Shown piece by piece: positions 1 to 64,000 of a stretch of 64,000 bases of DNA (position 1 is the first letter of the stretch; each line of letters opens with the position of its first letter). A program made the position numbers and the translations under genes. Origin of the DNA: Sphingomonas jejuensis (GTDB lineage: Bacteria; Pseudomonadota; Alphaproteobacteria; Sphingomonadales; Sphingomonadaceae); contig NZ_JAATJE010000001.1 of assembly GCF_011927695.1 (NCBI RefSeq), positions 1,302,001-1,366,000 on the forward strand. Reading direction: 5' to 3'. The notes beneath the pieces were generated by a model. The model did no database searches. It was not told the origin of the DNA and saw only the letters and a list, made by a program, of their open reading frames with translations.

Positions 1-216
1 GGTGCCTTCCGGAAGGCTGCGGCGTTGGTGATCCTTCAGGACGGAAAAATGCAGCAGGATGTCGCTGCCGTCCTCGTCGGACACCACGAAGCCGAAGCCG
101 CGGGTGGCGTCGAACCACTTCACCACGCCCGCATGCCGCTCGTAACTCTGGCCGCCCTCGCTCGCCGCCTCTGCACCGGATGTGTGCAGGGACGCGGTGT
201 CGCCGCTGTCGATCAT
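1..216 (-). CDS. Cold-shock-domain protein (truncated by window edge)
   Basis: Reading leftward from an ATG at 216, the translation starts MIDSGDTASLHTSG and reaches a cold-shock core with VVKWFDATRGFGFVV (RNP-1-like aromatic stretch) and DILLHFSVL (RNP-2-like). Proteins of this family are single-stranded nucleic-acid chaperones in the cytoplasm. A purine-rich ribosome site (GGAGGAGTGGGGGG) precedes the start. The frame is open to base 1, so 72 codons are visible and the C-terminal part lies outside. The roughly 30-residue N-terminal extension before the domain is longer than in CspA. It may be a two-domain alphaproteobacterial form, but that cannot be seen here. Confidence 0.85.
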   Translation of the reverse strand, partial: MIDSGDTASLHTSGAEAASEGGQSYERHAGVVKWFDATRGFGFVVSDEDGSDILLHFSVLKDHQRRSLPEGT

Positions 217-285
217 CGTCCCCCCACTCCTCCAATCACGCATTTACCACGCTGTACCGGGAAATGCGACGCCCGGTAACAAACA

Positions 286-825
286 TTAACCGTCCTGCAA
301 CAACTCTTGGACGAGCGACATGTCTCCCGGTTCCGAGTCGATGAGACGTTTCGCGATCGCAAAGCCATGCCCGGCCCGCGCAAAGGCGGCAAACAGCTTT
401 CGTTCGGCATCCGGCGGTGCCTTCTCCGTGGCAAACGGCCCGATCCGCTTGCGTCGTGCAAACGCGATCGCGGTCTCCGCGGCGGACAGGTCGGCCACCG
501 CCTCGTGGCGGTCATCCTCCTCGATCCCGGCCGCCCGCAGAGTGTCCGTCACGCGCCGGACGCCGAAGCCCCGCCGCCCCAGCGCCGCCGCCCGGCTGCG
601 GGCAAAGCCCGCATCATCGACATAGCCAAGGGCCGCGATCCGCTCCACGATCGCATCGACGTCCACCGGTCCGTCTGCGCCGCGCTCGCGGAGCTTGCGC
701 GCCAGATAGCTTCGCAACCGCGCCCGGGTGGTGGCATACCGCCCGACATAGAACAGGGCGAGCCGTTCGGCCGCGTCCCGGTCCATCGGCGGGCGCTCCT
801 CGGGCGGGCGGCGCTTGCGGCTCAT
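286..825 (-). CDS. recX: Regulatory protein RecX
   Basis: About 179 residues starting MSRKRRPPEERPP. The body has the tandem three-helix pattern of RecX, with ALFYVGRYATTRARLRSYL, AIVERIAALGYVDDAGFARS and RRGFGVRRVTDTLRAAGI. RecX proteins bind RecA filaments and limit recombination and SOS activity. I chose the ATG at 825 rather than the one at 843 because AGGAA lies about 9 bases upstream of 825. No recA gene is adjacent, so it is a stand-alone copy. The family assignment is fairly secure; the regulatory effect is known for the family only. Confidence 0.8.
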   Translation of the reverse strand: MSRKRRPPEERPPMDRDAAERLALFYVGRYATTRARLRSYLARKLRERGADGPVDVDAIVERIAALGYVDDAGFARSRAAALGRRGFGVRRVTDTLRAAGIEEDDRHEAVADLSAAETAIAFARRKRIGPFATEKAPPDAERKLFAAFARAGHGFAIAKRLIDSEPGDMSLVQELLQDG

Positions 826-899
826 GCGCCACGTTCCTGCCACAGTCGCGTCCGAATTTGACCGATCACGCGCGTCATCGCCGATGACCTGTTTAGGCC

Positions 900-920
900 G
901 TCCGACCCGGAAGGGCGGAC
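900..920 (+). promoter_or_regulatory. Hairpin in leader of acyl-AMP ligase gene
   Basis: GTCCG (900-904) pairs with CGGAC (916-920), and CCC (906-908) with GGG (913-915), around a GGAA loop with one bulged A. It sits 26 bases before the ATG at 946 and just upstream of the GGGAGG ribosome site. It could be a leader hairpin or a terminator remnant. There is no T run, so termination is unlikely. Confidence 0.3.
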
Positions 921-945
921 TTCATGAATTGCGGGAGGATGCATC

Positions 946-2715
946 ATGCTGAAGCTTGCCGATCATCCATCCGTGCGCCAGACGTTTTCGATGGAGTCCG
1001 CTGTTCCCGTGCACACCCCGACGGATTGCGCGCTGGCGCGTCGCTTCTCCGACTTCGCGACACTTGGCGAGGCGCTCGACTACGCTGCCGGCGGCACCCG
1101 CGGGTTCAATTTCCACGATGCGCGCGGTCAGCTGGTCCGGCCCTACAGCTTTGCGGCCATGCGAACTGATGCGCGGGATCATGCGCTCCGCTTCATCGCC
1201 GCCGGCGTCGCGCCGGGCGATCGGGTCGCGTTGATCGCGGAAACCGGCGCAGACTTTGCGGCGCTGTTCTTCGGGGCCATCTACGCCGGTGCTTGGCCGG
1301 TGCCGCTGCCCCTGCCGACCTCCTTCGGGGGCGCGTCGGCCTACGTCGATCAGCTTGGCGTCCAGCTCGACAGCTGTGATCCGGTCATGCTCATCCACCC
1401 GCCGGAACTGACGGCGATGGCGGGCGAGGCGGCGCGTCAGCGCGGCGTCCCGGCGCTGGACTGGGACGGCTTTTCCGCGCTGGAGGCCCCTCAGGCCGAT
1501 CTGCCGTCCTTCGGTCCGGACGACATCGCCTATCTCCAATATTCCAGCGGCTCGACCCGCTTCCCGCACGGCGTTGCGATCACCCATCGCGCCCTGCTCA
1601 GCAACCTGGCAGCGCATGGTCATGGCACCGAACTGCGCGACGGCGATCGCTGCGTGTCCTGGCTGCCCTGGTATCACGACATGGGGCTGGTCGGCTGCAT
1701 GCTGTCGCCGGTCGCCAACCAGGTGTCGACCGACTATCTGCGGACCGAGGATTTCGCGCGCCGTCCGCTCGCCTGGCTCGACATGATCAGCCGCAACAGC
1801 GGCACCACCCTCTCCTACTCGCCGACCTTCGGCTACGATATCTGCGCGCGCCGGCTGTCCAGCCAGACCCGCAGCTTTGATCTGTCGCGCTGGCGCGTCG
1901 CCGGGAACGGCGCCGACATGATCCGCCCGGACGTGATGGAAGCCTTCACCGCGGCCTTCCGCGACTCCGGTTTTGATCCCAAGGCGTTCCTCCCAAGCTA
2001 CGGTCTGGCCGAAGCCACGCTGGCCGTATCGCTGATGCCGCCGGGCGAAGGCATCGTGACGGAGATGGTGGACGAATCCGTCCTCTCCGGCGTGCCGACG
2101 CCGCCCGGAGAAGCGCCGCGCCAGCGCGCGATCGTCAACTGCGGCCGACCGGTCAAGGACATGGCGGTGGAGATCCGCAGCCCCGCCGGGCAGCCGCTTC
2201 CCGACCGAGAGATCGGCCGGCTGTGGTGCAAGGGTCCGTCCGTGATGGTCGGCTATTTCCGCGATCCGGAAGCGACGGACGCCTGCCTGGTCGACGGGTG
2301 GCTGGACACCGGCGACATGGCCTACATGTCGGGCGGCTACATCTACATCGTCGGTCGCGCCAAGGACATGATCATCATCAACGGCCGCAATCATTGGCCG
2401 CAGGACATCGAATGGGCGGTTGAGCAGCTTCCCGGCTTCAAGCCCGGCGACATCGCTGCTTTCTCCATGACGGCGGCAAACGGCGAGGAGGTTCCGGCCG
2501 TTCTGGTGCAATGCCGCACCAGCGACCCGGAGGAGCGGCTCCGCCTGCGCGACAGCATCCGCGACACCGTGCGCGCGGTTACTGGCCTCAATCCGGTGGT
2601 GGAGCTGATCCCGCCGCGCACCCTGCCCCGCACCAGCTCGGGCAAGCTGTCCCGCGCCAAGGCGCGGACGCTCTACCTGTCCGGAGAGATCGAGCCCTAC
2701 GCGCACGCCGCCTGA
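946..2715 (+). CDS. Fatty-acyl-AMP ligase (FAAL-type adenylating enzyme)
   Basis: 589 residues of the ANL adenylate-forming superfamily. The ATP-binding P-loop is YLQYSSGSTRFPHGVAITH (about residue 196), followed by WLPWYHDMGLVG and SYGLAEATLAVS, typical of the FAAL branch. The C-terminal hinge region has DGWLDTGDMAY and an RAKDMIIINGRNHWPQDIE stretch, where FAALs carry N-H-W-P rather than the usual acyl-CoA ligase wording. FAALs activate fatty acids to acyl-adenylates, usually for transfer to a carrier protein or polyketide/peptide synthase. The start is backed by GGGAGG 8 bases upstream. No carrier protein or synthase gene lies next to it, so the acyl acceptor is unknown. Confidence 0.85.
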   Translation: MLKLADHPSVRQTFSMESAVPVHTPTDCALARRFSDFATLGEALDYAAGGTRGFNFHDARGQLVRPYSFAAMRTDARDHALRFIAAGVAPGDRVALIAETGADFAALFFGAIYAGAWPVPLPLPTSFGGASAYVDQLGVQLDSCDPVMLIHPPELTAMAGEAARQRGVPALDWDGFSALEAPQADLPSFGPDDIAYLQYSSGSTRFPHGVAITHRALLSNLAAHGHGTELRDGDRCVSWLPWYHDMGLVGCMLSPVANQVSTDYLRTEDFARRPLAWLDMISRNSGTTLSYSPTFGYDICARRLSSQTRSFDLSRWRVAGNGADMIRPDVMEAFTAAFRDSGFDPKAFLPSYGLAEATLAVSLMPPGEGIVTEMVDESVLSGVPTPPGEAPRQRAIVNCGRPVKDMAVEIRSPAGQPLPDREIGRLWCKGPSVMVGYFRDPEATDACLVDGWLDTGDMAYMSGGYIYIVGRAKDMIIINGRNHWPQDIEWAVEQLPGFKPGDIAAFSMTAANGEEVPAVLVQCRTSDPEERLRLRDSIRDTVRAVTGLNPVVELIPPRTLPRTSSGKLSRAKARTLYLSGEIEPYAHAA

Positions 2716-2774
2716 CGCCGGCGTTCACGTTTCGCGCTTACCGATCATCAACCAACCGGCGCTAACGCTGCGCC

Positions 2775-5114
2775 GTGATGATTCCGTCCGCTCCCATCGC
2801 GCGCCTTGACTGGCGCACTGTGCTCGGCCTCACCGACGGCGACGTCGCGGACATCAGCGAGGTGCGGGCGGCCCAGCTCGCCGCCGTGCATCGCTTCACG
2901 ATCCCGCGCCTTGCCATCGAGCTTGGTGCCACCCTGCTGCTGTTCCTGTCGCTGTACGGCTATGCCGCCGGACTGATGCTCTGGGTCTGGGCGGGCATCA
3001 CCGTGTTCGCCGCCGTCGCCATCGCCGCCGGCCGGCTGCGCAGCCGCAACTGGAGCGCCGCCTCGCGTTCCCGGCGCGAACTGCATGACGAAACGCTCCG
3101 CTCCATCTTCATGGGCGCGCTGTGGGCAGTACCGCCGGTCTTGTTCGCGTCCGTGGGCGGCATCGAGCAACATCTGTCGCTGTGGACCATCACCGTGGCG
3201 CTGATGGCTGCCTCCGCGCTGCTGCTGGCGCCCGTTCCGCTCGCAACGATGCTGTTCGTCGCCATGCTGTCGGCCAGCCTCGCGGCAATGATGATCCTGA
3301 TCGATCTGCCGCTGATCGCCGGGGCCTGCGTGGGCCTCGGCATCCTCCTGGTGGCTTGCTGCCTCGCCAGCGGCCGCAACTTCCTCATGCGCAAGCAGGC
3401 CGAGCTCCAGCTGTCGGACCGCGACGAGGTGGTCAGCCTGCTGCTCCGCGAATTCGAGGATGGCGACGCCGACTGGCTGTGGCAGATCGATGCCTCGCGC
3501 AGCCTCACCCATGTGTCGAGCCGGCTCGCCTTCGCGCTCGGCGAGGAGGCGCTGGCGCTTGAAGGCCGGTCTTTCCTTCAGATGCTGGCCGGCGACAGCT
3601 GGGATTCCGGCGATTTCCCACCGCCGCTCCGGACGCTCGCCGAACGCCTGAAGCAGCGCGAAAGCTTCTCGGACCTGATGCTGCCGGTGACGTTGAAGGG
3701 CGTCACCCGCTGGTGGAAGCTGTCCGCCAGCCCGCGCTTCGATGAGGCCGGGGTGTTCCTCGGCTTCCGCGGTGTCGGGTCCGACGTCACGGCCGAACGC
3801 CAGACGAGCGAGAAGATCAACCATCTGGCCCGCTTCGATCCGCTGACCGGGCTCCCCAACCGCCTGCAGGTGACCGAAGCGCTCGCCCAGGCCCTCGCCG
3901 ATGCCGATCAGTGGCGCTCGAAGTGCGCGTTCATGATGATCGACCTTGATCGCTTCAAGGCGGTCAACGACACGCTCGGCCATCAGATCGGCGACCGGCT
4001 GCTCAGCCGCGTGTCGGAGCGGCTGAGCGCGCTGATGACGGCCAGCGAGCTTTGCGGGCGCCTTGGCGGAGACGAGTTCGGGGTCGTGGTGCGCGACGCC
4101 TCCGATCCAGCAAGGATCCTGCGGCTCGGCAAGGCGATCATCCACGAATTGTCCCGCCCCTATGAGGTCGATCAGCACACGCTCTACATCGGCGCCAGCG
4201 TCGGCACCGCGATCGGTCCGCGCGACGGCCGGTCGGTGGAAATGCTGATCCGCTCCGCCGACCTGGCGCTCTACCGCTCCAAGGATGCCGGCGGCGGCCA
4301 CTATCATGCGTACGAGCCGCAGCTTCACGCCCATGCCGAGGAGCGCCGCGTCATCGAGATCGCGCTTCGCAAGGCGATCGAGAAGGGCGAGATGCACCTG
4401 TGCTACCAGCCTGTCGTCTCCGCGGAAGACGCCAGCCTGACCGGGTTCGAGGCTCTGCTCCGCTGGACCCATCCGGAGATGGGCGTCATCAGCCCGGCCA
4501 AGTTCGTGGCCGTGGCGGAGGAAGCGCGCCTGATCGCACCGATTGGCGAGTGGGTGCTCCGCACCGCCTGTGAGGAGGCCGTGCGCTGGCCGTCCGACGT
4601 GCGGGTGGCGGTCAACGTGTCGACCGAACAGCTCCACGACAGCAACTTCGTCACGTCGGTGATCTCGGCACTCAGCCACAGCGGCCTTCCGCCGCACCGG
4701 CTGGAGCTGGAGGTGACCGAAAGCGTGTTCATGCGCGAGGGATCGGGAGCGGTCGCCGTGCTCGGCCAGATCCTCGATCTCGGCATCCACCTTTCGCTCG
4801 ACGATTTCGGTACCGGCTACTCGTCGCTCGGCTATCTCAGCCGTACCCGCTTCTCGACCATCAAGATCGACCGCAGCTTCGTGCAGGGAGCAGCCCGCAA
4901 CGCGCCCGAAAGCCTCGCCATCGTCCGCGCGATCGTCGCCATGGCGGACAGCCTGAACATGACCACCACGGCCGAGGGCGTCGAGACGGAGGAGGAATAT
5001 CTGATGATCCGCCGCCTCGGATGCCGGAAGATCCAGGGCTATCTGTTCGGGCGGCCGATGGTCGATACGGAAGCGCGCAAGCTCTTCAGCACACTCACCC
5101 GCTCCGCTGCCTGA
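2775..5114 (+). CDS. Membrane PAS-GGDEF-EAL cyclic-di-GMP signalling protein
   Basis: 779 residues. Several hydrophobic helices occupy about residues 45-200. A PAS-like segment (225-345, WLWQIDASRSLTHVSS) follows, then a GGDEF domain with intact RLGGDEF at 430-435, and an EAL domain with EALLRW at 559-564 and DDFGTGYSSLGYL further on. Intact motifs in both catalytic domains suggest possible cyclase and phosphodiesterase activity for c-di-GMP. The balance cannot be told from sequence. The start is GTG at 2775 or the adjacent ATG at 2778. The N-terminal membrane part probably senses an envelope signal (inference). Confidence 0.9.
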   Translation: MMIPSAPIARLDWRTVLGLTDGDVADISEVRAAQLAAVHRFTIPRLAIELGATLLLFLSLYGYAAGLMLWVWAGITVFAAVAIAAGRLRSRNWSAASRSRRELHDETLRSIFMGALWAVPPVLFASVGGIEQHLSLWTITVALMAASALLLAPVPLATMLFVAMLSASLAAMMILIDLPLIAGACVGLGILLVACCLASGRNFLMRKQAELQLSDRDEVVSLLLREFEDGDADWLWQIDASRSLTHVSSRLAFALGEEALALEGRSFLQMLAGDSWDSGDFPPPLRTLAERLKQRESFSDLMLPVTLKGVTRWWKLSASPRFDEAGVFLGFRGVGSDVTAERQTSEKINHLARFDPLTGLPNRLQVTEALAQALADADQWRSKCAFMMIDLDRFKAVNDTLGHQIGDRLLSRVSERLSALMTASELCGRLGGDEFGVVVRDASDPARILRLGKAIIHELSRPYEVDQHTLYIGASVGTAIGPRDGRSVEMLIRSADLALYRSKDAGGGHYHAYEPQLHAHAEERRVIEIALRKAIEKGEMHLCYQPVVSAEDASLTGFEALLRWTHPEMGVISPAKFVAVAEEARLIAPIGEWVLRTACEEAVRWPSDVRVAVNVSTEQLHDSNFVTSVISALSHSGLPPHRLELEVTESVFMREGSGAVAVLGQILDLGIHLSLDDFGTGYSSLGYLSRTRFSTIKIDRSFVQGAARNAPESLAIVRAIVAMADSLNMTTTAEGVETEEEYLMIRRLGCRKIQGYLFGRPMVDTEARKLFSTLTRSAA

Positions 5115-5126
5115 CGCGTAAGCCCA

Positions 5127-5618
5127 GTGACGCGATGCGCCCGTGACTTCGGGCGTTTGCGGGATTACCGCAGCCGGGTGCAGGCCATCCGGCTCCTCCT
5201 GGCGCATCGCCACCTCGCCGCGCTGATCTGCGCCGCAGCTCTTGCGGTAAGGCTGATGATCCCGGCCGGCTTCATGCTCAGCGATGAGGGCGGGCGGATC
5301 ATGATCGTGATCTGTCCCGGCGTTCAACCAACGGCTCCGGCGCCCGAAGGGATGGACATGCACGGTGGCATGGCCGCTCATCACGCGGCGTCGCCCGGCG
5401 CTGCGCATCACGCACCCGGCAAGGATGGCGAGAAGGCTGGCGCACCCTGCCTTTTCTCCTCTCTGTCGGCGGCATCGCTTGCGGCCGTGGATTCGCTGCT
5501 GCTCGCCACGCTCATCGCCTTTGTCCTGGCGCTCGGCTGGTGGGTGGTCTTGCCGCCGGCGCCGCCGGCCCGCCCCTATCTCCGCCCACCATTGCGCGGC
5601 CCGCCCGCGACCCTCTGA
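5127..5618 (+). CDS. DUF2946-like membrane protein with His/Met-rich segment
   Basis: 163 residues. A hydrophobic segment (HLAALICAAALAVRLMIPAGFML) is followed by an external-looking region rich in His and Met (MDMHGGMAAHH, then HHAPGKDGEKAGAPC), and a second membrane helix near VDSLLLATLIAFVLALGWWVV. The layout matches DUF2946 proteins, often found beside TonB receptors and copper-related genes. His/Met-rich loops commonly bind copper or other soft metals (family knowledge). It lies 81 bases upstream of the receptor gene and probably shares its transcript. Its exact role is unknown. Confidence 0.65.
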   Translation: MTRCARDFGRLRDYRSRVQAIRLLLAHRHLAALICAAALAVRLMIPAGFMLSDEGGRIMIVICPGVQPTAPAPEGMDMHGGMAAHHAASPGAAHHAPGKDGEKAGAPCLFSSLSAASLAAVDSLLLATLIAFVLALGWWVVLPPAPPARPYLRPPLRGPPATL

Positions 5619-5699
5619 CCGCCACCGCGCGTCGGCATGATCGGCGCAACAGCTGGTTCTCGGCCCGCACGCCTGTGCCGGGCCGCTTAGAGGTATGTC

Positions 5700-7916
5700 A
5701 TGACACACAAATACTTGCTGGCAGGCGCGGCTGCGCCCTGCCTGATGCTTGCCGCCCCCGTCTTCGCGCAGTCCGCCAGATCGACAACTGAGCCGCGTCC
5801 CGGCTCCACCATCACCGTGACCGCCCAGCGCGATCCGCTGCAGCTCGACAGCCAGGCTGCTGCCGGCACCCGCCTTGGCGTCACGCTTCGCGAAATTCCG
5901 GCAAGCGTAGAGGTCCTCACGCAGGACGAGCTTCAGCTGCGCGGCCTTCAGACCGCGCGTGAGACGTTCAACGATGTGGTGGGCGCCATCGCCGGCAATG
6001 TCCCCGGCAATCCGGCCGTAATCAGCATGCGCGGCTTTGCCGGGAACACCGTCTCGATCCTTCAGGACGGCGTGCGGATCTCCACCTCGACCGTCGTCCA
6101 GCGCGACACCAACACCTGGCACTACGATCGCGTCGAGGTGCTGAAGGGCCCGGCATCGGTCCTTTATGGCGAAGGCGCGCTGGCCGGTGTGGTCAACAAG
6201 GTCACACGCCGGCCGCTGCTCGGAGAGTCTCGCTTCGATGCACTCGTTTCGGTCGGCAGCTTCGATACTGTCTTCGCCGCGGCGGGCACCAACATCCCGA
6301 TCGGGCGCGACGCCGCGATCCGTGCGGACGCCAGCTACCGGCGCTCCGACAGCCTTTACGATGTCGACAACAACGACAGCTTTTCTGCCGGCCTGACTGC
6401 CAGCGCATCCTGGCGGCCCAGCGATGCCGTCTCGCTGCTGGTCGCGGTCGACCACTACCAGGATCGCTACGACGCCCCATATCAGGGGCTGCCGCTGATC
6501 CCAGAGCGCTTCGCCATCAGAGCCACCGTTGCCGTGTCGAGCAGCACCGGCCTCGTGGCCGATCGCGCGCTTCGGCGCCGCAATTACAATCCGCTCGGCG
6601 CCTTTTCCGGAGCCAACGAGACGACCTTGCGCTCACGCGTCGACTGGGCACTCGGATCCGGCTGGACCGCCGCCTTGGACCTGACGGCCTATACGGCGGA
6701 CCGCCAGTTCCTGCTCGCCGACAGCCAGAGCTTCGTCGCCCCGACCGCGGCCTTCCCGAACGGCAGCTTCCGGCAAAGCTATCAGGATTTCAGGCACGAC
6801 CACCGGTTCTGGAATGCCCGCGCCGTTGTCGGCAGCGACACGCGGCTCGCTGGCCTGCGCAATCGCTTCAGCATCGGGCTCGAATATAACGACACGGACT
6901 TCACCAGCCTCAGGCAGACCACGCCCGCGACAGCCCTGCCGGCGATGGACATCCTGAACCCGGCGGTGGTGCCGCTGCCGACCACCACCGCGATCTTTAC
7001 CGCGGGCAATGTGACCTTCGACTCGAAACTCAGGCAGACGGCGCTGTTTGCGGAGGATGCGCTCAACCTCACGCCTGCCTGGCTGCTGGTCGGCGGCGTC
7101 CGCTGGGATCATATCGAACTCGACCGCGCGACGATCCAGAACGTCACCGGTGCGACCGATCGCAACAGCCCGACCTTTGATCCCGTCTCATGGCGCATCG
7201 GCACCACGCTGGAGGTCGCGCCCGGGCTGACGCTCTATGCACAGCGCACCACCGCCGTGTCGCCGGTTTCGTCGATCCTCCTGGCATCGATCGCGAACAG
7301 CCGGTTTGACTTGACCAAAGGACATGCGGAGGAGGCGGGCCTGAAGGTCAGCGGCTGGGGTGGCCGGGTCAGCGTGACGGCATCGGCCTATTACATCGCC
7401 CAGCGTGACATCCTGACCCGCGACCCGAACAATCTCGCCCTCACCGTCCAGGGTGGTCGGCAATCGTCGCGCGGCGTCGAACTGACCGCGGTTGCGTCGC
7501 CTGTCGCCGGTCTGCGCCTGTCCGGCGGCGTGTCCTACACCGATGCGCGCTACGATGAGCTGTTCGAGCTGGTCGGCGGCACCCGGCTCGATCGGCGCGG
7601 CAACCGTCCCATCAACGTGCCCAGCACCACGCTGACCGCATCTGCGCTCTATACGCTGGCGGATCGGGTCACGGTCGGCGGCTTCCTTCGCCATGCCGAC
7701 GCGTTCTTCACGGATACCGCGAACAGCATCCGGGTGTCGGGCCATACCGTGCTGGATGCCAGCCTGTCGCTCCCGGTCGGATCCCACGCCACGCTTACCT
7801 TGCGCGGGCGCAACCTGACCGACGCCTTCTACGGCGAATATTCGGGCTATCCGGCAACCAACGTCTACATCGGCGCGCCGCGATCGTTCGAAGTCGCGCT
7901 GGCCTCGCGCTTCTAG
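5700..7916 (+). CDS. TonB-dependent outer-membrane receptor (siderophore/metal type)
   Basis: 738 residues with a Sec signal peptide (MTHKYLLAGAAAPCLMLAAPVFAQS). A plug domain follows, with REIPASVEVLTQDEL, SMRGFAGNTVSILQDGVRI and VEVLKGPASVLYGEGALAGVVNKVTRRP, which is the classical siderophore-receptor wording. The protein then runs as a beta-barrel to a terminal phenylalanine (VALASRF), the outer-membrane assembly signal. Such receptors import ferric siderophores or other metal chelates using TonB energy. The downstream PepSY protein begins 11 bases after the stop, so the two are likely co-transcribed. The substrate is not determined; iron is most likely and copper possible given DUF2946 upstream. 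Confidence 0.9.
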   Translation: MTHKYLLAGAAAPCLMLAAPVFAQSARSTTEPRPGSTITVTAQRDPLQLDSQAAAGTRLGVTLREIPASVEVLTQDELQLRGLQTARETFNDVVGAIAGNVPGNPAVISMRGFAGNTVSILQDGVRISTSTVVQRDTNTWHYDRVEVLKGPASVLYGEGALAGVVNKVTRRPLLGESRFDALVSVGSFDTVFAAAGTNIPIGRDAAIRADASYRRSDSLYDVDNNDSFSAGLTASASWRPSDAVSLLVAVDHYQDRYDAPYQGLPLIPERFAIRATVAVSSSTGLVADRALRRRNYNPLGAFSGANETTLRSRVDWALGSGWTAALDLTAYTADRQFLLADSQSFVAPTAAFPNGSFRQSYQDFRHDHRFWNARAVVGSDTRLAGLRNRFSIGLEYNDTDFTSLRQTTPATALPAMDILNPAVVPLPTTTAIFTAGNVTFDSKLRQTALFAEDALNLTPAWLLVGGVRWDHIELDRATIQNVTGATDRNSPTFDPVSWRIGTTLEVAPGLTLYAQRTTAVSPVSSILLASIANSRFDLTKGHAEEAGLKVSGWGGRVSVTASAYYIAQRDILTRDPNNLALTVQGGRQSSRGVELTAVASPVAGLRLSGGVSYTDARYDELFELVGGTRLDRRGNRPINVPSTTLTASALYTLADRVTVGGFLRHADAFFTDTANSIRVSGHTVLDASLSLPVGSHATLTLRGRNLTDAFYGEYSGYPATNVYIGAPRSFEVALASRF

Positions 7917-7926
7917 GCCCGCGGCG

Positions 7927-9048
7927 ATGGAACATCCCCCCTCGCCCATCTCACGCGTCCGCCGGACTGTGCGGCAGGCGCACCTGTGGCTCGGCCTCGG
8001 CATCGGCGCGCTGTTTGCGCTGCTCGGCCTGACCGGATCGATGCTGGTGTTCTACACCGGCATCGATGCCGTGCTCCACCCGGCGATCAGCCAGGTGGAG
8101 GCCGCACCGCCGCCGGCCCTCGACGCGCCGGCATGGGACCGCGCGCTCGCCACCGGCCGCGCGCGCTGGCGCGATCCTGCGGGGAAGTGGACGCTGGAGA
8201 TCACCGGAGACGGCGGCACGATCCCGGCGCGCTACTACCCCATGCCCGGCCATCATGCCGACCGGATGATGGTCTGGTTCTCGGCCGATGGTGCCCGCAT
8301 CGTTCGGGCCGAGCCATGGGGCGGCTACCTGATGAGCTGGATCTACCAGCTCCACATGCAGCTCCTCGCCGGGGACATCGGGCACCAGATCGTCGGATGG
8401 TCGGGCATCGCCATGCTCGTGCTGCTGATCACGGGCCTCGTTGCATGGTGGCCCCGCGCAAGCTGGCAAAAGGCCTTTGCCTTCAAACGCGGTGCTCCAC
8501 CCATCCGCCGGCTGCGCGATCTTCACAAGCTGATGGGCTTATGGAGCCTGGCGGCGCTCATCGTGCTGGTCGCGACAGGCGTGTTCCTTGCCCTGCCGGC
8601 GGTCACGCAGGCGCTTCTCTCACCCGCCGCCGTCCCCGCTTCCCGATCAGCGGGGGGAGCATCATCGTCTATCACGGTCGCCACCGCACTGACCTCCGCG
8701 CAGCGCGCTCTTCCCGACGGACGCATCGTCTTCGTCGATATTCCGACGGCGTCCGAAGAGCCCATCCGCGTCCGCGCCCAGGTGCCGGGCGATCCCCACC
8801 GGCGCTTCCCGGGCAGCTATGTCTTTGTCGATCAGCACAGCGGCCGGGTTCTTGCGGTTCACGACGTCCGCCGCGCCGGCACTGGCAGCCTGATCGTCAG
8901 CTGGATCCGCCCGCTTCACGACGGCAGCGTCGGCGGGCTGCCGGGGCGCATTCTCGCCATGCTGATCGGCTTGGCGCCCGCATTCCTCTTCGCGACCGGT
9001 CTCCGCCGCTGGCGGCACCGACGTGCCGCCCGTCGAGCCAGCTTATGA
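7927..9048 (+). CDS. PepSY-associated transmembrane protein
   Basis: 373 residues with the PepSY_TM arrangement. The first helix is LGLGIGALFALLGLTGSMLVFY, a periplasmic part follows, paired helices surround IVGWSGIAMLVLLITGLVAWWPR, another helix is SLAALIVLVATGVFLALP, and the last is near GRILAMLIGLAPAFLFATGL. Family members sit beside TonB receptors and are linked to reductive release of iron from siderophores at the inner membrane. The motif LHDGSVGGLPGRI near the end is typical. The gene follows the receptor by 11 bases, supporting one uptake operon. Confidence 0.85.
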   Translation: MEHPPSPISRVRRTVRQAHLWLGLGIGALFALLGLTGSMLVFYTGIDAVLHPAISQVEAAPPPALDAPAWDRALATGRARWRDPAGKWTLEITGDGGTIPARYYPMPGHHADRMMVWFSADGARIVRAEPWGGYLMSWIYQLHMQLLAGDIGHQIVGWSGIAMLVLLITGLVAWWPRASWQKAFAFKRGAPPIRRLRDLHKLMGLWSLAALIVLVATGVFLALPAVTQALLSPAAVPASRSAGGASSSITVATALTSAQRALPDGRIVFVDIPTASEEPIRVRAQVPGDPHRRFPGSYVFVDQHSGRVLAVHDVRRAGTGSLIVSWIRPLHDGSVGGLPGRILAMLIGLAPAFLFATGLRRWRHRRAARRASL

Positions 9049-9073
9049 CTTCCGCGCGGAGATCGTCAGGCGA

Positions 9074-10414
9074 TCAGCGGCTGCCCGGGACGATCGCTGC
9101 CGCGTCGCGGTCCGGGATCGAGGCCCCGGCAACAACAGTGTGGAGCTGCGCCGGAACCGTCTCAGATGGAGCCGTCAGCAACGTCCAGCCCTCCGGCAGA
9201 TAGTCGGTCGACATATAGAAGTAGAAGGCGCAGCTCCCGTCCGCGCGGTAACTGCCGCCCTTGACGATGCCGTGCGCGGTGGTGCCCAGGAAGACCGGGC
9301 CACCGCTGTCCCCGCCCCTGCAGCGTGGCCCCGCCACCGTGATCCATGTCGGAAGGCACGCGCCCGCGCACAGGTCACCGGCGGGTGCGAAGTCGGTCAA
9401 CTCGATCTGCGAACAGCTGTAGCCGGTCCGTTCGCCACGGTGGCAGATCATGTCGCCGCCCCTTGTGCTCGCGCGCGGCTGCGCGCCGGTCACGTCGCGG
9501 CTGATCAGGCGTGCGGTATCGGCAAGGAAGCGGGGCGGCAGCGGCGTCTCGGCAAGGTTGACCTGAACATCCTGGTGCCCCCAGCCCCACTGCCCGACAA
9601 AGGGCAAAGTCCGCTCGCGCCCTGCCGCGTCGCGGACGCGCAACACGTCGGGGCAATGCGCCGCGGTGGTCAGCGCAAGCCGCACGCCGTCGCTGACGAC
9701 GAAGCCCGCGGTGCACAGATATTGGCGCGGATCACCCGGGTTCGCGCCCAGCATCCGCATGCCGCCGACCACCCCGCTTTCCCCGGTGTCCTCGCCGCTC
9801 ATGTCCAGTTCCGACCGATCGACGACGCGCAGGCGTACGGGGACGCCGGTCAGCGACGAAAGTCGCACCCGCAGCGGCTCCGCACCTTCGCGTGCGACGT
9901 CGCGCCGCGCCACCACCGCGACAAGCTCACCGGTGCGCTGATCGATGCCGAGGCCCGGCGGAACCGCCAGGCTCGCCCGGATTGCTGCCTGATGGGTGGA
10001 GATCGCCTGCACCATGGCGGCGTGGCTGGCAGGATTGCCGACGACATAGACGACGTCGACGCGCATGCCCGCAAGGTCGACCTGCTCGGCCGGCACCGGC
10101 GCATCGCCGGTTAATCGCACCACGATGCGAAAGCCCGGGCGGTGCTCGACAGAAATGCCGGTCAGCCGATCCGCAAACCGTCTGGCGATCGCCTCGGTCA
10201 GCGGCACGCTCGCCTGCTGGAGCCAGAGCTGCCGTTCCGCCTGCTCCGCCGTGATTCCAAGATGCAGCGCGACGGCCTCGGCATCCTGCCTCAAGGCAGC
10301 GTCGGGCGGCTGCACCGTAAACAACGGTGCCGACGCAGCTCCCTGCGCGCCGGCGGCGCTCGCCCAGACCGTCATCCATGCCGCAACCGCGGCAGCCCTG
10401 ATCCACCGTTCCAC
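9074..10414 (-). CDS. Secreted chymotrypsin-fold serine protease
   Basis: 446 residues with an N-terminal signal peptide (cut near AGAQG). About 200 residues follow that could be a pro-domain, then a protease domain with the triad visible: His in TTAAHC (253), Asp in GHQDVQV (282) and Ser in GGDSGGP (370). Paired cysteines (C324/C334, C349/C353) suggest disulfides and export. This resembles the S1 family, alpha-lytic/streptogrisin group. It is the last host gene before the left attachment repeat. The natural substrate cannot be inferred. Confidence 0.85.
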   Translation of the reverse strand: MERWIRAAAVAAWMTVWASAAGAQGAASAPLFTVQPPDAALRQDAEAVALHLGITAEQAERQLWLQQASVPLTEAIARRFADRLTGISVEHRPGFRIVVRLTGDAPVPAEQVDLAGMRVDVVYVVGNPASHAAMVQAISTHQAAIRASLAVPPGLGIDQRTGELVAVVARRDVAREGAEPLRVRLSSLTGVPVRLRVVDRSELDMSGEDTGESGVVGGMRMLGANPGDPRQYLCTAGFVVSDGVRLALTTAAHCPDVLRVRDAAGRERTLPFVGQWGWGHQDVQVNLAETPLPPRFLADTARLISRDVTGAQPRASTRGGDMICHRGERTGYSCSQIELTDFAPAGDLCAGACLPTWITVAGPRCRGGDSGGPVFLGTTAHGIVKGGSYRADGSCAFYFYMSTDYLPEGWTLLTAPSETVPAQLHTVVAGASIPDRDAAAIVPGSR

Positions 10415-10865
10415 GCAACCACTATAGCGCGGCCGCGTGGCTGACGGCTTAATGAGACGTCCGGCGCGTCGGCATGGCTGCTCGACCCTCGAGCCAAGGA
10501 CATCAGGTGCCGGGCGGCTGAAGCCAGATCAATCGTGTGAACTGCGGCGCCGGTCGCCGCGGAGGACCGGCGGGACTGCGCTCATGGTGCCGCCTACAGG
10601 ACTCGAACCTGTGACCCCCGCATTACGAACGAACCGGACAGCTAGGTTTTCAGCCATTCTAGCGGCGGGCGTGACTAGTCGAGGCAGGCTTAAACCCGCG
10701 TAAAACCGTGCCCTGATCCGGCCAACACCGGAGCGGCACCGGACCAGCGCCACCACCGACATCAGCCCCAAACGGGGCCATCCGCCATCACGAGCGCACG
10801 GCTGCGAACGCCTCTGCAGCCGGCGCTTTCGTGCGCCCATCGACTTCCGCCCGGGAGCCGAATTG
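10415..10865. other. Intergenic region holding the left attachment site
   Basis: 451 bases without a supported gene. The first part (to 10584) is host DNA between the protease promoter side and the junction. The prophage side (from 10630) contains the likely integrase-binding arm. I see no convincing ORF; short open frames here are antisense to the tRNA remnant. Confidence 0.5.
10585..10629. repeat. attL: 45-bp tRNA-Thr 3'-end duplicate
   Basis: Identical over 45 bases to 55415-55459 and diverging immediately outside (A versus G on the left, C versus T on the right). It carries the T-arm, the 3' acceptor strand with encoded CCA and the 3' half of the anticodon stem, but no 5' tRNA half. It is therefore the leftover of integration, not a gene. 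Confidence 0.93.
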
Positions 10866-11663
10866 ATGTCGTTTACCCGTGTCCCCGCCGATCACGCCGC
10901 GCCGATCGGCCAACTTCTTTCCAACCTTCTCCCAGGCCGAAAGTCGTCCCGCTCGGGATCCGTCCATCGGACCGGCCGGCCCATTCACCGAAGCAGCAAG
11001 GAAGAGGGGACCTTCGAAGAGGCGTTCTTTATCGCTCCGACGAAGGGAGAGCCCGCTCAGATCCTCTCCGCGGGGAGAGCCGCTCTCGACGAGGCAAACA
11101 GGCTGCGGGCCCAGGTCCGAGCGGGAGAGCGATCTTTGACCGCAGCAGAGCGCTTGCTCGCTGACCTGACCGCCGGCACCGTGCGCGTGCTCGAGGCCTT
11201 CTGCAAATTCGCGAGATGCTTCAACGGCCGGCTCTTCCCCTCCTACGAAAGGCTGGCGACCGAGACCCGGCTTGGTCGGCGGACCGTTGCCCGCGCCTTG
11301 CGGATCCTGGAAGCGCTCGGACTTATCGTCCGACAGCGTCGCTTCAAGATGGTCGAGCAGGAAGACGGTGTTCCGGGCTATCGGCAGACCTCCAACTGCT
11401 ACCAGCTCCGCCTGGGAGAGGCTCTTCGTCGGTTCGTCCCCAAGTGGATGCGCCCATCGCCACCGCCAGCCGATGCGATCCATCACGACCGGGAGGACAC
11501 AGCGGCCACAGAGCGCATGATGAAGGATGCCACAGCCGTCCAGAGCGTCGCCTTCCATGCAGACGCGACGACCCCCTTGGGAGCCGTTCTTCTTCGGATG
11601 GCGCAAACCATCGATGATCGCGAGTGCCAAAATGGCACTGCACCGCGATCAGAGATCCTCTGA
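10866..11663 (+). CDS. Winged-helix (HTH_36-type) DNA-binding protein, possibly replication initiator-like
   Basis: 265 residues. The centre carries a winged-helix segment, RLFPSYERLATETRLGRRTVARALRILEALGLIVRQ, of the type seen in plasmid/phage replication-associated or regulatory proteins. The N-terminal 90 residues are low in recognisable features. The start is ATG 10866, with TTG 10863 directly before it. It is the first gene inside the left attachment site and reads toward the prophage interior, unlike the leftward late genes. A RepA-like role is a guess from family context; plain transcription control is equally possible. Confidence 0.6.
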   Translation: MSFTRVPADHAAPIGQLLSNLLPGRKSSRSGSVHRTGRPIHRSSKEEGTFEEAFFIAPTKGEPAQILSAGRAALDEANRLRAQVRAGERSLTAAERLLADLTAGTVRVLEAFCKFARCFNGRLFPSYERLATETRLGRRTVARALRILEALGLIVRQRRFKMVEQEDGVPGYRQTSNCYQLRLGEALRRFVPKWMRPSPPPADAIHHDREDTAATERMMKDATAVQSVAFHADATTPLGAVLLRMAQTIDDRECQNGTAPRSEIL

Positions 11664-11879
11664 AAAGGGGAGAAGAGACGCATAAGGAGTCGCTTCGCGA
11701 CGCGCTTGGCTGAGGTCCTTGACGGCTCCACCGACGAGCCAAGCCACAACGGCGGTCGTTGCACGACCATCGCACGGCGCTGCGCGCCGGGCTGCCGGAA
11801 GGCAGCTGGCAAAAACCGTGCCGCCAAATCGCCGAGCAAAGAGGGTGGCGCATCGATCGCGGCGGCGTAGGAGACAGCC
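11664..11879. other. Intergenic gap between two winged-helix genes
   Basis: 216 bases with no supported gene on either strand. It holds GC-rich self-complementary stretches but no T-run terminator and no clear promoter I would defend. Confidence 0.4.
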
Positions 11880-12395
11880 ATGACCGACGTCGAAAACGGT
11901 GCCGAAAGGCTGCAGCTTGCCTTCAGGCGATTAGCCGTCTGGCCGGAAGATGAGGCTCGGATCCTCCGCGACATCTTCTCCGGGTTCGCGCGCCGTCGGA
12001 AGAAGCCCGGAAGCTCGGCCCGCGCTTTCCCGGCGCAAGCCGAGACCTGCTGGGCATGGCTGATTACGACAGATATCCGCATGTCCGACAGCGGCGTGGC
12101 TTGGCAGGCCTTCCGCAGCTTCAGGCGGCTGACGATCGAAACGGTGGCGGAGGAGCTTGTCTGCACGCGCGGGACGGCCGCTGCCAACGTGCATGCGCTC
12201 GTCGATCATGGCTTCGCAGAGAGAAGAATGGCGGGCCTCGTCGGCGAGGTGAGGCTTATGATCCCTGTAGCGGCCATCGTGGAATTCGTGGCCGATCTCA
12301 CGTCCGACGGTCGATCCCTGCGCTACGCGATCGCGACAGAGCGGTTGAGATCAGCACTTACGGACGAGTTCCATCGGGATCTGCCGTCCCGCTGA
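11880..12395 (+). CDS. MarR-like winged-helix regulator
   Basis: 171 residues. The central part, RLTIETVAEELVCTRGTAAANVHALVDHGFAERRMAG, looks like a helix-turn-helix plus wing of the MarR sort. The N-terminal half is basic around RRRKKPGSSARAF. It runs toward, and overlaps tail-to-tail by 38 bases with, the P4-type integrase on the other strand. Because of that pairing it may regulate the integrase or a lost cargo region. The target is unknown. Confidence 0.5.
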   Translation: MTDVENGAERLQLAFRRLAVWPEDEARILRDIFSGFARRRKKPGSSARAFPAQAETCWAWLITTDIRMSDSGVAWQAFRSFRRLTIETVAEELVCTRGTAAANVHALVDHGFAERRMAGLVGEVRLMIPVAAIVEFVADLTSDGRSLRYAIATERLRSALTDEFHRDLPSR

Positions 12396-13587
12396 GCATC
12401 TCGCCCCAGGCATCGAACAGCCGGCGGCGTCGATCGAGCTGCTGAGCGCGGTTATACGCCGCCTCCACCTTGTCCTTCGGCGAGTGCGCCAGCGCGCGGT
12501 CGATCGCATCGCGCTCGCCGGGCAGCGCCTCGTTCAGGATCGTGGAGAAGCTCGCCCGCCAGCCGTGCGGGACGTGGCGGCCGGCGAACCGCGTCCGCGC
12601 GTAGAGCGCGCCAATCGCGGCCTCGCCGATCGGCGCGGCCCCGCAGCGGCCAACGAAGATCAGGCCATGCATATTTGCATCGGCACAATGCAGATTTGCA
12701 CGCGCTGCACGCAGGACGGCCACCGCGGCGGCGCTCAGCGGGACGACATGATCGTGGCGGGCGTCGCCCTTCTTCGCCACCGCCAGCTTCATGCGCGCGG
12801 CCGGCACGCGCCAGATCGGCTCGGGTCCGTCGAGATCCTCGATCTCTTCCCACCGCGCGCCGCGGACGGCGGCCAGGCGGACGGCGGTCAGCGCCAGGAA
12901 GCGCGACGCCAGCTTCACCGCGGCGCCAGCGTCGACCAGCTCGGCCGCGGCGAGCAGCGCGCGAACGTCGTCGAGCTCGAGCAGCGCCGGCTGGTGGCGC
13001 TTGCCCGCCGGCGGCAGCAGCGCCTTGCGGACGATCGCCGCCGGATCACCGGCGACCAGATCCTCCGCCATCGCCAGCGCGAAAACGGCCGAGATCCGCT
13101 GGCGCAACCGGCGGGCGGTCTCGATCGAGCCGCGGCGCTCGACGTCGCGCAGCAGCTGCAGGACGACGGGCGCGTCGATCGCGGCGATCGGCGAGGCGCC
13201 GATCGCGGGGAAGACGTCGCGGACCAGGCTCGATTCGACGTCGACAGCGTGAACCTCGGTCCACCGCCGGCGCTGCTGCGCCATCCAGCGGCGCGCGACG
13301 GCCTCGAAGGTCTCGGCCGACCGGGCCCGATATGCACGTGCGCGCGGATCTCTCCCGGCGGCGAGCTCCGCCCGGGCGGTGTCGGCCTGCTCACGTGCAT
13401 CGACCAGCGACAGCTCCGGCCAGGTGCCGAGCGTCAGCAGCTGCTCCTTGCCCGCCCAGCGGAACCGCAGGCGGAAGGATCGGGTGCCGGTGGTTGCCGC
13501 GACATGGACGTGGAGGCCCTGCCCGTCGGTCAGCTTATAAGCGGACGCACGCCGTCGGGCGCCACGGATGGACGCTTCTGTCAGCAT
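12358..13587 (-). CDS. P4-type tyrosine integrase (second integrase)
   Basis: 409 residues from ATG 13587 (MLTEASIRGARRRAS), with a GAGG ribosome site upstream. An N-terminal DUF4102-like arm-binding domain (KLTDGQGLHVHV, LTLGTWPELSLVDARE) is followed by a core-binding and a catalytic domain. Catalytic residues visible are Arg in LTAVRLAAVRGARWEE, His/Arg in HGWRASFSTILNE, His in ALAHSPKDK and Tyr in AAYNRAQQL. All look intact. It is the opposite strand and the opposite end from the integrase next to the right attachment site, so it probably belongs to another element nested in or fused to the prophage. Confidence 0.85.
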   Translation of the reverse strand: MLTEASIRGARRRASAYKLTDGQGLHVHVAATTGTRSFRLRFRWAGKEQLLTLGTWPELSLVDAREQADTARAELAAGRDPRARAYRARSAETFEAVARRWMAQQRRRWTEVHAVDVESSLVRDVFPAIGASPIAAIDAPVVLQLLRDVERRGSIETARRLRQRISAVFALAMAEDLVAGDPAAIVRKALLPPAGKRHQPALLELDDVRALLAAAELVDAGAAVKLASRFLALTAVRLAAVRGARWEEIEDLDGPEPIWRVPAARMKLAVAKKGDARHDHVVPLSAAAVAVLRAARANLHCADANMHGLIFVGRCGAAPIGEAAIGALYARTRFAGRHVPHGWRASFSTILNEALPGERDAIDRALAHSPKDKVEAAYNRAQQLDRRRRLFDAWGEMLSGTADPDGTRP

Positions 13588-13692
13588 CGGTGCCTCATGA
13601 TGTTGGAAAATGGGCGCGACTGCTCGACCGCGGCGGAGGTTTCGTCCGTCGCGGTGGAGCAGCAGGCGCGGAAATGCGCGGGATCGAGGCGG

Positions 13693-13719
13693 TCGGCCGG
13701 GGCGCGTTACCCCGGCCGA
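13693..13719 (-). terminator. Strong hairpin after the methylase gene
   Basis: TCGGCCGGGG (13693-13702) and CCCCGGCCGA (13710-13719) form a perfect 10-bp stem with a 7-base loop, starting 6 bases beyond the methylase stop. There is no T run on either strand, so it may act as a barrier or mRNA 3'-end stabiliser rather than a full intrinsic terminator. Confidence 0.5.
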
Positions 13720-13724
13720 TACCC

Positions 13725-14516
13725 TCACCTGTTGCAGATGATCAGCTCGGTGACCCGCTGCTGGGTGGCGACGTTCCGGGCTCCCAGCGTCCAGGTCGTC
13801 GCGATCTCCTCGATCGCGAAGGCTGCGAAGGTCTCGCGGATGAAGTCGGTGGCGTTGATCGACAGGATGAACTGTCCGCGGATGGTGGCGAGCTGCTCGG
13901 CCATCGCGACATAGTCGCTGCGGCCGAAGTCGATGCCGTAGCCCTCCGTCTGGTCGTAGGGCGGGTCGAGATAGAACAGCGTCCGCGGATCGTCGTAGCG
14001 GGCGAGCACCTGGTCTTAAGGCAGCTGCTCGATCGTCACCGGCTGCAGCCTGGCGCTGAGCGCTCGCAGATCGGCGCGCAGCTGCGGGAGGTTGAAGCGG
14101 GAGCTCTGGTCCTTCCGCAGGCCGAAGGTTCGGCCAGCGACGCGGCCACCGAACGCGAGCCGCTGCAGGTAGAGGAATCGGACCGCCCGCTCGATGTCAG
14201 TCAGCGTGGTTGGATCCACGCGTTTCATCCGGTCGAACTCGGCCCGGCTCGCCACCAGGTCGCTCATCTCGTCGACGAGCGGCTGATAGTGCCGGCGGAC
14301 GATCCGGAACAGGTTGGCGACGTCGCCGGACAGATCGTTGATGACCTCGGCCGTGGCGGCGCGCGGCCGGCGGAGGAAGACGCCGCCCATGCCGACGAAC
14401 GGCTCGACATAGGCCCGGTGGGGCGTGGCATCGATCAGAGCGCACAGCCGCTTGGCCAGGTTGCGCTTGCCGCCGATACACGGCGCGGGAGGACGAGCAG
14501 CGCTCGACGCGGTCAT
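13725..14516 (-). pseudogene. DNA adenine methylase (Dam/D12 class) interrupted by one in-frame stop
   Basis: The reading frame runs as 166 residues (MTASSAARPP to TIEQLP), then TAA at 14018-14016, then continues in the same frame as DQVLARYDDPRTLFYLDPPYDQT to the end. The first part has the SAM-binding motif VEPFVGMGGVFL, the second the catalytic DPPY. In the family LP is normally followed by one residue and then this helix, so the stop replaces a single codon. No bases are gained or lost. As written the protein would be inactive because DPPY is lost. A GTG at 14009 could start the fragment, but without the SAM site. Confidence 0.85.
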
Positions 14517-14895
14517 TCTGGGCTTTCCTTCTGGGAGAAAGCACGTCGGCTACGCGCGCTGAGTGGCCGTCGGCCGGACTGGACGACGGTGCCCGCGCCG
14601 ATCGGCGCGAGGTTCGATGGCTTCGGAGTAGCTCCGAAGGGATCTGATGATGCTGGTGGCTCGGGGAATACGCTAGCGAGAGGCCTGTCGATCCCACCCG
14701 GCGGACCGGGTGGTTAGCCGCGCAGCCTTAGGCATCTGCGCCCCGCGTATTCCCCGAGAGGTCTTTTATTCCGCAGGCCACCCGGCGAACCGGTAGGCCT
14801 AAGGACCGCGCGCGCGGGCCACTCCTCGCGGCTAAGCTCGGAGCAGCTCAGCCGGCATGGCACGCTCATGGCGCGTCGTCGAGATGGTTGTCGGC
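14517..14895. other. Hairpin-rich noncoding block
   Basis: 379 bases without a credible gene but packed with perfect inverted repeats. They are a 16-base palindrome (14594-14609); an 8-bp stem with 3-base loop (14621-14639); 14-bp arms at 14660-14673 and 14745-14758; an 8-bp stem with 4-base loop inside them (14694-14713); a 6-bp stem (14720-14725/14736-14741); a compound stem (14775-14800); a 12-base palindrome (14806-14817); and a long-range pair TTAGCCGCG (14714-14722) with CGCGGCTAA (14827-14835). The 20-mers at 14694 and 14778 are near-copies. It lies between co-directional minus-strand genes, so it would be transcribed as RNA if late transcription passes through. Confidence 0.65.
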
Positions 14896-15477
14896 TTAGG
14901 GCAGGTCACCGGCGGCGATCTGCTGCGCCTGGCGGTGGTAGCTCTCGATCAGGCTGAGCGCGTCGGCGATCGCGTCCTCGCTGCCGGCGGCAGGCGCGAA
15001 GACGGCGTAGTAGGCGCGCAGCTGCTCGCCCTGGATCTGCCACAGCGCGATCGGCCAGCGATGCTGGCCGGGATCGGCGATCGTCGGCAGCGGCTCGCCC
15101 GGGCCGACCTCGAGCCGAAAGCCGAGCTCTTCGAACCGCGGTTGCCACTCCGTGAGCAGGGTGGCTGGATCAAGCGGGCTGATCTCGGTCGGGATCGGTG
15201 GCTCCGGTGCAGGATCCGGCGCCGGCGGCTCCGGCGTCGGCTCGGGATCCGGCGCCGGCGGCTCCGGCGTCGGCTCAGGATCTGGCGCCGGCGGCTCTGG
15301 TACCGGATCAGGCGCCGGCGGCTCCGGCTGCGGCTCCGGTGCCGGCAGATCGGGCTGCGGCGTCGGCACTGGATCGGGCGCCGGCGTCGGGATGGTCGGC
15401 GGGGTGATGTCTGCGATGTTGTCGCAGGCCGATGCTCCGCAGAGCAGCAGCAGGATGATCAGCGGCAGGCGCTTCAT
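14896..15477 (-). CDS. Phage lipoprotein with Pro-Glu-Pro repeat linker
   Basis: 193 residues. Lipoprotein signal MKRLPLIILLLLCGASAC (Cys 18), then about 70 residues of imperfect repeats of the PEPPAPDPEPTP kind, then a compact C-terminal domain from about residue 100 (LLTEWQPRFEELGFRL to YHRQAQQI). The start overlaps the Rz1-like stop by ATGA, so it belongs to the lysis/late operon. The proline-rich stretch probably spans the periplasm as an extended rod. No family name comes to mind. It could help lysis or act as an envelope-modifying moron. Confidence 0.65.
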   Translation of the reverse strand: MKRLPLIILLLLCGASACDNIADITPPTIPTPAPDPVPTPQPDLPAPEPQPEPPAPDPVPEPPAPDPEPTPEPPAPDPEPTPEPPAPDPAPEPPIPTEISPLDPATLLTEWQPRFEELGFRLEVGPGEPLPTIADPGQHRWPIALWQIQGEQLRAYYAVFAPAAGSEDAIADALSLIESYHRQAQQIAAGDLP

Positions 15478-15746
15478 CGTGCGGTTTCCTTCGGGAAAGC
15501 GTCGACGGCGAGGCGACGGCGAGCATCGCAGTCGGCGATCGCCGCGGCACGATCGATCAGGCCGCGCTCGGCGCCAGCGCGCGACACCGATCCATCGGGA
15601 TCAGCGAGGAGCTCGGGGATCATGCAAGGCAGCAGCGCCTTGGCCGGGATCTCTGGCGGCGGCGTTGAGCTCGGCATCGAGGGCCTGGATACCGCGCACG
15701 CGCTCAGCAGGCAGGCACAGCTCGCGGCCAGCAGGAGTCTCAGCAT
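15474..15746 (-). CDS. Rz1-like outer-membrane spanin lipoprotein
   Basis: 90 residues. Lipoprotein signal MLRLLLAASCACLLSAC with Cys 17 in an LSAC box and a Pro/Ser-rich stretch just after. It starts inside the upstream Rz-like gene in another frame (146-base overlap) and extends beyond it, as in many overlapping Rz/Rz1 pairs. Outer-membrane spanins pair with the inner-membrane partner to fuse the membranes in the last lysis step. At 90 residues it is longer than lambda Rz1. Frame nesting plus lipobox make the call. Confidence 0.7.
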   Translation of the reverse strand: MLRLLLAASCACLLSACAVSRPSMPSSTPPPEIPAKALLPCMIPELLADPDGSVSRAGAERGLIDRAAAIADCDARRRLAVDAFPKETAR

Positions 15747-16011
15747 ATCGGGTCACCGTGTCGGTTGCGCGGACGACGATCGGCGCGATGCGCGCGACCT
15801 TGTCGGCATAGGTTTGGACGGCCGCGGTCACGCGCCGCTCCGCCGCGACGCGGACCTCGGCGTTCTCGCGCTCGGCCTCGGCCTGGGCCTCGTGCCAGGC
15901 GGCACGCTCCTCCAGGCGCCCGGCCTCCTCCCGCGCGTCACCGAAGCGCAGGAGGAGGAAGACGATCAGCGCGGTTGCTACCGCGCCGATCGCCAACCGG
16001 CCCCAGGTCAC
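15601..16011 (-). CDS. Rz-like inner-membrane spanin
   Basis: 136 residues from GTG 16011, which overlaps the holin-like gene stop by GTGA. One N-terminal membrane helix (AIGAVATALIVFLLLRF) is followed by a charged coiled-coil (DAREEAGRLEERAAWHEAQAE), the usual i-spanin layout. The C-terminal third shares DNA with the Rz1-like gene. It should span the periplasm and bind the lipoprotein partner during lysis. Confidence 0.7.
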   Translation of the reverse strand: MTWGRLAIGAVATALIVFLLLRFGDAREEAGRLEERAAWHEAQAEAERENAEVRVAAERRVTAAVQTYADKVARIAPIVVRATDTVTRYAETPAGRELCLPAERVRGIQALDAELNAAARDPGQGAAALHDPRAPR

Positions 16012-16403
16012 GCGATCGGACGCGCGGTCGGACGGAACAGCAGCGTCAGGACGGACACCACCGCCAGGATGCCGCTCAGCACGGTGGCTTCATCAAAGCC
16101 GGCGGGCAGGAAGCCAGCGACGCCGGCGATCGCCGCGCCGGCGCTGACGACCTGGGCCCAGATCGTCTTCGACTGCCACCAGGCCTTTCCGCCCAGCTCG
16201 GGATCGAGCTCGACGATCGGTCCCGAGATCTGCAGGCGGCCGATGATGGTGACGGCGGCGAAGGCGAACATCGCGACGGTGACGACATGCGTCTCCTCGA
16301 GACCCGCCGGCACCAGGCCGAACATGCCGAGGATGGCAAAGATGAGCGCCACAAACTGGACGAGGGCCAGACGCGACGCGAAGATTGCGGAAAGGAAGGT
16401 CAT
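16008..16403 (-). CDS. Holin-like membrane protein
   Basis: 131 residues with about four hydrophobic segments: LVQFVALIFAILGMFGLV, HVVTVAMFAFAAVTII, VVSAGAAIAGVAGFL and VLSGILAVVSVLTLLF. The small size, several membrane spans and position directly before the spanin pair suggest a holin. Sequence alone cannot prove pore formation. A short gap and a 56-residue gene separate it from the wall-active enzyme upstream. Confidence 0.6.
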   Translation of the reverse strand: MTFLSAIFASRLALVQFVALIFAILGMFGLVPAGLEETHVVTVAMFAFAAVTIIGRLQISGPIVELDPELGGKAWWQSKTIWAQVVSAGAAIAGVAGFLPAGFDEATVLSGILAVVSVLTLLFRPTARPIA

Positions 16404-16480
16404 GGGAGATCTCCGGAAGGCACGCGGCGCCGGCCGCCGTCGACGTGCGTCAGGTTCCTGCAGGTGGCCGGGGAAAGAGG

Positions 16481-16651
16481 TCAGCGCCGGCGGTCGGCCG
16501 CGCGCTGCTTGGCTTCGGCGACGAGCTGCTCGGCTTCGTCATCGGACATCGGCTTGCCGGTCACCGCTTCGAACAGCCATTGAGCGACCTTGCGGCCATC
16601 ATAGGTCTGCCCGTCGGGATTGCGCGCGAAGTCGTGCAGGTTCTTCTTCAC
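16481..16651 (-). CDS. Small phage protein, 56 residues
   Basis: GTG start at 16651 overlapping the preceding gene's stop by GTGA. The peptide starts MKKNLHDFARNPDG and ends EAKQRAADRRR, with an acidic/basic helix (SDDEAEQLVAEAK). The overlap and clean length make it a real gene, but I recognise no family. Its place between the Tlde1-like enzyme and the holin suggests a lysis-linked helper. Confidence 0.55.
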   Translation of the reverse strand: MKKNLHDFARNPDGQTYDGRKVAQWLFEAVTGKPMSDDEAEQLVAEAKQRAADRRR

Positions 16652-17025
16652 TCGACCACCCGCAGATCGCGGTCGCCGGAGCGCCACATCTGCTCGCGGA
16701 TCGCCCGCGGCAGGATGATGCAGCCCATCGATGCCGTGCCCGGCGCCTTGATGCTGTCGCCGTGGATGCGGAAGGCCGAGCGGCCCGTCGCGTCGTGGCG
16801 ATCGTCGGCCGTGCCGTCCTGCGCGTGGACGGTGATGGCGAACGGGCCGACGCGCTTGGAATTGTAGACGCCGACCAGCTTCCAGTCGCCGCGCGGAATC
16901 GGGCCGACCGCCTGCAGGTGCTGCATCGACGGGTTGTTCTTGCCCCGGCCTTTGCCGGAATAGCCGCGCGAGACGAGCTTGCCGTTGTGGCGCAGCTCGC
17001 CGGCGGCCTGGTGCCAGGTCCACAT
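16648..17025 (-). CDS. DUF2778/Tlde1-like L,D-transpeptidase-fold protein (putative endolysin)
   Basis: 125 residues covering one DUF2778 domain. It has WTWHQAAGELRHNG at the start, VGPIPRGDWKLVG, and the catalytic cluster FRIHGDS and SMGCIILP (His and Cys of the L,D-transpeptidase type). Tlde1 proteins act on peptidoglycan tetrapeptides as carboxypeptidase/exchange enzymes, best known as type VI secretion effectors. Here the gene sits in a lysis cassette beside a holin-like gene, so it may be the phage wall-degrading enzyme. No lysozyme or amidase is visible nearby. The domain call is firm, the endolysin role inferred. Confidence 0.75.
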   Translation of the reverse strand: MWTWHQAAGELRHNGKLVSRGYSGKGRGKNNPSMQHLQAVGPIPRGDWKLVGVYNSKRVGPFAITVHAQDGTADDRHDATGRSAFRIHGDSIKAPGTASMGCIILPRAIREQMWRSGDRDLRVVE

Positions 17026-17064
17026 AGCGTTACCTCTGTTGGTGGCCGGCTCGCGCCGGCGGGA

Positions 17065-17265
17065 TCAGTTCAGCCGATCGAGCAGGCTGGACATGTCGGC
17101 CGGAAGTGCGTCGTCGGCCGGGAAGGCGTCGCGCAGCGCGCCACGCAGCTGCTCGGGATCTCGGCGCCGCGCCGGCGACGTCGCGAAGGCCGCCTTGACC
17201 AGGGCGAAGGCGCTCATGCCTCCGCTGCCAACGATCAGGCCGGTGACGAGCGCAATATCGGTCAT
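17065..17265 (-). CDS. Small phage protein with one membrane-like helix, 66 residues
   Basis: ATG 17265 overlaps the upstream membrane-protein stop by ATGA. The peptide opens MTDIALVTGLIVGSGGMSAFAL, a weak hydrophobic helix, and continues with a charged C-terminus (ARRRDPEQLRGAL). The length and position resemble small holin or antiholin partners, but no motif proves it. Confidence 0.5.
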   Translation of the reverse strand: MTDIALVTGLIVGSGGMSAFALVKAAFATSPARRRDPEQLRGALRDAFPADDALPADMSSLLDRLN

Positions 17266-17612
17266 GGCTGGGGCCTCCGAGGGATGCCGTACTTGCGGTT
17301 GAGCGCCCACTCGAGCGCATGGAGGAAGAAGGCGAAGCCGAGCGCGCCGGTGATGGTGGCGAACAGGACCGCGAGGACCGGGCTCAGCCAGCCATGGACG
17401 TTGGCGAGGACCGCCAGGGTCGAGAACATCGGCAGCGCCGAGAACTCGCTGATCAGCAGCCAGCGCCGGCGCCGCTCCCAGCCGCTCAGCAGCGCCGGAT
17501 CCGCCGGCGGCACCGGGTCGGCGCCGAGCAGGTAGGTGATGCGGGCGGCGAAGGCGACGAGCGCGCCGAAATAGCAGACGGCCCAAAGGACCGCGATCTC
17601 CCAGCGGTTCAT
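17262..17612 (-). CDS. Small membrane protein of the lysis region, 116 residues
   Basis: Starts MNRWEIAVLWAVCYFGALVAF. I chose ATG 17612 because the longer frame upstream has a composition unlike a protein. Three hydrophobic stretches are visible: AVLWAVCYFGALVAFAARITYLL, FSALPMFSTLAVLANVHGWL and VLAVLFATITGALGFAFFL. It overlaps the next gene by ATGA. It could be a second holin/antiholin. Confidence 0.55.
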   Translation of the reverse strand: MNRWEIAVLWAVCYFGALVAFAARITYLLGADPVPPADPALLSGWERRRRWLLISEFSALPMFSTLAVLANVHGWLSPVLAVLFATITGALGFAFFLHALEWALNRKYGIPRRPQP

Positions 17613-17679
17613 GGCAGCCCTCCCGCGTTCAAGGTCTTGCAGCTCCGCGGAGCCGTCACCGGCTCCGCGATCGCCAGCG

Positions 17680-17856
17680 TCATGGAAGGAGGCAGGGATG
17701 CGCGTCGGTCGGCATCTCGACCAGGATCGGCTGGTCGTTCTGCGCAGGAAGGCAAGGCTCGCCCGACCCGCCGGGGTGGGTAACCGGAGGAACGGTGCGC
17801 GACGTCTCGCAGCCGGCAAGCGCCAGCAGCGCTGCCGAGAGCAGCAACAGCTTCAT
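17680..17856 (-). CDS. Small lipoprotein, 58 residues
   Basis: ATG 17856 has AAGGAG upstream. The peptide begins MKLLLLSAALLALAGC, a textbook lipoprotein signal with an LAGC box, followed by a proline-rich tail with two more cysteines and the end DAHPCLLP. It lies between the tail-tip and lysis genes, on the same strand. This could be a second small outer-membrane lysis lipoprotein or a superinfection factor. Confidence 0.6.
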   Translation of the reverse strand: MKLLLLSAALLALAGCETSRTVPPVTHPGGSGEPCLPAQNDQPILVEMPTDAHPCLLP

Positions 17857-17928
17857 GGTGGTCTCCTTGGATGCCGGATCGCCCCGGCGAGCATCGTGCC
17901 GGCTCGACGCCGACGCGGATCTGATCGA

Positions 17929-18678
17929 TCAGAGGTGCGTGACGTCCACCAGCAGCGCGTTGACCATGTCGTTCCGCCAGAACTCGCGCGCGGGATCAGG
18001 CTGGGAGCCGTAGTTGATCAGGCCCATGACATCGTCGAACGACACCTCGCCGGTGTCGCAGGTGCTGCCATCCCACCTGGTTCCGTAGAGCTTGCCGTTG
18101 ACCCGGCGGTACCATTGCTGATCCCGACCCGGCTCTCCCGGGTTGCCCGGGTCGATGATGACCGGACCACCGTCGCCCTGGACCTCCTCGGTCTCGTAGC
18201 CATGACCCGAGAACGACGGGTAGATCGTGGCGTAGGTTCGCCCTGCCGGCAGCGTGGCGACGTTGTTTTCGCCCTCGCTGTGGCTGAGCAGCCCACCCAC
18301 GCGCAGCACCTTCAGGTCGCTGCTGTAGGTCATCCGCCCCTGCTCGTCGAAGAGCCAGATGCCTACCGAAGATGGGGGCGTTTGGATTGTCGGCGTTGCC
18401 GCGAAGATCCAGTAATCGACGATCGAGCCGACCGGGCCTTCGGTATGGAAGACCTGGTCCGAGCCGCTGATCCCGGAGCGGCCGACGTAGAAGGGTGCGC
18501 GCAGCGCGATCATCTGGCGACTGTCCGCAGGGATCAGCAGCGTGCTGGGCGCGGTGTTGGAGCCGAACCGCGCCTGCGTCGCCTTCGATCCTTTGCCGAC
18601 AAAGCTGTAGGTCGGCAGGCTGGCGTCGAACTGCAGCTTGCCGTCGGCGCGAAACACTTGGAACACCGCCGCCATCAC
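17929..18678 (-). CDS. Phage tail-tip associated protein, 249 residues
   Basis: Starts GTG 18678 (or ATG 18675), overlapping the upstream gene. The sequence is rich in beta-strand-type stretches with Gly and aromatic residues. A short collagen-like GNPGEPGRD lies in its second half, followed by QQWYRRVNGKLYGTRWDGSTCD. That mix suggests a tail fibre or receptor-binding accessory placed after the tip protein. No family is recognised. Confidence 0.55.
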   Translation of the reverse strand: MMAAVFQVFRADGKLQFDASLPTYSFVGKGSKATQARFGSNTAPSTLLIPADSRQMIALRAPFYVGRSGISGSDQVFHTEGPVGSIVDYWIFAATPTIQTPPSSVGIWLFDEQGRMTYSSDLKVLRVGGLLSHSEGENNVATLPAGRTYATIYPSFSGHGYETEEVQGDGGPVIIDPGNPGEPGRDQQWYRRVNGKLYGTRWDGSTCDTGEVSFDDVMGLINYGSQPDPAREFWRNDMVNALLVDVTHL

Positions 18679-18983
18679 CGCACCCCGTAGAGGAAGCGGG
18701 ACTGCACCCGGCTATCCGGCGATGCGTTCAGATCTGCATAGGACCAGGTTAGCGTGCCACCGCTGAAGGAGAAGGCGGGCAGATTATTTGGAGCTCCACC
18801 GCTGAGCGCCAGGCCGCCGCTGATCACGACGATGAAGGGATCGCCAAGCGCAAGCCGCGGATCGGTGATGGTGCCCGACTTAGGCGAGCCCGGGCCGCCG
18901 ATCACCGCCTCCCCGACGATCAGCGCCACCGCGGTGTTGGTGTCGACGATCGTGTTCCCGGCGACATCGACAACCTGAAGCAT
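18675..18983 (-). CDS. Phage tail-region hypothetical protein, 102 residues
   Basis: Start ATG 18983 shares its base with the end of the tail-tip gene. It begins MLQVVDVAGNTIVDTNTAVAL and is Gly/Ala-rich with a likely beta fold. Tight coupling on both sides indicates a translated gene of the tail-tip/fibre block. Function unknown. Confidence 0.5.
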   Translation of the reverse strand: MLQVVDVAGNTIVDTNTAVALIVGEAVIGGPGSPKSGTITDPRLALGDPFIVVISGGLALSGGAPNNLPAFSFSGGTLTWSYADLNASPDSRVQSRFLYGVR

Positions 18984-21448
18984 CAGGGAAGGCCGATCCG
19001 GAAGGCCAGGGTGCCGTTCGGATGGCGCGCCTCGATCAGCGGGCCTGAGATATACATCGAGCCGCGCGCATCCTGCGTCGTGAAGGTGCCGATGTTGGCG
19101 CTGATCGCCGACAAGCTGGTGACGTTGATGTGGTTAGCATCAACTTGGTCGAGGGCGGCCACGTTGCCGAGCAGACGCTGCCAATAGGTGCCGTCGAAGC
19201 GATAGAGCTCCTTGGACGTCGGACGGTGCCAAACGTCGCCGGCGACCATGCCGCTCGTCGGCTGAGCATCCTGATTGTAGACAATCGTCGCTCGTCCAGC
19301 CGGGCCGACCTGTCCGGGCACGCCCTGGACACCTTGGATGCCCTGCACGCCTTGAGCACCGGGAGCGCCAGGGTTGCCCTGAACGCCCTGCGGCCCTTGG
19401 ATCAGCGACCAGGTGTAAGAGGCAGGGCTCGGGCTGTCGGCGAGGGTCTGGTCGGTGTAGACGCCGATGTACCGTCGGTTGGTGGGATCATCGATGCTGA
19501 AGTCGACGGTGCCGTTCGGCGCATTGCTGTAGGCGAAGTGGATGTAGGTCGGCTGTCCGTTCGCGCCGGCGGCACCCGGGATGCCGTTCGCGCCGTCCGA
19601 TCCCCTCCACGGCGACCAAGTGTACGTGGCAGGATCCTGGCTGTCAGCATCGGCCTGGTCGACATAGACCCCGATGAAGCGCCGGCCGTCCGCAGCCCCA
19701 ATCGTAAAGTCCAGCACGCCGTCGGCCGAGTTCGCATAGGCGAGATGGATGCGCTCGGACAGTCCGCCGGCGCCAGGTGGTCCTTGGATCCCCTGCTGCC
19801 CGTCAAGGCCGCGCTCACCGGGAGGCCCCGCGGGCCCGGCTGGCCCGGCCGGCCCTGGCCGCGCTTCCACTTCATCCAGCGCCGCAAGCAGCGGGTAATT
19901 GCGCCAATCGTAGATGTCTGGCTCCGGCAGCTGCACCGCCGGCGCTTCTTCGCGATCCCAGGCGTAGATCGAGGGATGCTCGACCAGCAGCACCATGCGG
20001 CAGCGGCCGTCGAGCGAGATCGTCCGCTCAAGCACCCGGAACAGCCTGGCGACAAAGCCGAGATGCGGGAAGTCGAGCGTGATGACGTCGCCACGCTTCA
20101 CGCCCCAGCCGACGGCGCGGAAGTCGGCCGTGAAGCGGCCGCCGTAGAGCATCCGCTGCAGACGCTGCTTGATCAGGCGCTGCGCCTGGCCGACCGACTG
20201 AACGAGGTCGAAGTCGGCCGACAGCACGCGGTCGATACCGTCGGGTGACGGGATCGTGATGTGAGGATAGTCGACGGCCTGGTAGAGCGCCTGCGGTGAC
20301 GCATCGATGTAGCGGCCGCGACCGACGTTGCGCGTCTCATCCAGGCTGAGCGTCGGCTCCCACAGCACGCCGCCGAGCACGTCGCTGGCGGTGAAGTGGG
20401 CGACCGGCAGCGCCAGGTCGTTGTGCCAGATCCGGAGCGACAGGCGCCCGCCATCATCGATCAGGCGGCCGTTGATGGCGCCTTCCCAGCGCTGGATGAC
20501 CGCGGAGCCTTCCTCGTCTTCCGTAACGACACCGTCGGTCCGGTACCGCGGCTCGGTGCCGCCGGCGGCCTTCGCCACCGCCTCGTCCGCAAGGTTGGCG
20601 GCGGTGATCCAGCTGGCGAGGTCCAGCCGCGACGGCGGCGTGCCGCGGCCGACCGCCAGCTTGCCGTTGATGCGCCAGCCGAGCAGCTGGTTGAGCAGGC
20701 CGAGCGCGCCGTTGCGGCCGATCGCGTCGCTCCCGACGGTATAGGCCCAGGTCGCCTGGTTGTCGGCACGCATCGTGCCCGATCCGCCCGGGACCGTGCT
20801 GTCGCGGCGAGGATCGTAGTAGAGCCGACCCTCGCCGACGATCGTCACGCGGTTGGTGATCGCCTGCGCGAACGGGCTTTCCGCCTTCTTGCTGTTGCCC
20901 GTCCGCTTGAACCGGACATAGAGCAGCGCGCAGCCGGTCAGCCGGCGCCGCGTGGCCGCGCTCCAGCGCGGGCTGATGTAGACGGTGTTGGTGGCGGTCG
21001 CCTCGAGGATCGGCGTCACCTGCAGGTAGCCGGCGAACTCGGCCGCCACGCCGGTGGCGCTGGACCAGGCGAGCTTCGCGTCGAGCCACAGCTCCTGAAT
21101 GGAGTGGACGCGGTGCGAGGCTACCGCGAAGACCCGCCAGAGATATTCCTGCTCGGCGCCGACGAACTCCTCGTAGCGCACGTCCGTGCCCATCGCGGTC
21201 CGGCCATGGACCGACAGGCGCGATGCCGACGCGACCAGCGATGCCTGCAGGCGCTCGCCAGTCCCGCGGCTCGCCGCCTTCGCGGGCGACAGCATGCCAG
21301 CGACGCCGGCGACCAGGCTGGCGCCGAGCGCGACCGCGCGCGCGGCGGCCGCGATCGGCGCGAGCGGCGGGATGAAGCTGGCAACCGTCGCGACGACGCC
21401 GGCGACCGTGCCGATGACGCTGGCGACGCTCTTGACCGCTTTCGCCAT
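18983..21448 (-). CDS. Tail-tip/host-specificity protein with collagen-like repeats
   Basis: 821 residues from ATG 21448, overlapping the upstream stop as TGATG. The N-terminal 60 residues contain hydrophobic Ala/Val stretches. The middle part has the J-like tip architecture (RWEGAINGRLIDD, DYPHITIPSPDG, FTADFRAVGWGVKRGDVITL). Then come a Gly-X-Y collagen segment (about 531-559), a roughly 49-residue domain (566-614), a short Gly-rich linker, a second copy of that domain (635-683) and more Gly-X-Y (685-718). The C-terminus resembles fibre tips. The protein probably binds the host surface and closes the tail tube. Confidence 0.8.
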   Translation of the reverse strand: MAKAVKSVASVIGTVAGVVATVASFIPPLAPIAAAARAVALGASLVAGVAGMLSPAKAASRGTGERLQASLVASASRLSVHGRTAMGTDVRYEEFVGAEQEYLWRVFAVASHRVHSIQELWLDAKLAWSSATGVAAEFAGYLQVTPILEATATNTVYISPRWSAATRRRLTGCALLYVRFKRTGNSKKAESPFAQAITNRVTIVGEGRLYYDPRRDSTVPGGSGTMRADNQATWAYTVGSDAIGRNGALGLLNQLLGWRINGKLAVGRGTPPSRLDLASWITAANLADEAVAKAAGGTEPRYRTDGVVTEDEEGSAVIQRWEGAINGRLIDDGGRLSLRIWHNDLALPVAHFTASDVLGGVLWEPTLSLDETRNVGRGRYIDASPQALYQAVDYPHITIPSPDGIDRVLSADFDLVQSVGQAQRLIKQRLQRMLYGGRFTADFRAVGWGVKRGDVITLDFPHLGFVARLFRVLERTISLDGRCRMVLLVEHPSIYAWDREEAPAVQLPEPDIYDWRNYPLLAALDEVEARPGPAGPAGPAGPPGERGLDGQQGIQGPPGAGGLSERIHLAYANSADGVLDFTIGAADGRRFIGVYVDQADADSQDPATYTWSPWRGSDGANGIPGAAGANGQPTYIHFAYSNAPNGTVDFSIDDPTNRRYIGVYTDQTLADSPSPASYTWSLIQGPQGVQGNPGAPGAQGVQGIQGVQGVPGQVGPAGRATIVYNQDAQPTSGMVAGDVWHRPTSKELYRFDGTYWQRLLGNVAALDQVDANHINVTSLSAISANIGTFTTQDARGSMYISGPLIEARHPNGTLAFRIGLP

Positions 21449-21852
21449 CAGGCCCTCCAGGCCCGCGACCATTCCGGCCGCGGCTTCGAGATCAGACCCT
21501 CGTCGCTGACGAACCACCCGAGCGCGCCCATGCAGACGCCGATCGAGCCGGCGCGCCCGTTCCCGATCATCACCAGGTCGCCACGCTGCGCGAGGCCGGG
21601 TGTGATCCGCTCCAGGTGACGGTCGAAGGTCCGCGTGATCGTCCCGGCACCATGCGTGCGCAGCGCCGCGGCCGCGCCGGCGGCATCGTCATAAGTGCCG
21701 CGAAAGGCGGCGCCATGATCGGTCCCGGTCAGCGCGAGCACGATGTCAGCGCCCCAAAGCGCGCAGTCGTGAGATCCCCATGCGAAGGGTCGATGCATGG
21801 CGCCGGTGATCAGCGCGTGCAGCCGTGGCTCCCAAGTGGCGACGCGGCTCAT
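21448..21852 (-). CDS. Tail-assembly cysteine peptidase-like protein (DUF6950/NlpC-like)
   Basis: 134 residues. Near the start FAWGSHDCALWGADIVLAL carries the DC dipeptide typical of NlpC/P60-like phage tail proteins. Later GLAQRGDLVMIGNGRAGSIGVCMG resembles the catalytic His region, but no obvious His is in place, so activity is uncertain. In siphophages this gene sits directly before the tip protein, as here. It may process peptidoglycan at entry or only assist assembly. Confidence 0.7.
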   Translation of the reverse strand: MSRVATWEPRLHALITGAMHRPFAWGSHDCALWGADIVLALTGTDHGAAFRGTYDDAAGAAAALRTHGAGTITRTFDRHLERITPGLAQRGDLVMIGNGRAGSIGVCMGALGWFVSDEGLISKPRPEWSRAWRA

Positions 21853-22514
21853 CGGCTCTGCATCCGCTCGTAGAGGTAGCTGGCCGTGGTGGTGCGCCCG
21901 CCACCGCTGCCCCCGCCCGTCGGCGTCGACACGCCGGTGGCGAAGCCGCCGTTGGCGACGGCGATCGCCGCGGCGGCAGACTCGTCCTCCGGATCGAACT
22001 CCTTCTGGTCGAGGTAATTGCGCAAGCTGGGCGGCGACAGCGACGCCAGGTAGTTCTCGACCTGCACCCGGACCTTCGCCCCCTCAGGCTCGACGTCCAT
22101 TTTCATGTTGACGATGTAGCCGGTGTAGTAGGCCCAGATCGTGCCCTGCGGCGCCCAGGCGGCATCGGCGACGCCCTGCCAGAGCCGCGCGACCCGACCC
22201 TGCCAGTTGGCGGTGTCGCCGATCGTGTTGAGCAGCTCCTCGTCGGGCAGGATCAGGCCGGACAGCGAGAAGGTAACGGTGTCGGCGCCGCTCTCTCCGA
22301 ACTTGACCGGCCCGACCTCGACCAGGGTCGGCTCCAGCGCCATGAACTCGTGCCCGTCGAGCTCCGGATCGCCGGTGCCGGCAGGCGTCAGGCTGGTCGG
22401 CCAGGTGGTGGCGCGGATCGGCTCGCCGACCAGGTCGAGCCACGCCAGGAAGCGCGGGCGCACGACTTCCTGGCGCAGCTGAAGCTGCGCTGCGCTGTCC
22501 GGCCTGGTTGCCAT
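21849..22514 (-). CDS. Tail protein between distal tail and peptidase genes (hub-like)
   Basis: 221 residues from ATG 22514, overlapping the upstream stop. It has VRPRFLAWLDLVGEPIRATTWPTS at the N-terminus and a Gly/Thr-rich end (GVSTPTGGGSGGG). Its order after the tape measure and before the NlpC-like gene matches hub/baseplate-associated proteins of HK97-like and gene-transfer-agent-like tails. The family is not certain. Confidence 0.6.
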   Translation of the reverse strand: MATRPDSAAQLQLRQEVVRPRFLAWLDLVGEPIRATTWPTSLTPAGTGDPELDGHEFMALEPTLVEVGPVKFGESGADTVTFSLSGLILPDEELLNTIGDTANWQGRVARLWQGVADAAWAPQGTIWAYYTGYIVNMKMDVEPEGAKVRVQVENYLASLSPPSLRNYLDQKEFDPEDESAAAAIAVANGGFATGVSTPTGGGSGGGRTTTASYLYERMQSR

Positions 22515-23125
22515 CAGAACGCCTCCGAGGCCTCGATCGAGAAGCTGTAGAGCTGGCCGGGATCGACGCCCCATTCCGACACGTCGCTGTCCAGCGCCAC
22601 CAGCGCCGTTGGCCGGTGCAGAACCACCGGCGCGCCGATCGTCGGCGATCGACGGAGCAGCGGGCGGAAGTCGGCCGTGGCTGTGACGCCGCCGGCGCCA
22701 CCGGTCATCAGGTCGGCCGCCAGGATCAGCGGCTGATCGGCCACGGTGATGATCTGGCCGGCCCGCAGCAGCCGCCGGTTCGTGGTGCGGAAGTCGGCAG
22801 GACCGACGGTGATGGTGATCGACGAAGCCGACGGCACCGCCGCCACCACCGCGGTGATCTCGGCATCGATCTGAGCTCGCTCGGTCACCGGGATGCGGAA
22901 CGTGTGCACCTGGCCGGAAAGCCGCGCGAAGAAGGCGCGCCATGCCAGCATCCGCTCCTCGCCGCGGATCGGGACATGCTCGGCTGTCAGGCTCAGCCGC
23001 GTTGGCCCGGGCAAGCCCATCACCTGCCGCGCGCCGGTCCACGCCGAACGGTTGACCTGCGCGGGTGCCTGCAGCCGGTACTTGACCGAGCGGAAGGCGA
23101 TGTCGGGAAGCGGGATGATCGCCAT
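22514..23125 (-). CDS. Distal tail/minor tail protein
   Basis: 203 residues directly after the tape measure gene (stop and start share a base). It begins MAIIPLPDIAFRSVKYRLQ and has a beta-rich pattern with AWRAFFARLSGQVHTFRIPV. That position is typical for the distal tail or minor tail protein that starts tube assembly. The specific family is an inference. Confidence 0.6.
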   Translation of the reverse strand: MAIIPLPDIAFRSVKYRLQAPAQVNRSAWTGARQVMGLPGPTRLSLTAEHVPIRGEERMLAWRAFFARLSGQVHTFRIPVTERAQIDAEITAVVAAVPSASSITITVGPADFRTTNRRLLRAGQIITVADQPLILAADLMTGGAGGVTATADFRPLLRRSPTIGAPVVLHRPTALVALDSDVSEWGVDPGQLYSFSIEASEAF

Positions 23126-26100
23126 CAGAGCCCCTGTCTCGTGATCGTGCCGATCGCCGCCTCGAAGCCGGCCTGGGCGCCTTGCTGCGCCGCCTGCACC
23201 GCCAGCGGCTCCGCGATCGCGCGAGCGCGGCCGTCCACCACCACGTCGAACATGGGGGACGGCTCGATCCGCACGATCGGCGTCGGGGCCTGGGCGCGCT
23301 GCGCCTCCGCTCGGCTCACGCCGGGCGTGCGCAGCCCGCTGTGCGGGATGACGCGCGCCGACTGGCGGAAGCGCACCCGCTCCGGGCCGCGCTCGCCGAC
23401 AATGACGTCCTGACCCGGGTAGACCGATCCGCCGCCGGCGCGGCCTGGCAGGCTGCTGCCGCTGAGGAGCGATCCGAGGCTGCCAAAGATCGAGCCGCCT
23501 CCGCTGCTCCCGCCATCCATTCCACCGAAGAGGCTTTCGGCCAGCGGCTTGATGATGGCCTGCTGGATGGCAATTCGCGCCAGATCGGCGATGATCGAGC
23601 GCGCCATGTCGCCGAAGGCATCCTCGATCGACTTCGCGCCGGTCAGCACGTCCAGGATCTCGTCGTTCAGGCTCCGCAGCTTGTCGACCGCGATCGCCTC
23701 CACCGCCTCCGCGGCCTCCGCGGCGTTCTGCGGCAGAGCATCGATGTAGCTCTCGAGCGGCCCGGCGGTGTTGCGGCGGATGCTCTCGCGATCGCCGGCC
23801 TTCAGCTGGTCGAGCATGGCGAGCCGCGCCTGGGCGATCTGCGCCTCGGCATCGGTCGCACCGTTGGCGACCGTCACCGCGCGGAGCCGCGCCCGCTCCT
23901 CGTCATATTGGATGTCGAGGATCCGCAGCTCGAGCGCGCGGCGCTCGTCGGACGTGCGGGCGAGGTTCGCCTGGGTGCGCAGCAGATCCTGCTGGTTGCC
24001 CAACCCGGCTTGCAGCACCTCGAGCGCTTCGCGGTCAATCCGGCGCCGTTCGGCGAGGTCGACTGCTTGTGTCTCGAGGTCGGCACGCTGGTCGTTCAGC
24101 GACTGCAGGGCGGCAACCTGCGCGGCGGTGAAGCGCTGCAGGCCACCCGGTCCCTGGGTCTCGATCTCGTCGTTGCGGTTGATCCGTTCCGCGTTGATGC
24201 GAGCCTTCTCGATCGCGGCACGCTCGACGGCGGAGTTGCTGAGCTCGGCCCGGGCGGCAGCGATGTCGTTACCCGCCTGGCGCTCGGCCGAGGCGTAGGC
24301 ACGCGCGTCGCCGGCAGCGTCGCGGACCGCAGCCGCCTCCTGCCGAGCCGCCGCGGCCGTCTCGCGCCGGGCACCCGCTGCAGCCCGACCAGCCAAGCGC
24401 TCGCCACTTGCCGAGCGGAAGTCGGCCGCGTCGCGCTGCGCCTGGGAAAGCGCCGCCTCAGCGGACAAGCCGTCGGCCCGGTACTTCTTGAACTGCGTCA
24501 GCTCGAACTGCTGCGCCTGAAGGTCAGCGATCTGGGCGCGGTTGCCGCGTTGGCGGGCGATCGTCAGGTCGCGACGCGTGCGGGCGAGCTCGCCGTCAAC
24601 GTCGCGGCCGCCATTCAGATCGACGGCCGTGAGCTCCGTTTCGAGCGGACGCCGGCGTAGAGCGGAATAGCCGCGGGCAGCAGCGGCCTGGTTTGCGCGC
24701 GCCTGGTCGCGTGCGGCGATTGCGCTCGCCTCTTCGGCACGCTCCTGCGGAGACAACATGATCGGCGCTGCGCGGAAACCCGCCGTCGATGTCTGGGACC
24801 GACGAAGATTGATCCGGTCGAGGCGGGCCTGCGCCCGCGCTTCATCGACCTGGGCGGCGCCATAGCTTTCGACCAGCGATGCTTTCTGCTCGTCCCGCCG
24901 GCGCTGCGCCAGGATCTGCAGCTGTCGCGCGGCTTCGCCGACGGCGCCGGCAAAGCTCAGCATCTGGTTGGCACCGGTGGCGGCTGCGTTGCCAGCCGCC
25001 GAAACACCGCCGGCGGCCGCGCGTCCCGTCGACGCCAGCCCGGCGAGCGTCTCGTTCAGCTTGCGGGTGTTCTCCTCGAGCTGGCGCTGATCGGCTGCCG
25101 CATCGCGCGTAGTGTCCTGGTAGGTCAGGATCGCCGTGACGAGCGCACCGATCGCCAGCACGGCGAGGCCGACAGGTCCACCCACTAAGGCGAGGCTGCC
25201 GGCGAGAAGCTTGGTGGCAACTGCGCCAGCGCGCGCGGCCAAGGTGGCCGCCTTGGTGGCTTCGGTCGAGGCGCGGGCCGCGACGCCTGCGCGGGCCTGA
25301 GCTGCCGCCAGCGCAGTTTCGGAAGCGGCGATCTCAGCGTTGGCGATGGCCAGGGCGCGCTTGGTCGTAATCTGCGCCTTGAGATCCTGGTTGGCGCGCG
25401 CTGCGTCAGGGACCGATCGGGTCACGCCGACCGTGCCGAACCCGGCTGCAGCATTTGCCCGAACCGCCGCCTGCGCTTGAAGCGCCTCGGCGCGCTGCCG
25501 CTCGATCAGGGTCAGATTAGCGGCGAGCTGGGTGGCATCCTGGCGGCGCGCGGCGATGGTCGCCTCGATCGCCGCGACCTCGGCCGCCGCCGCGGCAGCT
25601 GCAGCCTGCGCACGCTGGGCCTGGGCCGTCTTTCCCGCGAGCAGCACGAGGTTCTGAGACGTCAGCTCCGTCCGCAGCGTCGACGCTGCTGCGACCGCGG
25701 CCATTATCGGACCGACTGCGAACCGGGAGGCAAACCCGACGCCGATCAACGCCAGGGCCGGCGCGATCAGGTCGAGATTGTCTGCCAGCGCGACGATCGC
25801 GGCTGAGATCTGCGACGTCGCGCCCGCGCCGGCATCAGCCTCGCCCACATATTTGGCGAGAGCATTGTTGAGGACGGTGAACGACGCGCCGATCGTCAGC
25901 TGCGCCCGGGTCGCCTGCTGCTCAAGCTGGGCGGATCCGTTGAGGAAGCCTTGGAAGAACTCCTGGCTGGAGAGCTTGCCTTCGATGACCTCGCCGCGCA
26001 GCTTCGTCACCGATCCACCGAATCGCTCGATGCCGTTCGCCACCGCCTGCAAAATCGGCCGAGCGCCCTCGTTGATCGAGTTGAACTCTTCAGCCCGGAC

Positions 26101-26742
26101 GATCGCGCCGCCCATCGCCTGCGACAACTGCAGCAGCGCGCCCTGCGCCGCCGCCGGATCGCCGCCCTGGACCTTCAGCGCAGCGGCAACGCCATTGGTG
26201 AACCGCAGCAGATCCGCCTCGCTCGCCCCGAGCTCAACCCGGGATTGCGAGAGGCGGCCGAACAGCGTGCCGACGCCCTCCAGCTCGACCCCGTAGCGCT
26301 GTGCCGTCTGGAATAGGCGCTCCTGGACGCGCGACAGCGCCTCGCCCTCGAGGCCTGCGACCTTCAGCTGGTTGGTGTAGCGGGTGTAGGCGTCGGCGAA
26401 GGCGGCCGCGCGGTCGGCAGTGAAGACGGCGCTGAGCGTCCCGGCCGACGCGAGAAGCGCGGTGCGCATCCCGCCGGCCGATCGCCGCACCTGCGCCTCC
26501 ACATTCGCCGTAGTGGTGCCGATCGACTGGATTGCCGCATTGGTTTGGCGGACGTGCGCCGCCATGCCGGTCGCGGGGCGACCGAGCCCTGCGAAGCGTC
26601 TATCGACCCGTGCGAGCTTGGTGTCGGCCGACTTGGCGAAGCGATCGATCACGCCGTCACCGGCGCGCAGGTTCGCACGCAGCAGCTCGATGCGCGCGTC
26701 GACCTCGAGCATCAGGGCCTTGACGTCGGTGCGTTCCGCCAT
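23125..26742 (-). CDS. Tail tape measure protein
   Basis: 1205 residues. The N-terminal 350 residues hold the tape-measure domain (DAYTRYTNQLKVAGLEGEAL, EEFNSINEGARPILQAVANG). Long Ala/Arg/Gln-rich helices follow, then hydrophobic helices around SLALVGGPVGLAVLAIGALVTA. The C-terminus ends in a Gly/Ser-rich section (GGSSGGGSIFGSLGSLLSG). Its length would correspond to a tail of moderate length. It sits 21 bases after the chaperone frame, as in classical tail operons. Confidence 0.9.
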   Translation of the reverse strand: MAERTDVKALMLEVDARIELLRANLRAGDGVIDRFAKSADTKLARVDRRFAGLGRPATGMAAHVRQTNAAIQSIGTTTANVEAQVRRSAGGMRTALLASAGTLSAVFTADRAAAFADAYTRYTNQLKVAGLEGEALSRVQERLFQTAQRYGVELEGVGTLFGRLSQSRVELGASEADLLRFTNGVAAALKVQGGDPAAAQGALLQLSQAMGGAIVRAEEFNSINEGARPILQAVANGIERFGGSVTKLRGEVIEGKLSSQEFFQGFLNGSAQLEQQATRAQLTIGASFTVLNNALAKYVGEADAGAGATSQISAAIVALADNLDLIAPALALIGVGFASRFAVGPIMAAVAAASTLRTELTSQNLVLLAGKTAQAQRAQAAAAAAAAEVAAIEATIAARRQDATQLAANLTLIERQRAEALQAQAAVRANAAAGFGTVGVTRSVPDAARANQDLKAQITTKRALAIANAEIAASETALAAAQARAGVAARASTEATKAATLAARAGAVATKLLAGSLALVGGPVGLAVLAIGALVTAILTYQDTTRDAAADQRQLEENTRKLNETLAGLASTGRAAAGGVSAAGNAAATGANQMLSFAGAVGEAARQLQILAQRRRDEQKASLVESYGAAQVDEARAQARLDRINLRRSQTSTAGFRAAPIMLSPQERAEEASAIAARDQARANQAAAARGYSALRRRPLETELTAVDLNGGRDVDGELARTRRDLTIARQRGNRAQIADLQAQQFELTQFKKYRADGLSAEAALSQAQRDAADFRSASGERLAGRAAAGARRETAAAARQEAAAVRDAAGDARAYASAERQAGNDIAAARAELSNSAVERAAIEKARINAERINRNDEIETQGPGGLQRFTAAQVAALQSLNDQRADLETQAVDLAERRRIDREALEVLQAGLGNQQDLLRTQANLARTSDERRALELRILDIQYDEERARLRAVTVANGATDAEAQIAQARLAMLDQLKAGDRESIRRNTAGPLESYIDALPQNAAEAAEAVEAIAVDKLRSLNDEILDVLTGAKSIEDAFGDMARSIIADLARIAIQQAIIKPLAESLFGGMDGGSSGGGSIFGSLGSLLSGSSLPGRAGGGSVYPGQDVIVGERGPERVRFRQSARVIPHSGLRTPGVSRAEAQRAQAPTPIVRIEPSPMFDVVVDGRARAIAEPLAVQAAQQGAQAGFEAAIGTITRQGL

Positions 26743-26763
26743 CGTGCCCTCCTCTTCAATGGA

Positions 26764-26940
26764 TCAGCCGGTCGGCGCCGTCTTCGGAGGCGGGTTCATT
26801 TCCCGCCATCCTTCCCAGGCCGACCAGAACTCGGTCGGCGTCGATGCCCAGAACTCGGCCGCGCTCCAGCCGAGCGCCGCCGCCGCTAATCCTGCGAGGC
26901 GACGTCGGGGATCGCGGTCGTCCCCAACGTCATCGCTTCC
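26764..26940 (-). CDS. Tail assembly chaperone second frame (Phage_TAC-like), likely made by -1 frameshift
   Basis: In the -1 frame relative to the upstream gene there is an open stretch ending at TGA 26766-26764, coding LAALGWSAAEFW-like sequence with TPTEFWSAWEGWREMNP. That is the typical tail-chaperone wording of the rcc01693/PF09550 group. Upstream this frame opens at a TGA and has no ATG, GTG or TTG before the domain. It therefore has no normal start and is probably expressed as a fusion. If slippage occurs at the five-G run (26939-26943) the fusion would be about 191 residues. The coordinates given begin at that candidate site. Confidence 0.7.
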   Translation of the reverse strand, partial: GSDDVGDDRDPRRRLAGLAAAALGWSAAEFWASTPTEFWSAWEGWREMNPPPKTAPTG

Positions 26941-27338
26941 CCCGGTCGGAGCTCGCCTTCCGCCGTGCAGCCGCCGGTGGCAGCCTCGGCCAAGACGATC
27001 GCCAGCATGGCCTGCATGCGATCAAGGCCACCCTGCTCGGCATAGACCAGCTGCCCGACGCGCGCGGTCGACCAGCGCGCGGCGCGATCGTCATCGGCCT
27101 GGATCAGCCGGGTGACGATCGTGCCGACGTCCCCGAGCGACAGCGCGCCCAGGTCGGCCTGGGACGACAGCTGGATCAGGCCGCGGCCGAGCTCGCGCTC
27201 GACCTTGATGATCGCCTCGTATGAGGGCCGCAGGCGATAGCTCTGCCCGGCCAGGTCGATGTCGAGCTGGCCGCGCAGGTCCGCCGCCGGCGGCGGCGCG
27301 CCCACCGGCTCGTTGAGGTCGGTGGGCGCGTCCATCAC
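26886..27338 (-). CDS. GTA-gp10-like tail assembly chaperone (first frame)
   Basis: 150 residues: GQLDIDLAGQSYRLRPSYEAIIKVERELGRGL and RVGQLVYAEQGGLDRMQAMLAIVLAEAA match the gp10-type chaperone family of alphaproteobacterial phages and gene transfer agents. Such proteins coat the tape measure during tail assembly. It overlaps the tail tube gene by 4 bases. Its C-terminal codons overlap the second chaperone frame, the classic G/GT arrangement. Confidence 0.75.
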   Translation of the reverse strand: MMDAPTDLNEPVGAPPPAADLRGQLDIDLAGQSYRLRPSYEAIIKVERELGRGLIQLSSQADLGALSLGDVGTIVTRLIQADDDRAARWSTARVGQLVYAEQGGLDRMQAMLAIVLAEAATGGCTAEGELRPGEAMTLGTTAIPDVASQD

Positions 27339-27757
27339 GACAGCTCGTCGACGGTCGGCGTTTCGGCCAGCGTCAGCGTGGTGCCGACGGTGACGGACTC
27401 GCCCTGGTTGAAGGCGGTGTCGTCGAGCGTGGTGTACATCGACGCCGCGAAGACGACATCTTCCTCGGCGAAGGGCTTCTTGCGGATCTGGTAGATCGCG
27501 GTCTCGTCAGAGACGTTGAGCGTCTCCATTCGCGAGTAGCCGTCCGCATCCGGCAGCGACGGCGTCAGCTGCAGGGTGAGCGTCAGCGTGCGCAGGCCCG
27601 GCGTCTGGGTGTCATACCCTTCCGTGTCCTTCGTCGCGTTCGACGTGAAGTTGCGGCCGCCGTTGCGGGTCAGGTTGCCCTGACCTGCCGGCTGCGCGAA
27701 CGTGGTGCCGGCGGCGTTGCCGACGAACAGGCGATAGTCGTTGCCCTTAAGCTTCAT
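27335..27757 (-). CDS. Major tail tube protein
   Basis: 140 residues with KLKGNDYRLFVGNAAG, RNFTSNATKDTEGYDTQTPGLRTLTLTLQL and AIYQIRKKPFAEEDVVFAASMY, matching the TP901-1/GTA-type tube proteins. It polymerises into the tail tube. A good intrinsic terminator lies just upstream on the same strand (27771-27799), so this gene probably has its own promoter or depends on read-through. Confidence 0.8.
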   Translation of the reverse strand: MKLKGNDYRLFVGNAAGTTFAQPAGQGNLTRNGGRNFTSNATKDTEGYDTQTPGLRTLTLTLQLTPSLPDADGYSRMETLNVSDETAIYQIRKKPFAEEDVVFAASMYTTLDDTAFNQGESVTVGTTLTLAETPTVDELS

Positions 27758-27770
27758 TGTTCACTCCATG

Positions 27771-27799
27771 AAAAAGGGCGACCTGTCACCAGGCCGCCC
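27771..27799 (-). terminator. Intrinsic terminator before the tail tube gene
   Basis: On the minus strand a 10-bp stem (one G-U pair) spans 27799-27776 with a GTGA loop and is followed by five T (27775-27771). It lies between the DUF3168 gene stop (27825) and the tail tube start (27757), so it may lower read-through from the connector genes. Confidence 0.75.
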
Positions 27800-27824
27800 G
27801 CCACCATTTCCGTTGCCGCGCCGC

Positions 27825-28220
27825 TCAGCGCAGCGCGCGAACCTCCACGTCGATCGAGCCGAGATAGGCGTCGAGCTCGTCGTCCTCGGCGAGGTCGGTG
27901 CGCTCCCAGCTCATCTCGAGTCGCCAGCTGGTGCCGTCCTCGTCATCGGGCACGTCGATCTCGAAGCCGTCGAGCAGCGTCTCGATCGCAGCCGCGAGGT
28001 CGATCGCGGGCTTACGCTCCTGCCCTTCGGTCACCAGGCCGATGTTGACGGTCAGCAGCCGGTCCGGATCGTCCTTCCCGCCCAGGCGGTTCGCGGTCAT
28101 GTCGCCCAGCTTCACGAACGGAAGCCCGACGCCTGCGGGCACGTCCTGGTAGACGGCCGCCGCGATCGCGCCATTCAGCCGCTCGAACAGCGCCAGCTCG
28201 GCCGCGCTCAGTGCGTTCAT
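27825..28220 (-). CDS. Tail completion protein (DUF3168)
   Basis: 131 residues with LSAAELALFERLNGAIAAAVYQDVPAGVGLPFVKLGD and a second half DGTSWRLEMSWERTDL. This is the DUF3168 pattern (gp17-like), which joins tail tube and head completion ring. ATG 28220 overlaps the upstream gene end by 4 bases. Confidence 0.8.
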   Translation of the reverse strand: MNALSAAELALFERLNGAIAAAVYQDVPAGVGLPFVKLGDMTANRLGGKDDPDRLLTVNIGLVTEGQERKPAIDLAAAIETLLDGFEIDVPDDEDGTSWRLEMSWERTDLAEDDELDAYLGSIDVEVRALR

Positions 28221-28717
28221 GCGCCCGCTCCCTTCGCCGATCGCATGGCCCGGTCATAGGCTCTGAGGAGGCGCCCCCTCATGATGCGGCGGACGTTGGT
28301 GAAGCGGCCCGTCACGAAGCGCTTTGGCGCCATGGCCGGAACCTTCATGGTGTAGGTGCCGGCGATGTCCTCTGCCGGCTTGCGACCACCCACAAGACGC
28401 TTGAAGATGCCCCGCTTCCGCCGTTCAACCCGCACGTTCTGGGCGCGTCGGCCGAGATCCTGGATCCTCGCATAGAACAGCTTCGCACGGCCGCGAGGCG
28501 TACCGATCAGGCCGACCCGCAGGCGCAGCGTCTTGGCGAGCACCCGGAAGGAGATGCCCCGGATCGTCGCGCCCGTCTTCTTCGGCGCTCGAGCCTGCAT
28601 GGCCCGAGCCAGTGCCTGGCCGCCGTCATTCAGCTCGCCGGCGATCTCGTCCTGCAGCCGATCCGGAAACGTCTTCAGCACCCGCTTCGCGAGCTTGGAA
28701 ACCTTGGTGCGGCTCAC
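28217..28717 (-). CDS. HK97 gp10-like tail-completion protein
   Basis: 166 residues, basic. KLAKRVLKTFPDRLQDEIAGELNDGGQALARAMQARAPKKTGATIRG is the gp10 family signature (a 'KKTGxxR' region). It acts at the head-tail interface. It overlaps neighbours on both sides by 4 bases. Confidence 0.8.
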   Translation of the reverse strand: MSRTKVSKLAKRVLKTFPDRLQDEIAGELNDGGQALARAMQARAPKKTGATIRGISFRVLAKTLRLRVGLIGTPRGRAKLFYARIQDLGRRAQNVRVERRKRGIFKRLVGGRKPAEDIAGTYTMKVPAMAPKRFVTGRFTNVRRIMRGRLLRAYDRAMRSAKGAGA

Positions 28718-29055
28718 CGCTTCAGCCCGCTTTCGCAGATCAGGACCAGCTCGCGGCGATCAGGGGTTGGCGCCAAGGCCTTGATGTCGAGCAGCTGCTC
28801 GCCCCAGACGAGCCGATCGGTCGGCAGCACGTCGTCACGCCAGCGGATCGTCACCCGCCAGCTCTGCCGGGCAGCGACCGCCAGATTGCGGAGCGCCTCG
28901 TCGCCGGTCAGGGCGAGCACCTGCGCCCAGACCGTCGCCGCCCGTGCGATCGGTGCCCAGCTGACCGTGCGGCCGCCCCGGCCGTTCGGTGTCTCACCCT
29001 GGCGCTCGATCGTCACCCGATGGCGATAGTCGCCGGGTGTCAGCGCCCGCGCCAT
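28714..29055 (-). CDS. Head closure/head-tail adaptor protein
   Basis: 113 residues. YRHRVTIERQGETPNGRGGRTVSW and LVWGEQLLDIKALAPTPDRRELVLICE match the SPP1 gp16/phage head-tail adaptor family, a small beta-barrel that closes the connector. Only two bases separate it from the next gene upstream. Confidence 0.8.
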   Translation of the reverse strand: MARALTPGDYRHRVTIERQGETPNGRGGRTVSWAPIARAATVWAQVLALTGDEALRNLAVAARQSWRVTIRWRDDVLPTDRLVWGEQLLDIKALAPTPDRRELVLICESGLKR

Positions 29056-29057
29056 GC

Positions 29058-29567
29058 TCAGGCCAGTCCGGCGAGGCGGAAAGAGCTGATCTGGCTGTTG
29101 ATCGAGCGCGTGCGGTTCGGCTCCTCGCCGAACATCTTCTCCTCCACAAGCAGCAGCAGGATAGACATGACGCGCGCCGGCAGCTGGGCATAGCCCGCCA
29201 GGTACCGGACGCGCCGCTCGCGGCCTCCCAGCACCGGATCGGGCTGGACGATGCTGTGGTCGCCCTGGATTGCAAACGGCTCCTTGTCGATCTCGGTCCA
29301 GACGCCGGCGACACGCTCTTCCACGGCCTCGATCTCGACGATCGGGCGCAGCGGGAGCGGTTGAACCTCATGCGCCGGCGACAGCATGGCCTCGCGCGTG
29401 GTCGGCAGCAGCGACCGGTTCAGCCGGCCGCCCTCGCCATCGAGCTCGTCGATCGCCGCTTCGAAGTGGAGCTTGATCAGGTCGTCCTGCGCCTCGCCAT
29501 CGATGCGCAGGTGAAGCTTCAGCAGCTCGAGCTGCTGCGCCGGGTCCGCCCAGGCCGGATCAGCCAT
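29058..29567 (-). CDS. Head-tail connector protein (gp6-like)
   Basis: 169 residues from ATG 29567 (MADPAWADPAQQLELLKLHLRI). The helical start LKLHLRIDGEAQDDLIKLHFEAAI is typical of gp6-like adaptors that dock on the portal. A longer start at 29600 exists, but 29567 gives the conventional length and an 8-base overlap with the preceding gene. Confidence 0.75.
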   Translation of the reverse strand: MADPAWADPAQQLELLKLHLRIDGEAQDDLIKLHFEAAIDELDGEGGRLNRSLLPTTREAMLSPAHEVQPLPLRPIVEIEAVEERVAGVWTEIDKEPFAIQGDHSIVQPDPVLGGRERRVRYLAGYAQLPARVMSILLLLVEEKMFGEEPNRTRSINSQISSFRLAGLA

Positions 29568-29784
29568 CGGCTTCGATCCGGGCCTCGTAGACGCCGGCAC
29601 GCTTGTTGAGCGCCGGCGCGGAGATCCGCACCCGGTCGCCGTCGATCATCGCAAAGCGCGCGCTCTCCGGACGCTTGCCGGTACGGTTGGCGGCAAAGGC
29701 CAGCTCGCCCTGGACGATCGCCGCGTCGCCGTCGTGCACGCCCTCGATCTGCAGGCGAACGATCTTGCCCGGGTTCAGCAGCAT
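29560..29784 (-). CDS. Small head-module protein, 74 residues
   Basis: Begins MLLNPGKIVRLQIEGVHDGDAAIVQGELAFA and looks like a small beta-barrel. It sits between the large esterase protein and the connector. It may be a head decoration or stabilising protein, but I recognise no family. Translation is supported by overlap with the connector gene. Confidence 0.55.
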   Translation of the reverse strand: MLLNPGKIVRLQIEGVHDGDAAIVQGELAFAANRTGKRPESARFAMIDGDRVRISAPALNKRAGVYEARIEADG

Positions 29785-29794
29785 GGACGGCTCC

Positions 29795-32380
29795 TCAGAG
29801 GTTGCGCAGGGTGGTGACGAAGGTGAACTCGACGCTCTGCCCGTCGGGCAGCAGGCCCGACACGGTGATGTCGGCCTGCGTGCCTGACCCGTTGAAGGCT
29901 TCGTCGTTGCGGCGCTCCGCCACGATCTCTGCCCGGAGCTGCCCGATCTGGCCGTCTGTCGACAGGAAGGGTGCCGGATCGCTCATGGCGCGGAAGCCGC
30001 GCAGATAACCTGCCGCGTTGACGACAATCGAGGTGATGCTCTCCAGCTCCACCCCCTCGCCCAGCACGTCGGCGAAGCTGAAGGCGATGTCCCGCCGGGT
30101 GTGCGGATCCATCGGCGCCGGCAGGATCTCCGCGCCGAGCGGCACGCCCGCTCCCCGCGCCGCGGCCGACTGCAGCGTCTTGAAGGTCACCGTCCACTCG
30201 GGCCGTGCCGTGATCGTCCCGCGACCAGGCGTCGGAGTGGGCGTTGGGGTGGGCGTCGGAGTGGGCGTCGGCGTCGGCGTCGGCGTCGGGGTGCCGCCGC
30301 TGGTGACCGCCATCGGCGTCGTCTGTGCCTGCGCCGGGATCGTGTCTCCACCGCTATACGCGCCCCGCGCCATGCTCGTGTCGTCGGGATTGTAGCCGTA
30401 GTAGGACCGCCAGCGCTTGGCCGTGCCACGGCCCGTCAGGCGGACCTGCGTCGTCCCCGGGATCACCGCCGCGTCCGAAGCGGACACCGCGCTGAAGGTC
30501 TCGCCGCTCGTGTCCGGAGACGTTTCATAGCCGGTCAGTGCCGACCCGGAGAGCGACGCAGCGCCATTCAGGTTGTGGTCGATGATCAGGTCGGAGCCCG
30601 ACACCGTTGCCGACGTCGGCAACGGCCCGCGGCCATCCGGTGCCGAGCCTCCGGCCGCCCGCACGATCGCCCAGGCGATGCGCTTCAGCAGCTGGATGTA
30701 GGCAGCGTAGTTGTAGTGGTAGGCGTCATCGGGATCGCGCGGCACGCCGAGCGACTCCCAACCGACCGACGTCTTCAGAGCCGCGCTGCCGACCGTCTTC
30801 TGCGCGGCCTGCAGGCGGTTCCAGTATCGCCGGCAGGCCGCAGGCGAGCCTATCGGCGGCGTGTCGTTGGCATATTTGCCGGTGACACCCACGACGATCG
30901 GCGCCTCCGGGAACTCGCCCTCGGCGCGGAAGGCGTTCCTCAGCGTGTTCAGATGGGTCGGCCAGTTGTCCGCCCCGGCGTCGCCGTCGGCGCCGGCCGC
31001 CTCGTTCTCGCCCTGGAAGACGACGAGCATCTCCGGCGTGTAGCCGTTCGCCCGCGCTTTCATGTCCTCGAACGCGATGCCGCTCGGCGCCGGGCCGTCC
31101 CAGCCGCCGGCACCGGGCAGCTGGGCGGTCAGCGACGCCGCATAGGCGCCCCATGCCCAACCCATGACGGGCATGTTCAGCAGCTTGGCGACTTCCGACG
31201 CAATGTCGTTGATGAAGTTCATGGCGCCGGGCGCATCGATGCCGCGGTAGCGCCAGGTATCGTCGCCGGCGTTCCAAAGCGCGTAGGCCTGGTTGAGGAT
31301 GGCGGGCGCCCCGCCGGGTCGAGCGGCGGTCTGCATGCCGCCAGCATTGCTCTGGCCGCCGACACAGAAGCTGAAGCCGCATGCGGTCCGCGTGGGGGAC
31401 AGCGCCTTGGCCGCCTTGCCGCTGGTGAAGACGACGCCCCACTCGATGTCCCAGGCTTCGTCGTCGGTGCGCCCGACGGGCACGTCGACCGACTGCGTCA
31501 CTTCCTGCCCCGAGACGCTGCTGGCGATGCCGATATCCCAATCGCGCACCACCTCGCCGGTCTCGGCCGAGACGATGCGGTGGATGCCCGACTGCGGCGT
31601 GCCGCCGGCGGCGGTCATGGTTCGGGTGATCCGCCGCGGCCCGCTCGGCGAGCGCGGCAGCGCGGGCGGCACCGCCGGGCGGGTGCAGGTCAGGCCGGGG
31701 ATGGCGAACTCGTTCGCCATAGGTTTGCCGTTGGTGAAGGACTCCGACGTCTCGGCGTAGAGGCCGACCTTCCCGCTCTTCGGTCCGGTATAGGCCGAGA
31801 CATCGATCGCCGGGAGCGGCGAGCCATTGCCGGCGTAGGCTTGGACGTAGACGCCGTTGACGTAGATCTGCAGCGCGCCCGCGCCGTCTAGGGACGCCTC
31901 GACCAGGATCGTCGGTGTCGTCGACACCCAGTTGTTCGACGGGACGATCTGCGTGAACAGAACGCCGCCGTCAGCGCCGTGCTGATTGACCTGATAGAAG
32001 TTGTTGAAGCCGCCGCCCGACACCAGGATGCGATTGTTTGCCGGCTGGAACCTGATCTGCAGGAAGCTGCCGGCGTTCCACCACATCACGGCGCCGCACC
32101 GGTCAAAGCTTGCTGACGAGAAGCCCTCCGGCGGGATCTCCCACGTCCAGCGGAAGCGGTTCACGACAGTCGCCGGACCGTAGCGCGCGGCGATCGGGGC
32201 CTCGTAGTCCTCATAGACCCGAACGCGGCCGCCGTTGATCTTCCAGGCCGCGGCTGCGCCGGCACCACTGTTGTCGGCGCGGCCGACTTCCCAGTCCGGA
32301 CGCGCGCTGAGCAGCTGACCGGCGGGCGCACCCTCGAAGGTGTCGACCAGGCCGAGGTCAAAATCAGGCGTTATCGGCAT
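29795..32380 (-). CDS. Large fibre-like protein with SGNH/sialate-O-acetylesterase domain
   Basis: 861 residues. The N-terminal ~215 residues look like a LamG/concanavalin-type beta sandwich, then an Fn3-like part (about 250-335). A SGNH hydrolase domain follows with GGQSNAGG (341-348, nucleophile Ser 344), FQGENE (455-460) and DDAYHYN (551-557, catalytic Asp/His). Then comes a beta domain, a (TP)n linker (about 697-718) and a C-terminal 130-residue domain. Such esterases remove O-acetyl groups from surface sugars. The gene lies between capsid and connector genes instead of with tail fibres. The (TP)n part is encoded by a hexanucleotide tandem repeat. Confidence 0.75.
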   Translation of the reverse strand: MPITPDFDLGLVDTFEGAPAGQLLSARPDWEVGRADNSGAGAAAAWKINGGRVRVYEDYEAPIAARYGPATVVNRFRWTWEIPPEGFSSASFDRCGAVMWWNAGSFLQIRFQPANNRILVSGGGFNNFYQVNQHGADGGVLFTQIVPSNNWVSTTPTILVEASLDGAGALQIYVNGVYVQAYAGNGSPLPAIDVSAYTGPKSGKVGLYAETSESFTNGKPMANEFAIPGLTCTRPAVPPALPRSPSGPRRITRTMTAAGGTPQSGIHRIVSAETGEVVRDWDIGIASSVSGQEVTQSVDVPVGRTDDEAWDIEWGVVFTSGKAAKALSPTRTACGFSFCVGGQSNAGGMQTAARPGGAPAILNQAYALWNAGDDTWRYRGIDAPGAMNFINDIASEVAKLLNMPVMGWAWGAYAASLTAQLPGAGGWDGPAPSGIAFEDMKARANGYTPEMLVVFQGENEAAGADGDAGADNWPTHLNTLRNAFRAEGEFPEAPIVVGVTGKYANDTPPIGSPAACRRYWNRLQAAQKTVGSAALKTSVGWESLGVPRDPDDAYHYNYAAYIQLLKRIAWAIVRAAGGSAPDGRGPLPTSATVSGSDLIIDHNLNGAASLSGSALTGYETSPDTSGETFSAVSASDAAVIPGTTQVRLTGRGTAKRWRSYYGYNPDDTSMARGAYSGGDTIPAQAQTTPMAVTSGGTPTPTPTPTPTPTPTPTPTPTPGRGTITARPEWTVTFKTLQSAAARGAGVPLGAEILPAPMDPHTRRDIAFSFADVLGEGVELESITSIVVNAAGYLRGFRAMSDPAPFLSTDGQIGQLRAEIVAERRNDEAFNGSGTQADITVSGLLPDGQSVEFTFVTTLRNL
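30228..30293. repeat. Hexanucleotide tandem repeat coding a Thr-Pro linker
   Basis: On the plus strand units of the form GTCGGN/GTGGGC repeat about eleven times. Read on the minus strand they code alternating Thr-Pro. Such repeats are prone to length change, which would alter the linker without breaking the frame because units are 6 bases. Confidence 0.8.
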
Positions 32381-32445
32381 CGGCGGCCTCGCAGGTCAGG
32401 ATCGGAAGGAAGGTGGCCGGACCGCCGAAGCAGCCCGGCGGGGTC

Positions 32446-32934
32446 TCAGGCGGTGGCGCGTGCGACCCGGGCTGCGCTGATCACGTCGCGCAGCGTGGCG
32501 TCGTCCGCCTCGGCTGAGATCTCGATCTGCTCGGCCGCCGCCACCGCGATCAGCACGTCGCGATCGAGCTTCGCCAGGTCGGCGCGGTTGTCGCGGATCA
32601 GCTTGCGCATGCCGTCGAGCGTGACGCCAATGCCGATCGTCACCTTCTCGAGCTTCGCGGCCTCGCGGAGCTGCGCGCCGTTCATGCCGTCCAGCGGGTC
32701 AGGGAGCGCCGGCGGCGGTGCGGCGCTACCCTGGTCCGCTGCCTGGACGAATGGATCCTCCAGCTCCTTTCCGAACGCATCGGTCAGTCGGCCGCCGGCG
32801 TCCAGGAACGCGGCGACCCGACGCGACACGAAGTGCAGCTCGGAGGCAGGGGGGCGGCCATCGATCACGGACCCGGCCGTGAACGCCTCCGGCTCGGACG
32901 CCTTCGTCGTGTAGTCGACCAGGAACTTGATCAT
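32446..32934 (-). CDS. Head-module hypothetical protein with HeH/SAP-like helix pair
   Basis: 162 residues, starting MIKFLVDYTTKASEPEAFTAG. An internal stretch LDGMNGAQLREAAKLEKVTIGIGVTLDGMRKLIRDN resembles a short HeH/SAP-like helix-extended-helix motif used for nucleic-acid contacts or peptide binding. Found between the capsid-proximal 151-residue protein and the esterase. Function unknown. Confidence 0.5.
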   Translation of the reverse strand: MIKFLVDYTTKASEPEAFTAGSVIDGRPPASELHFVSRRVAAFLDAGGRLTDAFGKELEDPFVQAADQGSAAPPPALPDPLDGMNGAQLREAAKLEKVTIGIGVTLDGMRKLIRDNRADLAKLDRDVLIAVAAAEQIEISAEADDATLRDVISAARVARATA

Positions 32935-32946
32935 GGCCGCCGCTCC

Positions 32947-33402
32947 TTACTGGCCGACGATGGCGTCGACAGACGCCGCATCGGTGGCGGTGGCATCGCC
33001 GAAGCGACGGTCGGTACAGAGCACCACGCCGGAAACCGGCGAGGCGGCGGTGCCGACCGTGACGGTCAGCCGGGCGAAGCGGTAGCCGCCGTTCCGATCC
33101 AGGTTCTCCTGGCGCAGGTTGATCAGAGCCTGCTTGTTGTCGTCGCCGCTCGCCTTGGTGAGCTGCGCGATCGCGGTGCCGGGCACGTCCTTGGCGCCCG
33201 CGCCGCCGGCGCTGGTCGCCTGCTCGAACTTGGCATCGACCGTGGCGGCCGCGCCGAGCGTGCCGGCGGCCACAACGGCCAGCAGGCCGAAGTTGTCGCG
33301 CATGTCGATCCAAGCGGACGAGACGGAGCCCGGGTTGGTGCTGGCGGGCGCGATCGCGGCGACGACGCCGATGCGCGCGGATGGGGAAAGCAGAGCGTTC
33401 AT
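32947..33402 (-). CDS. Putative capsid decoration protein
   Basis: 151 residues: MNALLSPSARIGVVAAIAPAS, then a Gly/Ala/Thr-rich beta-type body with two segments suggestive of a trimeric head-decoration protein. It follows the capsid gene after a GC hairpin. The size and place agree with a decoration protein, but the family is not recognised. Confidence 0.5.
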   Translation of the reverse strand: MNALLSPSARIGVVAAIAPASTNPGSVSSAWIDMRDNFGLLAVVAAGTLGAAATVDAKFEQATSAGGAGAKDVPGTAIAQLTKASGDDNKQALINLRQENLDRNGGYRFARLTVTVGTAASPVSGVVLCTDRRFGDATATDAASVDAIVGQ

Positions 33403-33436
33403 CGATCCGATCCTTGATTGATGTCGAAGAGGAAGC

Positions 33437-33459
33437 GGGGCCGGCTCGTCACCGGCCCC
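33437..33459 (-). terminator. GC hairpin after capsid gene
   Basis: GGGGCCGG (33437-33444) and CCGGCCCC (33452-33459) form a perfect 8-bp stem with a 7-base loop between the capsid stop and the decoration gene start. There is no T run. It could attenuate transcription or protect the capsid mRNA 3' end. Confidence 0.4.
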
Positions 33460-33473
33460 ACCGTCTCAGCGCC

Positions 33474-34799
33474 TCAGGCGCGCTCCTCGAGCGCGACGAA
33501 GTGCGACTTGGTGCGGATGCCGTGCGCCGGCTCCACCGGCTTCGACAGGACGGGCTGGCCGCCGATCCGGAAGATCCAGCGGAACGCCCGGATGTTGTAG
33601 TCGAAGTAGAGGTGGATGCTGTCGGCGAAGCTGACGCCGTTCTGCTTGCGGAAGGCCTCGTAGCCGTTGGGGTTGACGAACTGCAGGTCGCCGACGTCGC
33701 CCAGCGTCTGGGCATGCTCGGTGAACAGCACCGGTCGGCCGAGCAGCGTGCCGCCAGGCGCCACGGCATAGTTCGGATGCCAGACGGGCTGATCGGCCTC
33801 GTTCTTCATCTTCATCAGCGAGGGCATGATGTCGCCGTTCGCCAGCCAAACCGCCTGCTGCGGGTTGATGACGCGGCCGTACATCTTGGCGACGTTGTCG
33901 GCGACGATCGTGTCCGACGCCTGGCCCGCCTCCTTGGCGATCGTGATGAGCGCCTGAGAGGCCATGTAGCCCAGCGGCTTGCCCACGCCGTTGCCGTACA
34001 TGAAAGCGTCCGACGCCTTCCACCGGATCGCGGCCGCGGCCTTGGTGGTCAGCAGCGTGCCGATGCGCGGTGCGTCCTCGAGCAGCTCCTCGGTCGCCAG
34101 CACGAAGGCGTAGAGCTCGTTGAGCTTCGTCTCGCGCGGGGTCAGGGCGAAGCGGCTGGGATCCATCCGCTCGGCCTCGACGCGCCAGTTCGCCTGGATG
34201 CCCGACGTGCCCCACGGCGTGGTCTCGTCGCCCAGGCCGATCACGGTGTTGGACGACGTCGGATCGGGCGAGATCAGGTTGAGGAACGGATCCTCCTCGC
34301 CGAACACCAGGTCGACGATCTGCTGCCGGTACTCGGGCGGCACCAGGTAGCTGCCGGCGGCGTCGCCGGTCTCCATGTGGACGTTGGTCGGCGCCGCGAG
34401 GCGATCGTCGACCCGGTAAGCCTGGCCGGCGCCCGGGTTGGCGAGCCGCACCGCCGAAGCGAATTCGGCCAGATGCGTGAAGCCACCATCCTCGAGACGC
34501 GCGCGCGAGGCACCGGCGCCGACGATCACGATCTGCGACGGCGCGGCCTGAGCCGGCACGGTGCCAGCGGGCGCCGAGCTCGGCGTCGGGGTGGCGGAGC
34601 CGAACTTCGCCATGCGAGCGTTCAGCTTTTCGGCCGCCTCGATCTGCTTCTCGAGACGCGCGAGGTTAGCCTCGTCCTTGGCGTTCTCGGTCTCCTCTTC
34701 CGCGGTCAGGTCGCGGTTCTCGCCAATGGCGGTCGTGAGGCGGTCTTCCAGGCGCTTAGCGGTCGCGCGCGCCTCGTTCTTCAGGACAGCAAGGTTCAT
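33474..34799 (-). CDS. Major capsid protein, HK97 fold
   Basis: 441 residues. The first ~80 are a charged coiled-coil (RLEDRLTTAIGENRDLTAEEETENAKDEANL) corresponding to the delta scaffold region. The mature part starts after the linker near PAQAAPSQ and has WRVEAERMDPSRF, FVLATEELLEDA, SDAFMYGNGVGKPLGYM and GRPVLFTEHAQTLGD, typical of HK97 shells. The S49 protease gene just upstream probably removes the delta domain. A terminator hairpin upstream suggests separately tuned expression. Confidence 0.92.
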   Translation of the reverse strand: MNLAVLKNEARATAKRLEDRLTTAIGENRDLTAEEETENAKDEANLARLEKQIEAAEKLNARMAKFGSATPTPSSAPAGTVPAQAAPSQIVIVGAGASRARLEDGGFTHLAEFASAVRLANPGAGQAYRVDDRLAAPTNVHMETGDAAGSYLVPPEYRQQIVDLVFGEEDPFLNLISPDPTSSNTVIGLGDETTPWGTSGIQANWRVEAERMDPSRFALTPRETKLNELYAFVLATEELLEDAPRIGTLLTTKAAAAIRWKASDAFMYGNGVGKPLGYMASQALITIAKEAGQASDTIVADNVAKMYGRVINPQQAVWLANGDIMPSLMKMKNEADQPVWHPNYAVAPGGTLLGRPVLFTEHAQTLGDVGDLQFVNPNGYEAFRKQNGVSFADSIHLYFDYNIRAFRWIFRIGGQPVLSKPVEPAHGIRTKSHFVALEERA

Positions 34800-34837
34800 C
34801 GGTTAAGGTCCTCGTGAAGGGGGCGCGCGCGCCCACG

Positions 34838-34861
34838 AAAAAGGCCGCCCGAAGGCGGCCT
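34838..34861 (-). terminator. Intrinsic terminator between protease and capsid genes
   Basis: On the minus strand a 7-8-bp stem (GGCCGCC with GGCGGCC, loop TTCG; 34860-34843) is followed by five T (34842-34838). It lies 28 bases after the protease stop and 39 bases before the capsid start, so capsid transcription likely uses an own promoter or partial read-through. Confidence 0.8.
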
Positions 34862-34888
34862 CAGCTCATCCGCTCGGGGGAGCGGGGT

Positions 34889-35764
34889 TCAGATGCTGGC
34901 GGTGCGGCCGCGCAGCGCCGCGCGCTGGCGCATCAGCGCCAGCCGGTTGCGGCTCGATCCGTATTTGGCGACCACGTCGCGGAGAGAGGCGACACCATCG
35001 ATGGCGCCGTTCGCCAGCGCCTGGCTGGCCTGGAAGGTCTTGCCGCGGCCATGGATGCCGGCGACCTCACTGGCCTTGATGCCGCGGCCGCGCGCGATCG
35101 CCGCCACGAAGGCGGTGTTGGACAGGTCGACCGACGCCTGGATCTCCGCACGGTCCTCGTCCGAAAGCGGAGCATAGGGGTGGCCGGCGATCTTCTCCGG
35201 GTCCGAAGCGATCAGCGTGGTCGCCATGCCGATCTTGGCTTCGAAGCCGGACATGTCGACGTGTCCGGACCGAACGCCGACCGATCCGACCTCGCCGCTG
35301 CCGGTGCAGTAGAAGGCGCTCGCCTGGCTCGCCTGCCAATAGGCGGCCGAGAAGCAATATGGGTCGGCGACGGCGACCACCGGCTTGACCTGGCGCGCCG
35401 CGAAGATCGCGTCGCCCGCCTCGGCGCAGCCCCAAACATAGCCGCCCGGGCTGCGGATCGCGAGGATGATGGTGCCCACCTTCGGGTCGGCCGCCGCCTC
35501 GGACACTCGATCGGAGATCCAGTTGTAGGACGTCCGACCCGACAGTCCGACCGGGTGCAGCAGGCCGGTGATTGGCAGGATCAGCGTCGCGCCCTCGCGG
35601 ATCGGGTCCGCCGGTTTCACCGCTTCCTGCCGGCCGCTCAACATGCTGGCCAAGCCGGCCAGGCTGTCAGGCACCTTGGCCTCGATCGTCTCGCGAGCGA
35701 GATGGTCGGCAAGGAAGGTCGGGTGCATCGCCCAGAGGGTCGATGCGCTGGCTCGTTCACGCAT
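34889..35764 (-). CDS. S49 (SppA/ClpP-fold) head maturation protease
   Basis: 291 residues from ATG 35764, overlapping the portal stop by 8 bases. It contains IILAIRSPGGYVWGCAEAGDAIF and the SppA-type serine region SGEVGSVGVRSGHVDMSGFEAKI (Ser in GSVGV). Phage S49 proteases cut the scaffold part of HK97-type capsids. It lies directly before the capsid gene, as expected. Confidence 0.88.
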   Translation of the reverse strand: MRERASASTLWAMHPTFLADHLARETIEAKVPDSLAGLASMLSGRQEAVKPADPIREGATLILPITGLLHPVGLSGRTSYNWISDRVSEAAADPKVGTIILAIRSPGGYVWGCAEAGDAIFAARQVKPVVAVADPYCFSAAYWQASQASAFYCTGSGEVGSVGVRSGHVDMSGFEAKIGMATTLIASDPEKIAGHPYAPLSDEDRAEIQASVDLSNTAFVAAIARGRGIKASEVAGIHGRGKTFQASQALANGAIDGVASLRDVVAKYGSSRNRLALMRQRAALRGRTASI

Positions 35765-37010
35765 CTTCTGTCTCCACCTGGTCCTGCGGCGCTGTCTGGC
35801 CGCCAGTGATCGTGTCGGCTGCGCGATTGCTGTTGAGCGGGGTGCGCGCGTCGCGCGACCAGGCCTCGCCGATCGCCGGCATATCGAACCAGTCGACACG
35901 CAGCTCGTCGGCCGACATCAGGCTCGCGGTTCGCGCCAGCACCGCGTTCTTCCACTGCGTTGCGCTGTCGCCGCGTAAGAGGGAATTGAGGTTGATCCGG
36001 ACCCGGATGCCGGCGGCGCGCATGTCGGCGGTCAGCAGACGCCGGCTGATCGCCTGCTCGATCCGCCGGGTCAGCGGTCGGATCGTGTATTTGACGAAGT
36101 CCTGCGCCTGCTGCTCGCTGTTCGCCTTTCCGGCGCTGACCTCCGCGACCATCGACAGCGGGATGCGCCAGTAGCGCGCCAGCTCGACCGTCCGCTGCGT
36201 GATCAGCTCCGCCAGCTGGCTGTCGCTGTTGTTCTCGGAGATCGGCTTGTAGTCCATGCCGCCCTCGAGCAGCGCGGTCTTGCCCGGCTTCCAGCCGTCG
36301 ATCGCCTTCTTGGTGTGCGCGAACTGCTCGTCCGTGAGCTCGCCGGAGGCGGTGACGATACCGCCGGGACGGTTGCCGTTCTGAAAGAAGGTCCGTCCCT
36401 GCCGCTCGAGCGCGATCGCGAAGTCGAGCGACCCGCGCGCCATCTGCCATGGTGTCAGAGGGCGCAGCGTGGCGTCGGACAGGCCCTTGAACCAAAAGAG
36501 GTCCGCCGGTCCCAGCTGGCGCGCCAGGCCGCCGTCGTCCTGGTAGGTCAGCAGGAAGGAACGATCCTTCCAGTCGACGGTCGTGCGGAGCGGATCGAGC
36601 GACCAGATCTCCAGCCCCTCGCCGGTGGAGACCGGTTCGGCAAACGCGGCACCGCGCAGCGCCCCGTTGTAGACCATGCTCGACCAGAACTCGGCACCGG
36701 TCTCCAGCGGATTGGGCGCGTAGGCGAGCACGTCGGCGAGCTCGAGCTCGGAGCGGCGGTAATCCTTCTCGATCAGGTCGACCGAGACGCCGCCGGCGGT
36801 GTCGGCGATGATGCCGACGCAGAAATTGACGGCCGACACCTTCGCAGCCTCCGACGCGCTGCTGACGCCGGCGCCGAAGGGCAACCCCTCGCCTCCCCAG
36901 AAGCGGCCATCGACCAGGTTCTGGCCTACCACGTTGTCGGGCTCCGGCCGTGATGCCGCCGGCGCAAGGTCGTTGCCGATCCGGGAGAAGAGGCGGTCGA
37001 TGAAGCCCAT
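35757..37010 (-). CDS. Portal protein
   Basis: 417 residues starting MGFIDRLFSRIG. It shows the HK97-type portal pattern: SSMVYNGALRGAAFAEPV, LWSLDPLRTTVDW, MDYKPISENNSDSQLAE and LARYWRIPLSMVAEV, with KYTIRPLTRRIEQAISRRLL in the stem. It forms the ring for DNA entry and for connector docking. A strong GAGGAGG ribosome site precedes it. Confidence 0.9.
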   Translation of the reverse strand: MGFIDRLFSRIGNDLAPAASRPEPDNVVGQNLVDGRFWGGEGLPFGAGVSSASEAAKVSAVNFCVGIIADTAGGVSVDLIEKDYRRSELELADVLAYAPNPLETGAEFWSSMVYNGALRGAAFAEPVSTGEGLEIWSLDPLRTTVDWKDRSFLLTYQDDGGLARQLGPADLFWFKGLSDATLRPLTPWQMARGSLDFAIALERQGRTFFQNGNRPGGIVTASGELTDEQFAHTKKAIDGWKPGKTALLEGGMDYKPISENNSDSQLAELITQRTVELARYWRIPLSMVAEVSAGKANSEQQAQDFVKYTIRPLTRRIEQAISRRLLTADMRAAGIRVRINLNSLLRGDSATQWKNAVLARTASLMSADELRVDWFDMPAIGEAWSRDARTPLNSNRAADTITGGQTAPQDQVETEDA

Positions 37011-37019
37011 TTGACCTCC

Positions 37020-38540
37020 TCACAACATGCGCATGCGCGGTTTCGGTTTCGGCGCTGCTTCCTGGCCGCCGGTGGCCGCTCCCAGCGCCATCACGAGGGC
37101 GACCATTCCGTCGATGCGACCTGTCGACTTCGCCTTGTTGAGCTTCCGGTCACCGGCAGGGCTCGGATCCACGACCGCGTTGCGAGCGCACATCGTCAGG
37201 ACCGGGTTGCCGCCGTGCCGAACCTTTCCGTTCAGGAAGGCGATTTCCGTGCTGTCCATAGCCGGCGCCATGGAGACATGCCCCTGACCGAACGGCTCGA
37301 ACGGCAGCACCACCCCAAGCTTCGACATCTGCTGCTCAAGGGTCTTGAAGCGAAACCGGTCGAAGTTGATGCGGCGGACGTCCATCCCGGCGCAGATCTC
37401 GCCCAGACGACGCCCGACGAACTCGTAATCGACCGCGACGCCTGGTGTCGTCTCGATTAGGCCTTCATCGACCCATCGAGGATAAGGCACCCGGTCCCGC
37501 TTGCCATGATCATCGACCGTAGCTCCCGGCTTCCAGAACCATGGTCTGACGTGCCAGCAACCCTGTTCGTCCTGCGCGACCAGCACGAAAGCGGTGAGAT
37601 CAGTGGTCTCGGCAAGGTCCAGTCCGCCATAGACAGGCGAGGTCAGGAACACCTTCTCGTCTACCGGTCCGTTGGTGGCAGCCCATGTTCCCGGCGCCAT
37701 GAACGGGGAGAACCGGTTCACCCGCTGGTTCAGGTAGAGGTTGCGGAAGCTGTTCTCAAAGGATGGCAGCCGCGCCGCCTTCGCGGCGGCCGCCTCGAAC
37801 TCCACGACCGACCGGAAGATGCCCATTGCCGGGTTGGCGGCACGGTGCGCCTCCGGATCGGCCAGATCCGCGTTCGGCTTGGCCGCATGGACGTGGCAGA
37901 CGATCTTCGGGTCCTTTGACGCAATCGCGTCGTCGATCTTCACCGACAGCATGTCGGCATCGGTTGGCGCCTGGGTCGAGATGATCAGGCGGAGGGCATC
38001 GTCATAGGCCCCAGAGGCGGTCTCTACCGCCTCGACAAAGTCGTCCTGGTCGCCGCGAACCTGCCCAAGCTCATCCAGGATCGCCAGCACCGGCGACAGG
38101 CCGTGTGCGGTTGAACCCTCGGCCGACAGCGCCTCGTAGGTAACGTTCTTGGCGATGCCGACGAGCGACTTCGCCGAAGGAACGGGACGAACGAGCGGAT
38201 CCAAGATGGGGCTCAGCTTGACCATCTTGTAGGCGAGGCCGAACACCAGCGCTGCCTGCTTGCGCGAGCGCGCGCCCGAGACGATTTGGCTATTCAGCCG
38301 CGCCTCCGGTCCGACCAGGTGGGCCAGGAGGATGCCGGCGATCAGGCCGGTCTTTCCGTTCTTGCGCGCGATGGAGAGGATGCCTTCCGACGTGCCCGCC
38401 GGATTGTCGTAGACGTCCAGGATGAACTGCTTCTGGAAGTCGGCCAACCGCATCGGCTGCCCGATCAGCTTTCCCTCGGGAACGAGGCAAAACTTCTCCA
38501 CGAAGCGGATGACCCGACCGCCGCGGGACGGCGGCGTCAC
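37020..38540 (-). CDS. Terminase large subunit
   Basis: 506 residues from GTG 38540. Walker A ARKNGKT (58-64), Walker B LAILDELG (152-159) and a nuclease domain starting GGLDLAETTD (about 302) are visible. It is of the HK97-like terminase_1 group. It packages DNA through the portal and cuts it. It overlaps the small subunit gene by 4 bases. Confidence 0.92.
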   Translation of the reverse strand: MTPPSRGGRVIRFVEKFCLVPEGKLIGQPMRLADFQKQFILDVYDNPAGTSEGILSIARKNGKTGLIAGILLAHLVGPEARLNSQIVSGARSRKQAALVFGLAYKMVKLSPILDPLVRPVPSAKSLVGIAKNVTYEALSAEGSTAHGLSPVLAILDELGQVRGDQDDFVEAVETASGAYDDALRLIISTQAPTDADMLSVKIDDAIASKDPKIVCHVHAAKPNADLADPEAHRAANPAMGIFRSVVEFEAAAAKAARLPSFENSFRNLYLNQRVNRFSPFMAPGTWAATNGPVDEKVFLTSPVYGGLDLAETTDLTAFVLVAQDEQGCWHVRPWFWKPGATVDDHGKRDRVPYPRWVDEGLIETTPGVAVDYEFVGRRLGEICAGMDVRRINFDRFRFKTLEQQMSKLGVVLPFEPFGQGHVSMAPAMDSTEIAFLNGKVRHGGNPVLTMCARNAVVDPSPAGDRKLNKAKSTGRIDGMVALVMALGAATGGQEAAPKPKPRMRML

Positions 38541-39010
38541 TGGATCGTCGAAGGTCTCGCGAGCAGGTCGTCGTCATCGCCACTGTAGGCGTTGACGCCG
38601 CTCTCGATCTCCTGCGCGGCCTCCCGGCGGTTGTTCACGTCACGCTGCTCGCCATGCTTCGAACGGCTGTCGATGCCGAGAGCGCGGCGCAGTGTGACGA
38701 TCCGGCGCGCCAGCTTGTCCGAGGCGGCGATAGAGCCGATCACCTTGGCTACGCTGACCCGGCCATTCCGCCCCACCGCAAAGGCGGAGATCATTTCGGC
38801 ATCGGCCATCGCGCGCGCCAAACTCGCTGCGACGTGCAGGTCCGCATCCGTCCATTCACTCTTCGCGCGTTCCGCGATCACCGCGTTCCAGTAAGGGAGA
38901 TCACCCGGCCGGAGCCGCACGGAGGTCGGCGGCAACAGCTCGCGCGCGCTCGCCGCCATCACCGTGACGGCCGCGGCCGCGCTGTCGATGCGCTGCCGCC
39001 GACCGCCCAT
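38537..39010 (-). CDS. Terminase small subunit
   Basis: 157 residues from ATG 39010 with GAGGGGGG upstream; a longer frame starts at 39049 but has no good ribosome site. It has an acidic/helical centre (WTDADLHVAASLARAMADAEM) and a basic end that fits P27-like small terminases. It would recognise the packaging site in the adjacent upstream DNA. Confidence 0.75.
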   Translation of the reverse strand: MGGRRQRIDSAAAAVTVMAASARELLPPTSVRLRPGDLPYWNAVIAERAKSEWTDADLHVAASLARAMADAEMISAFAVGRNGRVSVAKVIGSIAASDKLARRIVTLRRALGIDSRSKHGEQRDVNNRREAAQEIESGVNAYSGDDDDLLARPSTIQ

Positions 39011-39113
39011 CGCACCCCCCTCATCGTCCAGGCCGTACCAGCGAAGCAAAAACTGTATTAGCGCTGAAATTACAGGGGCCGTCGGTGTCCCCAGGCGGAC
39101 CCCCCAGGCTTTT

Positions 39114-39132
39114 GACCCCCCCCCGGGGGGTC
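39114..39132. other. C9/G6 inverted repeat between HNH and terminase genes (candidate cos/packaging region)
   Basis: GACCCCCC (39114-39121) and GGGGGGTC (39125-39132) form a perfect 8-bp stem around CCC, in a 133-base gap between the HNH gene and terS that also has a second GGACCCCCC copy. In HK97-like phages with an HNH gene beside the terminase, the cohesive-end site lies here (family knowledge). Direct proof is lacking. Confidence 0.35.
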
Positions 39133-39143
39133 GCGCAACAATG

Positions 39144-39449
39144 TTACGCGGCGCGCCAGGGGTCGAGGGGGTCGAGCGGCAACCCGTCGGCGCCGAAGGC
39201 GAGACGTTCGCGATGTCCGAACTGCTCGGCCGTCACCTTCCGGTTGTGCTCGTCGCAGACGTTGCGGGTGTTCTCGTCGACATCGAGGCCGCCAAGCGCC
39301 AGCGGCTGCTCATGGTCGACCACCGTGGCGGCGCGGGTGACGCCTTGAGCCAGGCAGAGCTCGCATAGCCAATGCGTCCGCTCCATCCGCCGGGCTCGCT
39401 GCTGCTGCCCTGCCCTGCCCCGCTTCCTCTCAGCGACCCGCTTAGGCAC
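39144..39449 (-). CDS. HNH endonuclease
   Basis: 101 residues, basic. It has CELC, then VVDHEQPLALGGLDVDENTRNVCDEHNRKVT, which is a complete HNH core (DH, N, H) with the zinc-type cysteines. Phage HNH proteins next to the terminase assist specific cleavage of the cohesive ends. It is first in the leftward packaging operon. Confidence 0.88.
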   Translation of the reverse strand: MPKRVAERKRGRAGQQQRARRMERTHWLCELCLAQGVTRAATVVDHEQPLALGGLDVDENTRNVCDEHNRKVTAEQFGHRERLAFGADGLPLDPLDPWRAA

Positions 39450-39457
39450 CCCTTAGA

Positions 39458-40096
39458 TCAGGCGGTGGCGATGTCGATCGACACCGCACGCCAGGCGGCG
39501 TCATGCGCGTCCCGCTCGTAGAAGCGGACGTACTGGCGCGACCCGATGATCCGGATGCTGTCCTTGATCGCCTCCATCGCTCGCATCCAGCGAGGATCGG
39601 CGATCTCGGTGCGCAGCAGCATGAAGAGCTCGGCCCGGTTGATCTGGCCCTGCTTGTCCACCTGGAAGGCGCGGTTGATCAGGGCCTGCAGCTCCACGCT
39701 GCCGCCCTGTGCCCACTCGCCCAGGCACTCGTCGATCAACGACTTGGCGGACTGCAGCTCGGGGCCGAACTCGATCAGGTCGGCAACCTGGACCTGCACC
39801 TTCAGGCACCCATCGAATGATGTCAGGGTGATGTTGCCCTTCGCCCCGCCACGTGGAGCGCCATAGTGGTCAGCGAGGAGCGCCTGCAGCACGGCCACAG
39901 CGGCGAACGTGTCGACCTTGAACTTGCGGATCAGCGCGCCGATCGCGCGGGCCTGCACCATGATGGAGCGGACCTGCTCGTCCATGAGCAGATCCTGTGG
40001 CTTGATCGCATGCAGCGGCACCAGCGCGCCCTTGGCGTCGCGCAGATAGGACGTGCCGCCAACCTCGATCAGGCCGGGATGCGAGGTGTCGGTCAT
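39458..40096 (-). CDS. DUF3164 family protein
   Basis: 212 residues from ATG 40096 (MTDTSHPGLIEVGGTSYL). It has YLRDAKGALVPLHAIKPQDLLMDEQVRSIM and the conserved stretch GPELQSAKSLIDECLGEWAQGGSVELQALINRAFQVDKQGQIN, the DUF3164 signature seen in Mu-like and other phages. The role in those phages is unclear, possibly in DNA processing or replication. It overlaps the next small gene by ATGA. Confidence 0.8.
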   Translation of the reverse strand: MTDTSHPGLIEVGGTSYLRDAKGALVPLHAIKPQDLLMDEQVRSIMVQARAIGALIRKFKVDTFAAVAVLQALLADHYGAPRGGAKGNITLTSFDGCLKVQVQVADLIEFGPELQSAKSLIDECLGEWAQGGSVELQALINRAFQVDKQGQINRAELFMLLRTEIADPRWMRAMEAIKDSIRIIGSRQYVRFYERDAHDAAWRAVSIDIATA

Positions 40097-40251
40097 CCGC
40101 CCAGGCCCTCGTTGGCGACCTTGCCCACGGTGTCGACGGGCAGGACGCTCAGGATCTCGCGGAGCAGGCTGACGGGCACGCCGACGAGGGCGGTGTCCGG
40201 ATGGCCGGCGTCGACGACACGCTGCAGCTGCTGACGGGGGATGCTCTTCAC
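40093..40251 (-). CDS. Small phage protein, 52 residues
   Basis: GTG 40251 to TGA 40093, overlapping the upstream stop by GTGA and the downstream start by ATGA. The peptide is MKSIPRQQLQRVVDAGHPD followed by a Val/Leu-rich amphipathic end. Two-sided coupling supports a real gene. No family recognised. Confidence 0.55.
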   Translation of the reverse strand: MKSIPRQQLQRVVDAGHPDTALVGVPVSLLREILSVLPVDTVGKVANEGLGG

Positions 40252-40559
40252 CAGACCACCACCTTCCCGTTTGGGCTGCGATAAAGGGGCGCGGCCGTCG
40301 GCTGCTCGCCGCCACGGAAGGGGGCCATGATGTCGCGGCAGACCGCCTGGGCCATCTCTTCCAGATCGTGGTAGGTCGCGACGTCGCGATCCGGGGCGCT
40401 CAGCCGCGCCCGCTGGGTCAGGGCGTCGAAGCGCGGGGTAATCGCCTCGAGCTGATCGGCCAGGTCCGAACGCGGCTGAGCGGGCGCACTGCCGACGGAA
40501 CGGCGTGCGGCGACAGGCAAGCTGTGGCGACGAACCAACGAGCGGGAGTGATCGGTCAA
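40248..40559 (-). CDS. Phage hypothetical protein, 103 residues
   Basis: I set the start at TTG 40559, because GGGAGG lies 8 bases upstream and the sequence from there (MTDHSRSLVRRHSLPVAARR) looks protein-like, while the longer open frame overlaps the next gene. The second half, DLADQLEAITPRFDALTQRARLS, is helical. Function unknown. Confidence 0.5.
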   Translation of the reverse strand: MTDHSRSLVRRHSLPVAARRSVGSAPAQPRSDLADQLEAITPRFDALTQRARLSAPDRDVATYHDLEEMAQAVCRDIMAPFRGGEQPTAAPLYRSPNGKVVVW

Positions 40560-40699
40560 GATGCGCCTCCCGGTTGGCCGGCCCAGTGCCCTCACATGAG
40601 GGTGCACGGGCGCCGGATGCAGCTGTGGCGGGGTCGTTTCTGCCGGTTGGGTGACCGCTTTTCGCCGTTCACTTGCGTGAAGTTGACGCAAGTAAACCC

Positions 40700-41350
40700 C
40701 TAGCCGCGCCGCCAGCGATTCAGCGCCGACACTAGGATCGCGCGCGCGCGCCGGTTGGACATGCGCGATCGGCGCGCGGCGATCGTCACGCCGATGTCGT
40801 CGACGATGATCGTCAGCAGCATCGCGGCATGCGGCGCGACGGCCGCGCGCCAATCGCTGTAGGCGCGGTCCCGGATAACGGCCGCGATCCGCTCGGCCGA
40901 CGCGGCGTCGGGCCCGCCGCCGGTGGAGCGCGGCTCCAGCTTTGCGGTGCGCACGGCGACGTCGGCGGTCAGCGCCTGGTGCGCCAGCGCGATCTCGGCC
41001 GCCGCCGCCAGCTGGTGCGCGTCGATCGCGCCGGTGACGTGCAGGCGGGCCAGCGCGCCGTCACGTCGCGCTTCGGCCTCGGCATGGGCGTGCGTCTCCG
41101 GCGTGCCCTGGGCCTTGTGCGACCAGGCTTCGCGCCTGGCGACGGGCTCCTCGACGCCGGGCAGCAGCGTGGCGCCGGCGACGCGCAGCGCGGCCTTGCG
41201 CGCTTTCCACTCCTGCTTGGACATGCCCTCCGGCTTCCGGGGCAGGCTCGGCGCGGGGCGCGGGTTGCCGAGCACCAGGTGGGCGACGCGCTGCGCCTCC
41301 CTCAACGGTGCGATGGCGAGGGGCTCAAGCTTCGTGACGGGATGGCGCAT
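40700..41350 (-). CDS. Phage hypothetical protein, 216 residues
   Basis: Basic, Ala/Arg-rich, with long helices: REAQRVAHLVLGNPRPAPSLPRKPEGMSKQEWKARKAALR. Positive charge and helical content hint at nucleic-acid contact, but no motif is visible. It overlaps the upstream LexA-like gene by 26 bases. Confidence 0.5.
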   Translation of the reverse strand: MRHPVTKLEPLAIAPLREAQRVAHLVLGNPRPAPSLPRKPEGMSKQEWKARKAALRVAGATLLPGVEEPVARREAWSHKAQGTPETHAHAEAEARRDGALARLHVTGAIDAHQLAAAAEIALAHQALTADVAVRTAKLEPRSTGGGPDAASAERIAAVIRDRAYSDWRAAVAPHAAMLLTIIVDDIGVTIAARRSRMSNRRARAILVSALNRWRRG

Positions 41351-41723
41351 CGTCGGGCACGTGCTCGATGATCGCGACCAGCGCGAGATTGTCTTGCGGT
41401 AACGGGGCGGCGAAGCGCGCGCGCTTCATGTCTTCGTCGACCACCCAGCCAACCGCGCGCAGCTCGCGCTTAGCGATCTCCACCATGAGGCCGGGCACGA
41501 CGATCGCGCGCTGCGTCCCCATCGGCCGCTCGATCGATCCGTCTTTGACGAGCTGGGCGAGCAGCGTGCCGACGCGCTGCTTGCTCACGCCAAGATGCGC
41601 GCGGATCTCGTCCATTGACGGGCTGAACCGGCGTTGGATGATATATTCGACGATGAAGGCCAACGCCGCCAGCTTTCGTGGCGGAGGCCGAACGCTGCTG
41701 GTCGCTGGAACGCTCATGCCCAC
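41325..41723 (-). CDS. LexA-DNA-binding-domain-like winged-helix protein
   Basis: 132 residues. KLAALAFIVEYIIQRRFSPSMDEIRAHLGVSKQRVGTLLAQLVKDGSIERP is the N-terminal winged-helix pattern of LexA, but there is no LexA peptidase half. It could be a competing SOS-type regulator or a phage early regulator. Start could also be the inner ATG two residues on. Confidence 0.6.
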   Translation of the reverse strand: MGMSVPATSSVRPPPRKLAALAFIVEYIIQRRFSPSMDEIRAHLGVSKQRVGTLLAQLVKDGSIERPMGTQRAIVVPGLMVEIAKRELRAVGWVVDEDMKRARFAAPLPQDNLALVAIIEHVPDDAPSRHEA

Positions 41724-41799
41724 CCGTTACTCCCCGGAAACGGAACATAGGGTGAAGGAGGCCTCCTGCGCCAGAGCGAGCGGCGCGCACGGCGAATCG

Positions 41800-42021
41800 T
41801 CAAGCCTCCGGCGGCTCGTCGATGTCGTTGCCGTTGAAGCGTGCCGGCTCGTCGCGCTCCGTGCCCTTGGCGAATATGACGGTGTCGAGCGGGTGTATTT
41901 CGCGCTGCGCGCGCCGATCCCACCGGCGATGGATGAAGTCGGGCACGCCCCAGATCCGCACGGCCGCCGTGTATTCGTCGCCGCGGAACGCGACGAAGTG
42001 GATGGCGGGGCGGATCGACAT
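41800..42021 (-). CDS. Phage hypothetical protein, 73 residues
   Basis: From ATG 42021 (MSIRPAIHFVAFRGDEYTAAV) to a Glu/Pro end (NGNDIDEPPEA). A small alpha/beta protein with a WGVPDFIHRRWD stretch. No family recognised. The upstream start (42081) would add a low-complexity leader. Confidence 0.5.
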   Translation of the reverse strand: MSIRPAIHFVAFRGDEYTAAVRIWGVPDFIHRRWDRRAQREIHPLDTVIFAKGTERDEPARFNGNDIDEPPEA

Positions 42022-42177
42022 ATCCGGTCGTCCCCGGAACGGCGATCGCGCGCAAGTCTGGAGCGCTGCGCGTCCGACCACGGCGGAGGAAGTGTCCGCC
42101 CTGCCCCCGCCGGCACCGCGCTTTTCCGCCGTTCCTGACCAGCAAAGCGGGCATGATACCCGCTCGATACCCCGCCC

Positions 42178-42471
42178 TTAGCCACGCAGCCGCCGATGAA
42201 GCTGCTTCCACTCCCAGGGCGTGGTCGGCCACGGATCGTCCTGCGCCGGCAGCTTGGTCGGGAGCACCTTTGCGGGCCGCGCACCGCACCGCGCGCATCG
42301 CAGGTGCCGCCCGATCTGGGCCAGCTGCGTGCTCCACGCCCGCAGCATGAAATAGCGCGAGGTCCGCGCCGCGTCCCAGACCTGTTCGCGGCCGCAACCG
42401 CAGACCACCCGCAGCTGGCACTCGCGCCGGGTCAGATCGAAGAGGTCATCGAGGCGGACGTTCGCGGCCAT
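42178..42471 (-). CDS. Zinc-finger-like phage protein, 97 residues
   Basis: ANVRLDDLFDLTRRECQLRVVCGCGRE, later CARCGARPAKV: two cysteine pairs with the spacing of a zinc ribbon. Likely a DNA- or protein-binding small factor. No family name. Confidence 0.6.
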   Translation of the reverse strand: MAANVRLDDLFDLTRRECQLRVVCGCGREQVWDAARTSRYFMLRAWSTQLAQIGRHLRCARCGARPAKVLPTKLPAQDDPWPTTPWEWKQLHRRLRG

Positions 42472-42524
42472 GTTGGAACATATGCCGAACGCTCACGCAT
42501 GTAGGAAAGCGCGGATGCTGCTCG

Positions 42525-42962
42525 CTACCGCGACCCTGCCTCCTCATCCCTCGCGATCGCAGAGGCAGCGAGCGGGACGAACACCGTCACCCGCATCACC
42601 TCGTCGACGGCCGCGTCGATCTTGATTTTGTACAGAGCAGAGGCCGGAGGGAACGGCGTGCCGTCGTCCTGCATCCCCGCCAGGTGCAGCTTCAGCGCCT
42701 CACCCGCGTTCGCGTACGCCTCCGCGTGCGTATCGCCGGCAGAGACGCATCCGGGCAGATCGGGAAAGAACACTCCAAAGCCATCGATGCCGCGCTCGAT
42801 CACCGCCGGGTAGGCAACGGGTGAGAAGCTCTTTTCTGAGGAGGGGAACGCAGCCAGGATCTCCGGCGGGAGCTCGGCCGCTGGGCGCGCCCGCGCTACA
42901 TCCTCGTCAGTCCATTCTGGATTGTCGTCATCGAAGGTGATGGGCGGCTGACCGGTGTTCAC
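42525..42962 (-). CDS. BrnA-like/HicB-like hybrid antitoxin
   Basis: 145 residues. The first ~40 residues read NPEWTDEDVARARPAAELP, the hallmark of BrnA-type antitoxins. From about residue 50 a HicB-like fold follows: YPAVIERGIDGFGVFFPDLPGCVSAGDTHAEAYANAGEALKLHL. HicB partially degraded RNase-H folds normally neutralise HicA. It overlaps the upstream antidote gene by ATGA, but no HicA or BrnT is nearby. It may be a third component of the neighbouring system or an orphan regulator. Confidence 0.65.
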   Translation of the reverse strand: MNTGQPPITFDDDNPEWTDEDVARARPAAELPPEILAAFPSSEKSFSPVAYPAVIERGIDGFGVFFPDLPGCVSAGDTHAEAYANAGEALKLHLAGMQDDGTPFPPASALYKIKIDAAVDEVMRVTVFVPLAASAIARDEEAGSR

Positions 42963-43261
42963 GCCGGCACAGCCTCTTGCTTGTCGATCGCCATCTTCAG
43001 CCCCAGCGCCTTCAGCACCTTGAGAACGGTGTCGAGGGTCGGGTTACCGTCCTCGCTCAGCGCCTTGTGCAGCGTTTGCCGGTGCAGGCCGGTCTTGCGG
43101 GCAAGCTCCGTGATGCCGCCGTTGGCGCGCGCGATCGCCCCCAGCGCGGCGGCGATGTAGCGCGGATCGCCATCGGCAATGGCGTCGCTCAGCAGGTCGG
43201 CCTCGTCTTCGACGTCATGCAGATAGTTGGCCGCATCAAACGGCCGGAACTCGATGGTCAT
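42959..43261 (-). CDS. XRE-family antitoxin (addiction-module antidote)
   Basis: 100 residues. DAANYLHDVEDEADLLSDAIADGDPRYIAAALGAIARANGGITELARKTGLHRQTLHKALSEDGNPTL is the COG3636/HigA-like antidote with a HTH core. It follows the RelE-like gene after 39 bases. It is expected to bind the toxin and repress the promoter at 43590-43627. Confidence 0.85.
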   Translation of the reverse strand: MTIEFRPFDAANYLHDVEDEADLLSDAIADGDPRYIAAALGAIARANGGITELARKTGLHRQTLHKALSEDGNPTLDTVLKVLKALGLKMAIDKQEAVPA

Positions 43262-43300
43262 GGATTATGCTCCACGGAATAGTACGGTTGTTGATCCACT

Positions 43301-43591
43301 CTACTTGCGCAGCTCGGCTGCCATCTCCTTTGCCTTCCGAATGTCGCGGGCCTGCGTGCTCTTGTTGCCGCCGCACAGGATCACCGTGCCGTCCAGCATC
43401 GTGAAATAGACGCGATAGCCCGGCCCCAGGTGAAAGCGCAGCTCGGCAACGTCGTCGCCCAGCGGCTCCGCGTCTCCGAAGTTGCCGGTGGCGGCGATGC
43501 GGGCGATCCGCCGAACGATCGCGCGCCGACCCACCACGTCGCGCAGGCCGTTGAGCCAATCCGTGAACACCGATGTTTCGATCACCTGCAT
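43301..43591 (-). CDS. RelE/HigB-type toxin
   Basis: 96 residues from ATG 43591 (MQVIETSVFTDWLNGLRD). The RelE fold is visible in RRAIVRRIARIAATGNFGDAEPLGDDVAELRFHLGPGYRVYFTML and KSTQARDIRKAKEMAAEL. Such toxins cut mRNA on the ribosome and are blocked by the adjacent antidote. I prefer 43591 over 43627 because the operator overlaps it and the family normally begins there. Confidence 0.85.
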   Translation of the reverse strand: MQVIETSVFTDWLNGLRDVVGRRAIVRRIARIAATGNFGDAEPLGDDVAELRFHLGPGYRVYFTMLDGTVILCGGNKSTQARDIRKAKEMAAELRK

Positions 43592-43627
43592 GGATATTTT
43601 ACTATCCATCCAAGCACGGCATGTCAA
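43590..43627 (-). promoter_or_regulatory. Promoter and operator of the toxin-antitoxin operon
   Basis: On the minus strand a perfect -35 (TTGACA, 43627-43622) is followed after 17 bases by TAGTAA (43604-43599). A perfect 7-bp inverted repeat ATGGATA (43590-43596) / TATCCAT (43603-43609), spacer 6, covers the -10 and the toxin start codon. This fits autorepression by the antidote. Confidence 0.65.
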
Positions 43628-43679
43628 CTAAAACATACAGCCGGGTGATGTCGAAGCAGGCGTTCGTTGCATGCGGCCT

Positions 43680-44324
43680 CTAGGCGAGCACGACCTCCAA
43701 GATAACCGCGGCATGGCGGCGGCTCCCCTTGGGCTCCACGATCTCCTTCACGCTTGCGCGATAGTGGCAGCCTTGATCGATGAGCGCCTCGGTCAGCCAT
43801 CCATCGCGTGGCAGGAAGCCGATCTGCTCGCCTCTGGCGTTGAAGACAGCGACGGCGCGGTCGTCGTGCTCGTTCTCGATGTCGTGAAAGAGCTTTACCG
43901 CCTCCCCGACCTTCGTTCGCCTTATTGCCGGCTGCCGATAAGACTCTCCGACGATGTTCGCGCTGTAGGTACGGGGTGCCTGGCTGCGCGGCGCAACCGC
44001 TGGAGGCATCTGAAAACGGTCGCCTGCGTCACCGGTGACCACACGGAAGGTGATCGTGTGTATCCCCTGCGCGTTCGCGAACGGCTGGATGCAATTGACG
44101 CTAGCGTGGAGGATGCGGCGGCCGTTCGCGAGGTCTCGTGCGATCCAATGCCGGTTGGTCAGGTAACCGAGCGGCTTGCCGCTTTTGCCAGAAGCGACAT
44201 ATCCGCCCCGCCCCTTTGGATCAGGCGAGAGAGTGATCGGCTCACTCAACGTCGCCTCCCTGATCCCGGGTTGGCAATCCCGCTCACCCGCCAGCCGCAA
44301 GGTTTCTTCGCGAACAGCCATCAA
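43680..44324 (-). CDS. HIRAN-domain protein
   Basis: 214 residues. The C-terminal half has YSANIVGESYRQPAIRR, NEHDDRAVAVFNARGEQIGFLPRD, which is a HIRAN domain. HIRAN modules bind 3' single-stranded DNA ends at damaged or stalled forks and are best known in HLTF-type helicases and some bacterial stand-alone proteins. Its N-terminal 110 residues are not recognised. It overlaps the repressor gene by 4 bases, so it is expressed in the lysogen. It could be a repair, exclusion or defence moron. Confidence 0.75.
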   Translation of the reverse strand: MMAVREETLRLAGERDCQPGIREATLSEPITLSPDPKGRGGYVASGKSGKPLGYLTNRHWIARDLANGRRILHASVNCIQPFANAQGIHTITFRVVTGDAGDRFQMPPAVAPRSQAPRTYSANIVGESYRQPAIRRTKVGEAVKLFHDIENEHDDRAVAVFNARGEQIGFLPRDGWLTEALIDQGCHYRASVKEIVEPKGSRRHAAVILEVVLA

Positions 44325-44701
44325 TCCGGCCTGTACGACAGCGCCGGGGCGTTGACGCTGCCGGCGGGTCCTTGCCCGGCCATCGACATGGCGATGGTGA
44401 AAAGAGCAGCCTTCTGTGCACCACCGAGCGCACGGTAGCAGTCGAGCAGTTCGCGCTCCTCCCGGCTCAGTTCTGGCTCGGGCGGCGCGTCCTCAAGGGG
44501 ATCATCCGTCTCACCGCTTAGGTAAGCAGGCGTCGTTCCGAGCTCGCGCGCAACGGCGTGCAGCTTGGTCGAACCCTTCTTGCTGCGATGGATGAGGTTG
44601 AAAATTGTCGGCTGGCTGACACCCACGCGTCGGGCCAGCTCGGCTTGGCTCAACCCAGCTGCTGCCAACCGTTCCTGAACACGCTGACCAATAAGCGTCA
44701 T
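44321..44701 (-). CDS. CI-like XRE repressor without peptidase domain
   Basis: 126 residues. A standard HTH core RLAAAGLSQAELARRVGVSQPTIFNLIHRSKKGS occupies the first half, then acidic linker DDPLEDAPPEPELSREEREL and a short helical end. There is no S24 autocleavage domain, so SOS induction by self-cleavage is not expected. It is divergent from the Cro/YdaS-like gene across a 95-base operator region. Confidence 0.8.
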   Translation of the reverse strand: MTLIGQRVQERLAAAGLSQAELARRVGVSQPTIFNLIHRSKKGSTKLHAVARELGTTPAYLSGETDDPLEDAPPEPELSREERELLDCYRALGGAQKAALFTIAMSMAGQGPAGSVNAPALSYRPD

Positions 44702-44724
44702 CCACGATGAATGATAAATCTAGC

Positions 44725-44764
44725 TATTGCACGCTATGATTATCCTGATAAGTTCGGTGCAATA
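44725..44764. promoter_or_regulatory. Divergent operator region with inverted repeats
   Basis: TATTGCAC (44725-44732) and GTGCAATA (44757-44764) are perfect 8-bp inverted arms 24 bases apart. Centred between them TTATC-CT-GATAA (44740-44751) is a second dyad. The stretch is AT-rich in a GC-rich window and separates cI from cro, so these are the likely repressor sites. Individual -10/-35 boxes are not clear enough to assign. Confidence 0.65.
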
Positions 44765-44796
44765 TCTGTTTCTATCGTCCCGAATCGAGGCTCCTT

Positions 44797-45072
44797 GTGT
44801 CGATTGACAGCCACAAACCGAGGGAAGCGCTGGATGCTGCCATCAGCGAGCTTGGTTCGCAGGCAGCAATGGCCCGCCTCGTCGGCGTGTCGCAGCCCTC
44901 TGTTTGGGGGTGGGTGCATCGACTCGGCAAATTGCCCGCTGAGCACGTCCTTAAGGTCGAAGAGGCGACTGGCATTTCGCGCCACGTCCTGCGCCCGGAC
45001 ATTTACCCGCAAGACACTAAAGCCGCTCCTGACCCGACGAACGCCGACCGCTACAACGGGGTGCGGGCGTGA
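44797..45072 (+). CDS. Cro/YdaS-like HTH protein
   Basis: 91 residues from GTG 44797 with GAGG upstream. AISELGSQAAMARLVGVSQPSVWGWVHRLGKLPAEHVLKVEEATGISRHVLRPDIYP is the YdaS/Cro pattern. It starts the rightward early operon and overlaps the next gene by GTGA. It likely represses cI and switches to lytic growth. Confidence 0.85.
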   Translation: MSIDSHKPREALDAAISELGSQAAMARLVGVSQPSVWGWVHRLGKLPAEHVLKVEEATGISRHVLRPDIYPQDTKAAPDPTNADRYNGVRA

Positions 45073-45413
45073 AGCGTGTGCCAATCCGCATCGTCGGCAC
45101 CGCCGGCACGAGTGAGCAGGTCGCTGACGGCGCGCCGTTCCTGATCAACGTGCCAAACCTTGGCGATTGCATTGCCATGCATGCCGAGATGAGCAGCGTG
45201 ATCGATCAGCGCACCGCAGCCGGTGACAGCTCTGTCGGTATCCAGCTCTCACGGGGCGGTGTCGCTGGCATGAACGGCCTCTGCATCTACGCACTCATGA
45301 CCCCTGACGAGGCCGACGGCTTCGCGGCGAAGCTCATGGAGATCGCCACCCAGGTGCGTGATGCGGCACGCGATCAGGCCGACGCGGCCCTGCGGAAGGC
45401 GGCAGGCAAGTGA
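45069..45413 (+). CDS. Early phage hypothetical protein, 114 residues
   Basis: GTG start; MKRVPIRIVGTAGTSEQVADGAPFLINVPNLGDCIAMHA then a helical end (AAKLMEIATQVRDAARDQADAAL). Coupled by GTGA overlaps on both sides. No family recognised. Confidence 0.55.
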   Translation: MKRVPIRIVGTAGTSEQVADGAPFLINVPNLGDCIAMHAEMSSVIDQRTAAGDSSVGIQLSRGGVAGMNGLCIYALMTPDEADGFAAKLMEIATQVRDAARDQADAALRKAAGK

Positions 45414-45808
45414 GCTCGTCCGCGCCCACCGACCTGGCGCCGGTGCTCCTGTCGTTTCGCACCATGATCAGCCGTGTGCTGTTCGGGCACCCGGCTGATC
45501 AGGATCAACCGGAGGTCAGCCTCCGCCTGCGCTGCCTCGAACTGGCGATCGCCGCCAAAGGCGACGATCGCTCGATCGAGGATCGGGCGGCAGCTTTCGA
45601 GAGCTACGTTCTGGGATATCGCCAGACGGCGAGCACGGCAACGCCCAACCCGCCCCTCGGGCGGGTTCCAGCCTCAGAGGTTGATGCTGCCCATGGGCGT
45701 GTTTCAACAATCCTTTTGGCGACCTCTGGAGCCGACCGATCAGCGCATGCCTGGAGTGAGGTCAACGCTGGTGGTCACCCCGCCGACGAGGTCAGCTCTC
45801 GTGGCTAG
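45410..45808 (+). CDS. Early phage hypothetical protein, 132 residues
   Basis: SSSAPTDLAPVLLSFRTMISRVLFGHPADQDQPEVSLRLRCLELAIAAKGDDRSIED with a disordered C-terminus. Coupled by GTGA to the previous gene. It overlaps the minus-strand gene tail-to-tail by 17 bases. Unknown function. Confidence 0.5.
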   Translation: MSSSAPTDLAPVLLSFRTMISRVLFGHPADQDQPEVSLRLRCLELAIAAKGDDRSIEDRAAAFESYVLGYRQTASTATPNPPLGRVPASEVDAAHGRVSTILLATSGADRSAHAWSEVNAGGHPADEVSSRG

Positions 45809-46034
45809 CGGCTTTCAACTTGATGCCGTGATCAATCGCCGAGTTGTACTCGGACGCCGCCTCATCGAGCTGATCAGCATACTGCGGGAAGCGGCCCTTC
45901 GCCGCATTGGTCGCCTCTCGGATCAGGCCGCGGATGTTCTCAGGGTCCGAGCGTCCGTGCTGAACCATCCTGATCAGGTTCACCGCCGAATAGTAGTAAT
46001 GGAAGAGCCCGCGCGCAGTGGCTTCTTCGGTCAT
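45792..46034 (-). CDS. Small minus-strand protein, 80 residues
   Basis: MTEEATARGLFHYYYSAVNLIRMVQHG then helical ENIRGLIREATNAAKGRFPQ. It reads against the early operon and may be a lysogeny-expressed or antisense gene. The composition looks protein-like (aromatic and charged residues in balance). No family recognised. Confidence 0.5.
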   Translation of the reverse strand: MTEEATARGLFHYYYSAVNLIRMVQHGRSDPENIRGLIREATNAAKGRFPQYADQLDEAASEYNSAIDHGIKLKAASHES

Positions 46035-46117
46035 AACAATCGCCCTTCGATGGTGGTTTGCACGTCCATCGTAGCCGAGCCGGGGGCGGCGTCCAGCCGC
46101 CTCCGGGGAGGGCAGGC

Positions 46118-46222
46118 ATGAAGCGCCAGCTCCACCGCATCGATCATTTCGGGCGCCGCGTTCGCGCGCCCTGGTGGGCGCGGATCCTCCACGCCCTCGG
46201 CATCATCAAGGCCAGCCGGTGA
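46118..46222 (+). CDS. Tiny basic protein, 34 residues
   Basis: ATG 46118 preceded by GGGGAGGG. The peptide is MKRQLHRIDHFGRRVRAPW followed by WARILHALGIIKASR, basic with a hydrophobic tail. Good ribosome site supports translation, but the size leaves some doubt. Confidence 0.4.
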   Translation: MKRQLHRIDHFGRRVRAPWWARILHALGIIKASR

Positions 46223-46329
46223 CGCGCGCCCCGCCGTAACGCGCGGCCACCCGCGTCTCTCTTCCACCGCCCTCCCCGGCTCGCCATCACCTGATCGGCG
46301 AGGCGGGAAACTGCTGCCCGGAGCCTGTC

Positions 46330-46722
46330 ATGGTCCCATCACCCGGCACCTACCTGCAACGCCGCCGCGAGGCCGCGTCGATGACGCTCGCCGACGTCGC
46401 CCAGCGCCTGTCCACGGTGCCGCGGATGGAGGAGCACGCCCGCGTCGAGTGGATCGCCCTGGTCGAGCTGGATGCCGTGCCGGCGGGCTTCTCCACGATC
46501 GCCGCGCTCCGCTCCGCCTTCCCTTTCGACATGACCGTGCTCGCGCAGCTCGACCTGATCCGCATGGGCGCCGATCTGCCGCCCCCGCGCCTCTGCCGCA
46601 CCTGCGCCTGCAGCGAGTATGATCCCTGCCACGACCGGCTTGGCGCGACCTGCTCCTGGGTTGAGGACGATCTCTGCTCGGCCTGCAGCCACGCCGCGCT
46701 GCTCGCCTCGGTGGCGGCATGA
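46330..46722 (+). CDS. HTH plus cysteine-cluster protein
   Basis: 130 residues. The N-terminus (YLQRRREAASMTLADVAQRL) is XRE-like and a second half carries CRTCACSEYDPCHD, then CSWVEDDLCSACS, a multi-cysteine zinc or iron-sulfur type cluster. It overlaps the next gene by ATGA. Possibly an early transcription factor. Confidence 0.55.
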   Translation: MVPSPGTYLQRRREAASMTLADVAQRLSTVPRMEEHARVEWIALVELDAVPAGFSTIAALRSAFPFDMTVLAQLDLIRMGADLPPPRLCRTCACSEYDPCHDRLGATCSWVEDDLCSACSHAALLASVAA

Positions 46723-46862
46723 CCGTGCTGCTCGCCCTCTTCCGCGCGCTGCTCGGCCCGCGCCTCCCCCGCCAGGCCGCCGGCGATCGCTGCCCGATCT
46801 GCGACGTGGCGGCATCGATCAACGGCGACACCTGCGCCCGCTGCGACGCGGTCGTCTGGTGA
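46719..46862 (+). CDS. Zinc-ribbon mini-protein, 47 residues
   Basis: MTVLLALFRALLGPRLPRQ then CPICD and CARCD: a CxxC pair of pairs, following an amphipathic start. ATG 46719 overlaps the upstream stop and the stop overlaps the next ATG. Unknown function. Confidence 0.5.
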   Translation: MTVLLALFRALLGPRLPRQAAGDRCPICDVAASINGDTCARCDAVVW

Positions 46863-47050
46863 TGGTCCGGGTGCCCGATCGCGCCGACGCCGCCGCACGC
46901 GCCGCGCGCTGCTTCGCGATTGCGCGCTCGGCCGCCGGCGATCGGCACGGCGCCGTCGCGCGCGGCGAGGCGATCGTCCGCGCCGCCGGCCTCGACCTCG
47001 ACGACTTCGACGTGCCCGGGCGCTGGCGCCCGATTCGGGGCCGCGCGTGA
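46862..47050 (+). CDS. Small early protein, 62 residues
   Basis: MVRVPDRADAAARAARCFA then a second half LDLDDFDVPGRWRPIRGRA. Start shares one base with the upstream stop and the end overlaps the next start by GTGA. No family. Confidence 0.5.
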   Translation: MVRVPDRADAAARAARCFAIARSAAGDRHGAVARGEAIVRAAGLDLDDFDVPGRWRPIRGRA

Positions 47051-47430
47051 CCGCCCGCCGCGTCACCGAAACGAAGCGCGAGGTCAGCGCCGGCTGCCTC
47101 GACTGCGGCCGCCCCGGCGCGCTCTGGTCCGGCGGCAACGCGCAGGCGGTCGCCGCGCGCCACCATGACGCGACCGGACATCGCACCTGGGTCAACGCCT
47201 ACATGGCGATTCGCTACGGCGCCGCGCCAGACACCAGCGACCAGCATGACATCGAGGACGCGATCGCCGCGTCCAGCTCGGGGGGCGAGCCGGAAGGCGC
47301 CCCCCTCACCGTTTCCGACGCGCCTGCGGTTCCAGCCGCCGGCGTGAGCGCACCCACAGGCCGCTCGGTCGAGACATCAGGGCAGATGCCCGGTGGCGCT
47401 CGCGGCCGCAAGCCGGAGATGACCACATGA
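47047..47430 (+). CDS. Zinc-finger-like early protein, 127 residues
   Basis: GTG start. The first half resembles a C2H2-like finger (GCLDCGRPGALWSGG, then HHDATGH). The second half is disordered and Pro/Ala/Gly-rich. It overlaps the next gene by ATGA. Confidence 0.5.
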   Translation: MTARRVTETKREVSAGCLDCGRPGALWSGGNAQAVAARHHDATGHRTWVNAYMAIRYGAAPDTSDQHDIEDAIAASSSGGEPEGAPLTVSDAPAVPAAGVSAPTGRSVETSGQMPGGARGRKPEMTT

Positions 47431-47600
47431 CGCTTTCGAACTGGACCGCACGCCCGTCGGGCAACTCCCTCACCATCACCGGGCGCGACAGCACCGGGGT
47501 CGCCACCCGGATCACCGGCGTCGAGCAGGTCTGGCCGCAGGGCAGCCACCTGCAGGCGCGGGACGGCCGGGGCACAATCCATCAACTGGTGATGGCATGA
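47427..47600 (+). CDS. Small beta-type early protein, 57 residues
   Basis: MTLSNWTARPSGNSLTITG then GVATRITGVEQVWPQGS; a short beta-rich domain. Coupled by ATGA to the ParB-like gene downstream. Function unknown. Confidence 0.5.
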   Translation: MTLSNWTARPSGNSLTITGRDSTGVATRITGVEQVWPQGSHLQARDGRGTIHQLVMA

Positions 47601-49507
47601 CCCGCGCCGCCACGCTGCCGATCGCGCAGATCGAGGTCTCACCCTTCAACGTCCGCACCAACGAGGTCGACGCCAACGACGTCGCCGGCCTGGAGGCTTC
47701 GATCCTGGAGAACGGGCTGCTCGAGCCGATCATCGTCCACCCGATGGACGGCGACCCGGTGGACGGCCACCGGTTTGGCGCGCTCGCCGGCGGCCGTCGC
47801 ACGCGGAGCATCCGCAACCTGGTCGAGCGGGGCGCCCTCCCCGCCGACTGGCCGGTGCCGGTGATCGTGCACGAGGATCTCGAGCCGGCGCAGCTTCTCG
47901 AGCTCAGCCTGTCGGAGAACATGCTTCGCCGCGATCTGCGCGATTACGAGGTCTTCGCCGCGGTCGCCGCGATGCACCGCCAGGGCGAGCCGCCCGAGCA
48001 GATCGCGCGCGCGCTCGGCCAGCGACAGCAGTGGGTCGACCAGGCGCTCCGCCTCGGCAACCTCGCGGCCGACGTCTTCCTCGCCTTCGAGGCCGGGAAG
48101 ATTGACCTGGAGCAGGCGCGCGCGTTCGGCGCCACCGCCGATCTTGACCTGCAGGCGCAGGCCTGGGCGGCGCTCGGCAGCGGTCCGCCGCATGCCCGCA
48201 CCCCGGCGGCGATCCGCGCCTGGTACCGGATCGAGGACCGGGAAGCGGAGAAGCTGCTGCGCTTCGTCGGGCCCGACGCCTACGCCGCCGCCGGCGGCTG
48301 GTACGAGCACGATCTGTTCGACACTGGCGCCGACGGTCGCGGTCGCGTGTCGGACGATCCGCTGCTCCGCCAGCTCGCCGACGCGAAGGTCGCCTCGCTT
48401 CGCGCCAGCATCCGCGAGCGGACCGGGCGCGAGGAGCTGCGGTTCCAGCCGAGCCCGCCCAGCGGCGTCTACGGCGGGCCGGAGTGGGCGCTGCACATCA
48501 CCCCGACTGAGGAAGGCGACCGGGTGGTTCTGCCAGACGGCGACATCGTGGCGACGATCGCCATCGATGACGCCGGCGAGGCCGAGGTCAGCTATTGGTG
48601 GGCGAGCCGTCGCGCCATGGACGGCGACAAGCCGAGGACGGCGCGACGCGAGCGCGTCGCGGCAGGCTCGGCGATCGGCCAGCAATATGACGGCAGCCGC
48701 CAGAAGGCGGATGCTGCCATCAAGGAGGAAGCCGGCCTCACCCAGGAGGGCACGGCGACCATGCGGTCGCTCCGCCGGATGATCCTGCGCGCGGCGATCG
48801 TCCAGAAGGCGCACGAAGGCAGCACCCTCGGTCGTGATTATCTGGTCTGGGCCCAGCTCCGCATGCTGCTCTCCACGTCGGGCAAGTACGGCCACGCCGA
48901 AGGCCCGGCCGAGGTCGGCATGCGCGCGCTGCACAGCCCCGATCCGGATGCGCCTGGCGCGCTGCCGCTGATCCGCGACAGCGAGGCCGGCAAGACCTGG
49001 TCGAAGGCCATGGAGACGCTGTCCAAGCAGGGCTTTCTGACCGATTCGGATCTCGGCCGCGCCTTCATCGCCTATCGTCGCGCGACGCCGGCGATCCAGG
49101 AGCTCGCGGCCGCGGTGGTCGCCGCGATCGCGCTCGAGCGGTCCCTCGACGCCGACGGCTACCGCGTGCCCGTCCATGACGTCGTCGGCGCCCAAGCCGG
49201 CCTCGCCACGCAGCAAGGCATCCGCCACTGGTGGACGCCGACCGGTCCGTTCCTCAACCTGCTGCCCACCGCCGAACGCGCGGCGATCGCCGAGCCCTTC
49301 GTCGAGCGGGTGACCTTCGCCAGCTACGGGCGGCTGAAGTCCGACGAGCTGACACCGGCGGTGCTCCGCGTCGTTACCGGTGGCGCGTCCGAGACCCGCA
49401 AGATGCAACAGCTTGCGGCCGCGCAGTGGGTGCACCCGCTGCTCTCCTTCCAGCCGGACCCAGGCGTCGGCCGCCTGCCCGTTCAGCAACTGGAGGCAGC
49501 GGAGTGA
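47597..49507 (+). CDS. ParB/RepB-like protein
   Basis: 636 residues. The N-terminal ParB/sulfiredoxin domain is clear: LPIAQIEVSPFNVRTNEVDANDVAGLEASILENGLLEPIIV, then AGGRRTRS (65-71) and ENMLRRDL (107-114). HTH helices follow (EQIARALGQRQQWVDQALRLG). The C-terminal 400 residues are unusual for ParB, which is normally about half this length. Family members bind centromere-like DNA and clamp it. In a prophage without a ParA partner it may control replication or transcription. Confidence 0.8.
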   Translation: MTRAATLPIAQIEVSPFNVRTNEVDANDVAGLEASILENGLLEPIIVHPMDGDPVDGHRFGALAGGRRTRSIRNLVERGALPADWPVPVIVHEDLEPAQLLELSLSENMLRRDLRDYEVFAAVAAMHRQGEPPEQIARALGQRQQWVDQALRLGNLAADVFLAFEAGKIDLEQARAFGATADLDLQAQAWAALGSGPPHARTPAAIRAWYRIEDREAEKLLRFVGPDAYAAAGGWYEHDLFDTGADGRGRVSDDPLLRQLADAKVASLRASIRERTGREELRFQPSPPSGVYGGPEWALHITPTEEGDRVVLPDGDIVATIAIDDAGEAEVSYWWASRRAMDGDKPRTARRERVAAGSAIGQQYDGSRQKADAAIKEEAGLTQEGTATMRSLRRMILRAAIVQKAHEGSTLGRDYLVWAQLRMLLSTSGKYGHAEGPAEVGMRALHSPDPDAPGALPLIRDSEAGKTWSKAMETLSKQGFLTDSDLGRAFIAYRRATPAIQELAAAVVAAIALERSLDADGYRVPVHDVVGAQAGLATQQGIRHWWTPTGPFLNLLPTAERAAIAEPFVERVTFASYGRLKSDELTPAVLRVVTGGASETRKMQQLAAAQWVHPLLSFQPDPGVGRLPVQQLEAAE

Positions 49508-50340
49508 GCGCCGTCCTGCAGTTCAGCCCAATCAAGGGCGCACCGCCGACGATCGAGTGGCTGTCGACAGACGCTCTCCGGATCGATGAAAGCTACCAGC
49601 GGTCGATTGCGGGTCGGGACAGCCAGGCGATCATCCGCACCATCGCGGCCGGCTGGGATTGGCGGTTGTGCACGCCTCTCGCCGTCTCGCGCCGCCGCCC
49701 GCTCGCTGACGAGCACGTCGCGTCGCATTTCGTCATCGATGGCCAGCATCGGCTCGAGGCCGCGAAGCTGCGCGGCGACATCATGCACCTGCCGTGCATC
49801 GTCAACAGCTTTGCCGACGCCGCGGAGGAGGCCAGCCTCTTCGTCGACGTGAACATGCGCAGGCGCCGCGTCACCCCTCTCGACACCTTTCGCGCCGCCA
49901 TGATCGCGGGTGACGCCCTCGCCCTGGAAGCGGCCGCGCTGATCGACGGCGCCGGGCTGTCCCTGCCTCGGGTCAGCAGTCCAAGCGGCTGGGCACCCAA
50001 CGAGCTGGGCCAGGTCGGGACGGTGATGAAGGGGTTGAGGAGGAACGGCCGCGACATCACGGCGGCCGCCCTGGCGCACGTCGCTGAAGCCTTCCCGGAC
50101 GAAAAGCTCGAGCAGGCGGGCCGGATCCTGGACGGCCTTTTCATGATCTACGCCGATCCACCGGCAGGGTTCGATTCCGACCGCCTCTTTCAGACGCTGC
50201 TCCGCTTCGACCAGCAGCAATGGGCGGCGCTGGCCATGAACCGCATCGCGGCAACCTCGGACGGTTGGCCGATGGCGATGCGGATGGTGATCGTCGATGC
50301 GATGGCGAACGAGCCGGCGCTGCAGGAAGCCGCGGCGTGA
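49504..50340 (+). CDS. Second ParB/Srx-domain protein (DUF6551-like)
   Basis: 278 residues from GTG 49504 (GTGA overlap). STDALRIDESYQRSIAGRDSQAIIRTIAAGWDWRLCTPLAVSRR and VIDGQHRLEAAKLRGDIMHLPC (residues 77-98) are the ParB-N/Srx core with the conserved DGQHR. It lacks the long C-terminal part of its neighbour. Some members are nucleases. Its partner is likely the 636-residue ParB-like protein or the ATPase downstream. Confidence 0.75.
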   Translation: MSAVLQFSPIKGAPPTIEWLSTDALRIDESYQRSIAGRDSQAIIRTIAAGWDWRLCTPLAVSRRRPLADEHVASHFVIDGQHRLEAAKLRGDIMHLPCIVNSFADAAEEASLFVDVNMRRRRVTPLDTFRAAMIAGDALALEAAALIDGAGLSLPRVSSPSGWAPNELGQVGTVMKGLRRNGRDITAAALAHVAEAFPDEKLEQAGRILDGLFMIYADPPAGFDSDRLFQTLLRFDQQQWAALAMNRIAATSDGWPMAMRMVIVDAMANEPALQEAAA

Positions 50341-50603
50341 TCGCGCTCTACCGCCCCGCGAACGGCAGCGAAGGTCGAGCCTTCATGGCACAGTGGTGCG
50401 CAAGATGCGCGCTCGATGCCGATGCCGAGGCTGGCGGAGGCTGCGAGATCCTCAGCCGAACCATGATCTTCCAGGTCGGTGACGCCGAGTATCCTGCCGA
50501 TTGGCGTGAGGACGGTCTGTCAGGACCACGATGCACCGCCTTCTGCTCGATCGACGGCACAGAGCCGCTTGATCCTGCTGCTGCGATCGGACTGCTCCTA
50601 TGA
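50337..50603 (+). CDS. Small cysteine-containing protein, 88 residues
   Basis: GTG 50337 (GTGA overlap). MIALYRPANGSEGRAFMAQWCARCALDADAEAGGGCEILSRTMIFQVGDAEYPADW. Cysteines at CARC and GGC may bind metal. It sits between the ParB-like pair and the ATPase. Unknown function. Confidence 0.5.
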   Translation: MIALYRPANGSEGRAFMAQWCARCALDADAEAGGGCEILSRTMIFQVGDAEYPADWREDGLSGPRCTAFCSIDGTEPLDPAAAIGLLL

Positions 50604-52279
50604 CCGATCTCGCCTACCTCGACGGCCACCACGCCATCATCGGCGCCAGCGATGCCGGCAAGACGTGGACGGCCAAGTATGGCGTCGAGCAGCTGCTCGG
50701 CCAGCAGCGCCACACGCTGATCATCGATCCGCTGGGCGTCTGGTACGGACTGCGCTCGTCGGCTGACGGCAAGGCGGCCGGCTTCGACATCCCCATCTTC
50801 GGCGGCCCGCACGGCGACGTCGCGATCCGCCCCACCGATGGCGAGGCGATCGCCGGCATCGTCGATGATCAGCGCGTATCTGCGATCGTCGACCTATCGG
50901 GCATGACGAACGGGTTGGATCAGCGCTCGTTCGTCCGCGACCTGGTCGCGCGGCTCCGGCGGCGATCGCCGGGCAACTTCCACTTCGTGGTCGACGAGGC
51001 GGATGAGTTCGTGCCGGAGAAGGTCCGCGACGACGTCGGCTACGCGCTCCAGGAAGACATGCTCTGGATCGCCAAGAAGGGGCGCTCCGCCGGCTGGGTG
51101 CAGACGCTCATCACGCAGCGCACCGCCGACATCGCCAAGTCGGCGCTGTCGCAGAGCCAGACGATCATCGCGCACCAGCTGATCGCGCCGCAGGATCAGA
51201 AGCCGTTCCTGGATTACGTCCGCACCCAGGGCTCGAAGGAAGAGCTGGAGAGGATTTCGGCCAATCTCGCCTCGCTTCAGCAAGGACACCGCTACGTCTA
51301 CTCGCCCAGGCGCCACGTTCTCGAATATGGACAGACGCCCGCGCTGACCACCTTCGACAGCTCGCGCACGCCGCCCGCCGGGCAGAGCCGCGTCGAGCCC
51401 CGCACCCTCGCGCAGCTCGACGTGTCGGCGATCGCCGCGGCGCTGGCGCCGCGCGACCCGAGCATCCCGGCCGATCCGGCTGCAGCCTACCAGCTCGGCA
51501 ACGCCGCCGGCGAAGCGCTGCTCCAGCGCGATCGGCGTATCGCCGAGCTGGAGGCCGACAAGATCGGGCTTGGGCAGAAGATCGAGGCGCTCTTCGCCGA
51601 GCGCCACGATCTTCTGGAAGGCATCAGGAACGCCGTCGCCGGCATCTCGGACGCCTTGTCCCACTTCACTCTCGACATGAGCGCTTTTCACGATCCCGCT
51701 CGTGAGTTGAAAGCGGCCCTCCCAGCTTACACGAGCGTTGAACCTGATCGGCAGCGACGCGACTCCGCGGCCGTAGATGCGCCGCCGGAAAGCCCCTCCG
51801 GCGGCGCAACATCCCCATCCGAACTGCGCGCCCTCGCCGGCCTCGCCGCGGTCTTCCCATCGGGCCTGACCGAGGCGGCTTGGGCGACGCGCACCGGCTA
51901 CGCGCGGAAGGGCGGCGCGTGGATCCGCCGGCGCAAGCGCTACGTCGACGACGGGCTGATCGAACAGCGGGACGGCCGATGGTTCGCGACCGATGCCGGC
52001 GTCAGAGCCGCCGGCGCCGCAGTCCCGGACATGCCGGCGCCCGGTATTGCGCTGGTGAATTGGTGGGCGGAGCGCTTGGGCGCGCCTGGCCGCGTGCTGC
52101 GGCTCCTCGCCAACGTCCATCCGCGCGCCCTCACCCGCGACGCGATCGCGGCCGAGCTGAACATGGCGCCAAAGGGCGGCGCCTTCCTCCGCCACCTGGG
52201 CGCCGTGAAAGCGGCCGAGCTGGTCGTCGAGGTCAAGCGGCGCCTGGCGATCGCCCCCGAGCTGATGGGGAACCGCTGA
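50600..52279 (+). CDS. HerA/FtsK-like P-loop ATPase with C-terminal winged helix
   Basis: 559 residues. Walker A GASDAGKT (15-22), Walker B FHFVVDEADE (127-136) and a Gln-containing LITQRTADIA sensor motif; the whole resembles HerA-type helicase/translocase ATPases. Past 300 there is a coiled-coil (RRIAELEADKIGLGQKIEALF) and a DNA-binding-like end (GYARKGGAWIRRRKRYVDDGLIEQ). HerA proteins move on double-stranded DNA or form pumps. No NurA nuclease is nearby. The ParB-like neighbours may load it on DNA (inference). Confidence 0.75.
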   Translation: MTDLAYLDGHHAIIGASDAGKTWTAKYGVEQLLGQQRHTLIIDPLGVWYGLRSSADGKAAGFDIPIFGGPHGDVAIRPTDGEAIAGIVDDQRVSAIVDLSGMTNGLDQRSFVRDLVARLRRRSPGNFHFVVDEADEFVPEKVRDDVGYALQEDMLWIAKKGRSAGWVQTLITQRTADIAKSALSQSQTIIAHQLIAPQDQKPFLDYVRTQGSKEELERISANLASLQQGHRYVYSPRRHVLEYGQTPALTTFDSSRTPPAGQSRVEPRTLAQLDVSAIAAALAPRDPSIPADPAAAYQLGNAAGEALLQRDRRIAELEADKIGLGQKIEALFAERHDLLEGIRNAVAGISDALSHFTLDMSAFHDPARELKAALPAYTSVEPDRQRRDSAAVDAPPESPSGGATSPSELRALAGLAAVFPSGLTEAAWATRTGYARKGGAWIRRRKRYVDDGLIEQRDGRWFATDAGVRAAGAAVPDMPAPGIALVNWWAERLGAPGRVLRLLANVHPRALTRDAIAAELNMAPKGGAFLRHLGAVKAAELVVEVKRRLAIAPELMGNR

Positions 52280-52590
52280 TGTCGATCGAGCGCATCGACC
52301 GCGCCTGGATCAAGGCGCACGGCGGCTCGACCCTCGAGCTGCACCTGAACATGGGGCGGGAGCATCGGCTGACACGCCGGGTCGTCGATCGCCGCACCAG
52401 CCAGCCGATCGGCCTCGCCTTCACCGACGTGAGCCGCCGGCGGACCGCGCGATCGCCGGCGACGGCGAGCCGCCACTGGCACGTCGAAACCATCGCCGAG
52501 CCGCTGTCCGACTTGGACGAGGCTCTGGATCTTCTCGACCTCGTCCGCCGCGGCGACGAGCTCGCCGACCAAGAAAGGTTCGCAGCATGA
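52279..52590 (+). CDS. Early phage hypothetical protein, 103 residues
   Basis: MSIERIDRAWIKAHGGSTL at start, shared base with the ATPase stop. The centre is basic (LTRRVVDRRTSQPIGLAF) and the end acidic (LSDLDEALDLLDLVRRGDELADQ). Coupled to the GapR-like gene by ATGA. No family. Confidence 0.5.
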   Translation: MSIERIDRAWIKAHGGSTLELHLNMGREHRLTRRVVDRRTSQPIGLAFTDVSRRRTARSPATASRHWHVETIAEPLSDLDEALDLLDLVRRGDELADQERFAA

Positions 52591-52826
52591 GCGACATCAT
52601 CGCGGCTGACCAGCTGCGCCTCCTGATCGAGCGCATCGAGCGGCTCGAGGAGGAGAAGCGGGGCACGCAGGACGACATCAAGGACGTCTATGCCGAGGCT
52701 AAGTCCACCGGGTTCGACGTAAAGACGATGCGCGCGATCGTGCGCCTGCGCCGGCTGGAAAAGCACCACCGGGACGAGGCCGACGCGCTGCTCGAAACCT
52801 ACCGCCAGGCGCTGGGGCTGCACTGA
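52587..52826 (+). CDS. GapR-like (DUF2312) protein
   Basis: 79 residues. DQLRLLIERIERLEEEKRGTQDDIKDVYAEAKSTGFDVKTMRAIVRLRRLEKHHRDEAD is the DUF2312/GapR signature. Host GapR binds overtwisted AT-rich DNA and aids replication fork progress. A phage copy may recruit host topoisomerases to phage DNA or mark its origin. Confidence 0.85.
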   Translation: MSDIIAADQLRLLIERIERLEEEKRGTQDDIKDVYAEAKSTGFDVKTMRAIVRLRRLEKHHRDEADALLETYRQALGLH

Positions 52827-53081
52827 TGAGCGATTTGACAAACGCACGTGCTGAGAGCAGCTTCCGGACCGTCACCGCGCAGATGGCGGTGATGCGGGAT
52901 GAAAGCCGCCTCAGCGAAGCGCCCCAAGGCGCGCCAGCTTATGCTGCGCGCCTTTCTCTATGGTCGGGCGTGCGGGGTCCCTTCGGGGGCGCCGCTTGCT
53001 TCGCTGCGGTCTTTCAACCCGCGCGTCCGGCCACCAGGTTGAAAGCTGTTGGTCGGACTTACTCAAGCGGAGTGAGCGACC

Positions 53082-53342
53082 ATGGCTATCGAGCACGGGC
53101 GGACGAACCGCCTCGCCCCCGACCCGGCGGGCAACCATTACATCATCAGCGAACAGGTCGAGTACGAGCTGCGAATGCTCGCCGAGGCGATGCGAACCAT
53201 CGCCGAATTATGCGACGGCTTCGAAGAGGAGCGGGCAGAGATGACCGTCCTTCAATTTGGTCCGCTGTTTCACGTCTTTGCGGAGCGCGCCGCCTCCCTC
53301 ACTGCCGAGAGCACAATGCCGCCTGGGCGGCGGATGTCATGA
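53082..53342 (+). CDS. Early phage hypothetical protein, 86 residues
   Basis: MAIEHGRTNRLAPDPAGNHYIISEQVEYELRMLAEAMRTIAELCDGFEEERAEM; GGAG 8 bases upstream. The core looks helical. The gap before it (52827-53081) carries a perfect 9-bp inverted repeat (53011-53019/53037-53045) and a possible 47-residue ORF (52899-53042) that I do not call. Confidence 0.55.
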   Translation: MAIEHGRTNRLAPDPAGNHYIISEQVEYELRMLAEAMRTIAELCDGFEEERAEMTVLQFGPLFHVFAERAASLTAESTMPPGRRMS

Positions 53343-53893
53343 GTGCGGCCGATCTTCCCGGCGAGCGCTGGCGTGAGATTGCTGGTTTCGAGGGCCTCTA
53401 CGAAGTCTCCGACTTCGGGCGAATACGAAGTTTAGCGCGGCAGACTGCTGTGTCTCGCGATGGAAGGTTCTCGTACGCGCGCTCTCAGCCAGCGCGCATC
53501 CTCAAGCCAACGCTCGCTAGTGGGGCTGCCCGTGTATCGCTTCATCGCGATGGCGAACAAAGCAAGGCGAACGTCGCGACACTGGTCGCTGACGCTTTCC
53601 TAGGCGACCGTTTGCCCGGCAAGGTGGTGATGCATCGGGACGGCAATCCAATGCATAATGGGTTGGGCAACCTCGTCATTGCTGACCGATCAGCAGTTGA
53701 GACGGCGAAGGGCGAGCGGGGGACCGGAGCACAAGGGCTCCGCAATTCTCAGGCGAAGATCGGCCCAGCGGATGCTGCCGAAATCCGCGCGTACGCCGGT
53801 CAAGAGACCCAGGCCAGCCTCGCAGATCGATACGGCATCTCAGTCGATCAGGTCAGTCGCATCCAGCGCGGTTTAAGTTGGAGGAGCGGCTGA
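53339..53893 (+). CDS. NUMOD4/HNH endonuclease
   Basis: 184 residues from ATG 53339 (MSAADLPGERWREIAGFEGLYEVSDFGRIRSLARQ), a NUMOD4 motif. It is followed by LVADAFLGDRLPGKVVMHRDGNPMHNGLGNLVIADRSAVETAKGERG (HNH_3 core) and an HTH end (ASLADRYGISVDQVSRIQRGLSW). The open frame extends upstream to 52826 in the same phase, but that extension overlaps other genes. Homing-type endonucleases of this class occur widely in phages. Confidence 0.85.
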   Translation: MSAADLPGERWREIAGFEGLYEVSDFGRIRSLARQTAVSRDGRFSYARSQPARILKPTLASGAARVSLHRDGEQSKANVATLVADAFLGDRLPGKVVMHRDGNPMHNGLGNLVIADRSAVETAKGERGTGAQGLRNSQAKIGPADAAEIRAYAGQETQASLADRYGISVDQVSRIQRGLSWRSG

Positions 53894-54237
53894 TGACGAT
53901 CCCCTCAATCGTCCGTCTTGACCAGCGCCTAAGTCGCGCTGCCGAGATCGGAAAAGGCATCAGGCTTGAGGCAGCCGACATCGAGCTTCTCGGCCGTCTT
54001 GGTCTCTTCAAACTCACCGGCGACGCAAAGGCCGACTTTCTCAAGGATCAGACCACATGGCGGGACGCGAGACGCCGCTCTATCGAAGGGGCAAATACTG
54101 GCTCGGGTGGGATGAGCGGCGGGACGGGACCCGTCGGTCTCCCTTCCTCACCACCTTCTGGTACGACCCCGCCGCGGGACGCGTCCGAAGCGCGTCAACG
54201 GGGACGGCGTCCGAGGACGAAGCCATCCTCGCTTTAG
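53893..54237 (+). CDS. Small protein before integrase, possible excisionase-type
   Basis: 114 residues from ATG 53893 (MTIPSIVRLDQRLSRAAEIGKGIRLEAADIELLGRLGLFKL), overlapping the integrase start by 181 bases. The helical LGRLGLFKLTGDAKADFLKDQ part is compact; the C-terminus read from the integrase overlap is disordered. Excisionases are often encoded immediately before int, but no classical Xis motif is seen. Confidence 0.5.
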   Translation: MTIPSIVRLDQRLSRAAEIGKGIRLEAADIELLGRLGLFKLTGDAKADFLKDQTTWRDARRRSIEGANTGSGGMSGGTGPVGLPSSPPSGTTPPRDASEARQRGRRPRTKPSSL

Positions 54238-55400
54238 ATCGGCGCTACCTTGCCGATTCCAGCGAGGCGCCGGCGTTCTGCGGCGCCTGCGGACAGCCCC
54301 TCGCCCAGGCGGCCGCCTACCTGCTGACCGACGCGATCGCCGACTATCGGCTCGAGTGGGGAGACGCGCGCGCGTCGGGCGACACGATCGAGGCGCGGCT
54401 GAAGCACGTCCAGGACTTCCTGGATGCCGAAGAGGCTCGCGGGGCGGAAGGTCGCTTCGGCATCGCCACGAGCTGCGCGGCCGCGTGCACGTCGACCTTC
54501 GTCACCGCGTTCCGCGCCTGGTCGCATCGTCAGCCGGTGGTCTGGAGGAACGGCGTAGGCCAGATCACGGTGACGAAGCCGCGATCGCCGGCATCGACGG
54601 AGGCGGCGATCGCGCAGGTCATCGCCGTGCTGAACCACGCGGCCAACGCGGATCCGCCGCGATCGGACAAACGCCCGACCTATCGGCCGCTGCCGCCAAA
54701 ACAGGTCCAACGGACGAGGCGCACACGCATCGGCATCGAGGAGCTCGCGCGGATGGTCGCCTACGCGGCCGAGCCGGACAAGCGCCGTGGCGCGCTGCAC
54801 GCCTTCATGGTCGCGTCGATCTGCACGATCGCGCGGCCGGGTGCCGTGGTGGACATCTGCGTCGCACCCGATCGCGGGCAATGGGCGTCCGGATCTCCGA
54901 CGATCGACCTCAACCCGGCCGGACGCGTCCAGAACAAGAAGGCGCGTCCGGTGCTTCCGGTGTTGCCGCTGCTGGACCAGTGGCTCTCGGCCGAGCTGCT
55001 CGCCTACCAGGCGCTTGCGGAGGAGGATCGCGTCGGGCGCGGCTTCCTCGTCAACTACTACGGCCGACCGGTCCAAAGCGTCGACAGCGCCTGGGCCGCC
55101 ATGCTCCGCGAGCTGCAGCTGCCGACAGGGCGGGAGTGGCGCCCCTACGTGCTGCGGCACAGCCTGGCGACGCTCGTGCGCAACCGCGGCGCCGAGGCAT
55201 GGGATCTTGAAGGCTTCATGGGGCATCGCCTCCCGAGCCAGACCGAGGTCTATGCACGCGGCGATTTTCTGAGCGTCCAGCGGGCGCTCCAGACCATCAT
55301 TGACGAGATCGAGCGGCTGGTGCCGGGCACGTTGCACCGGACCGGCACCGGAGCCGCCTCGCCCCTCAAGCGGAAGAGGGGAGCCGAAATGCCCGGATAA
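54057..55400 (+). CDS. Prophage tyrosine integrase
   Basis: 447 residues. The N-terminal two thirds hold arm and core domains; the catalytic part shows Arg in ASICTIARPGAVVDICV, Lys near NKKARPVLPV, His/Arg in YVLRHSLATLVRNRG, His in GFMGHRLPSQTEV and Tyr in TEVYARGDF. The gene ends 14 bases from the tRNA-Thr, in the usual int-attachment arrangement. It presumably catalysed integration at the 45-bp core. Confidence 0.9.
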   Translation: MAGRETPLYRRGKYWLGWDERRDGTRRSPFLTTFWYDPAAGRVRSASTGTASEDEAILALDRRYLADSSEAPAFCGACGQPLAQAAAYLLTDAIADYRLEWGDARASGDTIEARLKHVQDFLDAEEARGAEGRFGIATSCAAACTSTFVTAFRAWSHRQPVVWRNGVGQITVTKPRSPASTEAAIAQVIAVLNHAANADPPRSDKRPTYRPLPPKQVQRTRRTRIGIEELARMVAYAAEPDKRRGALHAFMVASICTIARPGAVVDICVAPDRGQWASGSPTIDLNPAGRVQNKKARPVLPVLPLLDQWLSAELLAYQALAEEDRVGRGFLVNYYGRPVQSVDSAWAAMLRELQLPTGREWRPYVLRHSLATLVRNRGAEAWDLEGFMGHRLPSQTEVYARGDFLSVQRALQTIIDEIERLVPGTLHRTGTGAASPLKRKRGAEMPG

Positions 55401-55414
55401 CCGCGACTTTTCGG

Positions 55415-55459
55415 TGGTGCCGCCTACAGGACTCGAACCTGTGACCCCCGCATTACGAA
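55415..55459. repeat. attR: 45-bp core within tRNA-Thr
   Basis: Identical to attL over 45 bases. It restores the 3' half of the tRNA gene so that the host keeps a working tRNA-Thr after integration. Confidence 0.93.
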
Positions 55460-55490
55460 TGCGATGCTCTACCAACTGAGCTAAGGCGGC
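55415..55490 (-). tRNA. tRNA-Thr (anticodon CGU)
   Basis: 76 bases on the minus strand: acceptor GCCGCCT pairs with AGGCGGC followed by discriminator A and encoded CCA; D-arm TTAGCTCAGTTGGTAGAGC; anticodon stem GCATT-CGTAATGC with loop containing CGT; T-arm with GGTTCGAGTCC. CGU reads ACG (Thr). The 3' 45 bases are the attachment core. Confidence 0.96.
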
Positions 55491-55611
55491 GCAGGGCATG
55501 CCGTTATCAGCGGGCGCCGCGGGTGACAAGCACCCCGTCGCCTTTACGCTTCATTGACGGTCTTCGTGGCACATCGTCGCCAGGTAACAATCGCCTGGGA
55601 CGAGGCTCGCA

Positions 55612-56901
55612 ATGGACAGGCTGGGGGATTTCGAGAGCGACGGCGACGACGCCGACACGCTGGAGCTCGAAATGGATGAAGGCGGCGTCGAATCGCCGGC
55701 GGGCATCGGCACGGATGAGCGCCGCCTCCATGTGCGCGCCTATAACTACTGGGTCTCGCTGCTTGGTGGCCGCGCCTACCCGTCGATCGAGGATCTCGAT
55801 CCGTCCACGCTGGACGAGTTCGGCCCGAACAGCGTGCTTCTGGATTTCACGGCCGGTGTCGAGGATCCCGGCATCTCGTGGCTCGGGCGCGATCTTCGCG
55901 AGGAATGCGGCCTGTCCCACAGCATCCGCAGCGTCGGGGACGTTCCCGGCCGCTCGCTGCTGTCGCGGCTGACCGATCATTATCTCCAGATCATCGCAAA
56001 CCGCGCGCCCGTCGGGTTCGAGGCGGAGTTCACCAACCTTCGCGGCAACGAGACCCTCTATCGCGGCATCCTGATGCCGTTCTCGTCCGATGATGACAGC
56101 ATCGATTTCGTCTATGGCGTGATCAGCTGGAAGGAGATCGCCGACACCGCGCTGACTCAAGGGCTGGAGGCGGAGATCGCCAACCTGCGCGCGCTGGAGG
56201 GTCAGGCGGCCGCCGCGATCGCTGCGGCAGACCGCAAGGTCGTCGCCATCAAGCCGCAGCGCGATGCCGTGCTGCAGGACAACGACGTGCCCGACCTGTC
56301 GGGCCTCGGCATCGCCGCCGATCTCGTCACGCGCCTGACGGACGCGCAGGCCACCGCCCGCAATGCGAAGGTGCAGGAAGGCCGCAGCCGCAACGCGCTC
56401 TACCAGGCGCTGGGCCGCGCCCATGATTTCGCGCTCGCCGCCGATGCCGCGCCGGACGATTTCGACCGCATTGTCGCCGAAGCGGGGCTGACCTCGCAGG
56501 ATCGCGCGCCGATGACGCCCGTGGTGAAGCTCGTCTTCGGCCGCGACTACGACAAGACGCGGCTGACCGAATATGCCGCCGCGCTCTCCTACGCGCGTCG
56601 CCGCAACGTGCCGCTCGGCGGCTTCCCTGCATTCGTTGAGGCGCAGGGTGGCGGGCTGAAGGCGCTGGTCGTGGCGGAACGCCGCCATCGCATGCCGGGC
56701 ATGGAGATCGATCGGGGCGAGGAAGCGCGGGAGAAGCTGCGCAACGCCACGCCCTGCGCTCTGATCGACGTCGAGACGCATGGCGACGAGTTCGTGGTGT
56801 TGATCGCCCGGCGGGAGGAGGACGGATCGCTCGCCGTGCTCGCGCCGCTGGAAGGCGATCGTGCCCTTCTGGAGCGTGCGGTGCGCCTCGGCGCGCGCTG
56901 A
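55612..56901 (+). CDS. PAS-like domain protein of sphingomonad type
   Basis: 429 residues. The first half resembles PAS_5-like proteins: RAYNYWVSLLGGRAYPSIEDLDPSTL, LREECGLSHSIRSVGDVPGRSLLSRLTDHY. The middle carries a coiled-coil and the C-terminus an unassigned domain of about 130 residues. It is first host gene right of the tRNA. PAS_5 proteins of this order are often of unknown function. A sensory role is likely. Confidence 0.65.
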   Translation: MDRLGDFESDGDDADTLELEMDEGGVESPAGIGTDERRLHVRAYNYWVSLLGGRAYPSIEDLDPSTLDEFGPNSVLLDFTAGVEDPGISWLGRDLREECGLSHSIRSVGDVPGRSLLSRLTDHYLQIIANRAPVGFEAEFTNLRGNETLYRGILMPFSSDDDSIDFVYGVISWKEIADTALTQGLEAEIANLRALEGQAAAAIAAADRKVVAIKPQRDAVLQDNDVPDLSGLGIAADLVTRLTDAQATARNAKVQEGRSRNALYQALGRAHDFALAADAAPDDFDRIVAEAGLTSQDRAPMTPVVKLVFGRDYDKTRLTEYAAALSYARRRNVPLGGFPAFVEAQGGGLKALVVAERRHRMPGMEIDRGEEAREKLRNATPCALIDVETHGDEFVVLIARREEDGSLAVLAPLEGDRALLERAVRLGAR

Positions 56902-57051
56902 CCGGCGCCGTTACGGCTCGCCCCGTCGCGGTCTTCCCGACGAGCCGGACGGCACCGCCGCCGGTCGGCGCCACAAAGGTTGAGAAAGCCCGGTGAAGGG
57001 CGTAGCCCGCCTGCAGGAACGCCCCCTGGGGCATGGATGCAGGTGATAAAG

Positions 57052-60000
57052 ATGGCAACGGCGACCCGCGACCGATCGGAGATGTCGGCGCAAGAGCTCA
57101 CGACCGCGCTGGCGACGGCGCTCACCGCCGGCCTGCTGCCGGGCGAAGGCGACAATTTCGGTGATGAAGCGCGGGACGAGGCGGCCCGCTTCCTGGCGGA
57201 CGTGGCCGCGCGCCGCCCCGCCGGCCAGGCGGCCATTCGGCTGGAGTCGGTGGCGAGCGATCGCGGCCGGCAGATGCGCCTTGCCGTTGTCAACGACGAC
57301 ATGCCCTTCCTGGTCGACTCCGTCGCGGCCACCATGCTGGCCCACGATCTCTCGATCGACCGTGTCATCCACCCCGTCGTCACCGTGCGTCGCGACGCCG
57401 ATGGCAAGCTGTTGAGCCTTTCCCGCGAGGCCGCCCCTGGGGAGCGGCGCGAATCCGTCATCTACATGGAGGTCGAGCGCGCCGACGCTCGCACGCGCCG
57501 CATCCTGCTGGACGAACTCGCCGCAAACCTCGTCCAGGTCCGGGCCGCCGTGTCGGACTGGCCGCTGCTGCAGGAAGCGATGCGCCTGGACGCCGATCGC
57601 CTGCCCGACGGGGAAGGCGCTGCCCTGATGCGCTGGCTGCTTGCCGGCAACTTCACGCTGCTGGCGCACGAGCGTCGATCGCGTGAGGGACAGGTCGAGG
57701 CCCCGCTCGGCATCGCACGCGTCGGATCGGTCCCGATCCTGTCGTCCGCCGCGCTTGATGCGGCCGCGCGCTACTTCGACGATGGCGGGGAATCGCCGCT
57801 GATCGTCAAGTCGAACCTGCTGTCGGTGGTCCACCGCCGTGTTCCGCTCGACGTGCTCATCGTACCGCGGCGGGAGGATGGCCGCACGGTTGAGCTTTCG
57901 ATCCATGCCGGGCTGTGGACCTCTGCCGCCCTCAACACCCACCCCGCAAAGGTGCCGCTGCTGCGCACCCGCCTTGCGCAGATCGGCGAGAAATACGGCT
58001 TCGATCCCGCGGGGCACGCGGGCAAGGCGCTTGCCCATGCCCTCAGCGCGCTGCCACACGACCTGCTGATCGCCTTCGCGCCTGACCGGCTGGAGCATGT
58101 GGCGCTCACCGCCATGTCGATCGCGGATCGCCCCCGCGCGAAGCTGCTGACGGTGTTGAGCGCGCTCGGGCGGCACCTGTTCTGCTTCGTCTGGCTCCCG
58201 CGCGACGAACTCAGCACCGCCCGGCGCGGCCAGATCGCCGACATGCTGACGGGCGCGACCGGCGCGACGATCCTCAACTGGAGCGTGGCGATGGAGGACG
58301 GCGCGGTGGCGCTGCTCCGCTACACGCTCGACATGCGCGGTGAGGTGCGCCAGCCGGACGCGGCGGCGCTGGACGCGGCGCTCGGCCGCCTCATGCGTGG
58401 ATGGACGCTCGCCGTCGAACAGTCGCTTTCTGACCGGAGCGATCCCGGCCGCGCCGCGCGCCTGGCGCTTCGCTATGCGGCGGCCTTTCCGCAGCATTAC
58501 CGCACCATCTACCTGCCCGGAGAGGCGGCGGCCGACACTCTGCGTCTGTCCGGTATCGAGGGGACGGAGGCGCGTGACGCGCGGTTGCTGCGCATCGACA
58601 GCGAACCGTCGGGCGAATGTCATCTGAAGGTCTACAGCGCGCGCCATCCGGTACCGTTGTCCGACATCGTTCCGGCGCTCGAGAATTTCGGCTTCCGCGT
58701 GATGGAAGAAACCTCGTTCGCCATGGACGGCGGTGCTGCCGGCTATATCCACGACTTCCGCCTGTCGCACGCGACGGGCGCCGATCCGCTCGTCTCCGCC
58801 GCGCCGATCGAGCAGGCGCTGTCATCCGTGCTGACGGGCACGGCCGAGAACGACGTCTTCAACCGCCTGATCATCGCTGCCGGCGTTGAGCCGCGTGCGG
58901 TCACGCTGTTCCGCGCCTGGTTCCGCTACCTGCGGCAGACCGGCCTGGCCTTTGGCTATGGCACCGTGGTGGACGCCCTCACCCGCACGCCGGCGGTGGC
59001 GCGCGGCATCGTCGACCTGTTCGGCGCGCGTCACGATCCCGACCGGGGCGACCATGGCGGCCATGCCGTGGCCGAGGCCAACCGCGCGCTGGACGAGGCG
59101 CTGGCGGGCGTCGCCGCTGCCGATGACGACCGCATCCTTCGCCTGCTGCGGGCGCTGGTGTCCGCGATCCTGCGCACCAATGCCTTTGCGCCCGCCGCAC
59201 AGGAGGCGCTCGCCTTCAAGCTCGACAGCCACCAGGTGCCCGGCCTGCCCGCACCGGTGCCGTGGCGTGAGATCTGGGTCTACAGCCCGCGCGTGGAAGG
59301 CATCCACCTGCGCGCCGGTCCGGTCGCGCGCGGCGGCCTGCGCTGGTCGGATCGTCGCGACGATTTCCGCACGGAGATCCTGGGCCTGATGAAGGCGCAG
59401 CGCGTGAAGAACGCGGTAATCGTCCCCACCGGTGCCAAGGGCGGCTTTTACCCGAAGCACTTGCCCGATCCCACGGTCAACCGCGACGCCTGGATGGCGG
59501 AGGGCACGGAAGCCTACCGCATTTTCATCCGCACGCTCTTGTCGATCACCGACAATATCGAAGGCGGGCGCGTCGTTCATCCCGATCGCGTCGTGATCCG
59601 CGACGGCGAGGACCCCTATTTCGTGGTCGCCGCGGACAAGGGCACCGCCAGCTTCTCCGACGTCGCCAACCGCATCGCGCTTGATCGCGGATTCTGGCTC
59701 GGCGACGCCTTCGCCTCCGGCGGCTCCAACGGCTATGACCACAAGGCGATGGGCATCACCGCCAAGGGCGCCTGGGTATCGGTGCAGCGGCACTTCGCCG
59801 AAGCCGGCGTGGACGTCCAGACGGAGGAAGTCACCGTCGCGGGCGTCGGCGACATGTCGGGTGACGTGTTCGGCAACGGCATGCTGCTGTCGGAAACGCT
59901 GAAGATCGTCGCGGCGTTCGATCACCGGCACATCTTCCTTGATCCCACGCCCGATCCCGCGCGCTCCTTTTCCGAACGCGCGCGCCTGTTCGCGCTGCCG

Positions 60001-61707
60001 CGGTCGAGCTGGGACGATTACGACAAGTCGCTCATCTCTGACGGCGGCGGCGTCTGGCCGCGTTCGGCCAAGTCGATCGACCTGCCCGCGCCGGCCGCCG
60101 CCGCGCTCGGGATCGAGCCTGGCGAGATCACGCCGTCAAGGCTCCTCGCCGCCATCCTCCGCGCGCCGGTGGACCTGCTCTGGTTCGGCGGCATCGGCAC
60201 CTATGTGAAGGCCAAGTCAGAGGCCAACACGGAGGTCGGCGATCCCGCCAACGACGGCCACCGCGTCAATGCGGAGGAACTGCGCGCAAAGGTGATCGGC
60301 GAAGGTGCCAATCTCGGCGTCACCCAGGCCGCGCGCATCGCCTTTGCCGCGCAGGGCGGGCGCATCAACACCGACTTCATCGACAACTCCGCGGGCGTCG
60401 ATTGCTCGGACAATGAGGTCAACATCAAGATCGTCCTCAACCGGGAGATGACCGAAGGCCGCCTGGGGCTGGAGGAGCGCAACAGCCTGCTCGCCTCGAT
60501 GACGGACGACGTCGCCCGGCTGGTTCTGGAGGACAACCGCCTCCAGACGCTCGCCTTGTCGATCGCGGAGGCGAATGCCGCCGCAAAGCTCCCGTCCATG
60601 GTCCGCCTGATCGAGACCTTCGAGGCGTCGGGGAAGCTCGACCGGACGGTGGAAGGCCTGGGCGCGAACGACGAGCTGCTTCGCCGCGCCGCGGAGGGCC
60701 GCGGCCTCACCCGCCCCGAACTCGCCGTCGTGCTGTCCACCGCCAAGCTCGCGCTGCAGGACGCCATCGAGGATATCGCGCTCGCGAGCGACGATGCCAT
60801 GAAGCCGGAACTGCACGCGGCCTTCCCGCCCCAGATGCAGGATGGGCTGTCGGGCGCGATCGATCAGCACCAGCTGCGTCCGCAGATCGTCGCCACCAAG
60901 GTCGCCAACACCCTTGTCAACCGCATGGGTCTTATCCACCCGTTCGAGCTGGCGGAGGAAGAAGGGGCGACCCTCGGCGACATCGCGACGATGTTCGCCG
61001 CGGCCGAACGCCTGTTCGACATGCCGTCGCTGTGGGCGGCGATCGACGCCGCGCCGGTGACGGAGGCAGGCCGCATCCGGCTGTTCGAGGTCGCCGCCGG
61101 TGGCCTGCGCCTCCAGATGGCGGACCTGCTGCGGACGGTTCCGGCGGGCTCCGGCGTGGGCGAGATCGTGGCGGCCACCGCGCCGGGGCTGGAGCGGCTC
61201 CGCGGTCAGCTCGATGCGCTGCTGAAGGAACAGGCACGTCAGTCCCGCGCCGAAATCCGCGACTGGCTGGCGGAAACCGGCGCGCCCGACGCCATCGTCC
61301 AGCGCATTGTCACGCTGTTCGACATGGATGGCGGCATCGGCCTGTCGGCCCTGGCTCAGTCGCTCGGCAAGGACGAGATCGCCGTTACGCGCGCCTTCAC
61401 GCGCCTGGGCGAGGTGCTCGGCCTCGATTGGGCTCAGAATGCCGCCAACCGGCTTCAGCCGGTCGACCCGTGGGAACGCCTGTTGGCATCAAGCCTGTCG
61501 CGCGACTTCCAGCAGCTTCGGCTCGATTTCCTGCGGCGGAGCGGCAACGACGATCCGGAACGTGCGGTGGACAACTGGTTGCAGCGCTGCGCACCGCGGG
61601 TGAAGGCGTTCAAGGATCTGGTGCGCCGGGCCCGCTTGCCCTCCGCCCCGACCGCCGCGATGCTCGCGCAGATCGCGGGTCAGGCGCGGGTCCTGCTCGG
61701 CCGCTGA
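57052..61707 (+). CDS. NAD-specific glutamate dehydrogenase, large 180-kDa class
   Basis: 1551 residues from ATG 57052 with AGGTGATAAAG upstream; longer starts exist at 56980 (TTG) and 57037. The central catalytic part shows GGLRWSDRRDDFRTEIL, MKAQRVKNAVIVPTGAKGGFYPKHLPDP and GGSNGYDHKAMGITAKGAW. Large N-terminal ACT-like and C-terminal helical regions complete this class. It oxidises glutamate to 2-oxoglutarate and ammonia using NAD. Confidence 0.93.
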   Translation: MATATRDRSEMSAQELTTALATALTAGLLPGEGDNFGDEARDEAARFLADVAARRPAGQAAIRLESVASDRGRQMRLAVVNDDMPFLVDSVAATMLAHDLSIDRVIHPVVTVRRDADGKLLSLSREAAPGERRESVIYMEVERADARTRRILLDELAANLVQVRAAVSDWPLLQEAMRLDADRLPDGEGAALMRWLLAGNFTLLAHERRSREGQVEAPLGIARVGSVPILSSAALDAAARYFDDGGESPLIVKSNLLSVVHRRVPLDVLIVPRREDGRTVELSIHAGLWTSAALNTHPAKVPLLRTRLAQIGEKYGFDPAGHAGKALAHALSALPHDLLIAFAPDRLEHVALTAMSIADRPRAKLLTVLSALGRHLFCFVWLPRDELSTARRGQIADMLTGATGATILNWSVAMEDGAVALLRYTLDMRGEVRQPDAAALDAALGRLMRGWTLAVEQSLSDRSDPGRAARLALRYAAAFPQHYRTIYLPGEAAADTLRLSGIEGTEARDARLLRIDSEPSGECHLKVYSARHPVPLSDIVPALENFGFRVMEETSFAMDGGAAGYIHDFRLSHATGADPLVSAAPIEQALSSVLTGTAENDVFNRLIIAAGVEPRAVTLFRAWFRYLRQTGLAFGYGTVVDALTRTPAVARGIVDLFGARHDPDRGDHGGHAVAEANRALDEALAGVAAADDDRILRLLRALVSAILRTNAFAPAAQEALAFKLDSHQVPGLPAPVPWREIWVYSPRVEGIHLRAGPVARGGLRWSDRRDDFRTEILGLMKAQRVKNAVIVPTGAKGGFYPKHLPDPTVNRDAWMAEGTEAYRIFIRTLLSITDNIEGGRVVHPDRVVIRDGEDPYFVVAADKGTASFSDVANRIALDRGFWLGDAFASGGSNGYDHKAMGITAKGAWVSVQRHFAEAGVDVQTEEVTVAGVGDMSGDVFGNGMLLSETLKIVAAFDHRHIFLDPTPDPARSFSERARLFALPRSSWDDYDKSLISDGGGVWPRSAKSIDLPAPAAAALGIEPGEITPSRLLAAILRAPVDLLWFGGIGTYVKAKSEANTEVGDPANDGHRVNAEELRAKVIGEGANLGVTQAARIAFAAQGGRINTDFIDNSAGVDCSDNEVNIKIVLNREMTEGRLGLEERNSLLASMTDDVARLVLEDNRLQTLALSIAEANAAAKLPSMVRLIETFEASGKLDRTVEGLGANDELLRRAAEGRGLTRPELAVVLSTAKLALQDAIEDIALASDDAMKPELHAAFPPQMQDGLSGAIDQHQLRPQIVATKVANTLVNRMGLIHPFELAEEEGATLGDIATMFAAAERLFDMPSLWAAIDAAPVTEAGRIRLFEVAAGGLRLQMADLLRTVPAGSGVGEIVAATAPGLERLRGQLDALLKEQARQSRAEIRDWLAETGAPDAIVQRIVTLFDMDGGIGLSALAQSLGKDEIAVTRAFTRLGEVLGLDWAQNAANRLQPVDPWERLLASSLSRDFQQLRLDFLRRSGNDDPERAVDNWLQRCAPRVKAFKDLVRRARLPSAPTAAMLAQIAGQARVLLGR

Positions 61708-61715
61708 CGCTTCAC

Positions 61716-61744
61716 GCCGCCCTCGTCGACATGACGGGGGCGGC
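61716..61744. terminator. Possible hairpin between convergent genes
   Basis: GCCGCCC (61716-61722) and GGGCGGC (61738-61744) form a 7-bp stem in the 65-base gap between convergent genes. No T run; shared termination is only a possibility. Confidence 0.3.
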
Positions 61745-61772
61745 GCCGATCGCCTGGCCGGTGATCAGCCGG

Positions 61773-62492
61773 CTAGGCCGCGGCGCGCTGCTCCAGGGCC
61801 AGTCCCGCCAGCCAGCCGGCGATCATCGCGCGTCCGGCCGCCACCGCAGCTTGGCCGTGGCGCCCATGCGCGGTCGTCAGCGCCTCGGCAGTGGTGCCCC
61901 CTTCCTCAACCACGGTCGGCCATGCCTCCACCCAGTCGTGGAACACCGGGTCCAGCCCCATTTCGGCGTGGAACTGCAGGGCCAGGATCGTCGGACCCAG
62001 CCTGAATGCCTGGTTCTGGTAGACCGCGGTCGATGCCAGCCGCTCGGCGCCCGCCGGCAGATCGAAACTGTCACCGTGCCAATGCAGCACCGGCACGCCG
62101 TCGAGGGCGGCAAGCGGATTGCCACCGGCAGTCGGCGCCAGCGTGACGGGTGCAAAGCCGACTTCCTTGCGCGGTCCCGCAAACACCCGCTCGCCCAGCG
62201 CGGCGGCGATCATCTGCGCGCCCAGGCACGCGCCCAGCGTCGGCAGCCGCGCCTCCAGCCGCCGCCGCAACCGGCGCAGCTGGCAGCGGATCCATGGATG
62301 CGCGTCCGTCTCGTACACACCCATCGGCCCGCCCATCATCACCAGAAGGTCGGGGGCGTTCAGATCCACATCGGCGAAGCGTTCGTCGCCGACGTCGATC
62401 TGGTCCAGCCGGTATCCCGCGTCTTCCAGCGGCTTGCGAAACCCCGCCACGCCCTCGCGCGGCACGTGGCGGATCACCAATGCGCGTTTCAT
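61773..62492 (-). CDS. Class I glutamine amidotransferase-like protein
   Basis: 239 residues from ATG 62492. LGACLGAQMIAAALG carries the nucleophile elbow (Cys), LQFHAEMGLDP the His-x-Glu pair. MGGPMGVYETDAHPW and HWHGDSFDLPAGAERLA match the GMP-synthase-like stand-alone glutaminase group. The acceptor substrate is unknown. Confidence 0.85.
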   Translation of the reverse strand: MKRALVIRHVPREGVAGFRKPLEDAGYRLDQIDVGDERFADVDLNAPDLLVMMGGPMGVYETDAHPWIRCQLRRLRRRLEARLPTLGACLGAQMIAAALGERVFAGPRKEVGFAPVTLAPTAGGNPLAALDGVPVLHWHGDSFDLPAGAERLASTAVYQNQAFRLGPTILALQFHAEMGLDPVFHDWVEAWPTVVEEGGTTAEALTTAHGRHGQAAVAAGRAMIAGWLAGLALEQRAAA

Positions 62493-62531
62493 GCCGGCAT
62501 CATGCCGATGCACCCGGCGCATGCCAGCAAG

Positions 62532-62783
62532 CTATTCTTGGCCACCGCCAAGCGGTACGGCGGCCACTGTTGCTTTGAGGTAAAGCCACACGCGGATCGC
62601 ACTCGCTAGGTTGGCGGGGTCATCCGCGGTGACGCGCTCCGCATCGATCTGCGCCACGAGCGCGGAGAGCGGCAGCCCGGCTGATCGGGCGGCCGCTTCC
62701 AGCCCGGCCCAGAAAGGGGGCTCCAGGCTGATGGAGGTCTGGTGGCCGGCGATCGTGATTGATCGCTTGATCGGTCCGGCCAC
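62532..62783 (-). CDS. Ribbon-helix-helix protein
   Basis: 83 residues: MAGPIKRSITIAGHQTSISLEPPFWAGLEAAARSAGLPLSALVAQIDAER, the RHH_4-type domain of alphaproteobacteria. It starts 9 bases after the reductase stop and probably shares its mRNA. It may regulate polyhydroxyalkanoate or related genes (inference). Confidence 0.8.
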   Translation of the reverse strand: MAGPIKRSITIAGHQTSISLEPPFWAGLEAAARSAGLPLSALVAQIDAERVTADDPANLASAIRVWLYLKATVAAVPLGGGQE

Positions 62784-62792
62784 CCGACAGCC

Positions 62793-63515
62793 TCAATACA
62801 TGTGCTGGCCACCGTTCATCGACAGCGTCGATCCGGTGACAAAGCCGGCTTCCTCCGCGCACAGGAAGGCGACGCCGCGCGCGATCTCCTGCGCGCTGCC
62901 CAGCCGGCCGACGGGCACCTTTGCGACGATCTTCTCCAGCACGTCAGCCGGCACCGCGGCCACCATGTCCGTGTCGATATAGCCGGGGGCGAGCGCATTA
63001 ACGGTCACGCCGGCCTTTGCGCCTTCCTGCGCCAGCGCCTTGGTGAAGCCGTGGATGCCGGACTTGGCGGCGGCATAGTTCACCTGGCCATATTGCCCGC
63101 CCTGCCCGTTGATCGAGCCGATGTTGACGATCCGGCCCCACTTGCGCTCCCGCATGCCGGGAAACACAGCCTTGGCCATGTTGAAGCAACCGCCCAGGTT
63201 CACGCGGATCACCTCGTCCCACATGTCGTGGGTCATCTTCAGGATGGTGCCGTCGCGCGTGATGCCCGCATTGTTGACCAGAATGTCGACGGGGCCGACC
63301 TCCTCCTGCACCTTGGCGACACCTTCCTGGCACGCATCATAATCGCCGACGTCCCAGCGATAGGCTTTGATCCCGGTGCGGTCGCTGAACTCTCGCGCGC
63401 GCTCGTCATTGCCGGCATAGTTCGCGACCACGGTCGCGCCTGCTTCCTTCAGGGCAAGGCTGATCGCCTCGCCGATACCGCGGGTTCCGCCGGTGACGAT
63501 GGCGATGCGTGCCAT
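62793..63515 (-). CDS. phaB: Acetoacetyl-CoA reductase
   Basis: 240 residues, short-chain dehydrogenase. NADP site TGGTRGIGEAI, NNAG motif, catalytic Ser in IVNIGSINGQGGQYGQ, and YAAAKSGIHGF (Tyr/Lys). The wording GGQYGQVNYAAAKSG is typical of PhaB-type reductases that make (R)-3-hydroxybutyryl-CoA for polyhydroxybutyrate. No other pha genes lie in the window. Confidence 0.88.
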   Translation of the reverse strand: MARIAIVTGGTRGIGEAISLALKEAGATVVANYAGNDERAREFSDRTGIKAYRWDVGDYDACQEGVAKVQEEVGPVDILVNNAGITRDGTILKMTHDMWDEVIRVNLGGCFNMAKAVFPGMRERKWGRIVNIGSINGQGGQYGQVNYAAAKSGIHGFTKALAQEGAKAGVTVNALAPGYIDTDMVAAVPADVLEKIVAKVPVGRLGSAQEIARGVAFLCAEEAGFVTGSTLSMNGGQHMY

Positions 63516-63559
63516 GGAAAGCCTCTCCTTCGTGTCTGTTATCGCAGATCAACGGCAGG

Positions 63560-64000
63560 CTACGGTCGGACGTTCCAACCTTCAAGCTCACGCGCCAAAA
63601 TGCTGCGCAGCATTGCGATGCCCGGAGCGGTGTCGTTCAGGCATGGCAGATAGTGGAAATGCGTTCCGCCTGCCTCGGTGAACTGCTCGCGCCCGCGGAT
63701 GTTCAGTTCCTCCAGAGTCTCCAGGCAATCTGCCGAGAAACCCGGCGCCAGGATCAGCAGCCGCTTGATCCCCCGACCCGGCAGCGCCTCCAGCACGGTG
63801 TCGGTCGCAGGCTCGAGCCACTTTGCGCGCCCGAAACGCGACTGGAAGCTCACCATCACGTCGCGGCCCAGCGCTTCGGCGAGCAGGCGGCCCGTCTTCT
63901 GGCAATGGCAATGATAGGGATCGCCCAATGCCAGCGTGCGCGCGGGCATACCGTGGAAGCTCGCCAGGATCGCTTCGGGTTCGAAGTCGATCCGCCCAAG
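63560..64000 (-). CDS. hemH: Ferrochelatase (partial, cut by window edge)
   Basis: 147 codons reading in from the right edge: FEPEAILASFHGMPAR contains the ferrochelatase SFHGxP stretch, then GDPYHCHCQKTGRLLAE, SFQSRFGRAKWLEPATD, and a C-terminal LAPGFSADCLETLEELNIRGREQF with the catalytic-type E. It inserts iron into protoporphyrin IX in the final haem step. The N-terminal half lies outside. Confidence 0.9.
   Translation of the reverse strand, partial: LGRIDFEPEAILASFHGMPARTLALGDPYHCHCQKTGRLLAEALGRDVMVSFQSRFGRAKWLEPATDTVLEALPGRGIKRLLILAPGFSADCLETLEELNIRGREQFTEAGGTHFHYLPCLNDTAPGIAMLRSILARELEGWNVRP

Follow-up and report, generated by a model that had tools for sequence, protein, structure and literature searches.

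The region studied here lies in a prophage of Sphingomonas jejuensis, within a 64-kb stretch of DNA that was analysed as a whole (the window). A 45-bp sequence from a tRNA 3' end is repeated perfectly at 10585 and 55415; this repeat marks the prophage and probably corresponds to attL and attR, and the same prophage is present in IMG/VR as a 43-kb provirus (L028). Tyrosine integrase-like ORFs are found near both prophage ends (12358-13728, minus strand; 54057-55400, plus strand). Along the minus strand, lysis-type genes are followed by a lipoprotein-like ORF, the element described here, a gene for a D12-class methyltransferase (dam), and a tyrosine integrase gene (Table 1). The Tlde1 domain (PF10908) of one lysis-region ORF is known from a T6SS effector, and the ORF is possibly used as a phage endolysin. 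Tandem repeats of 33 bp (15163-15414) in the lipoprotein-like ORF encode a proline-rich PEPPAPDPEPT stretch. The dam gene of the window is split by an in-frame TAA (14016-14018), which may reflect a pseudogene, a sequencing error or a programmed event; the dam homologue hits of related Sphingomonas loci contain no stop codons.

Table 1. Features of the element and of the neighbouring prophage genes (positions in the window)
Feature	Position	Strand	Remarks
Core of Xcc1/C4-like RNA (P1+P2+P3)	14704..14787	minus	RF02221 31.9 bits, full length; model R1; 23-sequence consensus fold
P1 stem	14786-14778 with 14713-14705	minus	
P2: conserved AAUAnAAgACC...GGGGAAUACGC internal loop plus hairpin	within 14704..14787	minus	
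P3 stem	14741-14737 with 14724-14720	minus	
b', hypervariable P3 loop GCCUAAGG, putative antisense seed	14726..14733	minus	complement of 14797-14804
b1 CCUUAGGC, directly 5' of P1, perfect P3-loop complement	14797..14804	minus	pseudoknot strand or upstream target
a' CGCGGCUAA, P3 3' strand plus P3-P1 linker	14714..14722	minus	9-bp complement of 14827-14835
a1 UUAGCCGCG, upstream complement of a'	14827..14835	minus	9-bp long-range pair of the initial annotation
Hairpin/palindrome CCGCGCGCGCGG (6+6), between a1 and b1	14806..14817	minus	retained in relatives
Hairpin CCACCCGGUCCGCCGGGUGG (8/4/8)	14694..14713	minus	5' strand doubles as P1 3' strand
Type-A downstream arm GCGUAUUCCCCGAG	14660..14673	minus	perfect 14-bp complement of core 14745-14758
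Leader hairpin (8/3/8)	14621..14639	minus	relatives: other sequences, hairpin at similar place
Leader hairpin/palindrome CGCGCCGAUCGGCGCG (8+8)	14594..14609	minus	relatives: GCCGATCG...CGATCGGC type
Conserved dam-leader segment GCGCGCGTAGCCGACGTGC with second TAGCCG	14541..14559	minus	TAGCC/TAGTC there in 18/19 loci
D12-class (Dam-type) methyltransferase, N-terminal part	14016..14516	minus	PF02086, E 8.5e-15
D12-class (Dam-type) methyltransferase, C-terminal part	13725..14009	minus	PF02086, E 1.2e-4
Tyrosine integrase	12358-13728	minus	beyond dam
Proline-rich lipoprotein-like ORF	14896-15477	minus	upstream of element
Small lysis-region ORFs	15474-16403	minus	
Lysis-region ORF with Tlde1 domain (PF10908)	16648-17025	minus	

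An initial annotation of the DNA had described a single dense cluster of repeats at 14517-14895. Every repeat that it named is present at its coordinates, including the near-copies 14694-14713 and 14778-14797, which are identical at 17 of 20 positions. Three perfect stems of at least 8 bp occur in the region, compared with a mean of 0.10 in dinucleotide shuffles (none of 300 shuffles reaches three). Folding of both strands, which the annotation had proposed, favours the minus strand, whose folding energy has a z-score of -3.59 (none of 100 shuffles is as good) versus only -1.66 for the plus strand. However, 40 of 1273 overlapping 379-nt tiles of this GC-rich window match the region's count of 7-bp hairpins, and an equal or lower folding z is reached by 2 of 64 tiles. 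Since such hairpin density is not unique in the window, related sequences had to decide: density by itself would not set the region apart, but its homologues do. The homologue check that had been suggested shows that paired changes preserve the stems in many phages. A plus-strand RNA was rejected, given its weaker fold and lack of homologue support.

The supposed single cluster resolves into a core of ~84 nt, an upstream pseudoknot strand, and arms and hairpins in the dam leader. Because the 5' strand of the hairpin at 14694-14713 is also the 3' strand of P1, these two pairings compete. The hairpin at 14806-14817 has the counterpart CCCCGCGCGGGG in two relatives (L039 and L048). GATC enrichment in the dam leader was considered as a sign of methylation feedback and rejected, as GATC is not above the genome background of 12.2 per kb.

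According to the initial annotation, the region resembled no nameable RNA family. An Rfam search of 14517-14895, which it had also proposed, yields no family at the gathering threshold, and none of 15 related loci tested reaches any Rfam cut-off at the element. At a relaxed threshold, sRNA-Xcc1 (RF02221) aligns over its full length to minus-strand positions 14787-14696 with 31.9 bits (E 0.0016), below the curated cut-off of 53 bits, and the element has the P1/P2/P3 architecture with the AAUAnAAnACC...GGGGAAUA motif. The claim of no resemblance is therefore wrong: the element is a sub-threshold relative of sRNA-Xcc1 with the layout of C4 antisense RNAs. A covariance model of 42 sequences, none of them from the Sphingomonas branch (model R1), has the element as its best match in the window (14787-14704, 32.2 bits, E 3.4e-5) and recovers all 23 other loci of that branch. 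Its only other match in the window, an insignificant one to the C4 RNA of the same prophage (52962-53028, 10.6 bits, E 5.4), fits a shared layout and proves nothing.

In the R1 training alignment, 13 of the 19 predicted pairs of P1, P2 and P3 show paired changes. Within the Sphingomonas branch, variation is seen at fewer pairs (4 of 22 change on both sides), but P1 and P2 contain G-U wobbles, as expected for RNA rather than DNA. Judged by sequence and predicted fold, the RNA of the window is a distant relative of sRNA-Xcc1 and C4 antisense RNAs. The idea of a structured phage RNA or regulatory leader is supported by homologous stems with paired substitutions and wobbles, a fixed strand, and the place before dam.

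BLAST of the region against GenBank phages gives chance-level matches only (E 0.4), and a whole-region DNA search of 100 relatives matches the core alone elsewhere, in L002, with short hits to 286-331. Low-scoring RF02221 hits in L018-L023 and L026 (a tRNA and others) were set aside as chance, and L051 (Bacterium BMS3Abin03) was dropped as a chance pattern match without P1. CRISPR and integron attC readings found no support.

Pattern searches on the conserved internal loop return 42 loci with a first pattern; a broader pattern hits at least 120 stretches of viral sequence. Among the matches listed, 148 P1-bearing elements are unique by sequence key; a few share a locus or are near-duplicates, so ~145 are distinct. 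A start codon lies at +60 to +110 in 105 of the elements among these matches. For these 105, the P3 loop and the P3-P1 linker were compared with the 45 nt before the element's own start codon and with the corresponding 45 nt of other elements, and a duplex score of at least 7 is reached with 86% of own flanks versus 13% of exchanged ones. The usual pair of duplexes joins b' to a segment covering or touching the Shine-Dalgarno sequence, and a' (often UUUCGAA) to the segment just before it. Cruder complementarity tests with wide flanks gave only a weak signal, as chance matches are common in GC-rich flanks, and were replaced by these position-limited tests.

Most of the genes that follow these RNAs are antirepressor genes. 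The Pfam families among 115 next-gene proteins from the matches listed include KilA-N (19), Bro-N (16), Phage_pRha (12), AntA (11), P22_AR_N (9) and ORF6N (7), where one protein may carry two of the antirepressor domains, and 4 of the 115 are SymE toxins. The P3 loop at the Stenotrophomonas SymE loci has its partner 5' of P1. Antirepressor-linked loci that were sampled score above the RF02221 cut-off. The element precedes ant in the GenBank phage Rac-SA53 (KU052037), lies near KilA-N genes in Vibrio phages, where one record annotates sRNA-Xcc1, and matches a stretch of Smp131 that overlaps a gene annotated as anti-repressor. As two segments complementary around the Shine-Dalgarno sequence constitute the C4 layout, sRNA-Xcc1 looks like a C4-type RNA for antirepressor control. 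A link of sRNA-Xcc1 to antirepressors or Shine-Dalgarno sequences was not found in the openly readable literature that names it (subscription papers lay outside the search). The 88-nt sRNA-Xcc1 was mapped in 2010 in Xcc, where it was described as acting in trans and many targets were predicted (PMC2996969), and it is discussed as a possible virulence-linked trans-acting sRNA in Xanthomonas and Xylella (PMC2996969, PMC12189769). In EHEC, it is expressed, with 40293 reads and a very low ribosome coverage value of 0.02 (PMC5331693).

In the Sphingomonas branch, the P3 loop coevolves with b1. Perfect or near-perfect b'/b1 pairing of 7-9 bp is present directly 5' of P1 in 19 of 19 elements, compared with 2.3% when partners are exchanged, and nearly every duplex is different among the 19 Sphingomonas phage elements. 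There are 3-5 pair types per position in a set of 22 sequences; because these were selected for at least 7 pairs, the exchanged control is the proper test. The CGGCUA/UAGCCG pairing of a' and a1 is kept in the group, and since a1 (UAGCCG) is nearly invariant, covariation hardly bears on it. A b' target in the dam leader was rejected, as complements occur in 1 of 19 loci versus 17% after exchange. The direct C4 mechanism, in which the target's ribosome-binding site is covered, is therefore not seen in this branch. The second TAGCCG, in the conserved dam-leader segment, is a possible a2 target.

A type-A arm is carried by 12 of 19 relatives. It spans 9-15 bp and complements the core sequence CUCGGGGAAUACGC, its 4 or 5 C lining up with 4 or 5 G of the core. 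The other seven relatives have a type-B arm against CUGCGCGGCUAACC instead, and both arms compete with the core fold. In nearly all loci of the branch, a Dam-type methyltransferase gene lies at +180 to +250 on the same strand, encoding proteins 52-71% identical to that of the window, and an integrase gene lies beyond dam in most loci that extend that far. One locus, L036, has the RNA without dam beside it. In L044 (element 2117-2141, minus strand), a cytosine-C5 methyltransferase-like ORF with a PCQPF motif is located between the RNA and dam, suggesting that a second methyltransferase entered behind the same RNA.

The element shares with sRNA-Xcc1 the features that the full-length alignment reveals, but its P3 loop pairs upstream and not with a downstream Shine-Dalgarno sequence, it has an extra downstream arm, and the next gene encodes a DNA methyltransferase. 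C4 antisense RNAs (RF01695; phages P1 and P7) likewise have three stems, lie 5' of a phage gene, and carry two antisense segments, a' in a linker and b' in the third hairpin, with partners on the same transcript. The C4 b' loop occludes the ribosome-binding site and a' binds upstream of it, after processing by RNase P (PMC5320573). C4 is cut from a longer transcript and represses the translation of an antirepressor. Unlike C4, the element of the window has a different internal-loop motif, no adjoining antirepressor gene, and partners upstream of the RNA rather than at a target ribosome-binding site. The C4 covariance model has no match between 14600 and 14900, even when E values of up to 10 are admitted.

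The CI RNA of satellite phage P4 has complementary sequences on both sides with which it pairs, seqA upstream and seqC downstream, and it causes premature termination (PMC4825925). The element resembles it in layout, with complements both upstream (b1/a1) and downstream (arm A or B) in the leader; P4 CI controls replication genes, whereas dam follows here. The c4-a1b1 motif (Weinberg et al. 2010) is similar by name, as a C4 variant with a1/b1 target sites, and is listed for gamma-Proteobacteria and phages (PMC2864571). A true C4 antisense RNA (59 bits) lies in the same prophage at 52956-53038 on the plus strand and has a/b complements of its own; downstream of it, GGUUGAAAG complements its linker CUUUCAACC, and an 86-aa ORF starts at 53082.

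We consider it probable, at roughly 60%, that the minus strand of 14517-14895, as the leader of a prophage dam(-integrase) operon, specifies a C4-type antisense RNA belonging to the wider sRNA-Xcc1 group. This leader would sit at one end of the late region of the Sphingomonas prophage. By analogy with C4 and P4 CI RNA, the RNA would be cut out of the leader transcript. It could then bind other copies of that transcript on either side of the element, at a1/b1 upstream and at sites downstream, much as seqA and seqC are used in P4. In the lysogen, such pairing would reduce or abolish the transcription or translation of dam, and the sequence of the P3 loop may set the phage-specific specificity. 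Several observations count against this proposal. The hypervariable b1/b' pairs could simply belong to a structural pseudoknot whose strands drift with compensating changes, b' lacks a complement in the dam leader, the RNA of L036 has no dam, the dam of the window is broken, and neither a sigma-70-like promoter nor an intrinsic terminator was found for the element.

The main rival, which we regard as somewhat improbable, is a cis-acting pseudoknotted attenuator in the dam mRNA leader, where b1 and b' are structural and the downstream arms switch between two folds; sequence alone does not separate it from an antisense RNA. The location of b1 and b' on one transcript, always matching (19 of 19), would suit such a leader, as would the competition of both arms with the core fold and the position before dam. 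However, the core in most relatives has partners around the Shine-Dalgarno sequence of the next gene, as C4 does, family members are made as separate RNAs of ~88 nt (PMC2996969), complements at the Shine-Dalgarno sequence as well as 5' are found in L010 and L069, and L036 retains the RNA without dam.

An unlikely alternative is an sRNA that acts in trans on other phage or host targets and precedes dam merely through the synteny of related phages. The published view of sRNA-Xcc1 as trans-acting with many predicted targets (PMC2996969), the locus with the RNA but no dam, and the missing b' complement in the dam leader fit this possibility, but the 64-kb window holds no further copy of the P3-loop 8-mer or of its complement, and dam follows the RNA across quite diverged phages. 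It is highly improbable that the palindromes act at the DNA level, in a site for recombination, packaging or replication, the first two of which the initial annotation had entertained without later support. The region is palindrome-rich and, within the prophage, lies ~4 kb from the left attachment repeat (10585), but the wobbles and compensatory changes across relatives, the strand fixed relative to the downstream gene, and the clear kinship to expressed RNAs argue against it.

The antisense reading would give sRNA-Xcc1 a simple and testable role as a C4-like antisense leader that silences phage antirepressor (and SymE-like) genes. The Sphingomonas branch, missed by the Rfam cut-off, would then be a case in which this RNA device has come to precede a DNA methyltransferase operon and to pair with a partner upstream instead, so that experiments could directly test whether phage DNA methylation is under RNA control. 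More tentatively, as something possible rather than probable, the whole sRNA-Xcc1 family may control antirepressors in temperate phages, with a C4-like build but a distinct core, and Sphingomonas phages may have turned it into a P4-CI-like silencer of the methyltransferase(-integrase) operon in the lysogen, whose rapidly changing loop makes it specific to each phage. If true, this would be an RNA-based immunity determinant that acts on phage DNA methylation.

Some loci of the wider family have more elaborate arrangements. Two Xcc1-type elements (matches at 9963 and 10059, minus strand), ~95 nt apart, precede one antirepressor gene in L106, and five tandem copies of sRNA-Xcc1 are reported in Xylella (PMC12189769). 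At one phage locus (L096:2422-3753), isrK, C4 and sRNA-Xcc1 are consecutive, and a second isrK-C4 pair is found further on. In L010 and L069, the Shine-Dalgarno sequence that complements the P3 loop belongs to a small secreted or lipoprotein-like gene, and it could compete with the complement 5' of P1 for the one loop.
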